A DNA stretch of 64,000 nucleotides, taken from positions 186,001-250,000 of the forward strand of contig NZ_JACZZA010000001.1 in NCBI RefSeq assembly GCF_014863405.1. The letters are read 5' to 3'. The notes beneath the pieces were generated by a model. It did not search any database. It was not told the DNA's origin and saw only the letters and a program-made list of their open reading frames with translations. Of the stretch, positions 1 through 64,000 are shown in pieces. Numbering within the stretch: position 1 is the first letter of the stretch; each line of letters starts with the position of its first letter. Origin of the DNA: Dyella acidiphila (GTDB lineage: Bacteria > Pseudomonadota > Gammaproteobacteria > Xanthomonadales > Rhodanobacteraceae). Position numbers and translations under genes: made by a program.

Positions 1-194
1 AAACCGGACGGCCAACGCGCATGCTGCTCGCGACCGCTGAGCACGTGCGGCAGCAATTCCGCATCCGCAACCCGGCTCAGTTCGCGCCGCGCGCCATCGC
101 TGCGAGACCCAAACCAAAGCACGAAGGGCAAGGCCAGCAGACCATACAGCCACCACGGCTGCAGGAAATGAAACTGCTGCAGCGCTTCGCTCAT
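1..194 (-). CDS. von Willebrand factor A / BatB-type protein, N-terminal part (cut by window edge)
   Basis: Only the first 64 or so codons lie in the window; the gene runs off the left edge. The start ATG overlaps the stop of the preceding vWA gene in an ATGA junction, so the two are translationally coupled. The N-terminus (MSEALQQFHFLQPWWLYGLL) is followed by a hydrophobic segment ending in a WFGSRSDG-like stretch. That is the usual beginning of the second vWA protein (BatB, often with TPR repeats) in moxR-DUF58-vWA operons. Position in the operon supports the call more than the short sequence does. The vWA domain itself is outside the window. The gene is probably an inner-membrane protein acting with the MoxR ATPase encoded upstream. 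Confidence 0.7.
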   Translation of the reverse strand, partial: MSEALQQFHFLQPWWLYGLLALPFVLWFGSRSDGARRELSRVADAELLPHVLSGREQHARWPSG

Positions 195-1168
195 GCTGCC
201 GCCCGCCGCAGGCGCGGCCACAGCATGCCAAGCAGTAGGCACAAGGCCGCCGCCAGCAACGGCAAGCGGAACAACTCATGCCGCAGACGCAGGCTTGGAG
301 CATGCTGCGGCATCGGCTCCAGAGCATCGATAGCGCGATAGGCATCGGCCAGCTGATTGCCGTCGGTGGCGCGATAGAACTGGCCGCCAGTTTCATGCGC
401 GATATAGGTCAGCATGTCCACGTCGAGATCGGCGGATGGATTGACCACGCTATCCCCGAACAACCCTGGCACGGTCATACGCGTGGCGCCGATGCCGATG
501 GTGTAAATACGCACACCGGCTGCCTTGGCGGCTTTCGCCGCGTCCTGTGGCGAAATGCTGCCGGAGTTGTTCACGCCGTCGGTCAGCAGGATCAATACGC
601 GCGCCTGCTCCGGCAACGCTGCCAGGCGTTTGACCGCCACGGCGATCGCATCGCCGATCGCGGTCTCAGTGCCGGGCAGCCCGACCGCTGCACTCTGCAG
701 TTGTGCGCGCACCGCATCCAGGTCATAGGTAATCGGCGTGACCAGATACGCATGCGTGGCGAACAGCACCAACCCCATTTCGTCGCCTTTGCGGCGCGAA
801 ATGAAGTCACTGGCAATGGCTTCCACGGCGCCGAAGCGGCTCAGTTGCTGACCGCCCAGCTGCATATCCGGGGTCTGCATGCTCATGGAAAGATCAACCG
901 CCAGCATCATCGCGCGACCGCTATGCTGCTGTGCCTGTGGCGGACCGAGCACCTGCGGTCTGGCCGCGGCCAGCAACAGGCACAGCCAACCCAGGGCGAG
1001 CAACCAGGAGCCAGCGTTGCCCGCAGCGATGCGATCGCCATCGCTCCACGCCAGCGACGCATGCGGCAAGCGCAAGGCCTGCCCCGGCGACGCCGGCTTC
1101 AGCGCCCGCCACACCAGCCACGGTAGCGGCACCAGCACGAATACCCATGGCCATGCGAACTCAGGCAC
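191..1168 (-). CDS. vWA domain membrane protein, BatA type
   Basis: This 325-residue protein begins with a GTG codon (PEFAWPWVFVLVPLPWLVW). It has hydrophobic N-terminal segments at about residues 6-20 and 53-70 and a C-terminal membrane helix at about 297-315. Between them lies a von Willebrand A domain with the metal-ion-dependent adhesion motif DLSMSMQT near residue 92 and a second conserved LLTDGVNNSG stretch near 192. This layout is typical of BatA in Bat/MoxR operons, where vWA proteins work with a MoxR AAA+ ATPase, probably as a metal-dependent chaperone or membrane complex. It overlaps the upstream DUF4381 gene by 8 nt and the downstream vWA gene by 4 nt, so the operon is tightly coupled. 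The family assignment is firm; the cellular role in this organism is inferred. Confidence 0.9.
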   Translation of the reverse strand: MPEFAWPWVFVLVPLPWLVWRALKPASPGQALRLPHASLAWSDGDRIAAGNAGSWLLALGWLCLLLAAARPQVLGPPQAQQHSGRAMMLAVDLSMSMQTPDMQLGGQQLSRFGAVEAIASDFISRRKGDEMGLVLFATHAYLVTPITYDLDAVRAQLQSAAVGLPGTETAIGDAIAVAVKRLAALPEQARVLILLTDGVNNSGSISPQDAAKAAKAAGVRIYTIGIGATRMTVPGLFGDSVVNPSADLDVDMLTYIAHETGGQFYRATDGNQLADAYRAIDALEPMPQHAPSLRLRHELFRLPLLAAALCLLLGMLWPRLRRAAA

Positions 1169-1664
1169 GCTCCACCTCCACGGCCTGGCGCTGCTTCAAG
1201 GCACTGTCCAGCCAACGGTGTGCCGCAGCTTGCACGCGCACACGGTCGAAATCGGCATGCGGGCGATACATGCGAGCGTCGAGCGTCATCAACGCGTCCA
1301 GCGTGGCGGCATCCACCGGAATGTAGGCCAACACTTGTTTCCAACGCTCGCCCTGCGCCGAATGCGCGTCGACGGCATAGCGCCGGGCGGCACGACGCAG
1401 CAACTGGTGCAAGGCAGCCGCATATGCGGCGTCATCCTGGGGATGGCGTGCTGCGGCCAACTCGATTTCAGCAACGATCCGCTGACGCACGATGCGCTTG
1501 TTACGCGTATTCCGATACAGCCAGTACGCCGCCAAGGCAATAACGCAAACAGCACCAGACACCAACCACCAACCGGGCGCCGGCGGCCACCACGACGGTG
1601 CGGGCGGCAGATGGATATCGCGCAGCACCAGGCCGTCCTGCGACTGCGGAAACCTTCCGCTCAT
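1161..1664 (-). CDS. DUF4381 domain-containing membrane protein
   Basis: A 167-residue protein with a proline/tryptophan-rich N-terminus (LPPAPSWWPPAPGWWL). One membrane helix follows (about residues 32-50, GAVCVIALAAYWLY), then a basic and mostly helical cytoplasmic tail. The WWPPAPGWW pattern before a single helix is the hallmark of DUF4381, a family found almost only between DUF58 and vWA genes in moxR operons, exactly as here. It overlaps the DUF58 gene by an ATGA junction and the BatA gene by 8 nt. Its biochemical role is unknown; it is probably a small membrane partner of the vWA proteins. Confidence 0.88.
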   Translation of the reverse strand: MSGRFPQSQDGLVLRDIHLPPAPSWWPPAPGWWLVSGAVCVIALAAYWLYRNTRNKRIVRQRIVAEIELAAARHPQDDAAYAAALHQLLRRAARRYAVDAHSAQGERWKQVLAYIPVDAATLDALMTLDARMYRPHADFDRVRVQAAAHRWLDSALKQRQAVEVERA

Positions 1665-2593
1665 CGCCGCCCTCCGTTGTCGCGCAGCAAGGCCGATATC
1701 GATTCCAGCGGATCAGCCGCGGTATCGATCATGCGCACCGGAATACCCAGCGACTGCGCCATCGCCGTCAACCGCTGCTGCCCGGCACCGAGGCTTTGCT
1801 GGAACGATTCGCGCTGACGGGTCGATTGCAAGACGAGCGTGCGGCGCTGGTGATCATGTTCGATCGGATAGTGGCCTGCAGGGATAGGCGCCAATTCCAG
1901 CGCATCGGCGACGACCAGCAGGCGCACGGCCGTGTGCCGCATCATCTCCAGCAGGCGGTTGCGCGCGGCCTCGTCGCTACTCTGTCCATCGCTGATCAAC
2001 AGCACGCGATTGGCCCCGTGCTGCAGCTTGTTGATGTGCTGCAAGGCCTGCGAGAGCGGCTCGCGCTGATCGACCGCTGCGGCATCACCCTTTGCAATCG
2101 CACCGCATACATCAAGCGCACCATGCAGGCCTGCGCGCGGACGCTGTACCTGCGCATAGCCACCGAACTGCATCAAGCCGACCCGCTCGCCAGCACGCAC
2201 CGCATACCAGGCCGCCAGTGCGGCAGCGCGTGCCGCCTGTACCGACTTGAAGCGCACGCGCGTGCCAAAGCGCATGCTCGCATGCTGGTCGAGCACGATC
2301 AGCAACTGTCCCTCGCGCTCTTCCTGAAACAGCTTGGTGTGCAGACGGCCGCTGCGTGCGGTCAGTCGCCAGTCCAGGCGGCGCACGTCGTCGCCCGGCT
2401 GATAGGCGCGCGATTCGGCGTAATCCATGCCGCGACCGTAAAGACGGCTCGACTGGATGCCGACGCGCGTCGCACGGCTATCGTGCGGCGGCAGGCGCAG
2501 GCGCGCCACGCGGCTGCGCAAGGCCACCAGTTCGCTCAGCGAAACGCGCACACGACCGTCGCCGTCCGCCTGATTCATCGCCGGGACATTCAC
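1661..2593 (-). CDS. DUF58 domain-containing protein
   Basis: A 310-residue soluble protein whose central part carries the DUF58 signature RAYQPGDDVRRLDWRLTARS near residues 83-102. A vWA-like fold follows (LLIVLDQHASMRFGT near 122-136). DUF58 proteins are degenerate vWA relatives that always accompany MoxR ATPases. The start ATG overlaps the stop of moxR (ATGA at 2590-2593), and its own stop overlaps the DUF4381 start, so it is the second gene of a coupled operon. No membrane segment is obvious. Exact function is not established for the family; it is thought to act with MoxR in assembling or activating membrane or periplasmic proteins. Confidence 0.92.
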   Translation of the reverse strand: MNVPAMNQADGDGRVRVSLSELVALRSRVARLRLPPHDSRATRVGIQSSRLYGRGMDYAESRAYQPGDDVRRLDWRLTARSGRLHTKLFQEEREGQLLIVLDQHASMRFGTRVRFKSVQAARAAALAAWYAVRAGERVGLMQFGGYAQVQRPRAGLHGALDVCGAIAKGDAAAVDQREPLSQALQHINKLQHGANRVLLISDGQSSDEAARNRLLEMMRHTAVRLLVVADALELAPIPAGHYPIEHDHQRRTLVLQSTRQRESFQQSLGAGQQRLTAMAQSLGIPVRMIDTAADPLESISALLRDNGGRR

Positions 2594-3585
2594 GGCAGCG
2601 GCACGAGATCCAGCAGGCGATGAATCACTTTCTCGCTGCGAATACCCTCAGCCTCGGCCTCGTAGCTCAGCAGCACGCGGTGACGCAGCACTTCGTAGAC
2701 CACCGCGTGAACATCTTCCGGCAGTGCAAATTCGCGACCGCTTAGCCATGCCTGCGCCCGCGCGCAGCGATCGAGTGCGATGGTGGCGCGCGGACTGGCG
2801 CCCCAGGCAATCCAACGCTTCAATTCCGGACCGTAGTGGCCGGCATCACGCGTTGCCAGCACCAGTTGCGCCAGATACTGCTCCAGCGCCGGCGCCATAT
2901 GCACGGCGAGTACGGCTTCGCGCGCGGCAAAAACATCCTGCTGCGTCACCATCGCGACAGCCTGCTCCGGCTTATGCCCGGATTTGCCGGCCTGTTCGCG
3001 CGCAAGACGCAGAATGGCCAGTTCTGCCGCAGCATCCGGATAACCGATCTTCACATGCATGACGAAGCGGTCGAGCTGGGCTTCGGGCAAGGTGAACGTG
3101 CCCTCCTGCTCGATCGGATTCTGCGTCGCCATCACCATGAACAGCTCCGGCAGCTGCCAGGTGCTGCGCCCGACGGTGATCTGCCGCTCCGCCATCGCTT
3201 CCAGCAACGCTGATTGCACCTTGGCCGGTGCGCGATTGATTTCGTCGGCAAGCACGATGTTGTGGAACAGGGGGCCACGCTCGAATTCGAAGCTGCCCGA
3301 TTGGGGCCGGAAAATATCCGTGCCGGTAAGGTCGGCCGGCAGCAGGTCCGGCGTGAATTGCACGCGATGGAAATCGGCTTCGATTCGTCCGGCCAGCGCC
3401 TTCACCGCCGTGGTTTTCGCCAGGCCAGGGGCACCTTCGACCAGCAGATGGCCATCCGCCAGCAAGGCAATCAGCAGGCAGTCGATCAGCCGCGGCTGTC
3501 CGATGATGTGCTGCTGCAGATCATCGCGGAGACGGAAAAAGGCTTGCTGCAGGCGCCCGGGAGCGGGGACTTGGGGCATATCCAT
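2590..3585 (-). CDS. MoxR family AAA+ ATPase
   Basis: AAA+ ATPase of the MoxR family with Walker A GAPGLAKT, Walker B VLADEINRAPAK and the sensor-1 region MATQNPIEQEGTF. These are the classic MoxR motifs in the classic order. I chose the ATG at 3585 (MDMPQVPAPGRL, 331 residues) because AGGA lies six bases before it. The reading frame stays open to 3648 and could give 21 more residues, but those are low-complexity and unlike the family. It is the first gene of the moxR-DUF58-DUF4381-vWA-vWA operon and probably drives the chaperone-like activity of the vWA proteins. A strong hairpin at 3664-3691 separates it from pilQ. Confidence 0.93.
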   Translation of the reverse strand: MDMPQVPAPGRLQQAFFRLRDDLQQHIIGQPRLIDCLLIALLADGHLLVEGAPGLAKTTAVKALAGRIEADFHRVQFTPDLLPADLTGTDIFRPQSGSFEFERGPLFHNIVLADEINRAPAKVQSALLEAMAERQITVGRSTWQLPELFMVMATQNPIEQEGTFTLPEAQLDRFVMHVKIGYPDAAAELAILRLAREQAGKSGHKPEQAVAMVTQQDVFAAREAVLAVHMAPALEQYLAQLVLATRDAGHYGPELKRWIAWGASPRATIALDRCARAQAWLSGREFALPEDVHAVVYEVLRHRVLLSYEAEAEGIRSEKVIHRLLDLVPLP

Positions 3586-3663
3586 CGAAAATCCTGTACT
3601 GCTTGGTGTCGGCTCAGACCGCGACGAAGGGGGAAAGTTTGGCGGCAAATCCTCTTTTAACGC

Positions 3664-3691
3664 AAAGGGGCGGCCCCGAGGCCGCCCCTTT
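3664..3691 (-). terminator. Hairpin terminator after pilQ
   Basis: Perfect 12-bp inverted repeat (arms 3664-3675 and 3680-3691, 4-nt loop) of mostly G and C. It sits between the stop of pilQ and the moxR start on the minus strand. The T-run after it is short (TTTGCGTT), so termination may be only partial. Confidence 0.7.
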
Positions 3692-3717
3692 GACTTGCTG
3701 CATCTGCGCCGAGGCGC

Positions 3718-5931
3718 TTATTGCAAGCTGTCGCTCAGAATGCGCGGCGTGACGAAGATCAGCAGCTCATCCCGATCATTCACGTGCTGGGTACTACGGA
3801 ACAGGAAGCCAAGCCCCGGAATATCGCCCAGGCCGGGTACCTTGTTGATCGTGTCGGACTTGGTCACCTCGTAGATGCCGCCGAGCACCACCGTCTGACC
3901 ATCGTCGACCAGCACCGAGGTGTTGAGCGAGCGCGTGTCGATCACCGGCACCTGGCCGCTGCCGGTCACGGTGATGTAGTGGTCGAGCGAGTCCTTGTTC
4001 ACGTTGATCGCCAGGTAGACGCGATTGTCGGCCGTGATGGTCGGCGTCACCTTCAGCTCAAGCACCGCGTCCTTGAATGCCACGGTAGCCGTGCCGCTGG
4101 CACCAGCTCCGCCGGCGGTGTTCTGGAAGGTCACGTAGCCGATTTCCTGACCCTGGCGAATATCCGCTTCCTGCTGGTTGGCGGTGATCACGCGTGGGCT
4201 GGACACCACTTCACTGCGGCCTTCGGCCTGCGCGGCGGAGAGTTCCAGATCCAGTGCGTAGTTCTTGCCGAGAATGGCCGCTGCCAGCGTGGAAGCCGTA
4301 CCAGTAGTGGGTGCGGCCGGCAGATTCACGTTCAGCCCCCCCGTGGTTAGACCGCCACCGAGCGTACTCGTCGTGGTGTTGTTGCCTTGCGTGCCGCCTA
4401 CGGCGGAGCCAACTTGCAGGACCTGCCCGCTGGGATTGGTGCGATTGCCCGTCACGCCCCACTGCACGCCCAAGTCGCGCTCGAAATCGTCGGTAGCAAT
4501 CACGATGCGCGATTCGATCAGCACCTGCTGCACCGGACGGTCGAGCTGGGAAATGATGCCGCGCAGCTCAGCTGTCTTTTCCGCCGTGTCGTTGATCAGC
4601 AGAGTATTGGTGCGCTGGTCGAAGGTTACGCTGCCACGGGGTGACAGGAAGCCGCGATGCGCCTGTGCTTCGCCGGAGCCGACACCGCCGCCACCGTTGA
4701 TGCCCGTCATGCTGCCGGTGGTGAGCAGTTTCGCGATGTCAGCTGCCTTGCCATAGCTGATCGGCACATAGGTGGTAACCAGCGGAGCGGTATCTTCGGC
4801 CTTGAAGCGCGCATCGGCGATGTTCTGCTCATAATCGGCCAGTTCCTTCTGCGGCGCGATCCAGATCACATTGCCGTCGCGGCGCTTGTCCAGGTTCTTG
4901 GCACGCAGGATCACGTCCAGCGCCTGATCCCAGGGCACATTGACCAAGCGCAGGGTGACGCTGCCCCCGACCGTATCGGAAGCCACCAAGTTCAGGCCCG
5001 AAACATCGGCCAGCAACTGCAGGGCCGAGCGCACCGGAATATCCTGGAAGTTGAAGGTGACGCGGCTGCCCGTATAGACCGGCTGCGCGAACGAACCCGG
5101 ATTGGTGTCCTTCGAGCTCGCCTTCTTCGGTGTCACTTCGATGACGTACTGACTGGCCGTCTGGTAGGACGAGGTATCCACGTCGCCGCTGAATGCGATA
5201 TCCAGATGCGCGCCGTTCGGCGTGGAGCGCGGCGAGATCGACTGCACCGGCGTGGCAAAGTCGAGCACGTTCAGGCGCTGGGCCTGTGCGGCCGGCAGCT
5301 GCACGTTGTCGATGTCCACGCCGATGTTGTTGCCCTGGCGGTGCATGTTGGCATTGGCGCCGGAGCCGTTGAAATTGACCAGCACGCGGCCGGAACCGTT
5401 GCTGCCGCGCTGGAAGTCGATATTGAGGATGGCCGGACCGCTCATCGCCGAAGGCAGCGCCTTGGACGGATCGATGGTCGCCGCCGTCGTCACCGGCTGC
5501 GTCTGCGTGCCGTTGTTGACATCCAGCACCAGGCTGTTGCCTTCCACGTGCGACTTGTAGGCCGAGGCCTGCATCAACTCGACCACTACGCGCGTACGGC
5601 CACCCGCGGAGACGGCGGAAACGCCGGTCGTGGTGCCTATGCCGATGTCCTGGTGGCGTGCCGCATCATTAGTGGTGTCCGGAAAATCGATCGCGATGCG
5701 CGGCGGATTGTCGGTGGTGAAGATATTCGGGTGCGGCACCTGGCTGCTGTCGAAGCTCATGCGCACTTCGACGCGGCCACCGGGCAGGTTCTTGTAGGTG
5801 ATGTTCTGCAGTGTGCTAGTGGCAGCGGCGGCATTGGCCCACGCGGCTGCACCCAGCACCATCATCGTCATCAGGCAACGGCTGGCCAGGTGCATGGCAC
5901 GGCTCCGGACTGGTTTGATTGGATTAGTCAT
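3718..5931 (-). CDS. pilQ: Type IV pilus secretin PilQ
   Basis: Outer-membrane secretin of the type IV pilus, 737 residues. A signal peptide (about 1-35) ends in a WANAAA-like cleavage region. AMIN domains, which bind peptidoglycan, span about 40-105 and 165-260. An STN/N0 domain near 290-345 (VRSALQLLADVSGLNLVASD) precedes an N1 domain and the C-terminal secretin domain, which holds VPGLGDIPGLGFLF near residue 700. The ring forms the pore through which the pilus leaves the cell. A Gly/Thr/Asn-rich stretch at about 490-545 is a variable loop. It is the last gene of pilMNOPQ, 19 nt after pilP, and ends before a strong hairpin. Confidence 0.97.
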   Translation of the reverse strand: MTNPIKPVRSRAMHLASRCLMTMMVLGAAAWANAAAATSTLQNITYKNLPGGRVEVRMSFDSSQVPHPNIFTTDNPPRIAIDFPDTTNDAARHQDIGIGTTTGVSAVSAGGRTRVVVELMQASAYKSHVEGNSLVLDVNNGTQTQPVTTAATIDPSKALPSAMSGPAILNIDFQRGSNGSGRVLVNFNGSGANANMHRQGNNIGVDIDNVQLPAAQAQRLNVLDFATPVQSISPRSTPNGAHLDIAFSGDVDTSSYQTASQYVIEVTPKKASSKDTNPGSFAQPVYTGSRVTFNFQDIPVRSALQLLADVSGLNLVASDTVGGSVTLRLVNVPWDQALDVILRAKNLDKRRDGNVIWIAPQKELADYEQNIADARFKAEDTAPLVTTYVPISYGKAADIAKLLTTGSMTGINGGGGVGSGEAQAHRGFLSPRGSVTFDQRTNTLLINDTAEKTAELRGIISQLDRPVQQVLIESRIVIATDDFERDLGVQWGVTGNRTNPSGQVLQVGSAVGGTQGNNTTTSTLGGGLTTGGLNVNLPAAPTTGTASTLAAAILGKNYALDLELSAAQAEGRSEVVSSPRVITANQQEADIRQGQEIGYVTFQNTAGGAGASGTATVAFKDAVLELKVTPTITADNRVYLAINVNKDSLDHYITVTGSGQVPVIDTRSLNTSVLVDDGQTVVLGGIYEVTKSDTINKVPGLGDIPGLGFLFRSTQHVNDRDELLIFVTPRILSDSLQ

Positions 5932-5950
5932 TGCATCAGCCCCTGTATTC

Positions 5951-6490
5951 CTATTTCGCGTCCGCGACTAGCGCGATGCTGGCCGGACGTTCCATCCAGC
6001 CGCCATTGCCGTTGGAAACCAATTCGACCAAATCGACCCGATCGCTGCTGATGGCAGTGATGTGGCCATAGTTCTGGCCCATGTATTCGTTCTTCTGCAC
6101 GCGATGAATCACACCGCCCGGATCCTTGATCAGGGCCTGTATGTTGGCGCCCATGCCAATCGTGCCGACCATCCTCAAGCTATCCAGCGAGTAGGCTTCG
6201 AGCGGTTGCCTGGCTCGTCCTTCGTCCGGACGGGGGCCGTTGTTCTGATTGAGCTCGTCCGGACTCGGACTGAACGGATCGCGCTTGTCCTGATCCGTGT
6301 AGGTGAAGGTTTCGAACGTCTTGATTACCGGCAGCGGCGGAATCGGGGCACCGCGCTTGGCTTTTTCCTGAGCCACCCAGTCACGCAGATCCGACATGCC
6401 GCGGGTGCAACCGGCGAGCATCAATGCGGTACCGGCGAGCAGGAACAGCTTCGCGACGAGAGCGGGTTTGATGGCAGGCATGTTTCTCAT
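5951..6490 (-). CDS. pilP: Type IV pilus assembly lipoprotein PilP
   Basis: A 179-residue inner-membrane lipoprotein. The signal sequence ends in a lipobox (LAGC, Cys 28). A proline-rich linker holds the DPFSPS motif typical of PilP (TDQDKRDPFSPSPDEL). The C-terminal beta domain includes LDSLRMVGTIGMGANIQALI, the region that contacts the N0 domain of PilQ. It bridges the PilN/PilO inner-membrane platform to the PilQ secretin. The start overlaps the pilO stop (ATGA, 6487-6490), and pilQ follows after 19 nt. Confidence 0.97.
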   Translation of the reverse strand: MRNMPAIKPALVAKLFLLAGTALMLAGCTRGMSDLRDWVAQEKAKRGAPIPPLPVIKTFETFTYTDQDKRDPFSPSPDELNQNNGPRPDEGRARQPLEAYSLDSLRMVGTIGMGANIQALIKDPGGVIHRVQKNEYMGQNYGHITAISSDRVDLVELVSNGNGGWMERPASIALVADAK

Positions 6491-7158
6491 TTCCGGCCCC
6501 CCGCCTTCTTGCCCTTGGCCTTGCCAGCGGTATCGCCAGTCTCGGAGTCATCCAGGTAACGGTAGGTCTTTACCGTGCCCTGCAATACCAGCAGCTGATT
6601 CGGGCCCGGCTCCACACCCTTTCCAGTCGGGGCATAAGGCGTCAGCGAGACATCGTGCATGGTGAGGATCACCACGCGCGGCAGGGACGCCACACCGCTG
6701 ATGAAAGCACCGAACTGGTGGTAGGTGCCGATCATCTTCAGCTGGATCGGCTTCTCCGCGTAGAAGTCCTTCGGCACTTCGGTGCCCGGCTGGAACAGTT
6801 CCTGCTGCAGGCCGGCCGACAACGCGGTCTGCGATACATCGACCAGCAGCTCAGGCATTTCCGTCTTGCTGGGCAGCTGGCGCAGCAACTGGCGCAGCAT
6901 GTCCTTCATCTCGTCGAGCTGCTGCTGCAGTGCTTCGAGATTGACCGACTTGGCCTGCTTCTCGGAAAACTCCTGCTTGAGCTTTTCTTCCTTCCCGACA
7001 AGGCCCTGCAGGGAGTCCTGCTGATCGCTGATGACCACATACCAGCCAACCAGCACAATCACTGCGAACAACAGCACCGTGAAGAAGGTTTTGACCGACT
7101 TGGGCCAAGCACCAATGTTGTTACGGTCAAGGCTGCGCAAATCTTCGAGGAGTTTCAT
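6487..7158 (-). CDS. pilO: Type IV pilus inner-membrane platform protein PilO
   Basis: A 223-residue bitopic membrane protein with a short cytoplasmic N-terminus. The membrane helix covers about residues 25-45 (TFFTVLLFAVIVLVGWYVVI), followed by a coiled coil (about 50-100, rich in Glu, Lys and Gln) and a periplasmic ferredoxin-like domain. It dimerises with PilN and binds PilP in the alignment subcomplex. Its ATG overlaps the last base of the pilN stop (TAATG), and its stop overlaps the pilP start. The extreme C-terminus is basic (GKAKGKKAGGRK). Confidence 0.96.
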   Translation of the reverse strand: MKLLEDLRSLDRNNIGAWPKSVKTFFTVLLFAVIVLVGWYVVISDQQDSLQGLVGKEEKLKQEFSEKQAKSVNLEALQQQLDEMKDMLRQLLRQLPSKTEMPELLVDVSQTALSAGLQQELFQPGTEVPKDFYAEKPIQLKMIGTYHQFGAFISGVASLPRVVILTMHDVSLTPYAPTGKGVEPGPNQLLVLQGTVKTYRYLDDSETGDTAGKAKGKKAGGRK

Positions 7159-7870
7159 TATTTGGCTCCTCCCTTGACTGGCGCAGGCCCGGCTGATGCC
7201 GGCGCCTGGGCAGTGGCCGGGGGCGTCGTGGCCGGCTTCACCGGTGCCGCGACAGGCAGTGCAGCCGGCACGCTGGCGCTACTGCTGGATGCAGCAGGGA
7301 CGCCGGACGTCTGGCCGGTACCGTCATCCTTGGGCTTCTGCAGGGATACCGTCAGGCCAAAACTGTAGGGCATCCGCGAAGCGTCGTGGCTGTTCTCGGT
7401 CTTGCTGAGATCGGTCTGGCCCATCCAGGGCGAGACCTCGATGTTGCGCATGTAATCGGCGACGCTGGCATTGGACTGCGACACGCCATCGAGCACCATC
7501 TGGTCGCCGGCCTGCTTGATCGATGTCAGGCGCACGCTGCCCGGAATCGTCTTAACCAGTTCGTCGAACAAGTGCACCATCTGCGAACGGTTGGCCTGCA
7601 GCTGTTCGATGATTTGCTTGCGCGCCAACAACTGAGAACGCACTTTTTCCAGATCGTTGATCTTGGTCAGGCGCGCGTCGACCTGCTTGATCTGATCCTG
7701 CAGGTAGGCATTGCGCTCGTTTTGGTTGTCGACGCGCATGCCCATCCAGAAGCCCCACAGCATCAGCACGCCGATCGCGGCCACGGCGGCCGCACCGAGC
7801 TGCATGAAAAATTCGCGCTGTCGCTGCTTGCGGCGCTCGGCGCGCCAGGGAAGTAGGTTGATGCGTGCCA

Positions 7871-7871
<1 letters not shown>
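7158..7871 (-). CDS. pilN: Type IV pilus assembly protein PilN
   Basis: A 237-residue membrane protein that begins with the invariant PilN motif MARINLLPWR, the cytoplasmic segment that docks into PilM. One membrane helix (about 27-46), a coiled coil and a periplasmic ferredoxin-like domain follow. The C-terminal 50 residues are an Ala/Pro/Ser-rich tail, longer than in most PilN proteins, possibly a disordered extension. It is coupled to pilM (TGATG) and to pilO (TAATG). Confidence 0.96.
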
Positions 7872-9424
<1,553 letters not shown>

Positions 9425-11959
9425 ATGACGCGAATTCTGAAAGCCTTGCTGCGCTGGTTCCTGATTCTCGGCTTCAGCGGATTGCTGCTGATTGCCGCCG
9501 CCGCCGGCGTGGCCTACTGGCTGGTCGCCCCCCGGCTCCCCTCCGTGGCGGTGCTCAAGGATTACCACATGCAGGTGCCACTGCGCATCATCAGCGCGGA
9601 CGGCAAGCTCATCGCAACGTTCGGCGAGACGCGGCGCATCCCGGTCTCCATGGAGCAGGTGCCGGACATGCTCAAGCATGCGGTGCTGTCGGCGGAGGAC
9701 GCCGATTTCTACAGCCACCCGGGCGTGGACTGGCGCGGCGTGATGCGTGCCGGCTTCCACGTGGTGGCTTCCGGCGGCAACAAGACCCAGGGCGGCTCCA
9801 CCATTACCCAGCAGGTCGCGCGCAATTTCTTCCTCAGCCCGGAAAAGCTGTACTCGCGCAAGCTGATCGAGATGTTCATCGCCCTGCGCATGGAAGGCGA
9901 GCTGACCAAGGACCAGATCCTCGAGCTGTACCTCAACAAGATGTTCCTGGGCCATCGCTCCTACGGCGTGGCCGCTGCGGCCGAGTATTACTACGGCAAG
10001 CGGCTGGACCAGCTGACGGTGGCCCAATGCGCCGCCATCGCCTCCACCTTCCAGCTGCCCTCGGCGGCGAACCCGCTGACCAATACCCAGCGCCTGCTGG
10101 CCCGCCGCAACTGGGTGCTCGGCCAGATGCTGGAGCACAAGTACATCAACCAGGCGCAGTACGAGGAAGCCATTCATGCGCCCGACGATGCGGCGCCCCA
10201 TGAGCAGCCGATCCAGGTGGAGGCGCCCTATCTGGCCGAAATGGCCCGCCTGCAAGCCCTGGATCGTCTTGGCAACGACGCGCTGACCGAAGGCTATGTG
10301 GTCAAGACCACCATCGTCAGCACCCGCCAGCAATCGGCGGTTGTCGCGGTGAGGGACGGCCTGTCCATCTACGACCACCGGCACGGCTGGCGCGGCCCGG
10401 AGGCCCACCAGGAACTGCCCGCCAATGCCAGCGATGCCGACTACGGCAACCTGCTGTCCAGCTATATGGACGTCGCCGGCCTGACGCCCGGCCTGGTAAT
10501 CGCCTCCAATGCCAGCGAGGCCTCGATCTATCTGTCGAGCAAGCAGACCATCACGCTGAATCTGGCGGCGATGGACTGGGCCCGTCCGTACGTCAATGAA
10601 AGCCGCATCGGCGCCGCCCCCAAGGCGGTGAACGAGGTGCTCAAGCCCGGCGACATCATCCGCGTCATCCAGGACGACAAGGGCAATTGGCAGCTGACCC
10701 AGATCCCCAAGGCGCAGGCCGCGCTAGTGTCGATGAGCCCCGATGACGGCGCGATCCAGTCGCTGGTCGGCGGCTTCAACTTCCAGCGCAGCAAGTTCAA
10801 CCGCGCCGTGATGGCGGCGCGCCAGCCGGGCTCGAGCTTCAAGCCTTTCATCTACTCGGCGGCCTTCGAGCGCGGCTTTACCACCGCCTCGATCGTCAAC
10901 GACGCGCCCCTGGCCCTGCCCGACCCCTCCCAGCCGAACGGCCTGTGGACGCCATCCAACGACGACAACAAGTTCGCCGGCCCGATGCGCCTGCGCGAGG
11001 CGCTGGTGGAATCGAAGAACCTGGTCTCGGTGCGCCTGCTCGATGCGATCGGCGTGCGCTATGCGCGGGACTACGTCACCCGTTTCGGCTTTCCGCTCGA
11101 TGCGCTGCCCAACAATCTGTCGATGGCGCTGGGTACGGCGTCGGTATCGCCAGTCAGCATGGCGCGCGGCTACGCGGTATTCGCCAATGGCGGCTATCTG
11201 GTCACGCCGTATTTCATCAGCGAGATCGACGACCGCGATGGCAAGCCGGTCTACGTGGCCAACCCGGCACGAGCCTGCGCCAGCTGCCAGGCGCGCCTGC
11301 TGCAGAACACGCCGCCGGCACCGCCGCCGGCCAGCATGCTGACCAACGGCGTGGTGCCGAGCTCGTCCGGCAATGCACCGGCACCCGCAACCAGTGTCGC
11401 CATGGCCGGCGAAACCACCCTGCCGGCCGATGCCCATAGCGGCGAGGTCGCCCCGGTACTGGCCCCGCACGTGATCGATATCCGCAACGATTACCTGGTC
11501 ACTTCCTTGATGAAGGACGTGATCCAGTCGCCCACCGGTACCGGCTATGCCGCCAAGGCGCTCAACCGGCCGGATCTGGCCGGCAAGACCGGCTCCACCA
11601 ACGATCACCGCGATGCCTGGTTCGTCGGTTTCAACGGCGATCTGTCGACCGCTGTCTGGGTCGGCTTCGACGACTTCGGCTCCCTGGGCAAAGGCGAGTT
11701 CGGCGCCAAGGCGGCGCTGCCGATCTGGACCGACTACATGGGCGATGTGCTCAAGGGCACGGCGGAAAACAGTCTGTCCATGCCGCCCGGCATCACCACC
11801 GTACAGATCAACCGCGACAGCGGCCTGCCCACGGAAACCGGGGACCCGGACGCCATGTCGGAGATCTTCAAGGTCGAAGACGTGGACCGACTGCACAACC
11901 AGGCCCAGCAGCAGGATCAGCAAAATCAGGATCAGCAGCAGGCCAACGATATTTTCTAG
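9425..11959 (+). CDS. mrcA: Penicillin-binding protein 1A-type bifunctional peptidoglycan synthase
   Basis: An 844-residue class A PBP (glycosyltransferase plus transpeptidase). The N-terminal membrane anchor covers about 8-33. The GT51 domain (about 57-230) has the catalytic EDADFYSHPG at 91-100, then GGSTITQQVARN and the ELYLNKMFLGHRSYG helix. An inserted OB-like region follows (about 300-420), as in PBP1a. The transpeptidase domain has the nucleophile motif SSFK near 470, SKN near 525 and KTGST near 720. The C-terminus is a Gln/Asp-rich low-complexity tail. It polymerises and cross-links peptidoglycan from lipid II on the outer face of the inner membrane. It is divergent from pilM. Confidence 0.95.
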   Translation: MTRILKALLRWFLILGFSGLLLIAAAAGVAYWLVAPRLPSVAVLKDYHMQVPLRIISADGKLIATFGETRRIPVSMEQVPDMLKHAVLSAEDADFYSHPGVDWRGVMRAGFHVVASGGNKTQGGSTITQQVARNFFLSPEKLYSRKLIEMFIALRMEGELTKDQILELYLNKMFLGHRSYGVAAAAEYYYGKRLDQLTVAQCAAIASTFQLPSAANPLTNTQRLLARRNWVLGQMLEHKYINQAQYEEAIHAPDDAAPHEQPIQVEAPYLAEMARLQALDRLGNDALTEGYVVKTTIVSTRQQSAVVAVRDGLSIYDHRHGWRGPEAHQELPANASDADYGNLLSSYMDVAGLTPGLVIASNASEASIYLSSKQTITLNLAAMDWARPYVNESRIGAAPKAVNEVLKPGDIIRVIQDDKGNWQLTQIPKAQAALVSMSPDDGAIQSLVGGFNFQRSKFNRAVMAARQPGSSFKPFIYSAAFERGFTTASIVNDAPLALPDPSQPNGLWTPSNDDNKFAGPMRLREALVESKNLVSVRLLDAIGVRYARDYVTRFGFPLDALPNNLSMALGTASVSPVSMARGYAVFANGGYLVTPYFISEIDDRDGKPVYVANPARACASCQARLLQNTPPAPPPASMLTNGVVPSSSGNAPAPATSVAMAGETTLPADAHSGEVAPVLAPHVIDIRNDYLVTSLMKDVIQSPTGTGYAAKALNRPDLAGKTGSTNDHRDAWFVGFNGDLSTAVWVGFDDFGSLGKGEFGAKAALPIWTDYMGDVLKGTAENSLSMPPGITTVQINRDSGLPTETGDPDAMSEIFKVEDVDRLHNQAQQQDQQNQDQQQANDIF

Positions 11960-12025
11960 AGCCGTCGCTGGCGCGACCGGGGCGCCAGGCGCGGCCCCGG
12001 ACGCGCCTAACCGTCCAAGCTGAAA

Positions 12026-12057
12026 GTTGAGAAAGTGCAGAAACTCACTTTCTCAAC
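12026..12057. repeat. Perfect 12-bp inverted repeat (hairpin or operator)
   Basis: Arms 12026-12037 and 12046-12057 are exact reverse complements around an 8-nt loop. The arm is AT-rich (GTTGAGAAAGTG) and no U-run follows, so it is a poor rho-independent terminator. It lies 67 nt downstream of the PBP stop and 56 nt upstream of the next start. It may be an operator for the following gene or an mRNA-stabilising hairpin. Confidence 0.6.
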
Positions 12058-12112
12058 ATCTTGATAGTTTTCCGGTAGTCTTGCCGAGGACGCGCAATAG
12101 AGGGCCGGAGCA

Positions 12113-12790
12113 ATGGCACGAGGCGAGCACCATCGCATCCACGCACACGACCGTGTGCAGCGCAACCGGTTACGCGTCGCCCAGGAGGCGGCGCGACTGA
12201 TGAGCGAACACGGCATCCGCGACTTCCACCACGCCAAACGCAAAGCCGCCGAACGTCTGGGCGTGCTTGATGAACAAGCCCTGCCCCGCAATCACGAGAT
12301 CGAGCAGGCCCTGCGCGAGCACCAGCGCATTTTCCAGGGCGAAAGCCAGCCGCAGTTGCTGCGCAGCCGGCGCGAGGCCGCGGTGGAAGCCATGCGTTTC
12401 CTGCAAAGTTTCGAGCCGCGCCTGGTCGGCTCGGTACTCGATGGCACCGCCGATTCGCATTCGGCAGTCTGCCTGCACGTATTCAGTGACGATCCGGAAG
12501 CGGTCAGCATTTATCTGCGCGAACGCGGCGTGCCGGTAGAAACACAGAATCGCCGCCTGCGCGTCAGCCGCGACGAACAGGTGGAATACCCGGTACTGCT
12601 GTTCGCGGCCGACAGTCTTCCCTTCGACCTCACCGTGCTGCCGCTCAATGCATTGCGCCAGGCGCCGCTCGATCGCATCGACGAGAAGCCCATGCGCCGT
12701 GCGTCGCTGGCGACGGTGGAAATCATGCTGGCTGAAGAAGACAATCAGCAGGACGACTTCGAGCGCAAGCTCGCCGCCGCACTGCGCTGA
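12113..12790 (+). CDS. Conserved hypothetical protein
   Basis: A 225-residue soluble protein that I do not assign to a named family. The N-terminal half is helical and basic with many His and Arg residues (HHRIHAHDRVQRNRLR). The middle has a run of beta-strand-like segments (SAVCLHVFSDDPEAVSIYL; YPVLLFAADSLPFDLTVLPL) that could form a small alpha/beta domain. The C-terminal tail is acidic and helical (MLAEEDNQQDDFERKLAAAL). No signal peptide, membrane segment or cysteine cluster is evident. It stands alone between the PBP gene and citrate synthase, with a palindrome 56 nt upstream and a bidirectional terminator after it. Codon use matches its neighbours, so it is likely a core lineage gene of unknown role. 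Confidence 0.75.
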   Translation: MARGEHHRIHAHDRVQRNRLRVAQEAARLMSEHGIRDFHHAKRKAAERLGVLDEQALPRNHEIEQALREHQRIFQGESQPQLLRSRREAAVEAMRFLQSFEPRLVGSVLDGTADSHSAVCLHVFSDDPEAVSIYLRERGVPVETQNRRLRVSRDEQVEYPVLLFAADSLPFDLTVLPLNALRQAPLDRIDEKPMRRASLATVEIMLAEEDNQQDDFERKLAAALR

Positions 12791-12811
12791 TCCATTCACT
12801 CGCATAAACAA

Positions 12812-12840
12812 AAAACGCCCGGCTTTATGCCGGGCGTTTT
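12812..12840. terminator. Bidirectional terminator between the hypothetical gene and gltA
   Basis: Perfect 12-bp stem (12812-12823 and 12829-12840, 5-nt loop) with A-tract before and T-tract after. It serves the convergent genes on both strands. Confidence 0.92.
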
Positions 12841-12862
12841 GCTTGCAACAGACGCAGAGCGA

Positions 12863-14158
12863 TCAGCGCTTGTCCATCGCCGTGTAATCGCGCTTGTCGG
12901 AGCCGACATACAACTGGCGCGGACGGCCGATACGCGAGCCGGGGGTTTCGTGCTGTTCGATCCAATGCGCGATCCAGCCGGCGGTACGCGCAATGGCGAA
13001 CATCACCGTGAACATCTCGGTCGGAATGCCCAGTGCCTTGTAGATGATGCCGGAATAGAAGTCGACGTTCGGATACAGCTTGCGCTCGACGAAGTAATCG
13101 TCCTTCAGCGCCGCCTCTTCCAGCTTCATCGCCACATCGAGCAGCGGATCGTTGACGCCGAGCTCGGACAACACCTTATGGCACATCTCGCGGATGATCT
13201 TCGCGCGCGGGTCGAAGTTCTTGTAGACGCGATGGCCGAAGCCCATCAGGCGGAAGTTGTCATTCTTGTCCTTGGCGCGCTTGACCGCGGTTTCCACCTT
13301 GTCCGGCGTGCCGATCTCTTCCAGCATCTTCAGCACGGCTTCGTTGGCGCCGCCGTGTGCGGGGCCCCACAGCGCGGTGATGCCGGCAGCAATCGACGCA
13401 TACGGATTGGCACCGGTGGAACCCACCAGGCGCACCGTCGAGGTGGATGCATTCTGTTCGTGATCGGCGTGCAGGATGAACAACAGATCCAGCGCCTTGG
13501 ACGCCACCGGGCTCATTTCCAGCGGCTCGCTCGGCACTTCGAACATCATGTGCAGGAAGCGGTCGACGTACGCGAGGTTGTTGCGCGGATAGCGGAACGG
13601 CCAGCCGATCGAATAGCGATAGCAAGCAGCGGCGATGGTCGGCATCTTGGCGATCAGGCGGATCGCTGCCAGCTTGCGGTCTTCGGCGTTATCGACATCC
13701 AGGTCTTCATGATAGAAGGCCGACAGCGACGCCACCGAAGCGGCCAGCATGGCCATCGGGTGCGCGTCGTGGTGGAAGCCCTGGAAAAAATTCTTGTGCG
13801 ACTCGTGCATCATCGTGTGATGCGTGATGTCGTTTTCGAACGTAGAGAACTGGCTCTTGTTCGGCAGTTCGCCGTGCAACAGCAAGTAGGCCACTTCGAG
13901 GAAGCTCGACTTTTCCGCCAGCTGTTCGATCGGGTAACCGCGGTACATCAGCACGCCCTGGTCACCATCTATGTAGGTGATGGCGCTCTTGGTGCTGGCG
14001 GTGCTGCCGTAGCCCGGGTCGTACGTGAAGTGCCCGGTGTCCTTGTACAGCGGCGCGATGTCGATGCAGGCGGGGCCAATCGTACCGGTCAGCAACGGGA
14101 GCTCGCTGCTGCGGCCGTTGGACTCGTCTACCAGCTTGACGGATTTTGAATCGGACAC
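12863..14158 (-). CDS. gltA: Citrate synthase
   Basis: A 431-residue citrate synthase of the hexameric, NADH-regulated gram-negative type. It condenses oxaloacetate and acetyl-CoA in the first step of the TCA cycle. Visible motifs are [20 protein letters not shown] near 250, [13 protein letters not shown] with a catalytic His, [13 protein letters not shown] with the oxaloacetate-binding His and Arg, and the C-terminal [14 protein letters not shown] with the catalytic Asp. The N-terminal beta domain (residues 1-60) is that of E. coli GltA-type enzymes. An AGGAGG-like site lies just before the ATG. It is monocistronic, with a bidirectional terminator on its 3' side. Confidence 0.97.
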
Positions 14159-14322
14159 GGAAACCTCCTACACATGGGTCGCCACCGGAGGCAACCGCAG
14201 AACGGTGACCAGCCGGCGAAGGAAAGTCACATCATCCTTGTGGGGAATGGATGATGCATCCGATCCATTATCGCACATCGGCCTATGCACATCCGAGGGC
14301 GCATGGTCCGATTGACACGCAC

Positions 14323-14356
14323 AAAAACACAGGGCAGGCGCGAGGCCTGCCCTGTG
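14323..14356 (-). terminator. Rho-independent terminator of rpmE2
   Basis: A perfect 12-bp stem (14328-14339 and 14345-14356, 5-nt loop). On the minus strand it is followed by TTTTT, 42 nt after the rpmE2 stop. Confidence 0.9.
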
Positions 14357-14397
14357 CGAATGGCTTACCTGCTTGTGACAGCAGGTATGCAGAATGA

Positions 14398-14643
14398 TTA
14401 CTTCTGCGCGTAGCGGCGGCGGAACTTGTCCACGCGGCCACCGGCATCAACAACTTTCTGCTTGCCGGTATAGAACGGGTGCGAATGGCTGGAGATATCC
14501 ACCTTGATCAGCGGGTACTCGTTGCCGTCTTCCCACTTGATGGTTTCCTTGGTCGCAATCGTCGAGCGCGTCAGGAACGCGAACTCGGACGAGAGGTCCT
14601 GAAACACCACCTGGCGGTAATTCGGATGGATATCGGGCTTCAT
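14398..14643 (-). CDS. rpmE2: 50S ribosomal protein L31 type B
   Basis: An 81-residue protein beginning [18 protein letters not shown]. It has the type-B insertion and lacks the Cys residues that hold zinc in the ordinary L31. Type-B L31 usually replaces the zinc-binding form in the ribosome under zinc shortage and is often under Zur control; no Zur box is obvious to me here. The frame is open upstream to 14691, but the ATG at 14643 gives the family-standard N-terminus. A strong terminator follows the gene. Confidence 0.95.
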
Positions 14644-14740
14644 GACAGGCTCAAAGCGGTGGGTGAAAAGAGCGGCAGTATAGGCTGCCACCCTATTTCA
14701 GTCAACTTGCCGGAACATCGACCGGTCCAGCGGGAGCGGC

Positions 14741-15682
14741 TCAGCCGGCCTTGTCGGCACCTAGCGCGCGCCGCACCATCGCCGCGAATTTGCGCTGATC
14801 CAGCTCCATCACCACGTTGGCCCGGGCCGGCAGCTTCAGGCGATTGCCCCAGTCCACCACGGTGGCGCCGCGGGTGAGCCGCCCATCCAGTTCCACGCCG
14901 ACATGCCGGCGCTCGCTGCGCACGACCACGGATGGGTCGATCGCCACTGCCATGGCCAGGGCATCGGCGGCGATGATCCCGCGCCGGCCGCTGCGCAGAT
15001 TGGTTTCGCGCGCCACCTGGAACACCCGGCCGAAGAAGGCCGCGCGGCGGTCGCCCTCGGCCAGCCACTGGTCGAACTCCGCCTCGTCGAAGGCGTGGCG
15101 CAGAGTCAGTTCCCAATCGACCAGGTCGAACTCGGGGAAGCCTTCGAACACGATATGCGCGGCTTCCGGATCGAAGCCCACGTTGAATTCCGCCGGCACC
15201 CGCCCGGTATTGCCATGGCCGGTTACCGCGCCGCCCATCACCACCAGGCGCTTCACGCGCTGCGGCAGGGACGGATCCAGTTTCAAGGCCAGCGCCAGAT
15301 TGGTCAGTGGCGCCAGCGCTACCAAGGTCAATTCGCCCGGGTGCTCGCGTGTCAGCCGCAGCAAGGCCAGCGCCGCGTGCTCGCTCTCCAGGCCTGCCGC
15401 AGGCTCGGGAAAGCCGACATCGCCCAGCCCGTCACGCCCATGCACGAAGGCCGCATCTTCTTCCGGCAGACGCACCAGCGGCGTCGGACAGCCGGCAAAC
15501 ACCGGCGTGGTCGCGCCTGCCAGATCGACCAGCGTGCGCGCGTTGCGCACGGTATGGGAGAGACCGACATTACCGGCGGCAATGCTCAGGCCAAGCACAT
15601 CGGCGTGCGCATGCGCCATCAGAATCGCCAGCGCATCATCCACGCCGGGGTCGGTATCGATCAGAAGTTGCGGCTTGCTCAT
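14741..15682 (-). CDS. Inosine-uridine preferring nucleoside hydrolase
   Basis: A 313-residue nucleoside N-ribohydrolase. It hydrolyses the N-glycosidic bond of ribonucleosides to give ribose and free base for salvage. The N-terminal calcium-binding motif DTDPGVDDALAIL at 9-21 is intact. LVVMGGAVTGHGN near 145 and the NVGFDPEAAHIVF stretch also match the family. Length is normal (E. coli RihA/B/C are 304-313). Substrate preference among purine and pyrimidine nucleosides cannot be read from the sequence. It stands between rpmE2 and recG, all on the minus strand. Confidence 0.93.
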   Translation of the reverse strand: MSKPQLLIDTDPGVDDALAILMAHAHADVLGLSIAAGNVGLSHTVRNARTLVDLAGATTPVFAGCPTPLVRLPEEDAAFVHGRDGLGDVGFPEPAAGLESEHAALALLRLTREHPGELTLVALAPLTNLALALKLDPSLPQRVKRLVVMGGAVTGHGNTGRVPAEFNVGFDPEAAHIVFEGFPEFDLVDWELTLRHAFDEAEFDQWLAEGDRRAAFFGRVFQVARETNLRSGRRGIIAADALAMAVAIDPSVVVRSERRHVGVELDGRLTRGATVVDWGNRLKLPARANVVMELDQRKFAAMVRRALGADKAG

Positions 15683-15738
15683 CGTATTTCCTTGGCTGAG
15701 CCGGCTAGCTTATTGCGAGCGCGCGATGTCGAACAGGG

Positions 15739-17853
15739 TCAGGCATTCACGTAGCGCGCAGCGCCGCCGATCCAGCGCTCGATCAGCCGCCCGGCCTGCC
15801 CGGCATGCTGCGCCAGCATCTGCTCACCCACCTGCTGCACAGCCGGCAGCAGATGCGCATCACGCGACAGATCGGCCATGCGGAAACTGAGCTGACCGGT
15901 CTGACGCGTACCGAGGACTTCGCCCGGGCCGCGCAGCTCCAGATCCTTTTCCGCGATACGGAAACCATCGTTGGTTTCCCGCATCACCTGCAGGCGCTCG
16001 CGTGCCAGCTGCCCCAGCGGCGGCTGGTACAGCAGCACGCAATTGGACGCCACCGAGCCGCGCCCGACCCGCCCGCGCAGCTGATGCAACTGCGCCAGCC
16101 CCAGACGCTCGCTGTTTTCAATCACCATCAGGCTGGCATTGGGTACGTCCACGCCCACTTCGATCACCGTGGTCGCGACCAGCACGGCCAATTCGCCAGC
16201 CTTGAACGCATCCATCACCGCCTGCTTTTCCTTGGGCTTCATGCGGCCGTGGATCAAGCCCACCTTGCAATCGGTGAGCGCGTGCGTGAGTTCCGTATGC
16301 GCCGCCTCGGCAGCCTGCGCGCGCAGTTGCTCGGACTCTTCGATCAAGGTGCACACCCAGTAGACCTGGCGCCCTTCCATGCAGGCCGCATGGATGCGCT
16401 CGATCACCTCCATGCGCCGTGCATTGGAGATGGCGATGGTCTGTACCGGCGTGCGTCCCGGCGGCAATTCGTCGATGGCGGAAATATCCAGGTCGGCGTA
16501 GGCACTCATGGCCAGGGTGCGCGGAATCGGCGTAGCCGTCAGCACCAGCTGATGCGGCACCAGCTCACCTTCCAGGCCTTTGTCGCGCAGCGCCAGGCGC
16601 TGCTGCACACCGAAACGATGCTGCTCGTCGACGATCACCAGGCCGAGGCGCGAAAACGCCACGCCTTCCTGCATCAGCGCATGCGTACCGATCACCACCG
16701 GCGCACCCTCGGTCACTCGCTGCATCGCCTGTTGCCGTGCCTTGCCTTGTTGTTTGCCCGCCAGCCACTCGACGGCAATACCGAGCGGCTCCAGCCAATG
16801 ACGAAAATTGCGCAGATGCTGTTCCGCCAGCAATTCGGTCGGCGCCATCAACGCCACCTGGCAGCCTACTTCCACCGCTGACAAGGCCGCCGCGCATGCC
16901 ACTGCTGTTTTGCCCGACCCGACGTCGCCCTGCACCAAGCGCAGCATGGGATGAGATTGCGAGGTATCCGCCGCCACTTCCGCGATTACGCGCTGTTGTG
17001 CGCCGGTGAGCTTGAACGGCAATCCCTGCAGCCAACGCTGTTGGTGTTTGCCGCGATCGGCCAGCACGGGTGCATGGCGTTCGCGCACTGCCATGCGCAA
17101 GCGCTTCAAGCTCATGTGCTGGCTCAGCAATTCTTCGAAGGCGAGACGCTGCTGCGCGGGATGGCGGCCCTGCATCAGCTGATCCATGCGCGCATCCGCG
17201 GGCGGCCGATGCACGTACAGCAAGGCCTCGCGCAACGAGGTCAGGCCGAATTCCGCGCACAGCGCCGGCGGAATCAGCTCCAGCTCCGCCTCCGCCGGCA
17301 ACAACTGCAGCGCCTTGCCGATCACACCCGCCAGGCGCTTCTGGCCGAGTCCCTCGGTGGTGGGATAGACCGGCGTCAGCCGCTCATCCAGCACGACTTC
17401 GGCTGCCTCATCCAGACGTCGGTACTGTGGATGCACGATTTCCAGACCGATACCGCTCTGTCGTACTTCGCCGTAGCAGAGCAGCCGCGTGCCCACGTGA
17501 AACTGCTCGGCCTGCGCCTTGTTGAAGTGAAAAAAGCGCAGCAACAGTGTCTGCATCACGCCATCGCCGATGGCCACCTTCAGCTGCGGCCGATAGCGAT
17601 ACGTCTTTTCGACTGCCTCGACCACGCCAACCACTTGCGCCCGCATGCCCGGACGCAGATCCGCCATCGGCACGAGGTGCGTGCGATCCTCGTAACGCAG
17701 CGGCAGGTGAAACCACAGATCCTGCACCGTGTGCAGACCCATGCGCTGCAGCGTTTCCACCAGCGCAGGCCCCACGCCGCCGAGACTGGCGAGCGGCAGC
17801 TTGCCCGGATCGGCGACAGCGTCAATCGATGCCTGGGATTTGATAGCAGCCAT
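15739..17853 (-). CDS. recG: ATP-dependent DNA helicase RecG
   Basis: A 704-residue branched-DNA translocase that regresses stalled replication forks and processes Holliday junctions. The N-terminal wedge/OB domain covers about 20-190. The superfamily 2 helicase core has Walker A GDVGSGKT near 310, the DEQH box VDEQHRFG near 405 and motif VI HQLRGRVGRG near 595. The C-terminal part carries the conserved RecG tail (RGPGEVLGTRQTGQ). Length is close to the E. coli protein (693). Its context between the nucleoside hydrolase and ridA/spoT is reminiscent of the spoT-recG neighbourhood of enterobacteria. Confidence 0.97.
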   Translation of the reverse strand: MAAIKSQASIDAVADPGKLPLASLGGVGPALVETLQRMGLHTVQDLWFHLPLRYEDRTHLVPMADLRPGMRAQVVGVVEAVEKTYRYRPQLKVAIGDGVMQTLLLRFFHFNKAQAEQFHVGTRLLCYGEVRQSGIGLEIVHPQYRRLDEAAEVVLDERLTPVYPTTEGLGQKRLAGVIGKALQLLPAEAELELIPPALCAEFGLTSLREALLYVHRPPADARMDQLMQGRHPAQQRLAFEELLSQHMSLKRLRMAVRERHAPVLADRGKHQQRWLQGLPFKLTGAQQRVIAEVAADTSQSHPMLRLVQGDVGSGKTAVACAAALSAVEVGCQVALMAPTELLAEQHLRNFRHWLEPLGIAVEWLAGKQQGKARQQAMQRVTEGAPVVIGTHALMQEGVAFSRLGLVIVDEQHRFGVQQRLALRDKGLEGELVPHQLVLTATPIPRTLAMSAYADLDISAIDELPPGRTPVQTIAISNARRMEVIERIHAACMEGRQVYWVCTLIEESEQLRAQAAEAAHTELTHALTDCKVGLIHGRMKPKEKQAVMDAFKAGELAVLVATTVIEVGVDVPNASLMVIENSERLGLAQLHQLRGRVGRGSVASNCVLLYQPPLGQLARERLQVMRETNDGFRIAEKDLELRGPGEVLGTRQTGQLSFRMADLSRDAHLLPAVQQVGEQMLAQHAGQAGRLIERWIGGAARYVNA

Positions 17854-17932
17854 CCGTCAAGACTAGCCGAGCGGGCTCAAGCACGCCTGCGCATCGCCGA
17901 CAGGACATGTCGGCGATGCACTCGGCGTTCGA

Positions 17933-18316
17933 TCAGTCCAGCACCATCACGGCGTCGACTTCCACCTGCGCCGCTTTCGGCAAGCCGGAAACCTCGATCG
18001 TGGAACGCGCCGGATACGGCTGCTGGAAATACTCGCCCATGACGGCGTTGACCGCCGCGAAGTTCGCCAGATCGGTTACGTAGATACCCACGCGCACGAT
18101 CTGCGCCAGCGAACCGCCGGCCGCTTCGGCCACCGCCACCAGATTGTCGAACACGCGGCGCGTCTGTGTGGTGATATCGCCCTCGACCAGGGCGCCCGTA
18201 GCCGGATCCAGCGGAATCTGGCCGGAGAAATACACCGTATTGCCGGCACGCACGGCCTGCGAATACGGGCCGATGGCAGCGGGAGCCTGGTCAGTGGCAA
18301 TGATGGTACGGGGCAT
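17933..18316 (-). CDS. ridA: RidA family reactive intermediate deaminase
   Basis: A 127-residue YjgF/YER057c/UK114 protein starting [20 protein letters not shown]. It has the usual [12 protein letters not shown] and [10 protein letters not shown] motifs and the conserved late Arg in [11 protein letters not shown]. RidA enzymes hydrolyse enamine/imine intermediates produced by PLP enzymes such as threonine dehydratase and so protect them. The frame is open to 18427, but the ATG at 18316 gives the standard family start. It lies 76 nt after spoT, on the same strand, and may be cotranscribed. Confidence 0.95.
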
Positions 18317-18392
18317 GGGGACTGTCCGGAATGGAAAGCGGCCAGTGTAAAGCGATGACGCAGGGTTCGACAGCCGCGAATGAAGCACCGCC

Positions 18393-20555
18393 TCAGAGCG
18401 GATAGCGATAGGCCCCGCTGACCACACCCGTACGCCGCACGCGCCGGATCACCTCGGCCAGGTGTTTGCGATTCTTCACTTCGATGGTGAACAGCAGTGT
18501 GGCCGCCGCCATATCGCGCTCGACGTATTCCACGTTCTCGATATTGGAATCGGCCGCGGCAATCGCCGCCGCCACGGTCGCCAATACGCCGGGACGGTTG
18601 ATGACTTCGATGCGTAGCTCGGCGCGGTAATCACCCTGCACATCGCGATCCCACTCGATTGCCACGCAACGTTCGGGCGACTTGCGCAGCTCCACCACAT
18701 TGGGACATTCGGTGCGATGCACGACGATGCCCTTGCCCGGCGAGAGGTAGCCGATGATGTCGTCGCCCGGCAACGGATGACAGCAATTGGCAAAGCTCAG
18801 CACGCCGCGCTCGGCGCCGGTGATGCGGATCTTCTCCGCTACATGCGTAACCGGCGTACCGCGCACGGTGGCGCCGCGCGAAGCCACCAGCTGGCTGGCC
18901 ACCTGGTCGGGCATGCGATTGCCCAGCGCAATGTCCGACAGCAGCTCTTCCAGCCGCTTGAACTTGGATTTTTGCAGGAATTTTTCCAGCACGTCCGGCT
19001 GGATCGCATCCAGGCTGGTGCCTTGCGCATCGAGTGCGCGATCCAGCATGCGATGGCCGAAATCCACCGCATCTTCGTGCTGCAGATGTTTCAGGTACTG
19101 CCGGATCGCAGTGCGCGCCTTGCCGGTGACCACGAATTCCAGCCAGGCCGGATTGGGCACGGCGGAAGGCGCGGTGATGATTTCCACCAACTGGCCCGAC
19201 TCGAGCCGCGTACGCAACGGCAGCAGCTTCTTGTCGACGCGCGCCGCCACCGCGTGATCGCCCACGTCGGTGTGCACGGCATAGGCAAAATCCAGCGCCG
19301 TTGCGTTGCGCGGCAGCGAGAGGATGTCGCCGCGCGGGGTGAACAGATAGGTTTCATCCGGGAACAGGTCGATCTTGACGTTCTCGATGAATTCGGCCGC
19401 TTCCGGCGTATTGGCCTGGCTGTCCGCCAGCGAGGCCAGCCATTCGCGCGCACGCGCCTGCGCGCTGTTGGCGGGACCGCTCTCGGTCTTGTACGCCCAA
19501 TGCGCCGCCACGCCGCGCTCGGCTACCGAATCCATTTCTTCGGTGCGGATCTGCACTTCGATCGGCGCGCCGAACGGCCCGAGCAGCACGGTGTGCAGCG
19601 ACTGGTAGCCGTTGGCCTTGGGAATGGCGATGAAATCCTTGAAGCGCCGGTCGACCGGCTTGTACAGCGCATGCACCACGCCCAGCGACATGTAGCAACT
19701 CATCGCGCTGTCAGTGACCACGCGAAAGCCGTACACATCCATCAGCTGCGCAAAGCTCTTGTGCTCGCTGCGCATCTTCGAATAGATGCTCCAGGGCGAC
19801 TTGATGCGCCCCACCACGCGTACCGGAATGCGTTCGTCGACCAGCCGCGCCGTGAGCGCGCCTTCGATGCGCCCCATCGCTTCGCGCCGATTGCCCAGCG
19901 CGGCGCGGATGCGTTCGCTGATCACCCGGTAACGATCCGGATGGAGCGCGCGGAAACCCAGGTCCTGCAGTTCCGCCTTGATCTTGTTCATGCCCAGGCG
20001 CTGGGCGATGGGCGCGTAGATTTCCAGCGTCTCGCGCGCGATGCGGCGGCGCGAATCGGCATCCTTGGCACCCAGCGTGCGCATGTTGTGCAGGCGATCG
20101 GACAGCTTGATCAGGATTACGCGCAGGTCTCGCGCCATCGCCAGCAGCATCTTGCGGAAGCTTTCCGCATCCGCCTCCTGGCGGCTGGAAAAGCGCATCT
20201 TGTCCAGCTTGGTGACACCGTCGACCAGCTCCGCCACGGTATCGCCGAATTCGCCGGACAACGCGGCGCGGCTGAGCGAAGTGTCTTCCAGCGTGTCGTG
20301 CAGGATCGCCGCAATGATCGTTTCGGCATCCATGCCCATCTCGGCCAGGATGCCGGCCACGGCGATGGGATGGGTGATGTAGGGCTCGCCACTCTTGCGC
20401 GTCTGCCCTTCGTGCGCCACCGCGCCCACCTGATAGGCACGCAGCACGCGCTCCACGTTCTGTTCGGGCAGGTAGGCGATGCGCTCTTTCAGCGCCAGCA
20501 CGTAGGGTGGCAGTGCGGACGTATCCTCGGAAGCGGGATGCGTGGCCGCGGTCAT
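18393..20555 (-). CDS. spoT: Bifunctional (p)ppGpp synthetase/hydrolase SpoT
   Basis: A 720-residue Rel/Spo protein. The N-terminal HD hydrolase domain has its metal pair intact (ILHDTLEDT, His-Asp at 86-87), so ppGpp hydrolase activity is expected. The synthetase domain (about 240-350) contains [19 protein letters not shown] and [17 protein letters not shown] domain (about 405-465, [20 protein letters not shown]) and a C-terminal ACT domain (about 645-720) complete the regulatory half. It sits 142 nt downstream of rpoZ on the same strand, the conserved rpoZ-spoT arrangement, and is followed by ridA. Confidence 0.97.
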
Positions 20556-20697
20556 GGGATCACGACGCCCGTTCAGGCGTTCGCCTCATGCTGGATGTGG
20601 AAGAGAAGCGACTCGGGGCAAGCGGCGCGCGCAGCGCTACACGCTTGCCCGGCATGGCCGGATCGACGACTGCGCGGTCGACAGCCGCCGCCTTCCA

Positions 20698-20988
20698 TCA
20701 GTCATCTCCGCCCTTGGAGAGATCGTCATCCACTTCCTGGGCAGCCCATTCCAGCGCTTCGCGCTCGGCACGCTCGCGCTCGGCGCGATCGATCTCGTCG
20801 ATGGTGGCCTGGTCGATGCGGCGGTCGGCGATTTCGCGCAGCGCCAGCACGGTCGGCTTGTCGTTGTCGGGGTGAACGGCCGGTTCGGCACCGTTGGCCA
20901 GCTGGCGGGCGCGCTTGGTCGCCATCAGCACCAGCTCGAAACGGTTATCGACTACCTCGAGGCAGTCTTCCACGGTAATGCGGGCCAT
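20698..20988 (-). CDS. rpoZ: RNA polymerase omega subunit
   Basis: A 96-residue protein beginning [20 protein letters not shown], the invariant start of omega. RARQLANG and [12 protein letters not shown] follow at the expected places. Omega helps fold and assemble the beta' subunit and takes part in ppGpp binding to RNA polymerase. That fits its position directly upstream of spoT. Confidence 0.98.
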
Positions 20989-21186
20989 GGGAAATCCTTA
21001 GACAATAAAAGACTTATGCGGTCTTACAGTTTATCGGGCAGCCACTTGGCTGGCAATGCGATTGGCTCTTATCATGCCAGACTGCCCCGCGCCAGCTCGA
21101 AAGCGCGGTGCAAGTGATGCACAATATAAAACTAGGAAGTTCACTTTTACTAAAAATCCCCCCATTTTGCAGCGGACCCCCTCTCG

Positions 21187-22035
21187 ATGCCCTCCCTGCC
21201 CCGCCTCCTTTTGAGCCGCCTTCTCCCCCTGGCCGCAGCTACCCTGCTGGTCGGCTGCGCCATCGCCCCGCCGCGTACGGACGATCCGCTGGAGAAGTTC
21301 AACCGCAAGAGCTACGCCTTCAACATGGCGCTGGACAAGCACGTGCTGCGTCCGGTCGCCGTGGGCTACACCAAGGTGACGCCCAAGCCGGTGCAGACCG
21401 GCATCGGCAACTTCTTCACCAATATCAAGCTGCCGATCAGCATCGCCAACAACCTGATGCAGGCGCGCCCGAGCGATGCCATCACCGATACCGGCCGCTT
21501 CATGATCAACATGACGGTGGGTCTGGCCGGCTTCTTCGATCCGGCCACCAAGATGAAGATCCCGCTGAAGGAAACCGACTTCGGCATCACCCTGGCCCGC
21601 TGGGGTGTGCCGGAAGGCGATTACCTGATGGTGCCGCTGCTCGGCCCCACCACTTTCCGCGACGTCTGGCAGTACCCGGTCGACGGCTACCTGTTCGACC
21701 CGATCAGCTACTTCGAACGTAACCACAATTTCCATTGGGGCCAGTACTACATCCCCGAAGTGGTCTATTTCATCCAGATGCGCGCGCAGCTGCTCGACGC
21801 CGACAGCTTCCTGCAGTCGGCCTACGACCCCTACGCCTTCGTGCGCGACGCCTGGCGCCAGACCCGCCTGAACAAGCTCTACGACGGCAATCCGCCGGCA
21901 GAGGTGATGCTGAAGCTGCAGCAAGGCCAGGGCTCGAACAACTCGAACCAGAACTTCGACCCGGCCCAGTTGCTGAAGGAACAGCAGCAGTGGGAGCAGA
22001 AGCAGAAACAGCCGAACAGCTCGGGCAATCAGTAA
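21187..22035 (+). CDS. mlaA: MlaA (VacJ) outer-membrane lipoprotein
   Basis: A 282-residue VacJ-family lipoprotein with a lipobox LVGC (Cys 24). The family region covers DDPLEKFNRKSYAFNMALDK through the PRSD-like WGVPEGDYLMVPLLGPTT and the FDPISYF segment. MlaA sits in the inner leaflet of the outer membrane with porins. It extracts phospholipids that have strayed into the outer leaflet and passes them to MlaC. The last 40 residues are Gln/Asn-rich low complexity. Here mlaA is separate from, and convergent with, the mlaFEDCB operon, with a bidirectional terminator between them. In some relatives it is part of the operon. Confidence 0.95.
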   Translation: MPSLPRLLLSRLLPLAAATLLVGCAIAPPRTDDPLEKFNRKSYAFNMALDKHVLRPVAVGYTKVTPKPVQTGIGNFFTNIKLPISIANNLMQARPSDAITDTGRFMINMTVGLAGFFDPATKMKIPLKETDFGITLARWGVPEGDYLMVPLLGPTTFRDVWQYPVDGYLFDPISYFERNHNFHWGQYYIPEVVYFIQMRAQLLDADSFLQSAYDPYAFVRDAWRQTRLNKLYDGNPPAEVMLKLQQGQGSNNSNQNFDPAQLLKEQQQWEQKQKQPNSSGNQ

Positions 22036-22052
22036 CTCGCCCGTAGGCACAA

Positions 22053-22082
22053 AAAAAACGGGGCTTCGAGCCCCGTTTTTTT
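22053..22082. terminator. Bidirectional terminator between mlaA and mlaB
   Basis: GC stem (22059-22065 and 22069-22075, loop TCG) flanked by A8 on one side and T7 on the other. It is a textbook rho-independent terminator usable on both strands. Confidence 0.95.
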
Positions 22083-22115
22083 ATGCCTGTAACAACGCCT
22101 TGGATGCCAGCCGGT

Positions 22116-22424
22116 TCAGTGCAGGAAGGGCTCCACGCCGCAAACCTGCGCCAGCGCCTGCATGCCGACCGGCACGTGTTGCACCAACACCCGGCGACCG
22201 CCCTGATCCGCTTCCGACAGCGCCGCCAGCACGCAGGCCAGTCCGGCACTGTCGCACGTGGTCACGCCGCCCAGGTCCAGGGTGCTGCGCCCATCCTCGC
22301 CGAAGGCGGCACGCATCGCCGCCAGGGCATTCGCTGCGGTGGCGAAGTTCAAGGTGCCGGACACGGCAACCGTGCCCGGCGCCTCGGCAACCACCCTGAA
22401 CTGACCGGATTTACTTGGCGCCAT
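22116..22424 (-). CDS. mlaB: STAS-domain protein MlaB
   Basis: A 102-residue STAS-domain protein with the motif DLGGVTTCDSAGLACVL near 48-64, where the Ser is the conserved residue of the STAS loop. MlaB binds the MlaF ATPase in the cytoplasm and is needed for stability of the MlaFEDB phospholipid transporter. It is the last gene of the operon. Its ATG overlaps the mlaC end by 14 nt. Confidence 0.92.
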   Translation of the reverse strand: MAPSKSGQFRVVAEAPGTVAVSGTLNFATAANALAAMRAAFGEDGRSTLDLGGVTTCDSAGLACVLAALSEADQGGRRVLVQHVPVGMQALAQVCGVEPFLH

Positions 22425-23094
22425 TACCTTTGTTTTCCTGTTCCATCTGCTGCAACGCCTTGTCGCCCTGCGTCTCCAGATCCTTGATCAGCTGGTCGAG
22501 GCCTTCCTTCTTGATCTCCGCATCGACCTGGTTGCGATAGTTGGTGATGTAGGAAATGCCTTCGATGATCACGTCATACGCCTTCCATTGACCGTCGGCG
22601 GTCTTGTGGAACACGTAGTTCACGGCAATCTGCTTATTGTCGTCGGTGGTCACCTGGGTTTTCACCACGGTGTACTTGTCGTTGAGCTCGCCCTGGAACG
22701 GCAGCACCTTCACCGTGCCCTTGGTGTAGCTCAGCAGGCCTTCCGCATAGCGATTGGTCAGCGAGGTGTAGAACGCCTTGGCGAAGCGCGAGCGCTGCTC
22801 CGGCGTGGCTTCGCGCGCGTGCATGCCCAGCACCAAAATCGAGGCCCAGTCCGTATCGAAGTGCGGCAGGAAGATCTGGTTGATCAGCGTCACCAGCTTG
22901 GGCTTGTTGTTCTGCAGCTCGGCCTTGTGGTCGGCGATCTGGGTGTCGAGGCTGTTGGTGATGGTCTGCACCACCGCTTCCGGCGTCGATGCATTGGAAG
23001 CCTGCGCGCTCGAGGCGTCCTGCGCGAACGCCGGCACGGCGATCACGACGCTGCCCAGGGCGATGGCGGTAGCAATAGCCAGATGACGCAACAT
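22411..23094 (-). CDS. mlaC: Periplasmic phospholipid-binding protein MlaC
   Basis: A 227-residue periplasmic carrier with a Sec signal peptide (cleavage near AFAQD, residues 23-25). The Ttg2D/MlaC domain includes FLPHFDTDWASILVLG, RSRFAKAFYTSLTNRYAEGL and QWKAYDVIIEGISYITNYR. MlaC shuttles phospholipid between MlaA at the outer membrane and MlaD at the inner membrane. The C-terminus is a short charged tail rich in Gln and Glu. It overlaps mlaB by 14 nt and follows mlaD after 25 nt. Confidence 0.95.
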   Translation of the reverse strand: MLRHLAIATAIALGSVVIAVPAFAQDASSAQASNASTPEAVVQTITNSLDTQIADHKAELQNNKPKLVTLINQIFLPHFDTDWASILVLGMHAREATPEQRSRFAKAFYTSLTNRYAEGLLSYTKGTVKVLPFQGELNDKYTVVKTQVTTDDNKQIAVNYVFHKTADGQWKAYDVIIEGISYITNYRNQVDAEIKKEGLDQLIKDLETQGDKALQQMEQENKGNGAK

Positions 23095-23119
23095 GGATGA
23101 CTCCTAGTAAGGCCGGGGC

Positions 23120-23998
23120 TCAGTGCTTGCCGGCAGGGGTATTGGGCGAACCGTTGCCACCGGCGTTGTTGCTGCTGCCGCCGCTGGACGAACCATTGAC
23201 CAGGAACTTGCCGATCAGGTCTTCCAGCTGCATGGCCGACTGCGTCAGCACGAGCTGGTCACCATCCTTGAGCGAATTCGGCGAGCCACCGGGTTGGATC
23301 GCAACATACTGGCTGCCGATCAAACCACTGGTGAATACCGCCACGGAGGAATCGTCCGGAATCTGGTTGTATTGCTTGTCGATCGCCAGCGTCACGACAG
23401 CGTCGAGCTTGACCGGATCGGCCTTGATCGACGCCACGCTGCCGATCGCCACACCCGCCATCTTCACCGGGGCCCCCACCGACAAGGCGCCCACATTGGT
23501 GAAATCGGCGCGAACCGCGTAGGTGCCGCCGATCGCATCGGCCACGCCGCCGGCGCCGACGAACTTGCTCAGCATGTCTTCCAGCGAAGCCGCCGGACGG
23601 GTCAGGCCCAGGTGGCCGCCATCGGCCACGTACTGCTTGGCCTTGCCGAACTGCAGGCCTACGAACTGATCGCCCAGCAGGCCGCTGGTGTAGATCGTGG
23701 CCACCGAATCGACCGGAATCTGGTTGTACGTGTTGTCGATGGACAAGGTGACGTCCGCCACGTCCTTGCCCGGCTCCAGCGTGATCGACTGCACCTGGCC
23801 CACGCGCACACCCGCCACTTTCACCGGCGCACGCTCCTTGAGCTGGCCGACGTTGGCGAACTGCGCGTCGAAGCGGTAGCTGGCACCCTGATGGCTGTTG
23901 GCAATCGAGCTGGTCTGCGTGGCCAGGTACGCCAGCGCGGCGAAACCGAGCACGATGAACAGGCCGGTGCCGACGGCGTAGGATTTTCTCTGGCTCAC
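23120..23998 (-). CDS. mlaD: MlaD-type protein with two tandem MCE domains
   Basis: A 292-residue inner-membrane protein with one N-terminal membrane helix (about 8-26) and then two copies of the MCE fold. Copy 1 spans about 40-147 and copy 2 about 160-268. Both contain the same landmarks: NVG-L-xxx-APVK-AGV-xG-V-SI, D-xx-YNQIP, and TSGL-G-Q-V. Each is followed by a helix of the form LED-xxx-KF. E. coli MlaD has a single MCE domain and about 183 residues, so this protein looks like a whole-domain duplication. MCE domains form hexameric rings that conduct phospholipids. The tail is Ser/Gly/Asn-rich. It lies between mlaE and mlaC in the usual order, so the role is clear even though the architecture is extended. 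Confidence 0.93.
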   Translation of the reverse strand: MSQRKSYAVGTGLFIVLGFAALAYLATQTSSIANSHQGASYRFDAQFANVGQLKERAPVKVAGVRVGQVQSITLEPGKDVADVTLSIDNTYNQIPVDSVATIYTSGLLGDQFVGLQFGKAKQYVADGGHLGLTRPAASLEDMLSKFVGAGGVADAIGGTYAVRADFTNVGALSVGAPVKMAGVAIGSVASIKADPVKLDAVVTLAIDKQYNQIPDDSSVAVFTSGLIGSQYVAIQPGGSPNSLKDGDQLVLTQSAMQLEDLIGKFLVNGSSSGGSSNNAGGNGSPNTPAGKH

Positions 23999-24050
23999 GG
24001 CAAATTCCTCAAAAAGAAACAGTGGGTCATGGCGATGCAGATCGGTCCGG

Positions 24051-24824
24051 TCACATCAGGAACGCGGTAAGCACGAAGTCCAGCGCCAGAATCGCAATCG
24101 ATGAAGCCACCACGGTACGCGTCGTCGCATACGCCACGCCTTCGCTGGTGGGCGGCGTGGTATAGCCCTGGAATACGGCGATCAGCGCCACCACCGCGCC
24201 GAAGGCCGTGCTCTTCCACAGCACGCCGTTGATGATGTCCTGCCATACGTCCACGGTGGCGGTCATGTTCGACCAGAACGTACCGTTGTCGATGCCCAGC
24301 CAGTTCACGCCCACCAGATGGCCGCCGAAAATGCCCATCGCGCAGAACACGCAGCACAGCAACGGCATGGCGATCAGGCCGGCCAGGAAACGCGGCGCGG
24401 CGACATAGGCGATCGGATCCACCGCCATCATTTCCATCGCGGCGATCTGGTCGGTGGCGCGCATCAGGCCGATTTCCGCGGTGATCGAGGTGCCGGCGCG
24501 GCCGGCGAACAACAGCGCCGTCACCACTGGCCCCAGTTCACGGTAAATCGACAGCGCCACCACCGAGCCGGTCGCGGAACTGCCGCCGAAAATCGCCAGC
24601 ACGTGATACAGCTGCAGCCCCAGCACCATGCCTACGAACAGGCCGCAGGTCATGATGATGGTGAGGCTCATCGCGCCCACGAACCACAGCTGGCGCAGGG
24701 TTTCGCGCACATGCCGCAGGCTGAGCGGAATCGCCGCCAGGATCTGCAGCAGGAACAGGCCGCAGCGGCCGATCTGCGCCAGCGTCTGGAGCACGAGATT
24801 GTTGTACTGGGTTTGCGCGCTCAT
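24051..24824 (-). CDS. mlaE: ABC transporter permease MlaE
   Basis: A 257-residue membrane permease of the MlaE/YrbE family with about five hydrophobic segments. The conserved block is FAGRAGTSITAEIGLMRATD near 115-135. It forms the core of the MlaFEDB phospholipid transporter with two MlaF ATPases, two MlaB and the MlaD ring. I chose the ATG at 24824 (MSAQTQYNNLVLQTL), which overlaps the mlaF stop by ATGA. The open frame upstream to 24926 overlaps mlaF and has unlikely composition. Confidence 0.94.
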   Translation of the reverse strand: MSAQTQYNNLVLQTLAQIGRCGLFLLQILAAIPLSLRHVRETLRQLWFVGAMSLTIIMTCGLFVGMVLGLQLYHVLAIFGGSSATGSVVALSIYRELGPVVTALLFAGRAGTSITAEIGLMRATDQIAAMEMMAVDPIAYVAAPRFLAGLIAMPLLCCVFCAMGIFGGHLVGVNWLGIDNGTFWSNMTATVDVWQDIINGVLWKSTAFGAVVALIAVFQGYTTPPTSEGVAYATTRTVVASSIAILALDFVLTAFLM

Positions 24825-25657
24825 GCAGCACCTTGCTTGAAACCGAGGGCCTGCGCGTAATCGCCAGCCGGATACTGGAACGGCACCGGCCCATCCGGTT
24901 CGCCGCCGAAGAACTGGCGCGTCCACGGCGAGCCGTCGTCGGCGATGGTCTTGGGATCGCCCTGCGCCACTACCTTGCCATTGGCGATCAGGTATACGTG
25001 GTCGGCCACTTCCTTGATCGCGGCCAGCTCGTGCGCCACCAGCACACTGGTGATTCCAAGCGTGTCGTTGAGCGTACGGATCAACTTCAGCACCTGGGTG
25101 AGCGCGATCGGATCCAGCCCGACAAAGGGCTCGTCGTAGAGGATCAGCATGGGATCGAACACGATCGCACGCGCCAGCGCCACGCGGCGCGCCATGCCGC
25201 CAGACAGCTCGCTGGGCATCAGCGAAGCCGCACCGCGCAGACCCACCGCCTGCAGCTTGGTCAACACGATGTTGCGGATCAGCACTTCCGGCAGCCGGGT
25301 GTGCTGGCGCAGCGGAAAGGCCACGTTTTCGAACACGTCGAAATCGGTCAGCAAGGCGGAGTTCTGGAACAGATAGCCGATGCGTTCGCGCAGCGAGAAC
25401 AGCTGATCGCGCGGCAGCGCCGGCACGTTCAAGCCATCCACCTGCACCTCGCCGCGGTTGCCGCGCATCTGCCCGGTGATGTGCTTGAGCAGGGTGGTCT
25501 TGCCGGTGCCGCTGGGGCCCATGATGGCGGTGATCTTGCCGCGCGGGATATCCATGTCCAGCGCATCGAACACGGTCTTGCCGTTGAGCACCGTGGTCAA
25601 TCCACGGATGCGCACCAGGGCGCGATCGTCGAGCTTGGCTTGGACGGTATCGATCAT
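24821..25657 (-). CDS. mlaF: ABC transporter ATP-binding protein MlaF
   Basis: A 278-residue ABC ATPase with Walker A GPSGTGKTTLLKHI near 47, signature LSGGMARRVALARAI near 151 and Walker B MLILYDEPFVGLDP near 169. It powers phospholipid movement by the Mla system. It is the first gene of mlaFEDCB. The C-terminal extension beyond the ATPase core carries the segment that in MlaF proteins interacts with the neighbouring subunit and MlaB. Confidence 0.95.
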   Translation of the reverse strand: MIDTVQAKLDDRALVRIRGLTTVLNGKTVFDALDMDIPRGKITAIMGPSGTGKTTLLKHITGQMRGNRGEVQVDGLNVPALPRDQLFSLRERIGYLFQNSALLTDFDVFENVAFPLRQHTRLPEVLIRNIVLTKLQAVGLRGAASLMPSELSGGMARRVALARAIVFDPMLILYDEPFVGLDPIALTQVLKLIRTLNDTLGITSVLVAHELAAIKEVADHVYLIANGKVVAQGDPKTIADDGSPWTRQFFGGEPDGPVPFQYPAGDYAQALGFKQGAA

Positions 25658-25751
25658 GGGGAGGGGGCGTAGACCAAAGTGGAGAAGTTAGCTGAAGTGA
25701 GCATTCAATGCTATACGGGCCAGTGCAGTAATCGCCCGCTGCATAGAGAAA

Positions 25752-26399
25752 CTAGCCGCCGGCCAGGAGTTCCCGGATCAGGGCCTCATGCCGCTGGCAT
25801 TGCAACGCCGTACGCAGGCGTACGGCCTGCACGATGGCCTGGAGGCCATCCAACGCATCCTCGAAACGGTCGTTGACGATGATGTAGTCGAATTCGTGCG
25901 CATGAGCGATTTCGCCGCGCGAATTGCGCAGCCGGCGCTCGATCACCTCCGCGCTGTCCGAGCCGCGGCCGCGCAGGCGGCGCTCCAGTTCGGTCCGCGA
26001 CGGCGGCAGGATGAAGACGCTGACGCAATCGGGCTTGGTCCGCCGAATCTGCGCGGCACCCTGCCAGTCGATCTCCAGCAATACATCCCGTCCCTGCCCC
26101 AGCAGGTCCTGCACGGTCTTGCGCGAGGTGCCGTAGAAGTTGCCGTGCACTTCGGCATGCTCGAGAAAAATACCCTCGCCCACTTCGCGCTCGAACTCGC
26201 CGCGCTCGACGAAGTAGTAATGCCGGCCGTATTGCTCACCCGGACGCGGCGGCCGCGTGGTGTGCGAGACCGACAGCGAAATCGCCGGCTCGCGCTCCAG
26301 CAGTGCATTGACCAGCGTGGATTTGCCCGCACCCGAAGGTGCGGCCACGATGAACAGCGTGCCGCAGATCGTGCCCTCGGTGGAAATGGGGGTACTCAT
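25752..26399 (-). CDS. gmk: Guanylate kinase
   Basis: A 215-residue guanylate kinase (GMP + ATP to GDP + ADP). The P-loop VAAPSGAGKSTLVNAL is near 18-33. The GMP-binding region holds SLSVSHTTRPPRPGEQYGRH, and EIDWQGAAQIRRT is near 109. The length is standard. The ATG overlaps the yicC stop in an ATGA junction, a conserved yicC-gmk pairing. Confidence 0.97.
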   Translation of the reverse strand: MSTPISTEGTICGTLFIVAAPSGAGKSTLVNALLEREPAISLSVSHTTRPPRPGEQYGRHYYFVERGEFEREVGEGIFLEHAEVHGNFYGTSRKTVQDLLGQGRDVLLEIDWQGAAQIRRTKPDCVSVFILPPSRTELERRLRGRGSDSAEVIERRLRNSRGEIAHAHEFDYIIVNDRFEDALDGLQAIVQAVRLRTALQCQRHEALIRELLAGG

Positions 26400-27253
26400 T
26401 CGATGTTCTGCACTTGCTCGCGCATCTGCTCGATCAACACCTTCAACTCCACCGCCGCATTGGTGCTGCGCGCATCCACCGATTTGGAGCCGAGCGTGTT
26501 CGCCTCGCGATTGAATTCCTGCATCAGGAAATCCAGGCGGCGCCCTACCGGCTCCTTCAAACCCAGCACGCGGCGCGTTTCGCCGATGTGCGTGCTCAGG
26601 CGATCCAGCTCTTCATCCACATCCGAACGCGTGACCTGCAGCACCAGTTCCTGCTCCAGGCGCCCCGGATCGGCCGGCTGCTTCAGGTCGGCCAGGCGCT
26701 GCTCCAGCCGCGCCCGCAGGCCGGTGCGGATTTCCGGCATCCAGCCGCGCACGTCGGCGACGATGCGCTCGATGCCGTCCAGCCGTTCACGCAGGATCTG
26801 GCCGAGCTTGGCGCCCTCGCGCTCGCGGGTGGCGGTAAGCGCATCCAGCGCCCGGTCCAGCACGCCGAGCAGGGCCGCCTGCTGTTCGTCCTGGTCCACT
26901 TCGGCATGCTGCAGCACGCCGGGGAAGCGCAGCAGTTCGGTGAATTCGATGCGCATGCTCGGAAAACGCGCCACCAGCTCCTGCGACAGATCCGACAGCC
27001 GCCCGATCATGGTGCCGTCTACCTGCAGCGACTCGCCGCGCGATTCGCCCCGCCGCACGGTCACGTCCACCTTGCCGCGCGACAGCCGCGCCGCAATGCG
27101 CTCGCGCAGGGCCGACTCGAAGCTGCGCTGGTCGTCCGGCAGGCGCGGGCTGATTTCCAGATAACGGTGATTGACCGTGCGCAACTCGCAGGTCAGCGTT
27201 CCCGCAGGGGTGACGGCCTCGGCGGAGGCATAGGCGGTCATGCTGCGGATCAT
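26396..27253 (-). CDS. yicC: YicC family endoribonuclease
   Basis: A 285-residue protein beginning MIRSMTAYASAEA, the standard YicC start. Its C-terminal half ends LMQEFNREANTLGSKS, the family's most conserved block. YicC proteins are RNA-cleaving enzymes that help degrade small RNAs in E. coli. The frame is open far upstream (to 28222), but that part is antisense to rph and rdgB and is a shadow. The gene is translationally coupled to gmk and divergent from rph. Confidence 0.94.
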   Translation of the reverse strand: MIRSMTAYASAEAVTPAGTLTCELRTVNHRYLEISPRLPDDQRSFESALRERIAARLSRGKVDVTVRRGESRGESLQVDGTMIGRLSDLSQELVARFPSMRIEFTELLRFPGVLQHAEVDQDEQQAALLGVLDRALDALTATREREGAKLGQILRERLDGIERIVADVRGWMPEIRTGLRARLEQRLADLKQPADPGRLEQELVLQVTRSDVDEELDRLSTHIGETRRVLGLKEPVGRRLDFLMQEFNREANTLGSKSVDARSTNAAVELKVLIEQMREQVQNIE

Positions 27254-27331
27254 GGCTGGAAACAGTCCTAGAGCGGTGGAGAAAGGGGCCAATGGTAAAC
27301 TGTCGCACCCCGACTTGCCCAACACGCCCCT

Positions 27332-28060
27332 ATGACAGTGTCCCGCCCGAGCGGCCGCGCCCCAAACCAGCTGCGCCAGATCACCATCGAGCGCCACTAC
27401 ACCCGCCATGCCGAAGGTTCGGTGCTGGTCGCCTTCGGCGATACCCGCGTGCTGTGCACGGCCAGCGTCGAAGACCGCCTGCCGCCGTGGCTGCGCGGCA
27501 AGAACGAAGGCTGGGTCACCGCCGAATACGGCATGCTGCCGCGTGCCACCGCCACCCGCACCCAGCGTGAAGCCACGCGCGGCAGCCAGGGCGGCCGCAC
27601 CATGGAAATCCAGCGCCTGATCGGCCGCAGCCTGCGCGCCTGCATCGACCGCCAGGCGCTGGGCGAACGGGTGATCACGCTCGACTGCGATGTGCTGCAG
27701 GCCGACGGCGGCACCCGCACGGCCGCGATCACCGGCGCCTATGTGGCCCTGGTCGATGCGGTCAACGTGCTGATGAAACGCGAGAACCTGCGCCGCAATC
27801 CGGTCATCGGCGCGGTGGCGGCGATCTCCGTCGGCGTCTACCAGGGCATGCCGGTGCTCGATCTGGACTACGCCGAAGACGCCAACTGCGATACCGACAT
27901 GAACGTGGTGATGAACGACGGCGGCGGCATCATCGAAGTGCAAGGCACCGCCGAAGGCCATGCCTTCCGCCGTGACGAGATGGACGCCATGCTGGATCTG
28001 GCCGAGCACGGCATCGGCGAACTGATCCGCCTGCAGCGCGCCGCGCTGGAAGCGAACTGA
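27332..28060 (+). CDS. rph: Ribonuclease PH
   Basis: A 242-residue phosphate-dependent 3'-5' exoribonuclease that trims tRNA 3' ends. Conserved blocks are [52 protein letters not shown] and [16 protein letters not shown], the last holding the catalytic Asp residues. The length matches E. coli Rph (238). It is the first gene of a plus-strand run rph-rdgB-hemW, with rdgB 4 nt after it. Confidence 0.97.
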
Positions 28061-28064
28061 CGCC

Positions 28065-28664
28065 ATGCAACGCATCGTTCTCGCCAGCAGCAACCGCGGC
28101 AAGCTTGCCGAATTCAACGCCCTGCTCGCCGACAGCCAGTTCGAAGTGGTGCCGCAAGCCGAACTCGGCGTGGAAGACGCCGAGGAAACCGGGCTCACCT
28201 TCGTCGAAAACGCGCTGCTCAAAGCGCGTCATGCAGCGCAGGTCACCGGCCTGCCGGCGCTGGCCGACGACTCCGGCCTGTGCGTGGCCCATCTGCGCGG
28301 TGCGCCGGGCCTGTATTCGGCGCGCTACAGCGGCGGTCATGGCGACAGCGCGGCCAACAACGCAAAACTGCTGCGCGAACTCGATGGCGTGGGCGCCGAA
28401 CAGCGCGGCGCCTTCTTTATCAGCGTGCTGGCCTTGCTGCGGCATGCCGACGATCCGGCGCCGATCATCGCCGAGGGCCGCTGGCACGGACGCGTGCTGG
28501 AGGCGCCGCGCGGCGTGCACGGTTTTGGCTACGACCCGCTGTTCCTCCCGCACGAGCAACTGCTCAGCGCGGCCGAGTTGGAGCCGGCGGTGAAGAACCG
28601 TCTGAGCCACCGTGCGCAGGCGATGGCGCAGCTGCACGCGCGCATCGCCGAATTGCGCGCCTGA
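28065..28664 (+). CDS. rdgB: XTP/dITP diphosphatase RdgB
   Basis: A 199-residue non-canonical purine nucleoside triphosphatase (Ham1/RdgB). It removes dITP and XTP from the nucleotide pool. Motifs are VLASSNRGKLAEFNALL at the N-terminus, TFVENALLKARHA near 45, LADDSGLCV near 65 and GFGYDPLFLP near 150. It starts 4 nt after rph and ends 3 nt before hemW, so the three genes are probably one transcript. Confidence 0.97.
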   Translation: MQRIVLASSNRGKLAEFNALLADSQFEVVPQAELGVEDAEETGLTFVENALLKARHAAQVTGLPALADDSGLCVAHLRGAPGLYSARYSGGHGDSAANNAKLLRELDGVGAEQRGAFFISVLALLRHADDPAPIIAEGRWHGRVLEAPRGVHGFGYDPLFLPHEQLLSAAELEPAVKNRLSHRAQAMAQLHARIAELRA

Positions 28665-28667
28665 TCG

Positions 28668-29834
28668 ATGTCGCTGCTGCGCGCTCCACCGTTGGCGCTG
28701 TACGTCCATATGCCGTGGTGCGTAAAAAAGTGCCCGTACTGCGATTTCAATTCGCACGGGCTGCGCGGCGAACCGCCGTATGCGCGCTACGTGGAAACCT
28801 TGCTGGCGGATCTCGATGCCGATCGGCACGATTTCGGCGCCGCGCTGGAAGGCCGCACGATCACCAGCGTGTTTTTCGGCGGCGGCACGCCCAGTCTGTT
28901 CGCTCCCGAACTGATCGCCCGTTTCCTGGATGGCGCGCGCCAGCGCCTGCCGTTTGCGCAGGCCTGCGAGATCACCCTGGAAACCAATCCCGGCACGGTC
29001 GAGCACGGTCGTTTCGACGGCTATCTGGCAGCGGGGGTCAATCGCATCTCTTTCGGCATCCAGAGCTTCGACGACGCCAAGCTCAAGCGCCTGGGCCGCA
29101 TCCACTCGGCCGATGAAGCGGAAGCCGCGGTGAAATCGGCGCAGGACGCGGGCCTGGGCAATATCAATCTGGACCTGATGTATGCGCTGCCGGAACAGGT
29201 GCTCGACGGCGCCCTGGCCGATGTCGAGCGCGCCGTCGCACTGCAGCCCACACATATTTCGCACTACCAGCTCACGCTGGAACCCAACACCGTGTTCGCC
29301 GCCCACCCGCCGCCGCTGCCGGACGACGATGCGGCCTGGGCGATGCAGGAAGCCTGCGAGGCGCGCCTGGCCGCAGCCGGCTATGCGCAATATGAAATAT
29401 CCGCGTATGCCCAGGCCGGCCGGCGCTGCCAGCACAACCTCAATTATTGGCGCTTCGGCGACTACCTCGGGCTGGGCGCCGGCGCCCACGGCAAACTCAC
29501 CGATGCCGGCCAGGGCCAGGTCTTCCGGCGCTGGAAAGTGCGCCACCCCAATGCCTATCTCGAAGCCGGCGGCAGCGCCGGGCGCATCGGCGGCCATGCG
29601 GCCGTGGCGGCCGACGAGCTGCCTTTCGAGTACATGCTCAACGCCTTGCGCCTGATCGAAGGCGTGCCGGCCGCCGCCTTCAACGAGCGCACCGGCCTGC
29701 CCCTGGCACAGATCGCCGATCGCCTGGCCCAGGGCCGGCAGCGCGGCTGGCTGCAGACCGACCCCGGGCAACTGGGCACCACCGCCCTGGGGCAGCGCTT
29801 CCTCAACGACGTCATCGCCAGCTTCCTCGACTGA
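28668..29834 (+). CDS. hemW: Radical SAM heme chaperone HemW
   Basis: A 388-residue radical SAM protein related to coproporphyrinogen III oxidase HemN. The motif MPWCVKKCPYCDF (CxxxCxxC) binds the 4Fe-4S cluster. The HemW signature HNLNYWRFGDYLGLGAGAHG is near 260, and the C-terminal HemN domain contains FEYMLNALRLIEGV. HemW proteins insert heme into respiratory enzymes rather than oxidise coproporphyrinogen. In rdgB-hemW pairs this is the usual annotation. A cytochrome bd operon lies 5 kb downstream but is not linked transcriptionally. Confidence 0.95.
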   Translation: MSLLRAPPLALYVHMPWCVKKCPYCDFNSHGLRGEPPYARYVETLLADLDADRHDFGAALEGRTITSVFFGGGTPSLFAPELIARFLDGARQRLPFAQACEITLETNPGTVEHGRFDGYLAAGVNRISFGIQSFDDAKLKRLGRIHSADEAEAAVKSAQDAGLGNINLDLMYALPEQVLDGALADVERAVALQPTHISHYQLTLEPNTVFAAHPPPLPDDDAAWAMQEACEARLAAAGYAQYEISAYAQAGRRCQHNLNYWRFGDYLGLGAGAHGKLTDAGQGQVFRRWKVRHPNAYLEAGGSAGRIGGHAAVAADELPFEYMLNALRLIEGVPAAAFNERTGLPLAQIADRLAQGRQRGWLQTDPGQLGTTALGQRFLNDVIASFLD

Positions 29835-29897
29835 ACGCATGACGCCAAGCCGGAACCGGCTTACACTTTCGCCTGGGGAAATTCTGAGATCTGGGTC

Positions 29898-32294
29898 ATG
29901 GATGTGGAACCGAAGGTGCATCCGTCTGCCGCCCGCGACCGTGCTTACCGTGCCAGCCACGGTGACCGGCCCGTGCGCGTGCGCCGCTTGATCGATGCGG
30001 CCTGCACGCTGTGCGATCACTGGGTAGAGCCGACGCTGCGCCTGTGCCTGGATCGCTTCGACAAGCGCCTGTACGAACTGGCCGAAAAATCGCGCAATCA
30101 CCTGGAGCAGCAACGCTGCTTCGACAGCCGCAACCTGATCCAGCAAGGACGCGACGGCCTGATCCAGTCCTTCGCCGCGCGCCTGCGCGACAGTTTCGAG
30201 CAGATGGGCGATATCGACGACGGCGAAGAACAACCGCTGAGCCTGCAATCGCTGACCCTGCTCGACCGCACCGAGCACGAACTCAACGCCGCACTCGACA
30301 AACTTGCCGCGCGCACCGAAGCGCACAACGGCGCGCTGCTGTCGGAGCTGTCGTATCGCCTCGCCGTACTGGTCGGCACGCCGCCGCTGGAAGGCATGGA
30401 TCTGCCGCCGGGCCCGCAAAACATGGCGCGGATCCTGCGCGCCGCCAGCGAACCGCTGAATCTGCCGATCGAACACCGGCTGATCCTGCTGCAAGTGTTC
30501 GAAGGCAGTGTCGGCGGTGCGCTGGTGTCGCTGTACGAAGGCATCAACGCCAAGCTGCTCGGCGACGGCATCCTGCCGCAGCTGCGTCCGTTTGCCGCCG
30601 CGCGGCCCACGCACGGGCCGGCCCAACAGAACATGCAGCCGACCGCGACGCCCGCGACCAATCCGGCGGCTGGCAACAATGCCGAGCGCAGCGAACCCAT
30701 CGCCGTACTGGAAACCCTGCGCGACCTGCTCTCGCGCCAGCGCGTCGCCGCTGCCGGTCCGGTGCCCAGCGCCAGCGGCCGCACTGCCAGCCAGGAAGAA
30801 CTGCAAGTGGCCCTGTCGGCCCTGCAGCAGCACATGGTGCAGGTCACCGACCACACCAGCCGCGAACTGCGCAGCGCGCAGCGTCTGCACGAAGAACTGC
30901 TGCTGCAGCTCAATGCGGGGCTGCCGCCGGGCGCGCCGGGCATGCAGCTCACCGCCGAGCAAGGCGATACGGTGGAACTGGTCGCCATGCTGTTCGAGCA
31001 GTTGGCCACCCAACTGCACCAGGGTGGCGACGGCAGCGATGCGCGCCAGCTGCTGGGCAATCTGCAATTGCCGATGCTGCGCATGGCGGTCAGCGACCGC
31101 GACTTCTTCAATCAGCGCGAACATCCTGCACGCCAGATGCTGGGCAAGCTGGCCGAAGCGATCGACAACTGGCTCGACGGCCCTGATGGCGAAACCGATC
31201 ACCAACTGCTGGGCAAGCTCAGCCACCTGGTGGAACGCACGCAGCAGGAACCGCCCACGGCAGGTCTCTACACCAGCCTGCTGGCCGATATCGAATATCA
31301 CCTGGCACAGCTGTCGCGCAAAGCGCAGGCCGCCGAACGTCGCCACGTCGAAGCCATGCAAGGCCGCGAGCGGCTGGAGCAGGCACGCCGGCGCGCCGAC
31401 GAATTGATGTCCGAACGGCTGAAGGCCGCCTCGCCGCGTGGCCTGCTGCGCACCCTGCTCGAACGTGCCTGGACCGACGTGCTGGCGCTGAACCTGCTGC
31501 GCCATGGCGAGGACAGCGACGGCTTCCGCCAGCAACTGCGCATCACCGATCAATTGCTCGGCCAGTTCCCGGTCAACGATGCCGTGCTGCTGCGCCATGA
31601 AGTGGAAACCGGCCTGCAGCAAATCGGCATGAACAGCGAAGAGGCCGAACAGGTCGCGCAGCGGCTGATCGGCGTCGAAGCGCCGCAAGCTAGCGAACCG
31701 GCCAGTGTGTCCGCGGAGGCCCCTGCGCCGGTTGCCGCGTCGCTCGCCACCGTCACGCCAATCAATATCGACCTGGCCGCGCATGCGCCGCAGCCTGCCG
31801 AAACGCCGCTGCCCGCCGTCGCCGCCGCCAAGCCCACCCCGGCCCCGGTGCGTACCGCCGAAGCGCCCAGTGCCACCGATCTGGCCATCCGCCTCAAGCA
31901 GCGCCAGCGGCTGGGCGAACAGCGGGGCCAGGAAGCGGCGCACCCGACTCATGCCGCCGTGGTACCCCCGCTTGGGCTGCGCGAAGCACGCATCCACAAT
32001 CGCCTGCGCCAGCTGCCGTTCGGCAGTTGGTTCGAATTCACCGACCCGGCCACGGGCGAAACCATCCAGCGCAAGCTGGCCTGGTTCTCGCCGGTATCGG
32101 GCAATAGCCTGTTCGTGAATCGCCGCGGCCAGCGCAGCGATGTCATGAACCTGCAGGAGCTGGCGCGCGCCATCGCCAACGGCCGCGTGCGCGAGCTGCC
32201 GCCGCAGAACGAAAACATGCTCGACCGTGCCTGGCACGCCCTCACCACCAGCCTGCTGCGGCCGGCGTCGCCACTGCCGGAGGCCCGCTCATGA
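29898..32294 (+). CDS. DUF1631 family protein
   Basis: A 798-residue soluble protein of the DUF1631 family, known mainly from gammaproteobacteria. It is predicted to be almost wholly helical and rich in Gln, Glu, Arg and Leu (for example HLEQQRCFDSRNLIQ near 71). Low-complexity Ala/Pro linkers lie at about 235-265 and 595-660. The last 110 residues are different: a compact part with a PFGSWFEFTDPATGETIQRK segment and FVNRRGQRSDVM that looks like a small beta-barrel. Function is unknown. It overlaps the next gene, a PilZ protein, by ATGA. The pair suggests a cyclic-di-GMP-linked role, perhaps in motility or adhesion. Confidence 0.85.
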   Translation: MDVEPKVHPSAARDRAYRASHGDRPVRVRRLIDAACTLCDHWVEPTLRLCLDRFDKRLYELAEKSRNHLEQQRCFDSRNLIQQGRDGLIQSFAARLRDSFEQMGDIDDGEEQPLSLQSLTLLDRTEHELNAALDKLAARTEAHNGALLSELSYRLAVLVGTPPLEGMDLPPGPQNMARILRAASEPLNLPIEHRLILLQVFEGSVGGALVSLYEGINAKLLGDGILPQLRPFAAARPTHGPAQQNMQPTATPATNPAAGNNAERSEPIAVLETLRDLLSRQRVAAAGPVPSASGRTASQEELQVALSALQQHMVQVTDHTSRELRSAQRLHEELLLQLNAGLPPGAPGMQLTAEQGDTVELVAMLFEQLATQLHQGGDGSDARQLLGNLQLPMLRMAVSDRDFFNQREHPARQMLGKLAEAIDNWLDGPDGETDHQLLGKLSHLVERTQQEPPTAGLYTSLLADIEYHLAQLSRKAQAAERRHVEAMQGRERLEQARRRADELMSERLKAASPRGLLRTLLERAWTDVLALNLLRHGEDSDGFRQQLRITDQLLGQFPVNDAVLLRHEVETGLQQIGMNSEEAEQVAQRLIGVEAPQASEPASVSAEAPAPVAASLATVTPINIDLAAHAPQPAETPLPAVAAAKPTPAPVRTAEAPSATDLAIRLKQRQRLGEQRGQEAAHPTHAAVVPPLGLREARIHNRLRQLPFGSWFEFTDPATGETIQRKLAWFSPVSGNSLFVNRRGQRSDVMNLQELARAIANGRVRELPPQNENMLDRAWHALTTSLLRPASPLPEARS

Positions 32295-32623
32295 ACGAAC
32301 AGCGCCGCGCCCCGCGCAAGCGTCCGGATTACAGCGTGACGGTGATGGATGCGATCACCGGCCAGCCGCTGGGCCATCTGGGCAATCTGTCCAGCAACGG
32401 CATGCTGCTGATTGGCCAGCGCGTGCCGCGCAGCGAGGCGGTGTACCAGGTGAGCCTGCCGCTGCCCAAGCACGACGGCACCGCGCCGACCATCGAGATC
32501 GGCATCCAGGAGCAATGGCACGAGCCGGCGGCCACGCCCGGCCAGACCTGGGCCGGCTACCGCATCATCGCCATCGGCAGCGGCGATGCTTCGCAGCTGG
32601 AGCATTGGTTGCAGCAGGCTTGA
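32291..32623 (+). CDS. PilZ domain cyclic-di-GMP-binding protein
   Basis: A 110-residue single-domain PilZ protein with both canonical ligand motifs: RRAPRKRP (RxxxR) at residues 5-12 and NLSSNGM (N/DxSxxG) at about 32-38. It should bind cyclic di-GMP and signal to a partner. The start ATG overlaps the stop of the DUF1631 gene, so the two products are made together and probably interact. It is followed by a 300-nt gap containing palindromic repeats. Confidence 0.92.
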   Translation: MNEQRRAPRKRPDYSVTVMDAITGQPLGHLGNLSSNGMLLIGQRVPRSEAVYQVSLPLPKHDGTAPTIEIGIQEQWHEPAATPGQTWAGYRIIAIGSGDASQLEHWLQQA

Positions 32624-32668
32624 TGATTTTTTCGCCGGCTGAAACTTGAAGGCAAATCTCACTGCGCC

Positions 32669-32791
32669 GTCATTCCCGCGAAATAGGGTTCGCGGGGAGC
32701 GCGCATGGATGTGCTCGGTCTTGATGAGCAAGGAATCGATCTTGGCCTGAAGCCCCAGGTCAAAGTGGATTCCCGCTTTCGCGGGAATGAC
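32669..32791. repeat. REP-like paired palindromic element
   Basis: A unit beginning GTCATTCCCGCGA at 32669-32681 is matched by its reverse complement TCGCGGGAATGAC at 32779-32791. An inner palindrome TTCCCGCTTTCGCGGGAA lies at the right end. The same TCATTCCCGCGAAAGCGGGAATGA palindrome recurs at 48504-48529. This is the form of a dispersed REP/BIME-type element. It fills most of the 300-nt gap between the PilZ gene and pepQ. Confidence 0.8.
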
Positions 32792-32923
32792 GGCCTTGAG
32801 AGCGCAAGGGCACACAAGCGCTGCGATATGGCAACGCCACACCGTCGGCGCAACCTGTCCTCGACAAAGCCCCATCAAACATCGCGCTAAACTTCCGGGC
32901 TGAAGCCAACGCCGGAACATCGC

Positions 32924-34243
32924 ATGAGCCAGGATCTTGCCCCGCTGTATGCCCAACACATTGCCACCCTGCGCGTGCGTGCCGACAAGGCGCTGGCGCT
33001 GGGTGGTTTCGACCATCTGCTGATCGCCGCCAGCACGCCGCTGCGCAAATTCCTCGACGACCAGGATTACCCCTTCGTCGCCAGCCCGCATTTCCGTCAC
33101 TGGCTGCCGCTGACCGACACGCCCGGCAGCTGGGTGGTCTATACGCCGGGGCATAAGCCCAAGCTGATTTTCGTGCAGCCGCGCGACTACTGGCATGTGG
33201 TACCGGCGGTGCCCAGCGGCTACTGGGTGGATCAGTTCGAAATCAGCATCGTGCGCACGGCGGCGGAAGCGGTGGCTGCGCTGCCGAAGGACAACACCGC
33301 CGTGATCGCACCGGATTGCCCGCCGATCGACGGCCTGGACGTAAACAATCCGCAGCCGTTGGTCGATTACCTGCATTGGCATCGCAGCTACAAGACGCCG
33401 TACGAACTGGCGCTGATGCGCCAGGCCAGCGTGATCGGCGCGCGTGCGCACCGCGCCGCAGAGCAAGCCTTCCGTGCCGGCGAAAGCGAGTTCGGCATCC
33501 ACATGGCCTATCTCGCTGCGGCGCGCCAGATCGATGCCGAACTGCCCTATGCCAATATCGTCGGCCTCAACGAACACGGTGCAGTGCTGCACTACACGCA
33601 CTTCGACCGCGTAGCACCGGCACAGAGCCGCTCGTTCCTGATCGACGCAGGCGCCAGCGCGGCCGGCTACGCCAGCGACATCACTCGCACCTATGCCGCC
33701 CAGGGTCACTCGGAGTTCCAGGCACTGATCGACAGCGTCGAACAGGCGCAGCTTGGTTTTGTAGCCAAGGTGATGGCCGGCCAGAGCTATCCGGAGCTGC
33801 ACATCCACGCGCATCACATGCTGGCCGAAGTACTGCGCGAACACGGCGTGCTGCGCATGAGTGCGCAGAGCGCGGTACAGTCCGGCGTTACCGCCACTTT
33901 CTTCCCGCATGGCCTGGGCCATCCGATCGGGCTGCAGGTGCACGACGTCGCCGGCTTCCAGGCGAGCGAAACCGGCGGCAGCATTGCGCGCCCCGAGGGC
34001 CACCCTTATCTGCGCATGACGCGTGCACTGGAACCAGGCATGGTGGTCACCATCGAACCGGGCCTGTACTTCATCGACATGCTGCTGGAAGAACTGCGCA
34101 CCAGGCCGGAAGCCAAAGACATCGACTGGGCCAAGGTCGACACCTTCCGCCCGTACGGCGGCATCCGCATCGAGGACGATGTGGTATGCACACACGGCGA
34201 ACCGGAAAATCTCACCCGCGATGCCTTCGCCCTGCTGAAATAA
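32924..34243 (+). CDS. pepQ: Xaa-Pro dipeptidase PepQ
   Basis: A 439-residue metallopeptidase of family M24 that cleaves dipeptides with a C-terminal proline. The N-terminal domain covers about 1-150. The pita-bread catalytic domain has the metal ligands in IDAGASAAGYASDITRTY, FFPHGLGHPIGLQVHD, TIEPGLYFID and IRIEDDVV. The length agrees with E. coli PepQ (443). It is a single gene followed by a terminator. Confidence 0.95.
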   Translation: MSQDLAPLYAQHIATLRVRADKALALGGFDHLLIAASTPLRKFLDDQDYPFVASPHFRHWLPLTDTPGSWVVYTPGHKPKLIFVQPRDYWHVVPAVPSGYWVDQFEISIVRTAAEAVAALPKDNTAVIAPDCPPIDGLDVNNPQPLVDYLHWHRSYKTPYELALMRQASVIGARAHRAAEQAFRAGESEFGIHMAYLAAARQIDAELPYANIVGLNEHGAVLHYTHFDRVAPAQSRSFLIDAGASAAGYASDITRTYAAQGHSEFQALIDSVEQAQLGFVAKVMAGQSYPELHIHAHHMLAEVLREHGVLRMSAQSAVQSGVTATFFPHGLGHPIGLQVHDVAGFQASETGGSIARPEGHPYLRMTRALEPGMVVTIEPGLYFIDMLLEELRTRPEAKDIDWAKVDTFRPYGGIRIEDDVVCTHGEPENLTRDAFALLK

Positions 34244-34296
34244 GCGCTGCCTTGCCATGCCTGACCGATCAGGCATGGCACACCGGCAATACCACC

Positions 34297-34332
34297 GCGC
34301 CGCGGGCCGCACCGGCCCCGGCGCTTTTTTTT
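34297..34332 (+). terminator. Rho-independent terminator after pepQ
   Basis: GC-rich stem with one bulged base, starting GCGCCG at 34297 and closing CGGCGC by 34324. It is followed by eight T residues on the plus strand, 54 nt after the pepQ stop. Confidence 0.85.
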
Positions 34333-34660
34333 GCCTGCGCGGGGGCAGCATCGCCGTGCGGTCATTCGACGCAGAAACGTCAAACAGTCCGATCCTCGTC
34401 AACAATTTGTACACGCAGTTGACCCCCGCCAGCCCCGTGGACAGATGGACGCCAACATGTTTCTTGATCGCCTACGCGAGTAGGATGGGCGTATCCCGTA
34501 GGGGGCAAGCCATGCTGATCAAGCGGAAGTCGCTTCCGTTGTTCGCTCGGCCCTGGGCCAGACGTCCAGGTATTACGCATTTAGCTTATTTTCGCTGGCC
34601 GCGGCCCATCGCCGGCCGCGCCGCGCACGCTTTCGTCTTCTCCGCCAAGGAGCCTTCCCT
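34333..34660. promoter_or_regulatory. Leader region of the cydABXDC operon
   Basis: About 330 nt without a credible gene between the pepQ terminator and cydA. It should contain the cyd promoter. I do not find a clear FNR/Anr box (TTGAT-N4-ATCAA); only half-site-like TTGAT at about 34463 is visible. AAGGAG at 34648-34653 is the cydA ribosome binding site. Confidence 0.45.
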
Positions 34661-36241
34661 ATGCACGACATGACCGTCGTCGAATTATCGCGCCTGCAAT
34701 TCGCCCTGACCGCGCTGTACCACTTCCTGTTCGTCCCGCTCACGCTGGGCATGTCCTTCATGCTGGCGGCGATGGAAACGGTCTATGTGATTACCGGCCG
34801 GGACATCTACAAGCACATCGTGCAGTTCTGGTCCAAATTATTTCTGATCAATTTCGCCCTGGGCGTGGCCACCGGCCTCACCATGGAATTCGAGTTCGGC
34901 ACCAACTGGTCGTTCTATTCCAGCTTTGTGGGCGACATCTTCGGCGCACCGCTGGCGATCGAAGGACTGATGGCGTTTTTCCTTGAATCCACCTTCGTAG
35001 GCCTGATGGTGTTTGGCTGGGACCGCCTGCGTCCCGGCCAGCATCTGGCGGTAACTTACCTGGTGGCACTGGGCTCGAATCTGTCGGCACTGTGGATTCT
35101 GATCGCCAACAGCTTCATGCAGATGCCGGAAGGTGCGCATTTCAATCCGGCCACCATGCGCATGGAACTGACCAGCCTGTCCGAGCTGATCTTCAGCCAC
35201 GATGCGCAGGCCAAGTTCGTGCACACCAGCATTGCCGGCTATGTCACCGCAGCCGTGTTCGTGGCCGGTGTCAGCGCCTGGTATCTGCTGAAGAACCGGC
35301 ACGTAGAGCTGGCTCGGCGCTCGTTTCGCATGGCAGTGTTGTTCGGCGTACTCGCCACCGCCGGCGTAATCACCCTGGGCGACGCGCTGGGCTTCGTCGG
35401 TGCGCAGGCCCAGCCGACCAAGCTGGCCGCGATGGAAGGACTGTGGAAGACCGAACCGGCACCGATGCCGTTCAACCTGATCGCCTTCCCTTCGCAGACT
35501 TATCAGACCAACTACGGCGCGATCCAGGTGCCGTATGCACTGTCGCTGCTGGTCACGCACTCGTTCACCGGCAGTGTGCCGGGCATCAACCAGCTGGAAG
35601 CCGAAGCGAATCTGCGCATCCGCGACGGCATACCGGCCGTGGCGGCCTTGAAAACCTTGTCGACCGATCCGGACGATGCCGGTGCGCAGGCGATCTTCCA
35701 CGCCCATGAGAAAAATCTCGGCTACGGCTTCCTGGTGCAGCGCTACGCACCCGATATATCCCTGGTGACCGATGCGCAGATCGATGCCGCCGCGCACGAT
35801 GCGATTCCGCAGGTGGCGCCGGTGTTCTGGTCGTTCCGCCTGATGGTCGCCTTCGGCCTGGCGATGCTGGCGTACTTCGTGCTCGCGGTGATCTACACCA
35901 TGCGCAATATCGTCGAGCGCAAGCGCTGGTTCCTGCTGGTTGCGTTGTGGATGATCCCGGTGCCGTTCCTGGCCTGCGAAATGGGCTGGCTGGTGGCCGA
36001 GCTCGGGCGCCAGCCGTGGACGGTGTTCGGCGTGCTGCCCACCTGGATGTCCGCATCCACGCATAGCGTGGGCTACATGGTGTTCTCGCTGATCGGCTTC
36101 GTCACGCTGTACACCGCTTTCATCATCGTGGAGATGTACCTGATGGTGCGCACGATCCGCCGCGGGCCCGACGACATACACGGCGCACCCGCTTCCCACA
36201 CATCGCAGGCGGAACGCCTGGCCGGCTACGCGGAGGGTTGA
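34661..36241 (+). CDS. cydA: Cytochrome bd ubiquinol oxidase subunit I
   Basis: A 526-residue polytopic membrane subunit, close in sequence and length to E. coli CydA (522). Visible features are the N-terminal SRLQFALTALYHFLFVPLTL with the axial heme b595 ligand His 21. The His of QAKFVHTSIAGYVTA, near 188, corresponds to the heme b558 ligand. The GRQPWTVFGVLPT block follows the Q-loop. The long form of the quinol-binding loop is present, as in bd-I rather than the short cyanide-insensitive type. The enzyme oxidises ubiquinol and reduces oxygen to water at low oxygen tension. A strong AAGGAG lies before the ATG at 34661; a second ATG 9 nt later is possible. Confidence 0.97.
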   Translation: MHDMTVVELSRLQFALTALYHFLFVPLTLGMSFMLAAMETVYVITGRDIYKHIVQFWSKLFLINFALGVATGLTMEFEFGTNWSFYSSFVGDIFGAPLAIEGLMAFFLESTFVGLMVFGWDRLRPGQHLAVTYLVALGSNLSALWILIANSFMQMPEGAHFNPATMRMELTSLSELIFSHDAQAKFVHTSIAGYVTAAVFVAGVSAWYLLKNRHVELARRSFRMAVLFGVLATAGVITLGDALGFVGAQAQPTKLAAMEGLWKTEPAPMPFNLIAFPSQTYQTNYGAIQVPYALSLLVTHSFTGSVPGINQLEAEANLRIRDGIPAVAALKTLSTDPDDAGAQAIFHAHEKNLGYGFLVQRYAPDISLVTDAQIDAAAHDAIPQVAPVFWSFRLMVAFGLAMLAYFVLAVIYTMRNIVERKRWFLLVALWMIPVPFLACEMGWLVAELGRQPWTVFGVLPTWMSASTHSVGYMVFSLIGFVTLYTAFIIVEMYLMVRTIRRGPDDIHGAPASHTSQAERLAGYAEG

Positions 36242-36244
36242 TCG

Positions 36245-37378
36245 ATGGATACGTATGCAACGCTGCAATGCATCTGGTGGCTGCTGCTGGGCGTGCTGCT
36301 GATCGCCCTGGCGGTGATGGTCGGCATGGACATGGGCGTGGGCACGATCCTGCGCTACGTCGGCCGCAGCGATGTGGAACGCCGCGTGGCGCTCAACATC
36401 ATCGGGCCGCACTGGGACGGCAACCAGGTCTGGTTCGTGCTTGGCGGCGGCGCGGTGTTCGCCGCGTTTCCGCTGATCTACGCCACCGCGTTCTCCGGCT
36501 TCTACGTGGTGATGCTGCTCTTGCTGTGGAGCATGATCATGCGCCCGCTGGGTTTCGAATACCGCAGCAAGCTGCCATCGCAAAGCTGGCGCAACACCTG
36601 GGACTGGGCCTTGTTCATCAGCGGCCTGGTGCCGATGGTGGTGTTCGGTGCGGCGTTCGGCAATCTGTTCCAGGGCGTGCCGTTCTATTTCGAATGGAAT
36701 GTCACCTCGCACTACACCGGCTCCTTTTTGGCGTTGCTGAATCCGTTCGCGATCCTGTGCGGTGTGCTGTCCTTGTCGCTGTCGGTCTTGATGGGCTCGG
36801 TGACGGTGATGAACGGCGCCGAGGATGTGATCTACGAACGTGCGCGCGGCCTGGCGCGCACGGCAGCGATCGTGGCCATGGTGCTGTTCGCCATCGGTGG
36901 CGTCTGGGTGCACGGCATGCCCGGCTACCGCATCGCACGCGCGCCCGGCGCCGGTGTGGCGCAAACACCGCTGCAGCAGAGCGTGACGCATGCGGACGGT
37001 GCATGGCTGGCCAACTTCAACGCGCATCCGCTGCTGTGGGCGCTGCCGCTGCTCGGCTTCGCCGGCATGCTGCTGTGCCTGCTGGCGGCGAACGCACGCC
37101 GTTCGCACCTGGCCTGGTGGCTGGGCGCGCTGGCCTGGCTGGGTGTGATCGCCACCGCAGGTGCGTCGCTGTTTCCGTTCCTGCTGCCGTCCAGCAGCAC
37201 GCCGGACCAGAGCCTCACCATCTGGAACTCCAGCTCCAGCCAGCTCACCCTGGCCTGGATGCTCGGCTTTGCGCTGGTATTCGTGCCGCTGATCATCTGG
37301 TACACCAGCTGGGCCTTCTACGTGATGCGCGGCAAGGTCAGCGCGGAACGCATCGCCAACGACGAGCACGCTTACTGA
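36245..37378 (+). CDS. cydB: Cytochrome bd ubiquinol oxidase subunit II
   Basis: A 377-residue polytopic subunit, very similar in plan to E. coli CydB (379). It begins with a first helix containing LIALAVMVGMDMGVGTILRY and IIGPHWDGNQVWFV, the most conserved blocks of the family. CydB supports CydA structurally and forms the pseudo-symmetric half of the oxidase. It starts 3 nt after cydA. The cydX-like gene starts 9 nt after its stop. Confidence 0.97.
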   Translation: MDTYATLQCIWWLLLGVLLIALAVMVGMDMGVGTILRYVGRSDVERRVALNIIGPHWDGNQVWFVLGGGAVFAAFPLIYATAFSGFYVVMLLLLWSMIMRPLGFEYRSKLPSQSWRNTWDWALFISGLVPMVVFGAAFGNLFQGVPFYFEWNVTSHYTGSFLALLNPFAILCGVLSLSLSVLMGSVTVMNGAEDVIYERARGLARTAAIVAMVLFAIGGVWVHGMPGYRIARAPGAGVAQTPLQQSVTHADGAWLANFNAHPLLWALPLLGFAGMLLCLLAANARRSHLAWWLGALAWLGVIATAGASLFPFLLPSSSTPDQSLTIWNSSSSQLTLAWMLGFALVFVPLIIWYTSWAFYVMRGKVSAERIANDEHAY

Positions 37379-37387
37379 GGAGCCGCC

Positions 37388-37600
37388 ATGAAAACCTTTC
37401 TGCTGTTTCTGTTGTTCATGTTTATCGCGGCGCTGGTGATCGTAATGGCGGTGATCCTGGGCGATACCGGTGCCTGGTATTTCGCCTGGCTGGTCGGTAC
37501 GGCGATGATCGTGCTGGTGGCGGCCGCCGGCGGCGTGATGCTGGACGCACAGGATGAACGCCGCGCGCAGGCGGCGAAAGAACCCGTCAGTCATGCGTGA
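37388..37600 (+). CDS. cydX: CydX-like small subunit with an extra N-terminal helix
   Basis: A 70-residue membrane protein. Residues 30-38 read WYFAWLVGT, which closely matches the N-terminal WYFAWILGT of E. coli CydX (37 residues). The helix and charged tail that follow also match. CydX binds CydA and is needed for oxidase stability. Unlike CydX, this protein has another hydrophobic helix first (about 3-24). The start is supported by TGAGGAG directly upstream of the ATG at 37388, and no ATG or GTG sits just before the WYFAW part, so the two-helix form is probably real. It lies in the expected place after cydB. Confidence 0.85.
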   Translation: MKTFLLFLLFMFIAALVIVMAVILGDTGAWYFAWLVGTAMIVLVAAAGGVMLDAQDERRAQAAKEPVSHA

Positions 37601-37654
37601 TCATTGGCGTTCGCAGGGCCGGCAGTGCGCCGGCCCTGCCTGGTGGAATGACCG

Positions 37655-39391
37655 ATGCCGCTAGCTTCAACGAGCTGGCTGCGCCAACAGGCACGCCCGG
37701 TGCGTGGTGTACTGATCGGCGGATTGCTGGCCGGTAGCGCGCAAGCAGCCCTGATGTGCGCAGGTGCATGGTTGGTCGCCCATCTGCTCGCGCAGGCGAT
37801 TTTTCACCACCGCGCGCTCGCTTCGCTATGGCCGCTGCTCGCAGCACTGCTGCCGATGGCCCTCGCACGTGGCGCGCTGGGCGTGGCGCAACGGCGCGCC
37901 TGCTTCGATGCCGGCGCAAAGGTAAGCATGTCGGTGCGGCTGGCATTGGAACAGCGCCTGCGCGCACTCGGTCCGCTATGGGCCGCGCAGCAGTCGCGCG
38001 GCGACATCGTGACGCGCCTGGTCGATGGCATCGATGCATTGGTACCGTATTACGCCGGCTATCTGCCGCAACTGGCGTTCGCCGCCATCGTGCCCGCCAT
38101 CATCCTGGCCTGCGCATTGCCGGCCGATGCGTGGTCGGCACTGGTGCTGGTGGCTACCGCACCGCTGATCCCCGTGTTCATGCTGCTGGCCGGGCGCGCC
38201 GCCGAACAGGCCAGCCAACGCCGCTGGAAACGGCTGCGCCGGATGGGCGCGCATTTCATGGATGCCCTGGCCGGGCTCACCACGCTGCGGCTGTTCCGCG
38301 CCGTCGCCCGCGAGGAAACCTTTCTGGCCGCCACCGGCGAGGCCTATCGCCGCGAAACCATGGCGGTATTGCGCATCGCCTTTCTGTCGGCGGTGGTGCT
38401 GGAATTCTTCGCCACGGTAAGCATTGCGGTGGTGGCTGTGCTGGTGGGCTTCCGCCTGCTGTGGGGCAAGCTCGATTTCGAATCCGGCCTGTTCGTATTG
38501 CTGCTGGCGCCGGAGTTCTTCCTGCCGCTGCGCGCGCTGGGCACGCAACGGCATCGCAAGATGGAAGCCGCTGCCGCGGCCGAGGACCTGACGGCATTGC
38601 TGCAAACCACCGCCGCGCCCGCAGCCGGCGCGTTGCCCGCGACATCGCAGAGCATCGCATCGACACAGATCGGCATCGCCTTTGAACACGTCAGCTTCGG
38701 CTATGGCGCCGGCGATGTAGTGCGCGACGTGAGTCTCGCCATCGCCGCAGGCGAGCGGCTTACCGTGGTGGGCACCACCGGCAGCGGCAAGAGCACCTTG
38801 CTCTCGCTGCTGATGAGCATGGCCACGCCACGCGACGGCCGCATCCTGATCAATGGCGAAGATCTGACCGGGCTCGATCTGGATGGATGGCGCCGGCATA
38901 TCGCCTGGGTGCCACAGCGTGCGCATGTTTTTCACGGCACGCTGCGCGACAACCTGCTGCTGGCCGCACCCGCTGCGTCAGCGTGGCAACTGGAACGCGC
39001 CCTGCACGCCGCCGCGCTGGCGCCCGTCGTCGCACGCCTGCCGCGCGGTCTGGACACGCCCCTTGGCGAACACGGCCGGGGTCTGTCCGGCGGCGAACGC
39101 CAGCGGCTGTCGCTGGCGCGCGCATGGCTGCGCGACACCCCGCTGCTGTTGCTGGACGAACCCACCCAGCATCTGGACGCCGCTACCGCCCTGCAGATCG
39201 ACACGGCGCTGGCGCAGCTCGCGCAAGGCCGCACGGTGATCCGCATTGCCCACCGGCTCGATGCGATCGGTGCGCACGAGCAAGTTGCCGTGATGGCGGC
39301 AGGTCGCGTCGTGGAAACGGGTCGCGCAGAAACCCTGCGCCATGCGCACGGTGCGTTTGCACGGCTGCTCGCCGCGGACCGCGCCGCATGA
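37655..39391 (+). CDS. cydD: Heterodimeric ABC exporter subunit CydD
   Basis: A 578-residue ABC exporter half with an N-terminal six-helix membrane domain and a C-terminal ATPase. Walker A is GTTGSGKSTLLSLL near 371, the signature LSGGERQRLSLARAW near 478 and Walker B LLLLDEPTQHLD near 498. CydDC exports glutathione and cysteine, or handles heme, and is required to assemble cytochrome bd, which explains the shared operon. It overlaps cydC by ATGA. Confidence 0.95.
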   Translation: MPLASTSWLRQQARPVRGVLIGGLLAGSAQAALMCAGAWLVAHLLAQAIFHHRALASLWPLLAALLPMALARGALGVAQRRACFDAGAKVSMSVRLALEQRLRALGPLWAAQQSRGDIVTRLVDGIDALVPYYAGYLPQLAFAAIVPAIILACALPADAWSALVLVATAPLIPVFMLLAGRAAEQASQRRWKRLRRMGAHFMDALAGLTTLRLFRAVAREETFLAATGEAYRRETMAVLRIAFLSAVVLEFFATVSIAVVAVLVGFRLLWGKLDFESGLFVLLLAPEFFLPLRALGTQRHRKMEAAAAAEDLTALLQTTAAPAAGALPATSQSIASTQIGIAFEHVSFGYGAGDVVRDVSLAIAAGERLTVVGTTGSGKSTLLSLLMSMATPRDGRILINGEDLTGLDLDGWRRHIAWVPQRAHVFHGTLRDNLLLAAPAASAWQLERALHAAALAPVVARLPRGLDTPLGEHGRGLSGGERQRLSLARAWLRDTPLLLLDEPTQHLDAATALQIDTALAQLAQGRTVIRIAHRLDAIGAHEQVAVMAAGRVVETGRAETLRHAHGAFARLLAADRAA

Positions 39392-41157
39392 ACCTAAATC
39401 ACTCATCAGGTCTGCTGCACCGCCTGTTCGCCCTGCTGCGCAGCGAACGCCGCGCCATGCTGGCTGGCGTGCTGGTCGCCGTGCTCGGCACGCTGGCAGG
39501 CATCGCGCTGATCGCCGTATCCGGCCACTTCATCACGGCCATGGCGCTGGCCGGCGCGAGTGGCGCGGCCATCAACTACTACACGCCGGCTGCGCTGATC
39601 CGCCTGCTCGCCATCGTGCGTACCCTGGGTCGCTATCTCGACCGGCTCATTACCCACGATGCCACCTTGCGCCTGCTCGCACGGCTGCGCGGCTGGCTAT
39701 TCGGAAAACTCGCCCCGCTCGCGCCTGCACGCCTGGCGGCGCTGCACAGCACGGCGCTGTTTTCCCGGCTGCGCGCGGATATCGATGCGCTGGAGCACAT
39801 CTATCTCGGTGTGGCCATTCCGCTGCTCAGCGCGCTCGCCGTCATGCTGGGCACGCTGACCGTGGTACTGGTCTATCTGCCCTGGCTGGGCGCAGGCCTG
39901 CTGGTGTTGTTCATGGCGAGCGCATGGTGGTTGCCGGCATGGACCTGGCGAAGCGGGCAGGCACCCGGCAGCGAAAGCGTCGCCTGCACCGACATGCTGC
40001 GCGAACTGGCAGACGATGGCCTGCGTGGACGCGCCGAGCTGGTGCTATTCGGCGCCGAGGCCATGCACGCCGAACGGATCGCCGCCATCACCACCAAGCA
40101 GCAAGCAGCACGGCGCAAGCTGGATACGCTGCAGGCCATCGGCAGTGCCGGCGTGATGCTGACCGCGCAATGCGCATTGATCGGCGCACTGCTGCTCGGT
40201 CTGCCCGCGTTGCATGCAGCAACGCTCGCCGCTCCCGACCTGGTCATGCTGGCACTGCTGCTGCCCGCAGCCTTCGAAAGCATTGCGCCCTTGCCCGATG
40301 CATGGGCACAGCTGGGCGCAAGCCTGCTCTGCGCACAGCGTGTCTTCGCGCTGGCAGATACGCCGCCGGCCATCGAGGAACCCATATCTGCGCCGCCACC
40401 AGCAAGCTCGACGGATCTGGCGATCCGGCAATTGCGCCTGCGCTACGACGATGCGCCAAGCTGGGCGCTCGATGGCTTGGAACTGGACCTTCCGCAAGGT
40501 GCGCGACTGGCGCTGGTCGGACCATCCGGCGCCGGCAAGAGCAGCCTGCTGGCAGCGCTGCTGCGCTTCTATCCCTACCAGGGATCGATCACGCTCGGCG
40601 GCATCCCGCTCGAGCAGTGGCAAGGCGATGACGTACGCGCACGCATCGCCGTGGTCGAACAGCAGCCTTATCTGTTCGATGCCAGCCTGCGCGAAAATCT
40701 GCGATTGGGCTGCCCCGACGCCAGCGACGAGATGCTGCACACCGCGATTGCGCAAGCATGCCTGCACGACTACGTCGCCAGCCTGCCGCATGGACTGGAT
40801 ACCTGGATCGGCGAAAACGGCATCCGCGTTTCCGGAGGCGAAGCGCGCCGCATCGCGATCGCCCGCGCGTTGCTGCTGGATGCGCCGATCCTGATACTGG
40901 ACGAACCCACCGAAGGTCTCGATGCCGTCACCGCCAGCACGCTCTACGAGAGCCTCGCCGCCCTCGCACAAGGACGCAGCCTGCTGCTGATTACGCATCG
41001 GCTGGGCAAACTCTCCGCCCTGGTCAACGAAGTGGCGGTAATGCGCGATGGATCTATTGCCGAAGGCCTTTCCGTCGCTGCGTATCAAGCACGCGGTGCA
41101 ACCGCCGCGCCTGCGATGCCAGCAGCCCTGGATCGGCAAGCGCTAAACGTTCCATAG
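39388..41157 (+). CDS. cydC: Heterodimeric ABC exporter subunit CydC
   Basis: A 589-residue partner of CydD. The ATG at 39388 overlaps the cydD stop (ATGA). The open frame upstream to 38887 runs inside cydD and is a shadow. The membrane domain occupies about 1-310. The ATPase has Walker A GPSGAGKSSLLAALL near 375, signature VSGGEARRIAIARALL near 481 and Walker B ILILDEPTEGLD near 500. Required for maturation of the bd oxidase. Its 3' end overlaps the convergent alpha/beta hydrolase gene by 15 nt. Confidence 0.95.
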   Translation: MNLNHSSGLLHRLFALLRSERRAMLAGVLVAVLGTLAGIALIAVSGHFITAMALAGASGAAINYYTPAALIRLLAIVRTLGRYLDRLITHDATLRLLARLRGWLFGKLAPLAPARLAALHSTALFSRLRADIDALEHIYLGVAIPLLSALAVMLGTLTVVLVYLPWLGAGLLVLFMASAWWLPAWTWRSGQAPGSESVACTDMLRELADDGLRGRAELVLFGAEAMHAERIAAITTKQQAARRKLDTLQAIGSAGVMLTAQCALIGALLLGLPALHAATLAAPDLVMLALLLPAAFESIAPLPDAWAQLGASLLCAQRVFALADTPPAIEEPISAPPPASSTDLAIRQLRLRYDDAPSWALDGLELDLPQGARLALVGPSGAGKSSLLAALLRFYPYQGSITLGGIPLEQWQGDDVRARIAVVEQQPYLFDASLRENLRLGCPDASDEMLHTAIAQACLHDYVASLPHGLDTWIGENGIRVSGGEARRIAIARALLLDAPILILDEPTEGLDAVTASTLYESLAALAQGRSLLLITHRLGKLSALVNEVAVMRDGSIAEGLSVAAYQARGATAAPAMPAALDRQALNVP

Positions 41158-42114
41158 CTTGCGCGCCTCCTCGGCAATCACCTCGGGCCGCTCCTCCGGA
41201 TAGAACAGTTTGGCGTGATCTAGATAGCGGACACCGCGCGAGTGGCCGAAGTGACTATCCAGGTAGCGCGCGCCGGCCAACGAAAAGATCGTATCGTCCC
41301 GCCCCCAGACGATTCGCACCGGCACCTTGCAGCGCTGCAAGGCAGGACCGATGCCGGCCAGCGGATTGTGTTCCAGCGCAATGGCATAGGCGTGCACCAG
41401 CCCCTTGCGCTGCGGCGAACTCACCAGCGGCGCGAAATAGCATTCGATCGCTTCATCGGTGGGATCGCCCGGATCTGCAAAGCACATGCCGCCGATGCCC
41501 TGCGCCGAACGCGCCAACTGTTTGTCGGCCAGCCACGGCACCAGCCAGCGATCGACATAGGTGCCGGCATGCGACATGGCAATCACCGGAGCCATCGCCG
41601 CCGGCGGACTTTCCGGCTCGGTATCGCAATTGGTCAGCAGCAAGCTGCGCACGCGTTGCGGGTGGTGCGTCACCAGCAGTTGCGCGACGGCACCGCCGCT
41701 GTCGCTGGCCACCACGTCGGCATGCGTTACGCCGAGCGTATCCAGCAGGGCGATCAACATGGCGACCTGTGCATCCGGGGCAACGCTTTGTCCCGGTGCC
41801 ACCTCGCTATAGCCAAGCGCCAGGAAATCCGGCGCAATGCAGCGCCGATACGGCGACAGTCGATCCAGCGCGCCACGCCACTGGAACCCATTCAAAGGAA
41901 ACCCGTGCAGAAACAGCGCGGCGTCGCCCGTGCCTCGTTCGACATAGGCGATCCGGCCATAGGGCGTCGCCACAAAACGCCGGCTGGCACGGAAGGCCTG
42001 CAAATCCATGTCATGCCGTTCAACCGCGCCGGCCAGCGCGCGCGCAGCATGGCCACCCAGCGCAGCGGCGGCGAGCAGGCCAGCCGTACCTTGCAAAAAT
42101 TCCCTGCGTTGCAT
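41143..42114 (-). CDS. Tat-type exported alpha/beta hydrolase (epoxide hydrolase/dehalogenase-like)
   Basis: A 323-residue protein starting with a twin-arginine signal (MQRREFLQGTAGLLAAAALG), so it is probably exported folded. The alpha/beta hydrolase fold begins near residue 45. The oxyanion region is LFLHGFPLNG. The nucleophile elbow reads VVASDSGGAV, which puts Asp at the nucleophile position as in epoxide hydrolases and haloalkane dehalogenases (their usual form is HDWGG). The likely acid is in GRDDTIF and the catalytic His in DHAKLFYPEE. Substrate cannot be told. It overlaps the end of cydC by 15 nt in tail-to-tail orientation. Confidence 0.85.
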   Translation of the reverse strand: MQRREFLQGTAGLLAAAALGGHAARALAGAVERHDMDLQAFRASRRFVATPYGRIAYVERGTGDAALFLHGFPLNGFQWRGALDRLSPYRRCIAPDFLALGYSEVAPGQSVAPDAQVAMLIALLDTLGVTHADVVASDSGGAVAQLLVTHHPQRVRSLLLTNCDTEPESPPAAMAPVIAMSHAGTYVDRWLVPWLADKQLARSAQGIGGMCFADPGDPTDEAIECYFAPLVSSPQRKGLVHAYAIALEHNPLAGIGPALQRCKVPVRIVWGRDDTIFSLAGARYLDSHFGHSRGVRYLDHAKLFYPEERPEVIAEEARKLWNV

Positions 42115-42215
42115 GCTGATCCCCCGAAATAGGTCGCCCCATCATTGGCCTTGGCGTGCCGCCAATCAATGGCCCGCAAGGTCATGGCCTTCTTCCCCGG
42201 CGCAGCGGTGCATAC

Positions 42216-42245
42216 GCAAAGGGCGCCCTGATGGGCGCCCTTTGC
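42216..42245 (-). terminator. Hairpin after the phospholipase C gene
   Basis: Perfect 13-bp GC-rich inverted repeat (42216-42228 and 42233-42245, loop TGAT), 24 nt after the stop of the phospholipase gene on the minus strand. No T-run follows. Confidence 0.65.
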
Positions 42246-42268
42246 GGGCCAGCCGGCAGTCGCCACGC

Positions 42269-44362
42269 TCAGACGTTCTGCAGATTCCGCCAGCGCGGCT
42301 GGGCCATGGCCGGATCGGTGACGCTGGGCATGCCGGTTTCCACATGCCCGGCATAGCGCTGCACGAGGCCCTGCTCCGCATCGCCGCGCACGACCAGGTC
42401 GTACCAGCCGTAGCTGTCGGCCAGATACCAGGCTTTCTGCTGGCGCTCGCCCGGACGCAGTGCGTAGGTGAGCGACTCGCCGTTGTACACGTTCTCGACC
42501 GTGACGTTGCAGAAGTCGTGCCCTTCGTTGGCGAGCTCCAGTACCGCGCTGCCGGCGCGGGCGTCGTAGCGCAGCGCCACGCGCAAGTGCGTCTTGCATG
42601 CGGATACATCGCCCTTGAAGTGGCGCATGAAACCGTTCGGTCCGTAAATGCTGTAGTCGTACGCGGCCGTTACCGGCCAGCTTGCAGAAAGCGACTTGCC
42701 GGCCTCGACCGTGTAGTACCACGGTGTGCTCGATGCAGCGGCCGAACGCACGTGGAAACACGCACCGACACGGCCGGTATTTTCGAAGGCGATGCCGAAC
42801 ATGCCCTGCTGCGCGGTTGACGCATGCGCGTGCAATTCATACGGCAGGGCGCGCGCCGGCTTCATGCCCGGCTCCTGCTCCGGCAGGCTCTGCGCGGTGG
42901 GCACGGTCGGCACGTAGTCCGGATAGCGCTGGTCGTTCGGCGGCTGGTAGGCGCTGGTGCTGGGCAGCGCGGGCTGGCTGCCGTCCGGGCGGGCAAAGTC
43001 GAAGGCCGAGGTCAGATCGCCGGCTACGGCGCGGCGCCAGGCGGTGATGTTCGATTCCTGCAGGTCCGGATACTGGCGCTCGAAACGGCGCTCGATAAAG
43101 CGGATCAGCGAGGTGTGATCGAACACTTCGGAACACACCCAGCCGCCCTTGCTCCACGGCGATACCACGATCATCGGCACGCGCGGACCCATGCCGTACG
43201 GGCCGGCGTCGTAGCTGCTGCTGCCCGGGAAGATTTCGTTGGCGATGGAAACGGTGGACTGCCCCTGCGTGCTCGACGGCGGCACGCATGGCGGCACCAT
43301 GTGATCGAAGAAACCATCGTTTTCGTCGAAGGTAATGAACAGCGCCGTCTTGCTGAACACGGCGGGATTGCTGGTCAGCGCATCCAGCACCTGCGATACA
43401 TACCAGGCGCCGTAGTTGGCCGGCCAATTGGGATGTTCCGTATACGCTTCCGGCGCCACGATCCACGACACCTGCGGCAGGCTGTTGCCGGCCACATCGG
43501 CGCGCAGCTGGTCGAACAGCGTGCCGCTGACCGAGATGTTGGTGCCGGTGCGCGCGCCCTGGTACAGCGGGCTGCCGGGCTGCGCATTGCGGTACTGGAA
43601 AAAGTACAGCAGCGAATTGTCGCCGTAGTTGCCGATGTAGGCATCGTCGGTCCAGCCCCAGGAACCGGCGGCATCCAGGCCGGTGCCGGCATCCTGGTAA
43701 AGCTTCCAGCTCACGCCCGCTTTCTGCAGCGCTTCTGGAAAAGTAGACCAGGAATAGCCGGCCTCGGCATTGTCGATCACCGGACCGCCGCCGGCGCCGT
43801 CGTTGCCGACCCAGCCGGTCCACATGTAGTAGCGGTTCGGGTCGGTCGGCCCCAGCACCGAGCAATGGTAGGCATCGCAAATGGTGAAGGCATCGGCCAG
43901 CGCGTAGTGGAACGGCACGTCTTCGCGCGTGAGATAGGCCATGGTGGTGGTGCCTTTGCTCGGCACCCAGCGATCGTAATGACCCTGGTTCCAGGCATCG
44001 TGCGTGCTGGTCCAGTCATGCGCGAGATCTTCCAGGAACTGCAAGCCGAGATCCGGCGCCGTGGGATGGAACGGCAACACATAGCTCGAGCCATCCGGCT
44101 GATACCACACCGACTGGCCACTGGTGAGGTTCACCGGCCGCGGATCGCCGAAACCGCGCACACCCTTGAGCGAACCGAAGTAGTGATCGAAGGAGCGGTT
44201 CTCCTGCATCAGGATCACGATGTGCTCGATATCCTCGATCGTACCGGTGCGCCGGTTGGCCGGAATTTCCATGGCGCGCGCGATGCTGGCGGGCAACGCC
44301 GAGGCAAGCGCGGTGCTGCCGAGCAATTGCAGGAACCGGCGACGATTCATCGAAGTGGTCAT
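42269..44362 (-). CDS. Tat-exported phospholipase C (phosphocholine-type)
   Basis: A 697-residue secreted phosphoesterase of the bacterial phospholipase C / acid phosphatase AcpA superfamily. The twin-arginine signal is MNRRRFLQLLGSTALASALP (from residue 5). The catalytic N-terminal part contains HIVILMQENRSFDHYFGSLK, the family hallmark with the metal-binding Glu and Asn. It also has FTICDAYHCSVLGPTDPNR, FITFDENDGFFDHMVPP and PMIVVSPWSKGGWVCSEVFD. Two C-terminal DUF756 repeats begin near 490, as in phosphocholine-specific enzymes. I chose the ATG at 44362, which has GGAAGAG at good spacing; a GTG two codons earlier is too close to it. Lipid class (phosphatidylcholine or other) is not decided by sequence alone. 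Confidence 0.92.
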   Translation of the reverse strand: MTTSMNRRRFLQLLGSTALASALPASIARAMEIPANRRTGTIEDIEHIVILMQENRSFDHYFGSLKGVRGFGDPRPVNLTSGQSVWYQPDGSSYVLPFHPTAPDLGLQFLEDLAHDWTSTHDAWNQGHYDRWVPSKGTTTMAYLTREDVPFHYALADAFTICDAYHCSVLGPTDPNRYYMWTGWVGNDGAGGGPVIDNAEAGYSWSTFPEALQKAGVSWKLYQDAGTGLDAAGSWGWTDDAYIGNYGDNSLLYFFQYRNAQPGSPLYQGARTGTNISVSGTLFDQLRADVAGNSLPQVSWIVAPEAYTEHPNWPANYGAWYVSQVLDALTSNPAVFSKTALFITFDENDGFFDHMVPPCVPPSSTQGQSTVSIANEIFPGSSSYDAGPYGMGPRVPMIVVSPWSKGGWVCSEVFDHTSLIRFIERRFERQYPDLQESNITAWRRAVAGDLTSAFDFARPDGSQPALPSTSAYQPPNDQRYPDYVPTVPTAQSLPEQEPGMKPARALPYELHAHASTAQQGMFGIAFENTGRVGACFHVRSAAASSTPWYYTVEAGKSLSASWPVTAAYDYSIYGPNGFMRHFKGDVSACKTHLRVALRYDARAGSAVLELANEGHDFCNVTVENVYNGESLTYALRPGERQQKAWYLADSYGWYDLVVRGDAEQGLVQRYAGHVETGMPSVTDPAMAQPRWRNLQNV

Positions 44363-44565
44363 GAGCACTCTTCCTGGGGGCGCGGGGACGTGGCGCGATG
44401 CTTATGCGTCGACGTTGCAAGCGTGCGACATCGAGGGGACTGGTAGCGAGCTTTTGCGCTTAATCACATTCACGGGCCTGCAGTCGCGACGAACTCTTCA
44501 CAATCTGCGCTTGTTGTATAGACAAGTGCCACCGGCGCGCATGCGTCGAATTTGCCGTTCCATCA

Positions 44566-45876
44566 TCAGCGTCGCGCCAGCAGCATTTCCAGCGCTTCCG
44601 GCTCTTTCGGCACGCCGGCCGTAAGCACTTCATGGCCATCGCGCGTCACCGCCACATCGTCCTCGATGCGGATGCCGATCCCGCGCCACGCTTCCGGCAC
44701 CGACAAGTCATCCGGTGCGATATAAATGCCCGGCTCCACCGTCAGCACCATGCCCGGCTCCAGCATGCGCGATTCGCCATCCACGCGGTAATCGCCTACA
44801 TCGTGCACGTCCAGCCCCAGCCAGTGACTGGTCTTGACCGGATAGAACCGCTTGTAGCCGCCCTGCGCGACCAGTTCGGCAGGATCGCCCTTGAGCAGCC
44901 CAAGCGCGCACAGGCCTTCGGTGATCACGTGTACTGCCACCTCGTGCGCAACGTTGTAGGAACGCCCAGGCTGCACTTCATCGATGGCCGCCTGCTGCGC
45001 CGCGAATACCACTTCATACAGCGCGCGCTGTTCGCGGCTGAAGCGGCCGCTGATCGGAAAGCTGCGACTGATATCGGAGGCGTAGCAATCGAGTTCGGCG
45101 CCGGCATCGATCAAGAGCAGATCGCCCTGCTTCAACGGCGCGCGATTGGCCACGTAATGCATGGTGCAGGCATTCACACCGCCCGCCACGATCGGCGGAA
45201 ACGCGGCGACCGCGCCATGGCTGCGCATCACGCGCAACAGTTCGGCTTCCACTTCGTATTCATGGCGCCCGGCGCGTGCCACGCTCATCGCGGCCAGATG
45301 CGCCTCGGCGGCAATCGCCGCGGAGGCGCGCATCAGCTTCAGTTCGGCGCGCGATTTGTACAGGCGCAGATCGTGCAGCAGATGGCCCAGCGCCACGAAT
45401 TCCTTGGGCACCACGCCACCGCCGCGCAATTGGCGCAGACGGCGCATCCAGCCCAGCAATTGCGCGTCGAACTGCGGCTCGCTGCCGAAATGGCAGTACA
45501 CGCGGCCGCGGCCTTCGATCATGCCGGGCAGGATGTCGTCGATATCGTCGATGGGAAACGCATCGTCCATGCCATACGCGGCCACCGCACGTTCCGTGCC
45601 GATCGACTCGCCATGCCAGCGCTCGTGTTCCGGATCGCGCTCGCGGCAGAACAGCACCGCCTCGCCATGCTGGCGTCCCGGCAGCAGCGCCAGCACCGCG
45701 TCGGGTTCCGGAAAACCGCTGAGGTAATGGAAATCCGAGTCCTGGCGGTACGGCCACGCGGCATCGGCATTGCGCATGCGCTCGGGCGCGGCGGCGATCA
45801 GCACCACCGCATCCTCGCCGGCCATTTTCATCAGCTGGCGGCGCCGGCGCGCAAATTCGTCAGAAGCAATATTCAA
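44566..45876 (-). CDS. pepP: Xaa-Pro aminopeptidase PepP
   Basis: A proline aminopeptidase of family M24 that removes N-terminal residues followed by proline. Metal ligands are visible in LLIDAGAELDCYASDISRSF, HWLGLDVHDVGDY, LTVEPGIYI and GIRIEDDVAVT. The N-terminal domain has WPYRQDSDFHYLSGFPEPD. No ATG fits the start. Homology to E. coli PepP points to a TTG at 45876, which overlaps the ygfB stop as TTGA and gives 436 residues (E. coli 441). A GTG at 45915 would add 13 residues and overlap ygfB by 43 nt. It is coupled to ygfB in either case. Confidence 0.92.
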   Translation of the reverse strand: MNIASDEFARRRRQLMKMAGEDAVVLIAAAPERMRNADAAWPYRQDSDFHYLSGFPEPDAVLALLPGRQHGEAVLFCRERDPEHERWHGESIGTERAVAAYGMDDAFPIDDIDDILPGMIEGRGRVYCHFGSEPQFDAQLLGWMRRLRQLRGGGVVPKEFVALGHLLHDLRLYKSRAELKLMRASAAIAAEAHLAAMSVARAGRHEYEVEAELLRVMRSHGAVAAFPPIVAGGVNACTMHYVANRAPLKQGDLLLIDAGAELDCYASDISRSFPISGRFSREQRALYEVVFAAQQAAIDEVQPGRSYNVAHEVAVHVITEGLCALGLLKGDPAELVAQGGYKRFYPVKTSHWLGLDVHDVGDYRVDGESRMLEPGMVLTVEPGIYIAPDDLSVPEAWRGIGIRIEDDVAVTRDGHEVLTAGVPKEPEALEMLLARR

Positions 45877-46436
45877 TGCAGGGTATCGCTGGAGGGCTGG
45901 TTGGGAATGTGGCACTCGGTAAACAGCAGCATCGCCGCCATGCGCACGAATTCATGCACTTCGATCAGCGCATCCTCGTCTTCGTCTTCATCGCCGAAAT
46001 CCAGCGAGGAGGAGGCGATGGCGCCGAGATCGCGCAATACCTCCTGGCCCTCCTCCGACAACCGCGCATGCATATCCGGGCCGCCCAGGCCGAAGCCGCC
46101 CAGGAAGCCGCGGCACCACTCGATCAGGGCATCGGCCCGCTGGGACAAGGGACGGTCATCGGCGGGTAACAATGGCTCGAAGCCCAGCTCGGAATCGGCC
46201 AGTTCCGCTTGGCTCTGGCGCACCAGCTGATCGAGCACTTGCTGGTCCGGCGGGGTGACCGTAACGCCCCCGGCATCCAGCTGCAGGATCTCCAGCAGCG
46301 GGCGCCGCCCCGGGCGGCCGTTCCCGGCCAGAAAGCCGCATAGCGAACCGTGCAATTCGCTGGGGCTGACAGCCAGGCGCAAGTGCGTGATCACCTCGTC
46401 CAGCTCGTCGTGACCGATCAGATCTTGGGCAGCCAT
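45873..46436 (-). CDS. ygfB: UPF0149 family protein YgfB
   Basis: A 187-residue acidic protein of the UPF0149 family, starting MAAQDLIGHDELDEVITHLR. AGGAG lies seven bases before the ATG at 46436. The typical blocks are SPSELHGSLCGFLAGNG near 23 and WCRGFLGGFGLG near 106. In Pseudomonas YgfB influences beta-lactamase control; its general role is unclear. The gene precedes pepP, a conserved pair, and diverges from the TIGR02449-zapA genes. Confidence 0.93.
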   Translation of the reverse strand: MAAQDLIGHDELDEVITHLRLAVSPSELHGSLCGFLAGNGRPGRRPLLEILQLDAGGVTVTPPDQQVLDQLVRQSQAELADSELGFEPLLPADDRPLSQRADALIEWCRGFLGGFGLGGPDMHARLSEEGQEVLRDLGAIASSSLDFGDEDEDEDALIEVHEFVRMAAMLLFTECHIPNQPSSDTLH

Positions 46437-46536
46437 CGCGGTACTCCTGGAAGAACAAACCGGCAGTTTAATCGACTGCGGCAGCCAGTCATCCCGGGTC
46501 GCAGATTTCGCCCGGCGTCCTGATATAGTGCCGGCC

Positions 46537-46761
46537 ATGACTCCACCCGATACCGCCCAGTACGAACTGGCCGCCCTGAGCCAGCAGCTTGATCGGCTGC
46601 TCGATCACGTGCATCGGTTGACCGAAGAAAATCGCAGCCTGCGACACAGCCAGGAACAACTGGCTTCGGAGCGCGCGGGCCTGCTGGCACGCAACGAACA
46701 GGCACGCAGCCGGGTCGAAGCGATGATCCAGCGACTGAAGGCACTCGAGAACAATGGCTGA
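46537..46761 (+). CDS. TIGR02449 family coiled-coil protein
   Basis: A 74-residue protein that is nearly all coiled coil (QYELAALSQQLDRLLDHVHR and onward). It is of the TIGR02449 family found directly before zapA in gammaproteobacteria. I prefer the ATG at 46537 over a GTG three codons earlier. Its size and coil resemble ZapB, so a division-related role is possible but unproven. It overlaps zapA by 8 nt. Confidence 0.88.
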   Translation: MTPPDTAQYELAALSQQLDRLLDHVHRLTEENRSLRHSQEQLASERAGLLARNEQARSRVEAMIQRLKALENNG

Positions 46762-47092
46762 CGTCATCAGCACCACGACCAACGAACCGGTTGCACTGCG
46801 ACTGATCGATCGCGAATTCCTGATTGCCTGCCCGCCGGACGAACGCGACGGCCTGCTGGAAGCGGCGAGTTTTCTCGACCGCAAGATGCGCGAGCTGCGC
46901 GCACATGCCAAGACGCCGGGCTTCGATCGCCTGGCGGTGCTCGCCGCGATCAGCATCACGCACGAATATCTGCAGCTGCAGAAACGGCCTGCGGCCGCCG
47001 CTGACGCCACGCTCTCTGAACCCGGCATCGCTGAAGGACTGGCTGTTTTGCGTCGCAAGCTTGAAGCCGCACTCGACACGCAACTAAAATAG
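46754..47092 (+). CDS. zapA: Cell division protein ZapA
   Basis: A 112-residue ZapA with an N-terminal beta-alpha domain (PVALRLIDREFLIACPPDER) and a helical C-terminal half. The FDRLAVLAAISITHEYLQLQ block is typical. ZapA cross-links FtsZ filaments at the division site. It overlaps the upstream TIGR02449 gene, and the 6S RNA gene follows directly, the conserved zapA-ssrS-ygfA order. Confidence 0.94.
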   Translation: MADVISTTTNEPVALRLIDREFLIACPPDERDGLLEAASFLDRKMRELRAHAKTPGFDRLAVLAAISITHEYLQLQKRPAAAADATLSEPGIAEGLAVLRRKLEAALDTQLK

Positions 47093-47103
47093 CGGTCGGC
47101 GTT

Positions 47104-47290
47104 TTCTGCGGTGTGCGCCAGCACACTCTTACATTTGCCTTGTTCCTATATACGGCCCCGGGACGGTTACTTAAGACTGTTGTGCATGTCCGCCGCGTGC
47201 GGAAAGCCTCGAGGTCTTAATCTCCCTCCCACCTGATCCCATTTGGATCAAGGTCGTTTGGTGGGCAGCGGCATCGCGGTTTACGCCACC
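47104..47290 (+). ncRNA. ssrS: 6S RNA
   Basis: The gap between zapA and ygfA holds the strongly conserved 6S elements. The central hairpin region is GTGCATGTCCGC then GCGGAAAGCCTC-GAGGTCTT at 47182-47219, very like the Pseudomonas 6S RNA. A later hairpin is CCTGATCCCATTTGGATCAAGG at 47232-47253. The 3' strand of the closing stem (GGCAGCGGCATCGCGG) is near 47264-47279. 6S RNA mimics an open promoter and sequesters the housekeeping RNA polymerase in stationary phase. The 5' and 3' ends given are estimates to within about 10 nt. Confidence 0.9.
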
Positions 47291-47385
47291 TAATTCCCAG
47301 CCCGGAAGCCGTCCCAGCATGGCTTCCGGGGAGCGGATCCCCGGTTCAGGAATCCGCGGGCGGTTCCATTCCGAGGAGATGCGAC

Positions 47386-47999
47386 GTGGATACCGCCGCA
47401 CGACGCCGTGAACTGCGCCAGCGCCTGGCTGAACGGCGCCGCGCGCTGGGCCCGCCCCAGCGGATGGCCGCCGCCCAGGGCCTGCGGCGCAGCCTGGAAC
47501 ACCTCCCCGAATACCATACGGACAAGCGCGTGGCCGGCTACTGGGCCTGCGACGGCGAGCTGCCGCTGAATCTGGCCATCCCGCCCCTGGCCAGCCGCGG
47601 CCAGCAGTTCCTGCTGCCGCTGATCGGCCAGGACAACCTGCTCCGCTTCGCCCCCTGGGCGGCCGGCGACGACGTCCAGCCCAACCGCTTCGGCATCCCC
47701 GAGCCGGTGGCGCCGCGCGAGTGGTTCGCCCCCTTCCAGCTCGACCTGGTGCTGGTGCCCCTGCTCGGCTTCGACCGCAGCGGCAACCGCATCGGCTACG
47801 GCGGCGGCTATTACGACCGCAGCTTCGCCTTCCTGAAGGACCAATTGCGCCCCACCGAGCCCCTGCTGGTGGGCGTCGCCTACGATTTCCAGGAACTGCC
47901 GGAGATCGCCCCGGAAAGCTGGGATGTGACGCTGGACTTCATCGCCACCGATCACGAACTGATCGATTGCCGTGCCGACACCCGCGGAGACGCCAACGC

Positions 48000-48003
<4 letters not shown>
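47386..48003 (+). CDS. ygfA: 5-formyltetrahydrofolate cyclo-ligase
   Basis: A 205-residue enzyme that converts 5-formyltetrahydrofolate to 5,10-methenyltetrahydrofolate with ATP. The family signature RIGYGGGYYDRSFAF is near 136-150, and the N-terminal RRELRQRLAERRRAL stretch is typical. Its place just after the 6S RNA gene is conserved; in E. coli both come from one transcript and the protein has a role in persister formation. The stop overlaps the next ATG (ATGA). Confidence 0.95.
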
Positions 48004-48452
<449 letters not shown>

Positions 48453-48503
48453 ACCGCTCCGCAAAAGCGGCCACCCCATGTTGACCGTACCACCCCCTAA
48501 ACC

Positions 48504-48529
48504 GTCATTCCCGCGAAAGCGGGAATGAC
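48504..48529. repeat. REP palindrome
   Basis: Perfect 26-bp palindrome (GTCATTCCCGCGA with its reverse complement), the same sequence as the ends of the element at 32669-32791. It lies in the gap between the EVE gene and the convergent potassium channel gene. Confidence 0.85.
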
Positions 48530-48539
48530 AGCTCAGCCA

Positions 48540-48624
48540 GTAGGTTGGGTTAGCGCAGCGTAACCCAACGCATCATCGCGACATGTTGGATTACCCCCGG
48601 ATCAGGTCCGGGGCAACCCAACCC
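48540..48624. repeat. Dispersed repeat of the GTAGGTTGGGTTAGCGCAGC type
   Basis: A 30-nt unit at 48540-48569 is identical to 61004-61033 and to the reverse complement of 61057-61086. Here the second half has diverged. It is followed by GTTGGATTACCC, a CCCCGGA/TCCGGGG hairpin (48595-48613) and a closing CAACCCAACCC, so it still folds back on itself. Confidence 0.8.
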
Positions 48625-48656
48625 ACACAAGCAGAAGTACCGCGCAAGCGCAAACC

Positions 48657-49838
48657 TCAACGAAACACCCGCTCCAGCACAAAATCCGCCGTCACCTTCT
48701 CCCCCGTCAGCAGCATCGCCGTCAGCTCCCCGCCCAGCACCTGCGGCGCAATGATCACATCCGGCTGCACCAGCTTGATCCGGCTCAAATGCCGCGCATC
48801 GTTCACCGCCGCCACCGTGCGTGCACTGCCGCCCAGCTCCTTCACCGCCAGCACCGTAAACGCGTTTTCCGCATCGTCATCGCGCATGGCGAGCACTGCC
48901 TTGGCCTGATGCGCGCCGGCTTGGCGCAGTACATCGGTATCGCTGGAATCGCCCACCACCACATCCACGTCGTGCAATTCGCCGTCTTCCGGCGCATCGC
49001 GCAGCAAGCGGGTGACAGACTGCCCACGCCGGACCAGTTCCCGCCAGGTATTGATCGCCAGCGAACTATTGCCGACCACCACGTAGTGATCCTTGCGCTT
49101 CATGGTGCGCCCCTTCTGATTGACGATGCGCTGCAGGCTGCGCTTGATCATGGGTGAAACCACCGCGGTGAGCGAAGTGGCGAACACGGCCACGCCCAGC
49201 ACCACCACCGACACCGCGAACAGGCGCGCCTGCGAGGTGTGCGGAACGATATCGCCATAGCCCACGGTGGTCATGGTGATCATGGCGTAATACAGCGCCG
49301 TGAGCAGATCCTTGATCGGCGGCGTGAAATCCGCGCCCAGGTAATAGCTGCCCAGGGTGGCGTACATCACCAGCATTGCGATCGAGGTGAACGCAAACAG
49401 CGTACTGGCGGCCAGGCTGGAGCGGTCGAACGACTGCCAGCTCGCCAGCAAGGCCAGCAGCAGCACGGAAAAATAAATTAGCATCGGCACACTGTGATGC
49501 CGCCCGAACATCAGGTTCGCAATGGCCCCGCCCGCCATCAGCATGGTCATCACCCAGGACAGCCGCGAACGCATCAGCAAGCCGGCCGACATCGCCAGCT
49601 GCCCCAGCCCGATCAGCAACGGCGGCAGCACGGCAGCATGCTGGTCGAACTGCCCCTCCATCAGCAGCCCCAGATAGCGCTGCCAATCGCGCCCCACGTC
49701 CAGGTGCAGCAGCTTCAGCGCACCGCCCGCCGCCAGGATCGCCAGCGGCACATGCGGAAACCAGCCATGCTTGCGCGCCGTGGCCGCCCAATGCTGCAGG
49801 CTCTGGCGTAGACGCTGCCCCAGAAGTTCCGATGCCAT
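48657..49838 (-). CDS. kch: Potassium channel protein, Kch type
   Basis: A 393-residue inner-membrane ion channel. It has six hydrophobic segments, then a pore loop with selectivity filter [15 protein letters not shown] (about residue 184). A C-terminal RCK/TrkA-N domain begins [18 protein letters not shown] near 253. It resembles E. coli Kch (417). I chose the ATG at 49838, which has GGAGAGGG in front; the frame extends to 49874 with an Arg/Gly-rich stretch. The RCK dinucleotide motif reads VVGNSSLA rather than GxGxxG, so NAD binding may be lost and another ligand may gate it. It is divergent from rpiA. Confidence 0.93.
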
Positions 49839-49985
49839 GCCCTCTCCACCCCTGCGCCAGCCCGCCCGGGCCATCCGCGTGGCGCCACCCTAGCAAGTCC
49901 CCGCAGGGCTGCCAAACCGGAGGGCGGATGCGGCTGGCAGTCAAATCGACGATCATTGCCGCTTTGGATTTTCCGGGGTGGAAGC

Positions 49986-50624
49986 ATGAGCAGCGAAGAA
50001 AAACGCCTGGCGGGCGAAGCCGCCGTCAAATACATCGAAGACGGCGCCATTGTCGGCGTGGGCACCGGCTCGACCGTAGCCTTTTTTATTGATGCACTGG
50101 CCGGCATCAAGGATCGCATCCAGGGCGTGGTGTCCAGCTCGGAGCAATCCACCGCGCAGCTGAAGAAGCACGGCATTCCGGTATTCGATCTCAACGCCAC
50201 CGGCTCGCTGACCGTGTATGTGGACGGCGCCGACGAATGCGATCCGCACAAACGCCTGATCAAGGGCGGCGGCGCCGCGCTGACCCGCGAAAAAATCGTG
50301 GCGCAGGCCGCGCAGAAATTCATCTGCATCATCGATTCCAGCAAGCGCGTGGACCTGCTCGGCAAGTTCCCGCTGCCGATCGAAGTGATTCCGATGGCGC
50401 GCAGCCTGGTTGGGCGGGAGATCGTCAAGCGCGGCGGCAACCCGGTGTGGCGCGATGGTGTGGTCACCGACAACGGCAACTGGATCATCGACGTGCATGG
50501 CTGGCAGATCGCCGATCCGGTCGGGCTGGAGAACGACCTGAACCAGATTCCCGGCATCGTCACCGTCGGCTTGTTCGCACGCCGCCCGGCAGATGTGGTG
50601 TTGATCGGCGACAAGCTGATGTAA
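49986..50624 (+). CDS. rpiA: Ribose-5-phosphate isomerase A
   Basis: A 212-residue isomerase interconverting ribose 5-phosphate and ribulose 5-phosphate in the pentose phosphate pathway. Motifs are [14 protein letters not shown] near 22-35, [20 protein letters not shown] near 81-100 (active-site Asp residues and Lys) and [15 protein letters not shown]. The ATG at 49986 has GGGGTGGA upstream. The frame upstream to 49956 is not needed. A terminator follows. Confidence 0.97.
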
Positions 50625-50657
50625 TGCGCGGCGCTGGTCGATACGCGCCGTGATTCG

Positions 50658-50681
50658 AAGGCCGCCCGCATGGGCGGCCTT
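50658..50681. terminator. Terminator between rpiA and the rhamnosidase gene
   Basis: Perfect 10-bp stem (50658-50667 and 50672-50681, loop GCAT), 33 nt after rpiA and 16 nt after the convergent rhamnosidase stop. It can serve both strands, though T-runs are short. Confidence 0.8.
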
Positions 50682-50697
50682 CTGTTTGCGCCGGCAC

Positions 50698-53430
50698 TTA
50701 CGGCCGCGACTGCCTGGATTGCGTAAAGCGATAGCTGCCGGAATCCAGCTCGAAACAGGTGTCGTCGCCACAGGCGTGCAGATGGTGCGCCTGTGGCAGT
50801 GTCGAGAGCGGTTGCCCGGATATCTGCAGGTTCGCCGGCTTTGCCATCGGCACACGCACCTCGGCCGTGCTGCCGACCGGCACTTCCACACCCAACTGCA
50901 TGCCGGCAGCACCGCGCGACCAGGACACCACGACATGGCCATAAGGTGTGATGGTGTCGCCTTCGGCATGCAACAGCCAGCCCATCAGCGCGGGATGCAC
51001 ACCGATGCGTTGCCATCCGGGCGCCAGCGGCCGCATGCCCACCACATCTTCGAACAGCCAATCGTCGATGGTGCCGAGAAAATAATGGTCTTGCGAACGC
51101 GCATCGAGCTTCCAGTGTTCCCACAGGCTGGTGGCGCCGTGAGCGCGCCAGTAGCCCCAGGAGGGGAAACTGACTTGCATGGCGACCGTCCATGCCAGGC
51201 CCGCGTGACCGGTGGCAGTGAGCACCGGCAGCAGCAGCTTGGTGCCCAGCGCGCCGGTGTCGAGATGATCGTTATGCGCATGCACTGCCTGCATCAATGC
51301 ATCAGCTACCCGCGTTCGTTGCGCCGCAGGAACCAGGCCAAAACCTAGTGCCAACAACTGATGCGTTTGCCGCACACCTTCGTCGCCCTCGCCGCGATAC
51401 AAGCCCTTGGTCGGATCGAAAAAGCGCTGATTGAAAGTATCCCGTACCTGCGCAGCCATGCCATCAAAATGCTGCGCCGCGCGGTCGTCGCCCAGCGTGC
51501 GCTCGATCTGGGCCAGCGTGTCAGCCATGCGATAGAGGTAAGCCGTGGCGGCGATCCGTTTGTCTTCCGGTGCATTGCCGCCATCGGCCGGCGTATTCGG
51601 ACTGACCCAGTCGCCCAGTTCGGTATCGGCAATACCGGCAGGCGAACGCGCGTATTCGAGATCGACATAGCGCGCCATGCCCTGGATGTTCTCGCTGAGT
51701 ACGTGGCGATCGCCGCGCTGCCAGTACAAGAACCATGGCACCAGCACATACGCCGCATGCCAGGGCGGAGCGCGCACATCGACCGCCCAGCCCGGATTGG
51801 GTGCAATCAGCAGCGGCGCGCCATTGGCCTGGCGTGCATCGGCAATATCCTGGACCCATTTGGTCAACAGCGTGCCGGTATCCAGGTTGCGCAGCATCAT
51901 GTCGGTGCCAAGCATGCCGTCACCGGTCCAGCCGTTTTTCTCGTACATCGGCGTGTCGGTGGGAATGCCGTACAGATTATTCAGTACGGTGTGGACGGCG
52001 GCGGCGTGAATCCAGTTGAGCAAGTCGTTGCTGCTATCGAAATGGCCGATTACCCGCACATCGGTGTGCACCACCTGGGCGCTTATGGCGTCGAGTGCGG
52101 GGGGCGCGCCGGGCCAGCCGTCGACTTGCACATAGCGAAAGCCTTTCCAGGAAAAACGCGAATGCCAGCGCTCCGCGCCCGTTCCCGCCAGGATGATGCG
52201 ATCGGTCTGTAACCCGTGCGCGAAGTAGTGGTGATCGTCGCGATCGTCGACACTGCCGTCGGGCAGCAGCTTTTCGCCATAGTGCAGAACCAAGGTGTCA
52301 CCGGCATGGCCCCGTACCGTCACCGTGGCCCAGCCGGATATCACGCGCGGAAACGCAAACACGTAGCCACCGTGACTCAACTTGGTGACAGTTACCGCCG
52401 GCAACGTCTGCACCACCCGCACCGGAGGCTCGCGCTGCGCTTGCAGCACACCCTTGGGCGCCGGAAGTTCCGCCGCCTTGCTCCAATCCCGATCGTCGAA
52501 GCCAGCCGTGGCAAAGCCGGGCAACGCGCGGCGGGCATCGTAGGTCTCGCCGCCATATACGTCATCCAGCAGGGTCGGGCCATCATGCACGCGCCAGTCC
52601 GTGCCAGTGCCGATGAACTGGCAATGCTGGTCCGCGTAGCACAGCTTCAATAAGGCACGTACGCGTGGCTCGCCGTGCCACGGAGCCTTCTCCCAGTGCC
52701 ACACATCCGGATTGGTGAGGCCGTAATAGCCGCGTCCAAGTTCGATACCGATGGCGTTGGCCGATCCTGGCTGCAGCAATGCCGTTACATCATGCGCGAC
52801 ATAAAGCACGCGCTTGTCGTAGTCGGTGAAGTCCGGCGAAAGCACGGCATCGCTTGCGGGCTGGCCGTTGATCGACACATCGGCGTAGCCGCCCGCGGCG
52901 ATATATAGCCGCGCCGACACCAGGTTCGCACCCACGGCAAACACCTGCCGCAATAACGGCGCCGCCAGGCTGCCGCCGGGTGGCTTGCCGATCCACGCCG
53001 CGTGCGACCATTCCTGCATGGAAGGCGCGGTCTCGAACCAGGAACTGGCACTGGCCTCGCCTGTCGACGTTTGCGCAGTGACCTTCCAGTAGTAGCGGTG
53101 CGACGCAAGCAGAGGCGGTCCCGCGTAGGCGATATCGAACGAGGCACGGCTGGCCACGCGCCCGCTATCCCATATATCCGGCCGATCCGCGCTCAGTGCA
53201 GCCGTGCTGGACGCCACTTCAATACGGTAGCCCGTGGGAAACGTGCCACGCGAGGCATTCGCCACGACCCAGCTAAAGCGAGGTGATGCGACATCCAACG
53301 CCAGCGGCTGCGTCTGGTGTTCGATGGTAAGGGCCTGCAGTTGCATCGCATCCGTTGCGTGCGCCATGGAGATGCCAATCAGCAGCACAACAAGCCACGC
53401 CACGCTGCGACGCCACGAACGGATGATCAT
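50698..53430 (-). CDS. Alpha-L-rhamnosidase, GH78 family, exported
   Basis: A 910-residue secreted glycosidase that releases terminal rhamnose from plant glycosides or polysaccharides. A signal peptide of about 24 residues (WLVVLLIGISMAHA) precedes a fibronectin-like domain. The N-terminal beta domain has AARLYIAAGGYADVSING-like sequence near 165. A second beta domain leads into the (alpha/alpha)6 catalytic barrel. The barrel contains TPMYEKNGWTGDG near 500, the GH78 acidic motif region, and ELGDWVSPNTP near 610. The WEHWKL motif lies late in the catalytic part. A C-terminal beta domain ends the protein. I chose the ATG at 53430 because it gives the signal peptide. It stands alone, with no transporter beside it. 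Confidence 0.92.
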   Translation of the reverse strand: MIIRSWRRSVAWLVVLLIGISMAHATDAMQLQALTIEHQTQPLALDVASPRFSWVVANASRGTFPTGYRIEVASSTAALSADRPDIWDSGRVASRASFDIAYAGPPLLASHRYYWKVTAQTSTGEASASSWFETAPSMQEWSHAAWIGKPPGGSLAAPLLRQVFAVGANLVSARLYIAAGGYADVSINGQPASDAVLSPDFTDYDKRVLYVAHDVTALLQPGSANAIGIELGRGYYGLTNPDVWHWEKAPWHGEPRVRALLKLCYADQHCQFIGTGTDWRVHDGPTLLDDVYGGETYDARRALPGFATAGFDDRDWSKAAELPAPKGVLQAQREPPVRVVQTLPAVTVTKLSHGGYVFAFPRVISGWATVTVRGHAGDTLVLHYGEKLLPDGSVDDRDDHHYFAHGLQTDRIILAGTGAERWHSRFSWKGFRYVQVDGWPGAPPALDAISAQVVHTDVRVIGHFDSSNDLLNWIHAAAVHTVLNNLYGIPTDTPMYEKNGWTGDGMLGTDMMLRNLDTGTLLTKWVQDIADARQANGAPLLIAPNPGWAVDVRAPPWHAAYVLVPWFLYWQRGDRHVLSENIQGMARYVDLEYARSPAGIADTELGDWVSPNTPADGGNAPEDKRIAATAYLYRMADTLAQIERTLGDDRAAQHFDGMAAQVRDTFNQRFFDPTKGLYRGEGDEGVRQTHQLLALGFGLVPAAQRTRVADALMQAVHAHNDHLDTGALGTKLLLPVLTATGHAGLAWTVAMQVSFPSWGYWRAHGATSLWEHWKLDARSQDHYFLGTIDDWLFEDVVGMRPLAPGWQRIGVHPALMGWLLHAEGDTITPYGHVVVSWSRGAAGMQLGVEVPVGSTAEVRVPMAKPANLQISGQPLSTLPQAHHLHACGDDTCFELDSGSYRFTQSRQSRP

Positions 53431-53535
53431 CGACGCCGGTCTCTCGCTTTCAATGGAATAGCCCCTTTCTACAGACCGCAGTCTACACAAGCAGAGCCGG
53501 CAGCTATCCGGCAATGCGTGCGAGTGCGCCGGCAA

Positions 53536-53877
53536 TCACTTGCTGGACTTGCGGGGCGCCGGTTTCTTCGGCTTGGGAGCCGGCATCAGTACGGCAGTAT
53601 CGAGCACCAGCTGGCGAATCACGTCCGAGTCATCCAGCAGTTCGTCGGCAACCGGGTAGTCCTTGGCACCAGGGTAAGGCGGTCGCTCGGGAAGCTTGGG
53701 CGACAACGTTGCGGCAGCGGCAGATGGCTTGATATAGAGACTGTTGTCGCAGGCGAAAGCGACGACCTTGCCATCTACATAAATAGCGTACTCGCCAAAC
53801 ATCTTCTTTTTGGCAAAGCGGTCGCCCAGCGATACTTGTTCTTCTACGTATTCGATGAAATCGTGAGTTGTCGCCAT
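53536..53877 (-). CDS. TfoX N-terminal domain protein
   Basis: A 113-residue protein with a single TfoX N-terminal domain. The KKKMFGEYAIYVDGKVVAFA block near 24-43 and the SLYIKP motif are typical. The C-terminus is a basic Pro/Lys tail (PKPKKPAPRKSSK). Full-length TfoX/Sxy regulates natural competence with CRP, but single-domain versions are widespread and mostly uncharacterised, so a competence role should not be assumed. It marks the left edge of the accessory region. Confidence 0.9.
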   Translation of the reverse strand: MATTHDFIEYVEEQVSLGDRFAKKKMFGEYAIYVDGKVVAFACDNSLYIKPSAAAATLSPKLPERPPYPGAKDYPVADELLDDSDVIRQLVLDTAVLMPAPKPKKPAPRKSSK

Positions 53878-54323
53878 GGTGGTAGTAATGCGCCGCGTAC
53901 TGGATGGATGGGTGGCGTTTGGATAGCGGGCCTGCTCGAAGGTTTATCTAACAAGAAGGATTTGCTTGCAACCCGCCGATCGACGATCGGATTCCCGCCC
54001 ATCCCCTTAGCCGTGCCTCACAGTTTTTCTCGCAGGTTTCTACGCCACCAGCACAAGAACCAGCACCATGTGCATGAGGGTTCGTCGTCGACGGCGTGCA
54101 TCCCATTCGATTTTCTCGTTATCCGTCATGCAGCTGCCCGTTACGTTGCAATCATCGCTGTAAGCCCATGCACAAAGCCTTCACCTTGATGACGGCGCAT
54201 ATGACTTGCACGGATGAAAATTCCGCTGCATCCGACACTGGCGACGCATTCGGCACGCTCGTAGAGTCGACGAGCCTCCTCTCGGAGGCATCCCATGTGA
54301 TTACTCAAGAAGGAGTCGACACA
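53878..54323. promoter_or_regulatory. Upstream region of the graspetide precursor gene
   Basis: About 446 nt between the TfoX gene and the precursor. The precursor frame is open back to 54096, but the stretch has no good start signal and unusual composition. A small hairpin (GCCTCC, 4 nt, GGAGGC) lies at 54274-54289. The region presumably holds the promoter; I cannot assign -35 and -10 hexamers with confidence. Confidence 0.4.
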
Positions 54324-54482
54324 ATGGTTTCTCAATCTAACGAGGCAACGGAAATCGTCCGCACTTTCGCCCGCCTGCAAGCGGTGAAAGTAACGCGGAC
54401 CGCGGACGAAGACATGGAAAAGGGCCAGTTCATCACCATCCACACACCTCCGGCCGAACCCGAAATCGGCGCACTGGGCTAA
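54324..54482 (+). CDS. Putative graspetide (omega-ester peptide) precursor
   Basis: A 52-residue peptide starting at the ATG at 54324, with AAGGAG eight bases before it. The first 30 residues look like a leader (MVSQSNEATEIVRTFARLQA, amphipathic). The last part, GQFITIHTPPAEPEIGALG, has Thr 38 and Thr 41 followed by Glu 45 and Glu 47. That is the donor-acceptor layout that graspetide ligases join by side-chain ester bonds. A second Thr-then-acid stretch (VTRTADEDMEKG, 23-34) precedes it. The MvdD-like ATP-grasp gene follows after 70 nt. The peptide belongs to no precursor family I can name, and the call rests on gene pairing and residue pattern. The frame extends upstream, so a longer product is possible. 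Confidence 0.65.
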   Translation: MVSQSNEATEIVRTFARLQAVKVTRTADEDMEKGQFITIHTPPAEPEIGALG

Positions 54483-54501
54483 GCAGCGGAACGGCTTGAA
54501 C

Positions 54502-54534
54502 AGCACGCCCCGCCATGCGCGGGGTGTGCTTTCT
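54502..54534 (+). terminator. Attenuator-like hairpin between precursor and ligase genes
   Basis: Stem of 12 bp with one G-T pair (54502-54513 and 54519-54530, 5-nt loop), followed by TTCTTC. It sits 19 nt after the precursor stop and 22 nt before the ligase start codon. The weak T-run suggests partial termination, which would give more precursor than enzyme. Confidence 0.65.
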
Positions 54535-54552
54535 TCATACGGAGGAACGCAC

Positions 54553-55650
54553 ATGCAACACTGCGTGCTGATACTTGCACCCGATACCGACCCCCATGCC
54601 TGCGCCTTGAGCTGGGCACTGGAACAACAGGGTGTCACACCGATATGCATGCCGTCGCTACAAGCCAAGCCCGGCAACCATTACACCTTTCATATCGATG
54701 CCGAGCACGAATTCCTACTTGACTCCAATGTCGGCCAGGGCGTGGTCAGCGCCGTCTGGAACCGCCGCATCCAGGATCCCAATCCCACCTGCGCCGAAGC
54801 CGACGAAGCCTTTGCGCGCCTCGAATGGAAAATGTTCCAGCGCAACATGTTCACCCTCGGCAATGCCTATGGCGACGCCTTGTGGGTAAACCGTCTTCCC
54901 GAAGCGATCCGCGCCGAGCACAAAATGGTGCAGCTGAGCATCGCCCGCAAACTCGGCCTGCCATTCCCCGAAACCGTAATCACCACCGATGTCGGCCAGG
55001 TCGATCTGCTGCGCAAGAAATGGGGTCGCATCATCTTCAAAAGCTTCCTCCCCCATCACTGGCAAGATCAAAAGACCGGTGAACGACACACCGTAGGCGT
55101 CGCCCTGCTCGACCAGCAAAGCGATCTGCCACCAGATGCCATCGCCATCTGCCCCGGCGTCTACCAACGCTATATCGACAAAGCACTCGACGTGCGCGTC
55201 ACGGTAATGGGCCAGCATCTATTCGCCATGAGCTTCGCCAAAGGCGAAAGCGGCGGCTTCCTCGACTGGCGCACCTATACCGACCACCCCGAGATGATCG
55301 CCAAAACCATCACCCTGCCCTCCACCGTCGAAAGCAAGCTACGCGCACTGATGCAGGAACTCGGCCTCGTCTTCGGCGCCATCGACCTGGTAGTGGATCG
55401 CGAAGGCAACTATCACTTCCTGGAAGTGAATCAGGCTGGCCAATTCCTGTTTATGGAAGAAATGAATCCCGACTACCCGATTCTGCAGGCGATGACTGGG
55501 CTGCTGGTGAGTGGCCGTTTGGATAACACCAGCGAAGCCTTGAAACCCGTCACGATGAAGCAGTTTCGTGCTTCGGATGCGTATGCGGCATTGGGGCAGC
55601 GGGTTGCGCAGAAATCGTGGGTGGGGGAGCCGATGTTTTCGGTGGAGTAA
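54553..55650 (+). CDS. MvdD-type ATP-grasp ligase (graspetide maturase)
   Basis: A 365-residue ATP-grasp enzyme of the graspetide/microviridin ligase kind. An ideal GGAGG seven bases upstream fixes the ATG at 54553. The pre-ATP-grasp domain (1-120) ends with the motif AVWNRRI at 68-73, equivalent to the VWYRRP-type motif of MvdC/MvdD. The ATP-grasp core has the nucleotide-binding Lys in GRIIFKSF (163) and YQRYIDKALDVRVTVMG at 204-220. The metal-binding Asp is in FGAIDLVVD (278), and FLEVNQAGQFLF (289-300) supplies the last metal ligands. Such enzymes phosphorylate Asp/Glu side chains of a precursor and form lactone or lactam rings. The small peptide gene lies directly upstream. No transporter, protease or acetyltransferase gene is nearby. 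Confidence 0.88.
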   Translation: MQHCVLILAPDTDPHACALSWALEQQGVTPICMPSLQAKPGNHYTFHIDAEHEFLLDSNVGQGVVSAVWNRRIQDPNPTCAEADEAFARLEWKMFQRNMFTLGNAYGDALWVNRLPEAIRAEHKMVQLSIARKLGLPFPETVITTDVGQVDLLRKKWGRIIFKSFLPHHWQDQKTGERHTVGVALLDQQSDLPPDAIAICPGVYQRYIDKALDVRVTVMGQHLFAMSFAKGESGGFLDWRTYTDHPEMIAKTITLPSTVESKLRALMQELGLVFGAIDLVVDREGNYHFLEVNQAGQFLFMEEMNPDYPILQAMTGLLVSGRLDNTSEALKPVTMKQFRASDAYAALGQRVAQKSWVGEPMFSVE

Positions 55651-55747
55651 GTGCGGAGGCATCACTGCTGCTTCGAGTTACGTTGACCATCGCTGAGCAG
55701 ATGTCTTCATTCCGCTTGACGATCTCAAACATCTCTTCTTCAGTCAT
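55550..55747 (-). CDS. Possible small protein, doubtful
   Basis: A 65-residue frame whose first 40 residues (MTEEEMFEIVKRNEDICSAM and on) look protein-like, with AAGG eight bases upstream. It starts 28 nt after the membrane protein gene on the same strand. Its Pro-rich second half overlaps the 3' end of the ATP-grasp gene in antisense by about 100 nt, which argues for a shadow. No family is recognised. The earlier start at 55786 would overlap the upstream gene. Confidence 0.2.
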   Translation of the reverse strand: MTEEEMFEIVKRNEDICSAMVNVTRSSSDASALTPPKTSAPPPTISAQPAAPMPHTHPKHETASS

Positions 55748-55775
55748 GGATAAAGCCTTAGGGTTGGAGCACTTT

Positions 55776-56681
55776 TTAGAAAGCATTTAGCGCTTCTGCG
55801 CCTGCATTGGCGACCTGGATATGAGAATGCTTGGAACAGAGCAACGCAATAGGTTTCAGATCGACTGAAGGGCGCTTGGCAATTTCATTGGCGACTGCCT
55901 CACCCAGATAAAAGTTTTGGTCGACAGCCATCCTCTCGAGGAGAGTGACATCCGATAGGTCCATGGAAGGAATGAGAGCCAAAGCAATAGAAATGTCATC
56001 ATCGGCCCCTTCAATCAAGTCTCGTATGACACGCGACAACGCCACTTGGTCTGATGGGACGGGAGATAACTCAGGATGCATTTCACGCAACGGCTGGCCG
56101 CTCTCTTTGCACCGACGTACTCCATCGAGGAAATCGCCAAGACTTCGAAAGACCACGCGTGAATCATCATCATGGGGCAAGAAAAGGACGCAACCTTCAA
56201 ATGGATGCCAGCGCAGAAGGATGTGATGATCGCTGGTGTTAGGATCGTCGAGCACCAAGCCGTTGAAAAACTGTATCAATGGATGGTCGAAAATCTGATC
56301 AGTAAACGCCTCGGCGTCCTCCCGCTTGAGCAAATTTACTTCGATCTCAAACATCTCAGAGTAAGCACCCGTGCTGACCTCCTTGAAATAGGATTCGGCC
56401 TCAAGAGAAGTGGCTGCATGGAATCGCCCGTTTAAAGGGGGCATCCTCCGTTCCTGTGCAGGATTAAGATGCCTTCTAAAAATACGCTCAGCGAAGTAAA
56501 GAACGATCATTCCCATGGCTAAAATCAAAGGAAGACTCAATACCGAGAATGCGCCCCATCCCCAGGAGTAAAAGGGCGCAGATACTCCGCCCCAGAGCAG
56601 GAGTAAAAGTGCATATTCGACAACGCCCCAATGCGCGATTGATTGCCTGAACGCCCGGAGTGCAAGGCTTAGCTTGGCCAT
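55776..56681 (-). CDS. Unrecognised two-helix membrane protein
   Basis: A protein of about 301 residues starting at the ATG at 56681 (MAKLSLALRAFRQSIAHWGV). Two adjacent membrane helices (about 20-32 and 43-62) are followed by a long cytoplasmic part. That part contains HHILLRWHPFEGCVLFLPHD and VVFRSLGDFLDGVRR, a strand-turn-strand and FLxxV pattern loosely like SMI1/KNR4 (SUKH) domains. A helical C-terminal part reads like HEAT repeats (NEIAKRPSVDLKPIALLCSK). The frame runs on upstream to 57035, but residues there derive from an integrase remnant, so the start is uncertain; an ATG at 56780 is another choice. It is AT-richer than core genes and probably acquired. No function is assigned. Confidence 0.55.
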   Translation of the reverse strand: MAKLSLALRAFRQSIAHWGVVEYALLLLLWGGVSAPFYSWGWGAFSVLSLPLILAMGMIVLYFAERIFRRHLNPAQERRMPPLNGRFHAATSLEAESYFKEVSTGAYSEMFEIEVNLLKREDAEAFTDQIFDHPLIQFFNGLVLDDPNTSDHHILLRWHPFEGCVLFLPHDDDSRVVFRSLGDFLDGVRRCKESGQPLREMHPELSPVPSDQVALSRVIRDLIEGADDDISIALALIPSMDLSDVTLLERMAVDQNFYLGEAVANEIAKRPSVDLKPIALLCSKHSHIQVANAGAEALNAF

Positions 56682-56789
56682 AGTCCTTGTCTGCTCTCCA
56701 TTTCCCCATAAGACACGTTGATAAAAGCGCTCACAGCAGGGCAACCGAACAATTCTGGCCGAGAAGAGCCTTAGCTTCATCTGCGCGAA

Positions 56790-57290
56790 ATTTATAATGG
56801 AGGCAACGGGGGTCTGCGCACCCAGCTTGCCCACAAATGTTTTTAAAGCCCGTTGGCGACCATCCCAGGTATCGCCCTTGAGCCCAGGCGCCTCCACCTC
56901 GGCGTAATTTTGGATGGCTTTTTCTAGGGTCAAGCCCGAAGGTGGGGGTGGTGCAGAAACCTGCTTAGGACTGGCAGGAGGGTGCTGTTTTTGAAATGCC
57001 TTCCTTGCCTCAACGGCGCGCTCCATGGATTCCATCCCTCTGCCATGGTCGGCTTCATCATCGGCCTAAAAAATGCCCCTTTCGAGGTCGATTTTGTATT
57101 TGATGTTGGTTCCTTGCTGGAACCCCTCCACAAGGTCTTTGACCGATGGTGGCCCGCTCCTTCCCCCGAAGGTCCTTGAAGGTCTGAGCATACCGCGACG
57201 CCAGCACCAAGGCGAAGGCTTGGGCCAGCCGTCTGTCATGGGTTTGGAGGGTCTGACTGATGACGACTTGGGCAGTGAGGGGCCGAAGGT
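56790..57290 (-). pseudogene. Tyrosine integrase N-terminal remnant, frameshifted and truncated
   Basis: Three minus-strand frames joined end to end give the N-terminal half of a phage-type integrase. About 57290-57150 reads TLQTHDRRLAQAFALVLASR and on. After a frameshift, 57150-57070 reads VEGFQQGTNIKYKIDLERGI. After another shift in a T6 run near 57070, the frame continues through MESMERAVEARKAFQ into the core-binding SAM-like domain (SGLTLEKAIQNYAEVEAPGL, TWDGRQRALKTFVGKLGAQT). Similarity stops near 56795, and the catalytic domain with its Arg-His-Arg-Tyr residues is absent. The remnant lies on the 3' side of tRNA-Gln, where island integrases normally sit. Confidence 0.75.
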
Positions 57291-57365
57291 CAGTAAGACC
57301 AGCTCCGATCCCTTTTAAGGGTCGCGCGCTCGTATGAAGAGCCGATTTATCGCAAGCACGCCAAT

Positions 57366-57755
57366 TTATTCGGCAGAGTAAAACTCTGTCACTTGGGTGT
57401 GCTGCCCGCCGACGTTGTTAGCAGCATGAGCGGTCACCCCAAGTTGACCACCTTGCTCAGTAGCCGTGATTAAGCACATGTCTTCTGGCATAGCTCCGAC
57501 TGACACTCCTTGCCCTGGTGCGAGCACAAGGTGGGCCTCTGCGTTGTTTGTGGCCTGGCGAACAACGCCATCCTTCACGTAAAGGTTGGAGGCATTTGGC
57601 CCAAATACACTCAAATCGACGCGAGGTATGAAATGAACTTCGACACCTCCGGCGGCTTTTGTAATCTTGTCGATCCAGCAGATGTCGCTGGCGTTTGCCA
57701 ACACCGGTAGAAGCAGCAATACGCACGCTATTAGAGGCAACACTTTCCTGTTCAT
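57366..57755 (-). CDS. Small secreted hypothetical protein
   Basis: A 129-residue protein with a clear Sec signal peptide (MNRKVLPLIACVLLLLPVLA, cleavage after ANA near 22), leaving a mature protein of about 107 residues. The mature part has two Cys residues (DICWID near 26 and EDMCLIT near 94), which could form a disulfide. It has no membrane segment after the signal. No family is recognised. GGAAG precedes the ATG. It lies between the integrase remnant and tRNA-Gln and shares the lower GC of the island. Confidence 0.65.
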   Translation of the reverse strand: MNRKVLPLIACVLLLLPVLANASDICWIDKITKAAGGVEVHFIPRVDLSVFGPNASNLYVKDGVVRQATNNAEAHLVLAPGQGVSVGAMPEDMCLITATEQGGQLGVTAHAANNVGGQHTQVTEFYSAE

Positions 57756-58002
57756 GCTTATCTTCCGGGGTGATGTGCGCTCGATCTTAATCTGCCATCA
57801 GGTATCGCACACACGCAGCAGTGCATGGGTGCCTTCGGGCCATAAAAGACCGCCGATGCAGGGTCTTGATGTTTATTGGGAGGCTGAGATTGTTCACGCC
57901 ATTTACGCCCCCCGCGCTACACGCTCCGGGGCCACCGTTTCGCGCTGTCCAAATTTGTTCCAGACAAATTTGTCAGACAGAGCCCCCTGGCCCTCCCAAT
58001 CC
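57756..58002. other. Intergenic stretch with an AT-rich inverted repeat
   Basis: About 250 nt without a convincing gene between the secreted protein gene and the tRNA terminator. A 9-bp inverted repeat (CAAATTTGT, 5 nt, ACAAATTTG) lies at 57950-57972. I see no second copy of the tRNA 3' end here that would mark an attachment site. Confidence 0.4.
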
Positions 58003-58043
58003 AAAAACAAAAAGCCCGCCATAAAGGCGGGCTTTTTGTTTTT
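58003..58043 (-). terminator. Long palindromic terminator of tRNA-Gln
   Basis: Perfect 18-bp stem (58003-58020 and 58026-58043, 5-nt loop) with the GC core AGCCCGCC and A/T-rich ends. On the minus strand its first base is the last base of the tRNA CCA end, so it starts exactly where the tRNA ends. Confidence 0.93.
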
Positions 58044-58116
58044 GGCTGGGAGACTAGGATTCGAACCTAGATAAACGGAGTCAGAGTCCGTTGTCCTACC
58101 GTTAGACGATCTCCCA
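58043..58116 (-). tRNA. tRNA-Gln (anticodon CTG)
   Basis: A 74-nt tRNA on the minus strand with CCA encoded. The acceptor stem TGGGAGA pairs with TCTCCCA. The anticodon arm is ACGGA-CTCTGAC-TCCGT, giving anticodon CTG. The T arm CTAGG-TTCGAAT-CCTAG is perfect. The sequence agrees with proteobacterial glutamine tRNAs. It borders the degraded integrase region and may have been the integration site. Confidence 0.97.
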
Positions 58117-58183
58117 ATACCTTGCCGATCGATGCGCTCTGACTTGATGCATCGCTCAGTCGAACCGCAACCTCGGGTGAGGA

Positions 58184-58576
58184 TTAGCGCTTCGAGAACT
58201 GGGTAGCGCGACGTGCCTTGTGCAGACCGACCTTCTTACGCTCGACTTCACGGGCGTCGCGGGTCACGAAGCCAGCCTTGCGCAGCTGGGTCTTGAGGCT
58301 TTCGTCGTACTCGATCAGGGCGCGGGCGATGCCGAGGCGGATCGCACCGGCCTGGCCGGTGATGCCGCCGCCAGCGACGGTAACCTTGATGTCGAACTTG
58401 TCAGCGCTCTGGGTCAGTTCGAGCGGCTGGCGCACGATCATGCGCGAGGTCTCACGACCGAAGAACTGGTCCAGGGTCTTGCCGTTCACTTCGATCGCGC
58501 CGGTGCCCTTGCGCAGGAACACGCGAGCTGCGGAGGTCTTGCGGCGGCCGGTGCCGTAATTCTGCTGAATCGCCAT
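58184..58576 (-). CDS. rpsI: 30S ribosomal protein S9
   Basis: A 130-residue S9 starting [20 protein letters not shown] and ending in the conserved [17 protein letters not shown], whose C-terminal tail reaches the P-site tRNA. It follows rplM by 9 nt in the invariant rplM-rpsI operon. The tRNA-Gln gene lies downstream on the same strand. Confidence 0.99.
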
Positions 58577-58585
58577 GTTGCTTCC

Positions 58586-59014
58586 TTAGATTTCCAGCGC
58601 CTGCGGCTGCTGGGCGGTATGCGGATGTTCGGCGCCGCCGTAAACCTTGAGCTTGCGGTACATGGCGCGGCCCAGCGGGTTCTTCGGCAGCATGCCCTTC
58701 ACGGCGATCTCGATGACTCGCTCGGGATAGGTGGCCAACAGATCCTTCAGGCTGATGGTCTTGAGGTTGCCGACGTAACCGGTGAAACGGTGATACATCT
58801 TGTCGTCCAGCTTGGCGCCGGTGACAGCCACCTTCTCAGCGTTGATCACGACGATGTAGTCGCCGGTATCGACGTGCGGGGTGAACTCGGGCTTGTGCTT
58901 GCCGCGAAGGCGACGCGCGATTTCGGTCGAGAGACGACCGAGCGTCTTGTCCGTGGCGTCAACCACGTACCAGTCGCGCTTGACGCTTTCCGGCTTGGCG
59001 CTGAACGTTTTCAT
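58586..59014 (-). CDS. rplM: 50S ribosomal protein L13
   Basis: A 142-residue L13 starting [20 protein letters not shown] at the ATG at 59014. The earlier in-frame start at 59038 is not supported by homology. Conserved blocks are [20 protein letters not shown] and [20 protein letters not shown]13 is an early assembly protein of the large subunit. It is the first gene of the rplM-rpsI operon and diverges from the glcF-like gene. Confidence 0.98.
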
Positions 59015-59139
59015 TTCGGAATACCTGTCTGCCGCCACAAGGGCGGTAAGCGGAATCGGTGGAACAAAGGCGCGAGATGATAGCGAAGCTTACATCCATC
59101 GCGCAAGCCCACGGTGGGCTGCGAGCTGCGAATGATAGC

Positions 59140-60339
59140 ATGAACAACATGCCTCTTGAGAAGCCCCGCCACCACATTGCCGTGCTGGCCGACCAGTGCG
59201 TGCAGTGCGGCCTGTGCCTGCCCGTGTGCCCAACCTATGCCCTGGACGGCAACGAGGCGGAATCGCCGCGAGGTCGCATCGCCATTGCCGCGGCGCTGGC
59301 GCAGGGGCAAGTCGCCGCCACGCCAGCGCTGCGGGAGCCCCTGGACCATTGCCTGGGCTGCCTGAACTGCCAGCGGGTCTGCCCGGCGGGTGTTCAATAT
59401 GAAGAGTTGCTGGTGGAAACCCACGCCCTGCTCGGCCCTGCCCCCGCACGCCCGCATGGCCTGCTGCGCCTGATCAAGCGGCCCGGGCTCAGCCGTTGGC
59501 TGCAGGGTCTGGCGCGCTGGACCGGCGCACTGCACTGGCTGCCCCCGTTGCTCGGCGGCCCCAAAGCCGCTGCATGGCGGACTGCGCTGACATGGCTGCA
59601 AGGCGCGAAACCCGCGCGATCCATGCCATCCCCGATCGCATCGCCGGCGCAGACCGCCGGAACAGTCGCGCTTTTCCCGGGTTGTGCCGCCAGCATCCAG
59701 GACGAACAGGCCGAACAGGCTGCCGAGATCCTGTTGCGCGCCGCCGGCTATCGCGTGGTACGCATGCCGGCGTTCTGCTGCGGCGCGCTCGATCTGCATG
59801 ACGGCGTGGTCGATCAGGCGCAGGCCTCGGCCGAGCGCGTGCGTCATGCCTGGGCCAACGCCGGCGCCGATTATCTGGCCACCGTCACGCCCGGCTGTCT
59901 TACCGCGCTGCGCCGGGCGCTTCCCGACGTGCGCGTGGACGATCCTTATCGCCTGCTGGCCGAACGCAGCGACAGTCTGCGTTTTCGCCCGCTATCGCTG
60001 CGGGCCGCCCTGCATGTGCCGTGCACACAGGCCAATGTCGCGCGCAGCGATGGCGCGCTGACAAGCCTGCTCAAGCAGGTACCGCAGCTGCATGCGCAGC
60101 GCCTGGCCACCCCACCTTATTGTTGCGGCGCTGCCGGCAGCCATGCCCTGCAGTTTCCGGAGCGGGCCGATCAGCTGCGCAGCGACATGTTGTCGGCGAT
60201 CAGCCAGCTGGATGTGCAGCTGCTTCTGTCGTCCAATATCGGCTGCCGGCTGCATCTGGCGGCGGGGCTTGCCGCGCAGGCCTCGACATTGCCGACGATG
60301 CACCCACTTACCCTGCTTGCGCAGCAGCTGGAATCCTGA
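59140..60339 (+). CDS. glcF: Glycolate oxidase-type iron-sulfur protein (GlcF-like)
   Basis: A 399-residue Fe-S protein with two ferredoxin-type 4Fe-4S sites, [12 protein letters not shown] and [12 protein letters not shown], within the first 90 residues. Two CCG (heterodisulfide-reductase type) domains follow, marked by [19 protein letters not shown] and [11 protein letters not shown]. This is the plan of GlcF, which passes electrons from the GlcDE flavoproteins to quinone. No glcD or glcE is in the window, so the partner is unknown and a related D-2-hydroxyacid or lactate oxidation role is possible. The frame is open to 59059; I chose the ATG at 59140 ([13 protein letters not shown]), with 59149 also possible. 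coq7 follows 11 nt after its stop. Confidence 0.85.
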
Positions 60340-60350
60340 AGAGTCATCCC

Positions 60351-60992
60351 ATGAACGTACGTAGCCTTTCACCCTTGGATCGCCTGCTGGCCGGCATCGA
60401 GCGCGCGCTGGAAACCGTGGCCGGTGCCCCGGAAGCGCATCGCAGCTCGCCCTCGCATGGCACGCCCGAAGCCGAGCTGGACGATGCCGAGCGCCGGCAT
60501 GCCGCCGGCCTGATGCGCATCAACCACACCGGCGAGGTATGTGCGCAGGCGCTCTACGACGGGCAGGCCGCCTTGGCGCGGCACGAGGAAAACCGCGTAC
60601 ATCTGCAACACGCGGCCGCGGAAGAAACCGATCACCTGGCCTGGTGCGCCGAACGGCTGCAGGAACTGGATAGCCGGCCCAGCCTGCTCAATCCGCTGTG
60701 GTACGCCGGCAGCTATGCCATCGGTGCCGTGGCGGCATTGGCCGGCGACAAAATCAGCCTGGGCTTTGTGGTGGAAACGGAGAAACAGGTGGAAGCGCAC
60801 CTGGCCGATCATATGGACCGGCTGCCAGCGCAGGACGAACGTTCGCGCGTGGTGCTGCAGCAGATGCAGGCCGATGAAGTGCAGCATGCGCAACAGGCGC
60901 GTGAGCGGGGTGGCATAGCGTTGCCGTTTCCGATTCCGCAGCTGATGCATGCGAGTTCGATGGTGATGAAGACGGTGGCGTACCGCCTGTAA
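60351..60992 (+). CDS. coq7: Ubiquinone biosynthesis hydroxylase Coq7
   Basis: A 213-residue carboxylate-bridged di-iron monooxygenase (Coq7/CAT5, UbiF-equivalent) that performs the C6 hydroxylation of the demethoxy-quinol in ubiquinone synthesis. Metal-ligand motifs are [18 protein letters not shown] near 55, [11 protein letters not shown] near 87 (ExxH) and [16 protein letters not shown] near 138. The late ExxH is in [10 protein letters not shown] near 190. The ATG at 60351 is 11 nt after the previous gene. Its product, ubiquinone, is the substrate of the cytochrome bd oxidase encoded elsewhere in the window. Confidence 0.95.
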
Positions 60993-61003
60993 GCGCGAGA
61001 GCG

Positions 61004-61086
61004 GTAGGTTGGGTTAGCGCAGCGTAACCCAACGATGTTCGCTTCGATGGAGATTTGTTGGGTTACGCTGCGCTAACCCAACCTAC
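61004..61086. repeat. Inverted pair of a 30-nt dispersed repeat
   Basis: The unit at 61004-61033 (GTAGGTTGGGTTAGCGCAGC and ten more bases) is repeated in exact reverse complement at 61057-61086, with a 23-nt spacer, so the DNA can form a 30-bp stem. A single copy of the same unit is at 48540-48569. It lies between coq7 and the speD terminator. Confidence 0.9.
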
Positions 61087-61110
61087 GGGCGGTATCGGTG
61101 GTTTGGAGAA

Positions 61111-61138
61111 AAAAAGCCCGCCTTTCGGCGGGCTTTTT
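61111..61138. terminator. Bidirectional terminator between coq7 and speD
   Basis: Perfect 12-bp stem (61111-61122 and 61127-61138, loop TTTC) with A and T tracts at the ends. It lies directly against the speD stop on the minus strand. Confidence 0.93.
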
Positions 61139-61139
61139 G

Positions 61140-61925
61140 TTACATCAGGTTGCGGCCGTGGAACAGTTCTTCGATCTCGCGCCGCAGCAGCTGCTCGATC
61201 TTCTGGCGCTCCTTGAACGACAGATCGTCGGCATGCGCCTCGAACAGATAGGTGTCGAGGTCGAAGTCCTTGATGTGCATCTTGGTGTGGAAAATATTTT
61301 CCTGATACACGTTCACGTCGAACATCTCGTACTTCTGGCGGATGTGGCGCGCCAGGTAGTCCTGCACCGAGTTGATCTTGTGGTCGATGAAGTGCTTCTT
61401 GCCCTTCACGTCGCGGGTGAAGCCGCGCACGCGGTAGTCGCACACCACGATGTCCGACTCGAAGCTGTCGATCAGGTAGTTCAGCGCCTTCAGCGGGGAG
61501 ATCACGCCGCAGGTGGCCACGTCGATATCCGCACGGAAGGTGGCGATGCCGTTGTGCGGATGGGTTTCCGGGTAGGTGTGGACGGTGATATGGCTCTTGT
61601 CCATATGCGCCACCACCGCGTCGGAGATGGTGTCGCGGCCCAGCTTCTCCACCACCGGCTCTTCGGAGATCAGGATGGTTACCGAGGCACCCTGCGGGTC
61701 GTAGTCCTGGCGGGCCACGTTGAGGATGTTCGCGCCGATGATCTCGGCCACGTCGGTGAGGATCTGGGTGAGACGATCGGCGTCGTACTGCTCGTCGATG
61801 TACTCGATATAGCGCTGGCGCTGGTCTTCGGACACCGCATAGCAGATGTCGTAGATGTTGAAGCTCAGGGCCTTGGTCAGGTTGTTGAAGCCCTGCAGAC
61901 GCAGGCGCGGGAGGGGTTTCACCAC
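61140..61925 (-). CDS. speD: S-adenosylmethionine decarboxylase proenzyme SpeD
   Basis: A 261-residue E. coli-class SpeD (E. coli 264). It cleaves itself to form a pyruvoyl cofactor and makes decarboxylated S-adenosylmethionine for spermidine synthesis. The cleavage site is in [12 protein letters not shown], between Lys 110 and Ser 111. [20 protein letters not shown] and [19 protein letters not shown] also match the family. There is no suitable ATG. I chose the GTG at 61925 (then [15 protein letters not shown]) because GGAG lies at proper spacing; a GTG at 61949 is the other option. It is divergent from clp. Confidence 0.94.
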
Positions 61926-62215
61926 GGCGACACTCCATGGCCGGGTCACGGCCGACAGGTGAGGCGGGTTAGCTACAAGGGTCCCCGCTGATTGGAAAAG
62001 CGTGCTGGACCCTTATCCTGCACGCCCCTTGTTAACGGACGATGGCAGTGGCCCCGGTCCGGAAGACTGCGAAGTATGCGGCAAATCGATCCAAAACAGA
62101 ACCTGCGGGGCTCGCTTCGTCTTTGCCATAATGCGAAAGTCGCAGCGGATGCGTTTAGTATCTGTCCGATCGCCGGTAGGGGCGGTCCTTAGACGACTCA
62201 GCTTGGGGAAACTAC

Positions 62216-62911
62216 GTGGTGCAGCTGAAATATCAATTACAACAAGCGTTCGAACGTTCACAGGCTCCACTCGGGTTTGCGCCAGATCCCGCCTCCATGG
62301 AGCGATTCCTGGGGCTCTGCCATCGCCGCCGCTACCCCGGCAAAACCGCCATCATCCGCCCCGGCGACCCTGCCAACACCCTTTATTACGTGATTGAGGG
62401 CTCGCTGGCGGTCTGCACCGAGGACGAACAGGGGCGGGAGCTGATCCTCGCCTACATCAGCCGCGGCCAGTTCATCGGCGAAATGGGCCTGTTCGTGGAA
62501 CAGGCGCAGCGCGAGTCGATGGTGCGCACGCGCAGTCCTTGCGAAATGGCCGAAATCAGCTATGAGCGCCTGTTCCAGCTGATGGAAGGCCCGCTCCGCG
62601 ACGAATGCCCGAAGATCCTGTTCGCCATCGGCGCCCAGCTCACGCACCGCCTGCTGCGCACCTCGCGCCAGGTCAGCCGCATGGCCTTCATGGACGTGAC
62701 CAACCGCATCTCCCGCACCCTGCTGGACCTGTGCCAGGAGCCGGATGCGATGAGCCACCCGGCCGGCACCCAGATCCGCATCTCGCGCCAGGAAGTCAGC
62801 CGTATCGTGGGCTGCTCGCGCGAAATGGTCGGCCGCGTGCTCAAGCAGTTGGAAGAGCAAGGCATGATCGAGGTTTCCGGCAAGACCATCGTGGTGCGCG
62901 GCACCCGCTAA
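62216..62911 (+). CDS. clp: CRP/FNR family global regulator Clp
   Basis: A 231-residue CRP-family regulator, close to Xanthomonas Clp. The cyclic-nucleotide-binding-like domain (about 25-125) contains RPGDPANTLYYVIEGSLAV and QFIGEMGLFVE. The position of cAMP-contacting Ser 83 of E. coli CRP is Glu here (QRES, Glu 100), as in Xanthomonas Clp, which answers to cyclic di-GMP. The long dimer helix reads THRLLRTSRQVSRMAF. The helix-turn-helix RQEVSRIVGCSREMVGR at 191-207 keeps the Arg-Glu-Arg DNA-contact set of CRP, so it should bind CRP-like sites. The start is GTG with GGGGA six bases before it. In Xanthomonas Clp controls exoenzymes and virulence. Confidence 0.93.
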   Translation: MVQLKYQLQQAFERSQAPLGFAPDPASMERFLGLCHRRRYPGKTAIIRPGDPANTLYYVIEGSLAVCTEDEQGRELILAYISRGQFIGEMGLFVEQAQRESMVRTRSPCEMAEISYERLFQLMEGPLRDECPKILFAIGAQLTHRLLRTSRQVSRMAFMDVTNRISRTLLDLCQEPDAMSHPAGTQIRISRQEVSRIVGCSREMVGRVLKQLEEQGMIEVSGKTIVVRGTR

Positions 62912-63915
62912 GCCGCCCGGCGGCGCCCCCGGCCCTTGGTGCCGGGGGTCTGGCCGGATGCAGCCGGCGCCCCTTCGTAGATCATGTACACGTCCGCCCG
63001 CTCGTAGTGCGAGTCCGGGCGCATGGCCGGCTGCATGCGGAAACCAGCGCGCTCGTACATGCCCAGGGCGGGTTTGAGGCGGCTGTTGGATTCCAGGAAC
63101 AGGGTGGTGCCCTTGCGGCGGCGGAATTCGGCGATCGCCGCATCCAGCAGGCGCCGCCCGGCCCCAAGCCCGTGGAAGGTTTCATCCACGCCCATCTTGG
63201 TCAGCTCGTAGACGCCGGGGGATTCCTGCAGCAGGGCGCAGGTGCCGATCACCTCCTCGCCCAGGCGAGCGAAAAAAATCGCCCCGCCCGGCTCCAGCAC
63301 ATAACGCTCCGGATCGCGCAGTACCGCCTGGTCGATCTCCTCGATGCGGAAGTAGCGCTCCAGCCATTGCGCATTCAAGCGATAGAAATGCTCGCGCAGT
63401 GCCGGGGCGAACGGCACGATGTCCACCGGCGTGGCCATGATCGCGTCGTGCTCGGCCAGCATCGCCGCCGCGATCGGTCGCTGGCGCAGCGCTTCTTCGC
63501 AGGCACCCAATGCCTCCAGCAGGCGCTCCGCCTCCTCGCCCAGCGACGCCGATACGCCGCGCCGCACCGCACACCACAGCGGCCCCAGCTCGGCCAGGGC
63601 ACTGCGGGCCTTGTCGGTCAGCTGCAGCACGCTGCGGCGGCCATCGGCAGGATCGCGGCGCCGGCGCAGCATGCCGGCGCGCACCAGTTTGTCAGCGAGC
63701 TGGCTGACCGCCGAATGGGTCTGGCCGATCGCCTCGGCCACTTCGGTCACCGCGCTGGGGCCGGTATCCGACAGATAGCGCAGCACCGGCATCCAGCGCG
63801 ATTCGATGCGCGCGCCGCGCGCCTGGTAGACCTCGTCCACCGCACCGTAGAAGTGATCGCTGAGCGCCTTGAGGCGGCTGCCCAAAGCGAGTTTGCCGAG
63901 GTCGGACAGGTACAT
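62908..63915 (-). CDS. MarR regulator-GNAT acetyltransferase fusion protein
   Basis: A 335-residue two-domain protein. Residues 1-150 form a MarR winged-helix domain (TEVAEAIGQTHSAVSQLADK is the DNA-binding helix-turn-helix; RRRRDPADGRRSVLQLT the wing). Residues 160-320 form a GNAT acetyltransferase with the acetyl-CoA-binding pattern GVDETFHGLGAGRRLLDAAI near 243 and ERAGFRM near 295. The tail is Gly/Arg-rich. Such fusions are common but their acceptor substrates are mostly unknown. The 3' end overlaps clp by 4 nt, tail to tail. A perfect 24-bp palindrome lies 16 nt before its start, probably its own operator. Confidence 0.92.
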   Translation of the reverse strand: MYLSDLGKLALGSRLKALSDHFYGAVDEVYQARGARIESRWMPVLRYLSDTGPSAVTEVAEAIGQTHSAVSQLADKLVRAGMLRRRRDPADGRRSVLQLTDKARSALAELGPLWCAVRRGVSASLGEEAERLLEALGACEEALRQRPIAAAMLAEHDAIMATPVDIVPFAPALREHFYRLNAQWLERYFRIEEIDQAVLRDPERYVLEPGGAIFFARLGEEVIGTCALLQESPGVYELTKMGVDETFHGLGAGRRLLDAAIAEFRRRKGTTLFLESNSRLKPALGMYERAGFRMQPAMRPDSHYERADVYMIYEGAPAASGQTPGTKGRGRRRAA

Positions 63916-63931
63916 GGTGCGGCTCGATGCA

Positions 63932-63955
63932 AGATACGTTAGCGCTAACGTATCT
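63932..63955. promoter_or_regulatory. Perfect 24-bp palindrome, probable MarR operator
   Basis: AGATACGTTAGC followed by its exact reverse complement, with no spacer. It lies 17-40 nt upstream of the MarR-GNAT start codon, where promoter elements are expected. MarR proteins bind palindromes of about this size and often repress their own gene, so autoregulation is likely. Confidence 0.85.
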
Positions 63956-64000
63956 CCTCGCCGGACGACCTGACAAGCCTGCCGCTAGAACCAGGCCACC

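Follow-up and report, generated by a model that had tools for sequence, protein, structure and literature searches.

A predicted two-gene graspetide locus in Dyella acidiphila and its relatives among the Rhodanobacteraceae

Described graspetides and the Dyella gene pair

Several graspetide systems offer a comparison for the gene pair reported here. Plesiocin (group 2; enzyme PsnB) has the spacing TT...EE. Microviridins have two enzymes, MdnC and MdnB (MvdD and MvdC), and a precursor, MdnA, with the core TxKxPSD. The microviridin leader motif is given as PFFARFL, and its invariant Arg is described as being read by an acidic patch in MdnC (PMC7823629). Microviridin clusters are also described as carrying an acetyltransferase and an ABC transporter (PMC5934393). 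The graspimiditides (group 13; fuscimiditide, ThfA/ThfB) are described with the leader tetrapeptide RPFG (PMC13003496), a single enzyme and nested Thr-acid esters (PMC12291112). Graspetide groups made up of enzyme plus precursor only (27, 28 and 35), as well as many core types, have already been published, group 27 being described as rich in candidate phyla (PMC13097080). Among gammaproteobacterial ATP-grasp loci, the Xanthomonas and Lysobacter precursor clusters 70, 75 and 859 are described as having similar leader regions among dissimilar cores (PMC8939145).

The window, the whole stretch of 64,000 nucleotides analyzed here, comes from Dyella acidiphila (G000:C11:186001-250000 in our genome-set numbering). 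An earlier note on this DNA had proposed a 52-residue peptide gene followed by an ATP-grasp ligase gene, each with a good ribosome binding site, and all of these elements were found (Table 1). The pair is very probably a two-gene graspetide operon, with a leader-guided enzyme, two predicted omega-esters and no C39 partner in the unit. It resembles the microviridin system in enzyme fold, in ATP/Mg residues and in its leader with an invariant Arg. However, it has one enzyme instead of two, with 26-27% identity to MdnC/MdnB in the fold alignment; the core of its family reads FLTxxT...EPE rather than the TxKxPSD of group 1, and acetyltransferase and ABC transporter are not part of the pair. Like the graspimiditides, it has an RPFG-like leader tetrapeptide, a single enzyme and, if the predicted Dyella rings are correct, nested Thr-acid esters, but the acceptors are Glu, not Asp, and the loop has 3-5 residues instead of 10-12. 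No gene is common to the 38 neighborhoods of related enzymes compared below, and therefore there is no sign of a conserved methyltransferase, as judged by family clustering. Plesiocin differs from the Dyella peptide, which has a single core unit with TxxT...ExE spacing, and the PsnB structure matched the Dyella enzyme with an E value of 0.028 only (phmmer). By description, the two-gene architecture is shared with groups 27, 28 and 35, and the Xanthomonas and Lysobacter clusters are likewise gammaproteobacterial ATP-grasp loci.

A literature search that combined graspetide with Dyella, Luteibacter, their relatives and the leader motifs, supplements being outside its scope, found no paper describing this clade; none was found that combines graspetide with Luteibacter. 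One paper with both graspetide and Dyella was found (PMC9576775), in which the Dyella item is described as a lanthipeptide. We regard the pair as representing a new subfamily within a known class; it may already have a group number, since the clade may sit among the 21,584 predicted graspetides of PMC13097080. The suggestion of the earlier note that the product could be new is kept in this narrower form: the kind itself is already known, and what is added here is the subfamily, its invariant core and a C39-free clade.

Table 1. Features of the predicted graspetide locus (positions in the window)
Feature	Position	Strand	Remark
Ribosome binding site of precursor gene, AAGGAG	54310..54315	+	read from sequence; ATG 8 nt further on
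Graspetide precursor gene, 52 aa	54324..54482	+	kept in 14/14 close loci (window included); 40 distinct sequences
Leader recognition motif R13-T-F-A-R-L-Q-A20 (RxFARxxA)	54360..54383	+	invariant positions 40/40
Predicted core F36-I-T38-I-H-T41-P-P-A-E45-P-E47	54429..54464	+	predicted donors T38, T41; predicted acceptors E45, E47
GC-rich 12-bp hairpin between the genes, then TTCTTC	54502..54530	+	attenuator-like or mRNA-stabilizing; window z -3.83
Ribosome binding site of synthetase gene, GGAGGA	54541..54546	+	read from sequence; ATG 6 nt further on
Graspetide synthetase gene (predicted ATP-grasp macrolactone ligase), 365 aa	54553..55650	+	profile and modeled fold

The precursor gene translates as MVSQSNEATEIVRTFARLQAVKVTRTADEDMEKGQFITIHTPPAEPEIGALG. 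Its start codon is supported because the Dyella flava homolog has an in-frame stop just 5' of the matching position; an alternative gene call, longer (104 aa) and with another start, is probably wrong. The left-hand neighbors point away from the pair and the right-hand neighbors point towards it, and the transcription unit is therefore taken as the two genes. No sigma-70-like promoter was found by consensus within 53880-55900. The flanking genes, both on the minus strand, encode an alpha-L-rhamnosidase with Pfam Bac_rhamnosid domains (50698-53535) and a 419-aa protein with no Pfam match (55776-57035).

Precursor, synthetase and predicted ring chemistry

An open reading frame with the same type of leader and core lies directly upstream of the enzyme in all 14 close (type-1) loci, defined as the analyzed enzymes with at least 52% identity, the window counted. 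In 40 distinct precursors the R, F, A, R and A of the leader motif are invariant. The core consensus is F[L/I][T/S]xxT-(3-5)-EPE, with F36, T41, E45, P46 and E47 identical throughout; the residue after F is L in 39 precursors and I in one, and the first donor, at position 38, is Thr 37 times and Ser three times. Three residues (6 cores), four (6) or five (28) separate the second donor from the first acceptor, while the spacings between the two donors and between the two acceptors are fixed. As in graspetides, conserved donors ([T/S]43, T46 in alignment numbering) precede the acceptors (E52, E54) in all 40. The earlier remark that the core belongs to no named group agrees with the lack of TxKxPSD and can be refined, as the core is now definable as [T/S]xxT...EPE. 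There is no Lys in any of the 40 cores, and therefore no microviridin-like lactam is expected; a conserved Gly-Gly ahead of the core is likewise missing among the 40.

The precursor is not recognized by Pfam or NCBIfam models at any of the 14 type-1 loci. A protein-database search with a 14-row profile gave 35 clusters, in which the organisms named are Dyella, Luteibacter and Oleiagrimonas and the entries, where a name is given, are called hypothetical or uncharacterized protein; metagenomes are the source of many of them. When 233 family genomes were searched with the profile in six frames, at most 25 first-look candidates being scored per genome, 18 precursor matches were found in 17 genomes. 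All 18 lie upstream of an ATP-grasp match, within 0.45 kb by coordinate comparison. Four of them are absent from the profile (G116, G232, the second copy in G008, and G005), and three of these four are weak (E values of 7.5e-6 to 6.2e-4). The dN/dS values against D. flava are 0.128/0.527 for the precursor and 0.032/0.623 for the enzyme. Judging from these substitution rates, both genes appear to be under purifying selection, the substrate changing faster.

The 365-aa ligase carries both motifs pointed out in the earlier note, AVWNRRI and FLEVNQAGQFLF. By profile scores and by modeled fold, all graspetide ligases listed rank above RimK. K124, K163, R215, D278, E291 and N293 are invariant in 36 of 36 enzymes and align to identical residues of MdnC; we take them, from the ATP-grasp fold, to bind ATP and Mg. 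The acidic residue of MdnC that contacts the leader Arg is retained in the window enzyme. The only named relative among the matches to the ligase is in Dyella flava DHOC52, with 94% identity. The ligase is named here a predicted RiPP macrocyclase-type ATP-grasp enzyme. Its earlier description as MvdD-type is acceptable in the sense of MvdD-like, but the scores are far below the curated cut-offs of the NCBIfam models for MvdD (TIGR04184, 133.8 bits versus 475), MvdC (TIGR04185, 134.4 versus 425) and GRASP_SAV_5884 (TIGR04187, 167.5 versus 350), and no Pfam family reached its cut-off.

In the proposed mechanism, the 52-aa precursor would bind the ATP-grasp enzyme through its RTFARLQA leader helix, by analogy with MdnC/MdnA and ThfB/ThfA. 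Following the chemistry of the family, the enzyme would use ATP to phosphorylate the E45 and E47 side chains and would close omega-esters with T41 and T38, two rings corresponding to a loss of 36 Da. The two predicted macrolactones are probably nested as a stem-loop (T38-E47 and T41-E45), an arrangement suggested because the donor and acceptor spacings are fixed while the intervening loop varies. Fewer rings, one or none, are possible, and other Ser, Thr, Asp or Glu residues of the peptide could react.

A GC-rich stem follows the precursor stop codon in 14 of 14 type-1 loci, with whole-gap z values of -1.27 to -5.26; they are modest in five loci (-1.27 to -2.18), and the U-tract is not kept in all. 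The consensus hairpin has seven pairs, three with two-sided change, and up to two of the 14 sequences break a pair in that register. In the window the hairpin has a T-rich tail, and four terminator-like sites were observed within 53880-55900 versus 1.7 expected. The hairpin is probably a leaky terminator or a 3'-end stabilizer that keeps the substrate in excess, so that the precursor would stand well above the level of the enzyme.

Other explanations of the pair differ much in their probability. That the small open reading frame arose by chance and the substrate of the enzyme lies elsewhere is scarcely credible: short frames are common and the competing gene call starts elsewhere, but the conservation of the precursor frame, its linkage to the enzyme and the purifying selection on it led us to reject this reading. 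We also consider it very improbable that, instead of forming rings, the enzyme attaches amino acids or links the peptide to some other substrate, as a RimK, LysX or PGM1-like ligase would. RimK ranks below all listed graspetide ligases in both profile and fold, and the peptide encoded upstream shows a leader motif, strictly conserved Thr and Glu, and donors that precede the acceptors. A non-RiPP ligase is accordingly not favored, and the grouping with RiPP maturases proposed in the earlier note was borne out, as was the presence of a conserved, linked precursor (14 of 14 close loci and 38 of 38 clade enzymes). More weight, though still on the unlikely side, is given to a crossed pairing of the esters (T38-E45 and T41-E47) or to a single ring. 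Interlocked rings are described for microviridin-type graspetides (PMC13097080), and an expressed relative from group 2, in which two acceptors and no fewer than two donors are conserved, is reported to have lost a single water (PMC9576775). However, fixed donor and acceptor spacings around a variable loop of 3-5 residues are what the nested stem-loop described for fuscimiditide would lead one to expect (PMC12291112). Two nested omega-esters remain our preferred layout.

Leader removal, export and neighboring genes

Unlike PCAT-linked graspetide clusters, the clade of 38 enzymes that includes the window has no C39 domain next to the synthetase in the flanks examined. Four C39 domains used in tblastn gave no transporter-peptidase match in any of the 38 neighborhoods within the flanks examined (4.3-8.6 kb on each side for 37 loci; 1.5 and 2.1 kb for G113). 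The same search gave matches at 14 of 22 distant loci. Five further distant enzymes, for which the tblastn flank was only 1.5 kb and which were hence judged by coordinates, have a C39 domain 1.9-2.1 kb away in the Pfam search, among the matches listed. By tblastn and the matches listed, C39 thus lies within 3.4 kb of 19 of the 22 distant Rhodanobacteraceae enzymes, for example at L085, L090 and L102. The queries came from the distant loci G112, G108, G013 and G232 and so match themselves, but the Pfam search found the same four independently. At G013 a Gly-Gly peptide frame was observed upstream (L012 1257-1424).

In six of the 15 genomes with an EPE-type precursor (G006, G012, G116, G117, G141 and G145), C39 matches occur only in frames of 234-418 aa, which are too short for a peptidase-transporter. 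All six are at least 99% complete; five are multi-contig drafts and G012 is one contig. In G113, 80% complete, a single weak match falls in a frame of 720 aa, and the remaining eight have stronger ones (E 1.7e-26 or better, among the matches listed). An unlinked C39 transporter-peptidase as general partner is not supported, because six of the 15 genomes are without an ABC-length C39 protein; a role of C39 in the other eight is possible.

Pfam detected no transporter or protease domain in five neighboring proteins of the window, and outside the cassette no gene family of at least 90 aa is common to more than four of the 38 neighborhoods. A TonB receptor is among the families that reach at most four loci, and a LytTR response regulator with a histidine kinase lies near the cassettes of G107, G108a, G117 and G145. 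The larger clusters considered for a shared partner gene (38, 14, 8 and 5 loci) proved to be the enzyme itself or frames overlapping the cassette. The earlier claim that no transporter or protease is linked holds for the five window neighbors and, as regards C39, for 38 cassettes, but in three related loci of Luteibacter type, G117 (L050 5595-7178), G107 and G108a, the type-1 precursor is preceded at 150-300 bp by an MFS transporter gene of the same orientation. These three transporters show 76-100% identity to one another's query; a distant one in G008a (27% identity) lies about 2 kb off in another orientation. We read the common neighbors of the Luteibacter-type trio as shared synteny; in these three loci the MFS protein is a candidate for the export step, and the unit may comprise more than two genes.

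With no C39 domain in the unit, leader removal and export, if they occur, would be carried out by other, mostly unlinked functions. A graspetide that instead escapes both processing and export, remaining in the cell with the leader still attached and acting, for example, on a protease of the host, is rather unlikely. This reading agrees with the absence of C39 from the 38 examined flanks, of ABC-length C39 proteins from six of 15 type-1 genomes, of a widely shared neighbor family apart from cassette-overlapping frames, and of a conserved Gly-Gly before the core. Against it, unlinked proteases and exporters are possible, the leader proteases of microviridins and graspimiditides are likewise reported as unknown (PMC5934393, PMC12291112), and the strong variation of the core between sister cassettes fits an outward target. 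The linked MFS gene in three loci, besides the distant one in G008a, is the reason why intracellular readings are graded slightly lower. Distinctly unlikely, too, is the idea of a graspetide lineage without a dedicated leader peptidase or exporter, with at most three cassettes per genome, whose bicycle would have its target in the producer cell, for instance a host protease that it inhibits with the leader still bound.

Distribution, genomic surroundings and significance

ATP-grasp homologs (E value of 0.001 or lower) were found at 65 places in 47 of 233 family genomes. Sixty places were analyzed; those omitted are G116 (contig end), G230, G118 and a second piece in G232 (fragments), and G028 (two stops). 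The 38 best enzymes have E values below 1e-70, the next one 1.4e-48. An upstream frame with an R[PTA][FLM][AG]R-type leader was detected by script for 37 of the 38, and by eye for the last one (G089, RPFAH), and none of the 22 weaker, distant enzymes matched. In a midpoint-rooted tree, with some long branches in its distant part and four of the 60 enzymes left out as too short, the 38 group together (96/94) and the 14 enzymes with EPE cores form one clade (100/100). Core layouts vary within the 38-enzyme clade, e.g. FVSVRSGPAFNDWPD or FLTMITMTASIHSPADGGLDYD. A universal donor motif of the type [FY]h[T/S]xx[T/S] was considered for the clade and holds only in part: the script found it in 29 of 37 precursors, and for one of the eight without it (G160) the script had chosen the wrong frame, the true precursor matching. 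In a reduced set the motif occurs in 11 of 17, the shuffled mean being 1.1 and none of 5000 shuffles reaching as high. In a class-wide sample of 369 genomes, the best-scoring match outside the window's own genome has E 2.2e-37 and 30% identity, partial matches reaching 38%. Within this sampling, the close clade seems confined to Rhodanobacteraceae.

The window genome has three cassettes in all. The two others have their own precursors with different cores and the leaders VRPFGRL (G000:C21:279739-280794, L002) and VRPFARM (G000:C23:251308-252375, L003). In G002 (C1:1239794-1260297) two different graspetide cassettes lie about 18 kb apart, the genome having four ATP-grasp matches, and the five matches of G232 (C16, C17, C18) correspond to three RxFAR-type cassettes, one C39-linked cassette and one fragment.

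Between the window and D. flava, positions 54109-55669 are alignable with 85% DNA identity and the compared flanks are not, short repeats excepted, which suggests that the cassette is a unit of about 1.56 kb that either moves or has had its surroundings exchanged. In D. flava a tRNA-rpsI-rplM block is found about 18.6 kb from the cassette, arranged and oriented as in the window; the two cassettes may therefore occupy one old site that received insertions later. Type-1 cassettes lie on the rpsI side of rplM-rpsI in the window (54553-59038, about 2.5 kb away) and in D. flava (G006:C31:402179-422819, at the distance given above), and G008 has an RPLARL-type cassette there, about 280 bp away (L115, G008:C32, 6696-8859). 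This side may be an insertion hot spot in the three Dyella genomes. A palindromic terminator lies beside tRNA-Gln(ctg) in the window (58001-58116), and D. flava has a similar terminator and a tRNA-3'-end-like piece directly after the cassette (L044 8299-8353); similar pieces occur scattered through all eight Dyella genomes that were searched. The best match among 82 plasmid records had 34% identity (two phage records were also searched).

The locus offers a small system for ring-forming chemistry, with a 52-aa substrate, one enzyme, two predicted donors, two predicted acceptors and no Lys in the core. It also belongs to a natural family whose several core layouts are combined with a single leader type and a single enzyme clade. 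Finally, the presence of C39-linked and C39-free synthetases in one bacterial family makes it testable whether some graspetides never use a C39 peptidase-transporter, and whether such peptides may act inside the cell.
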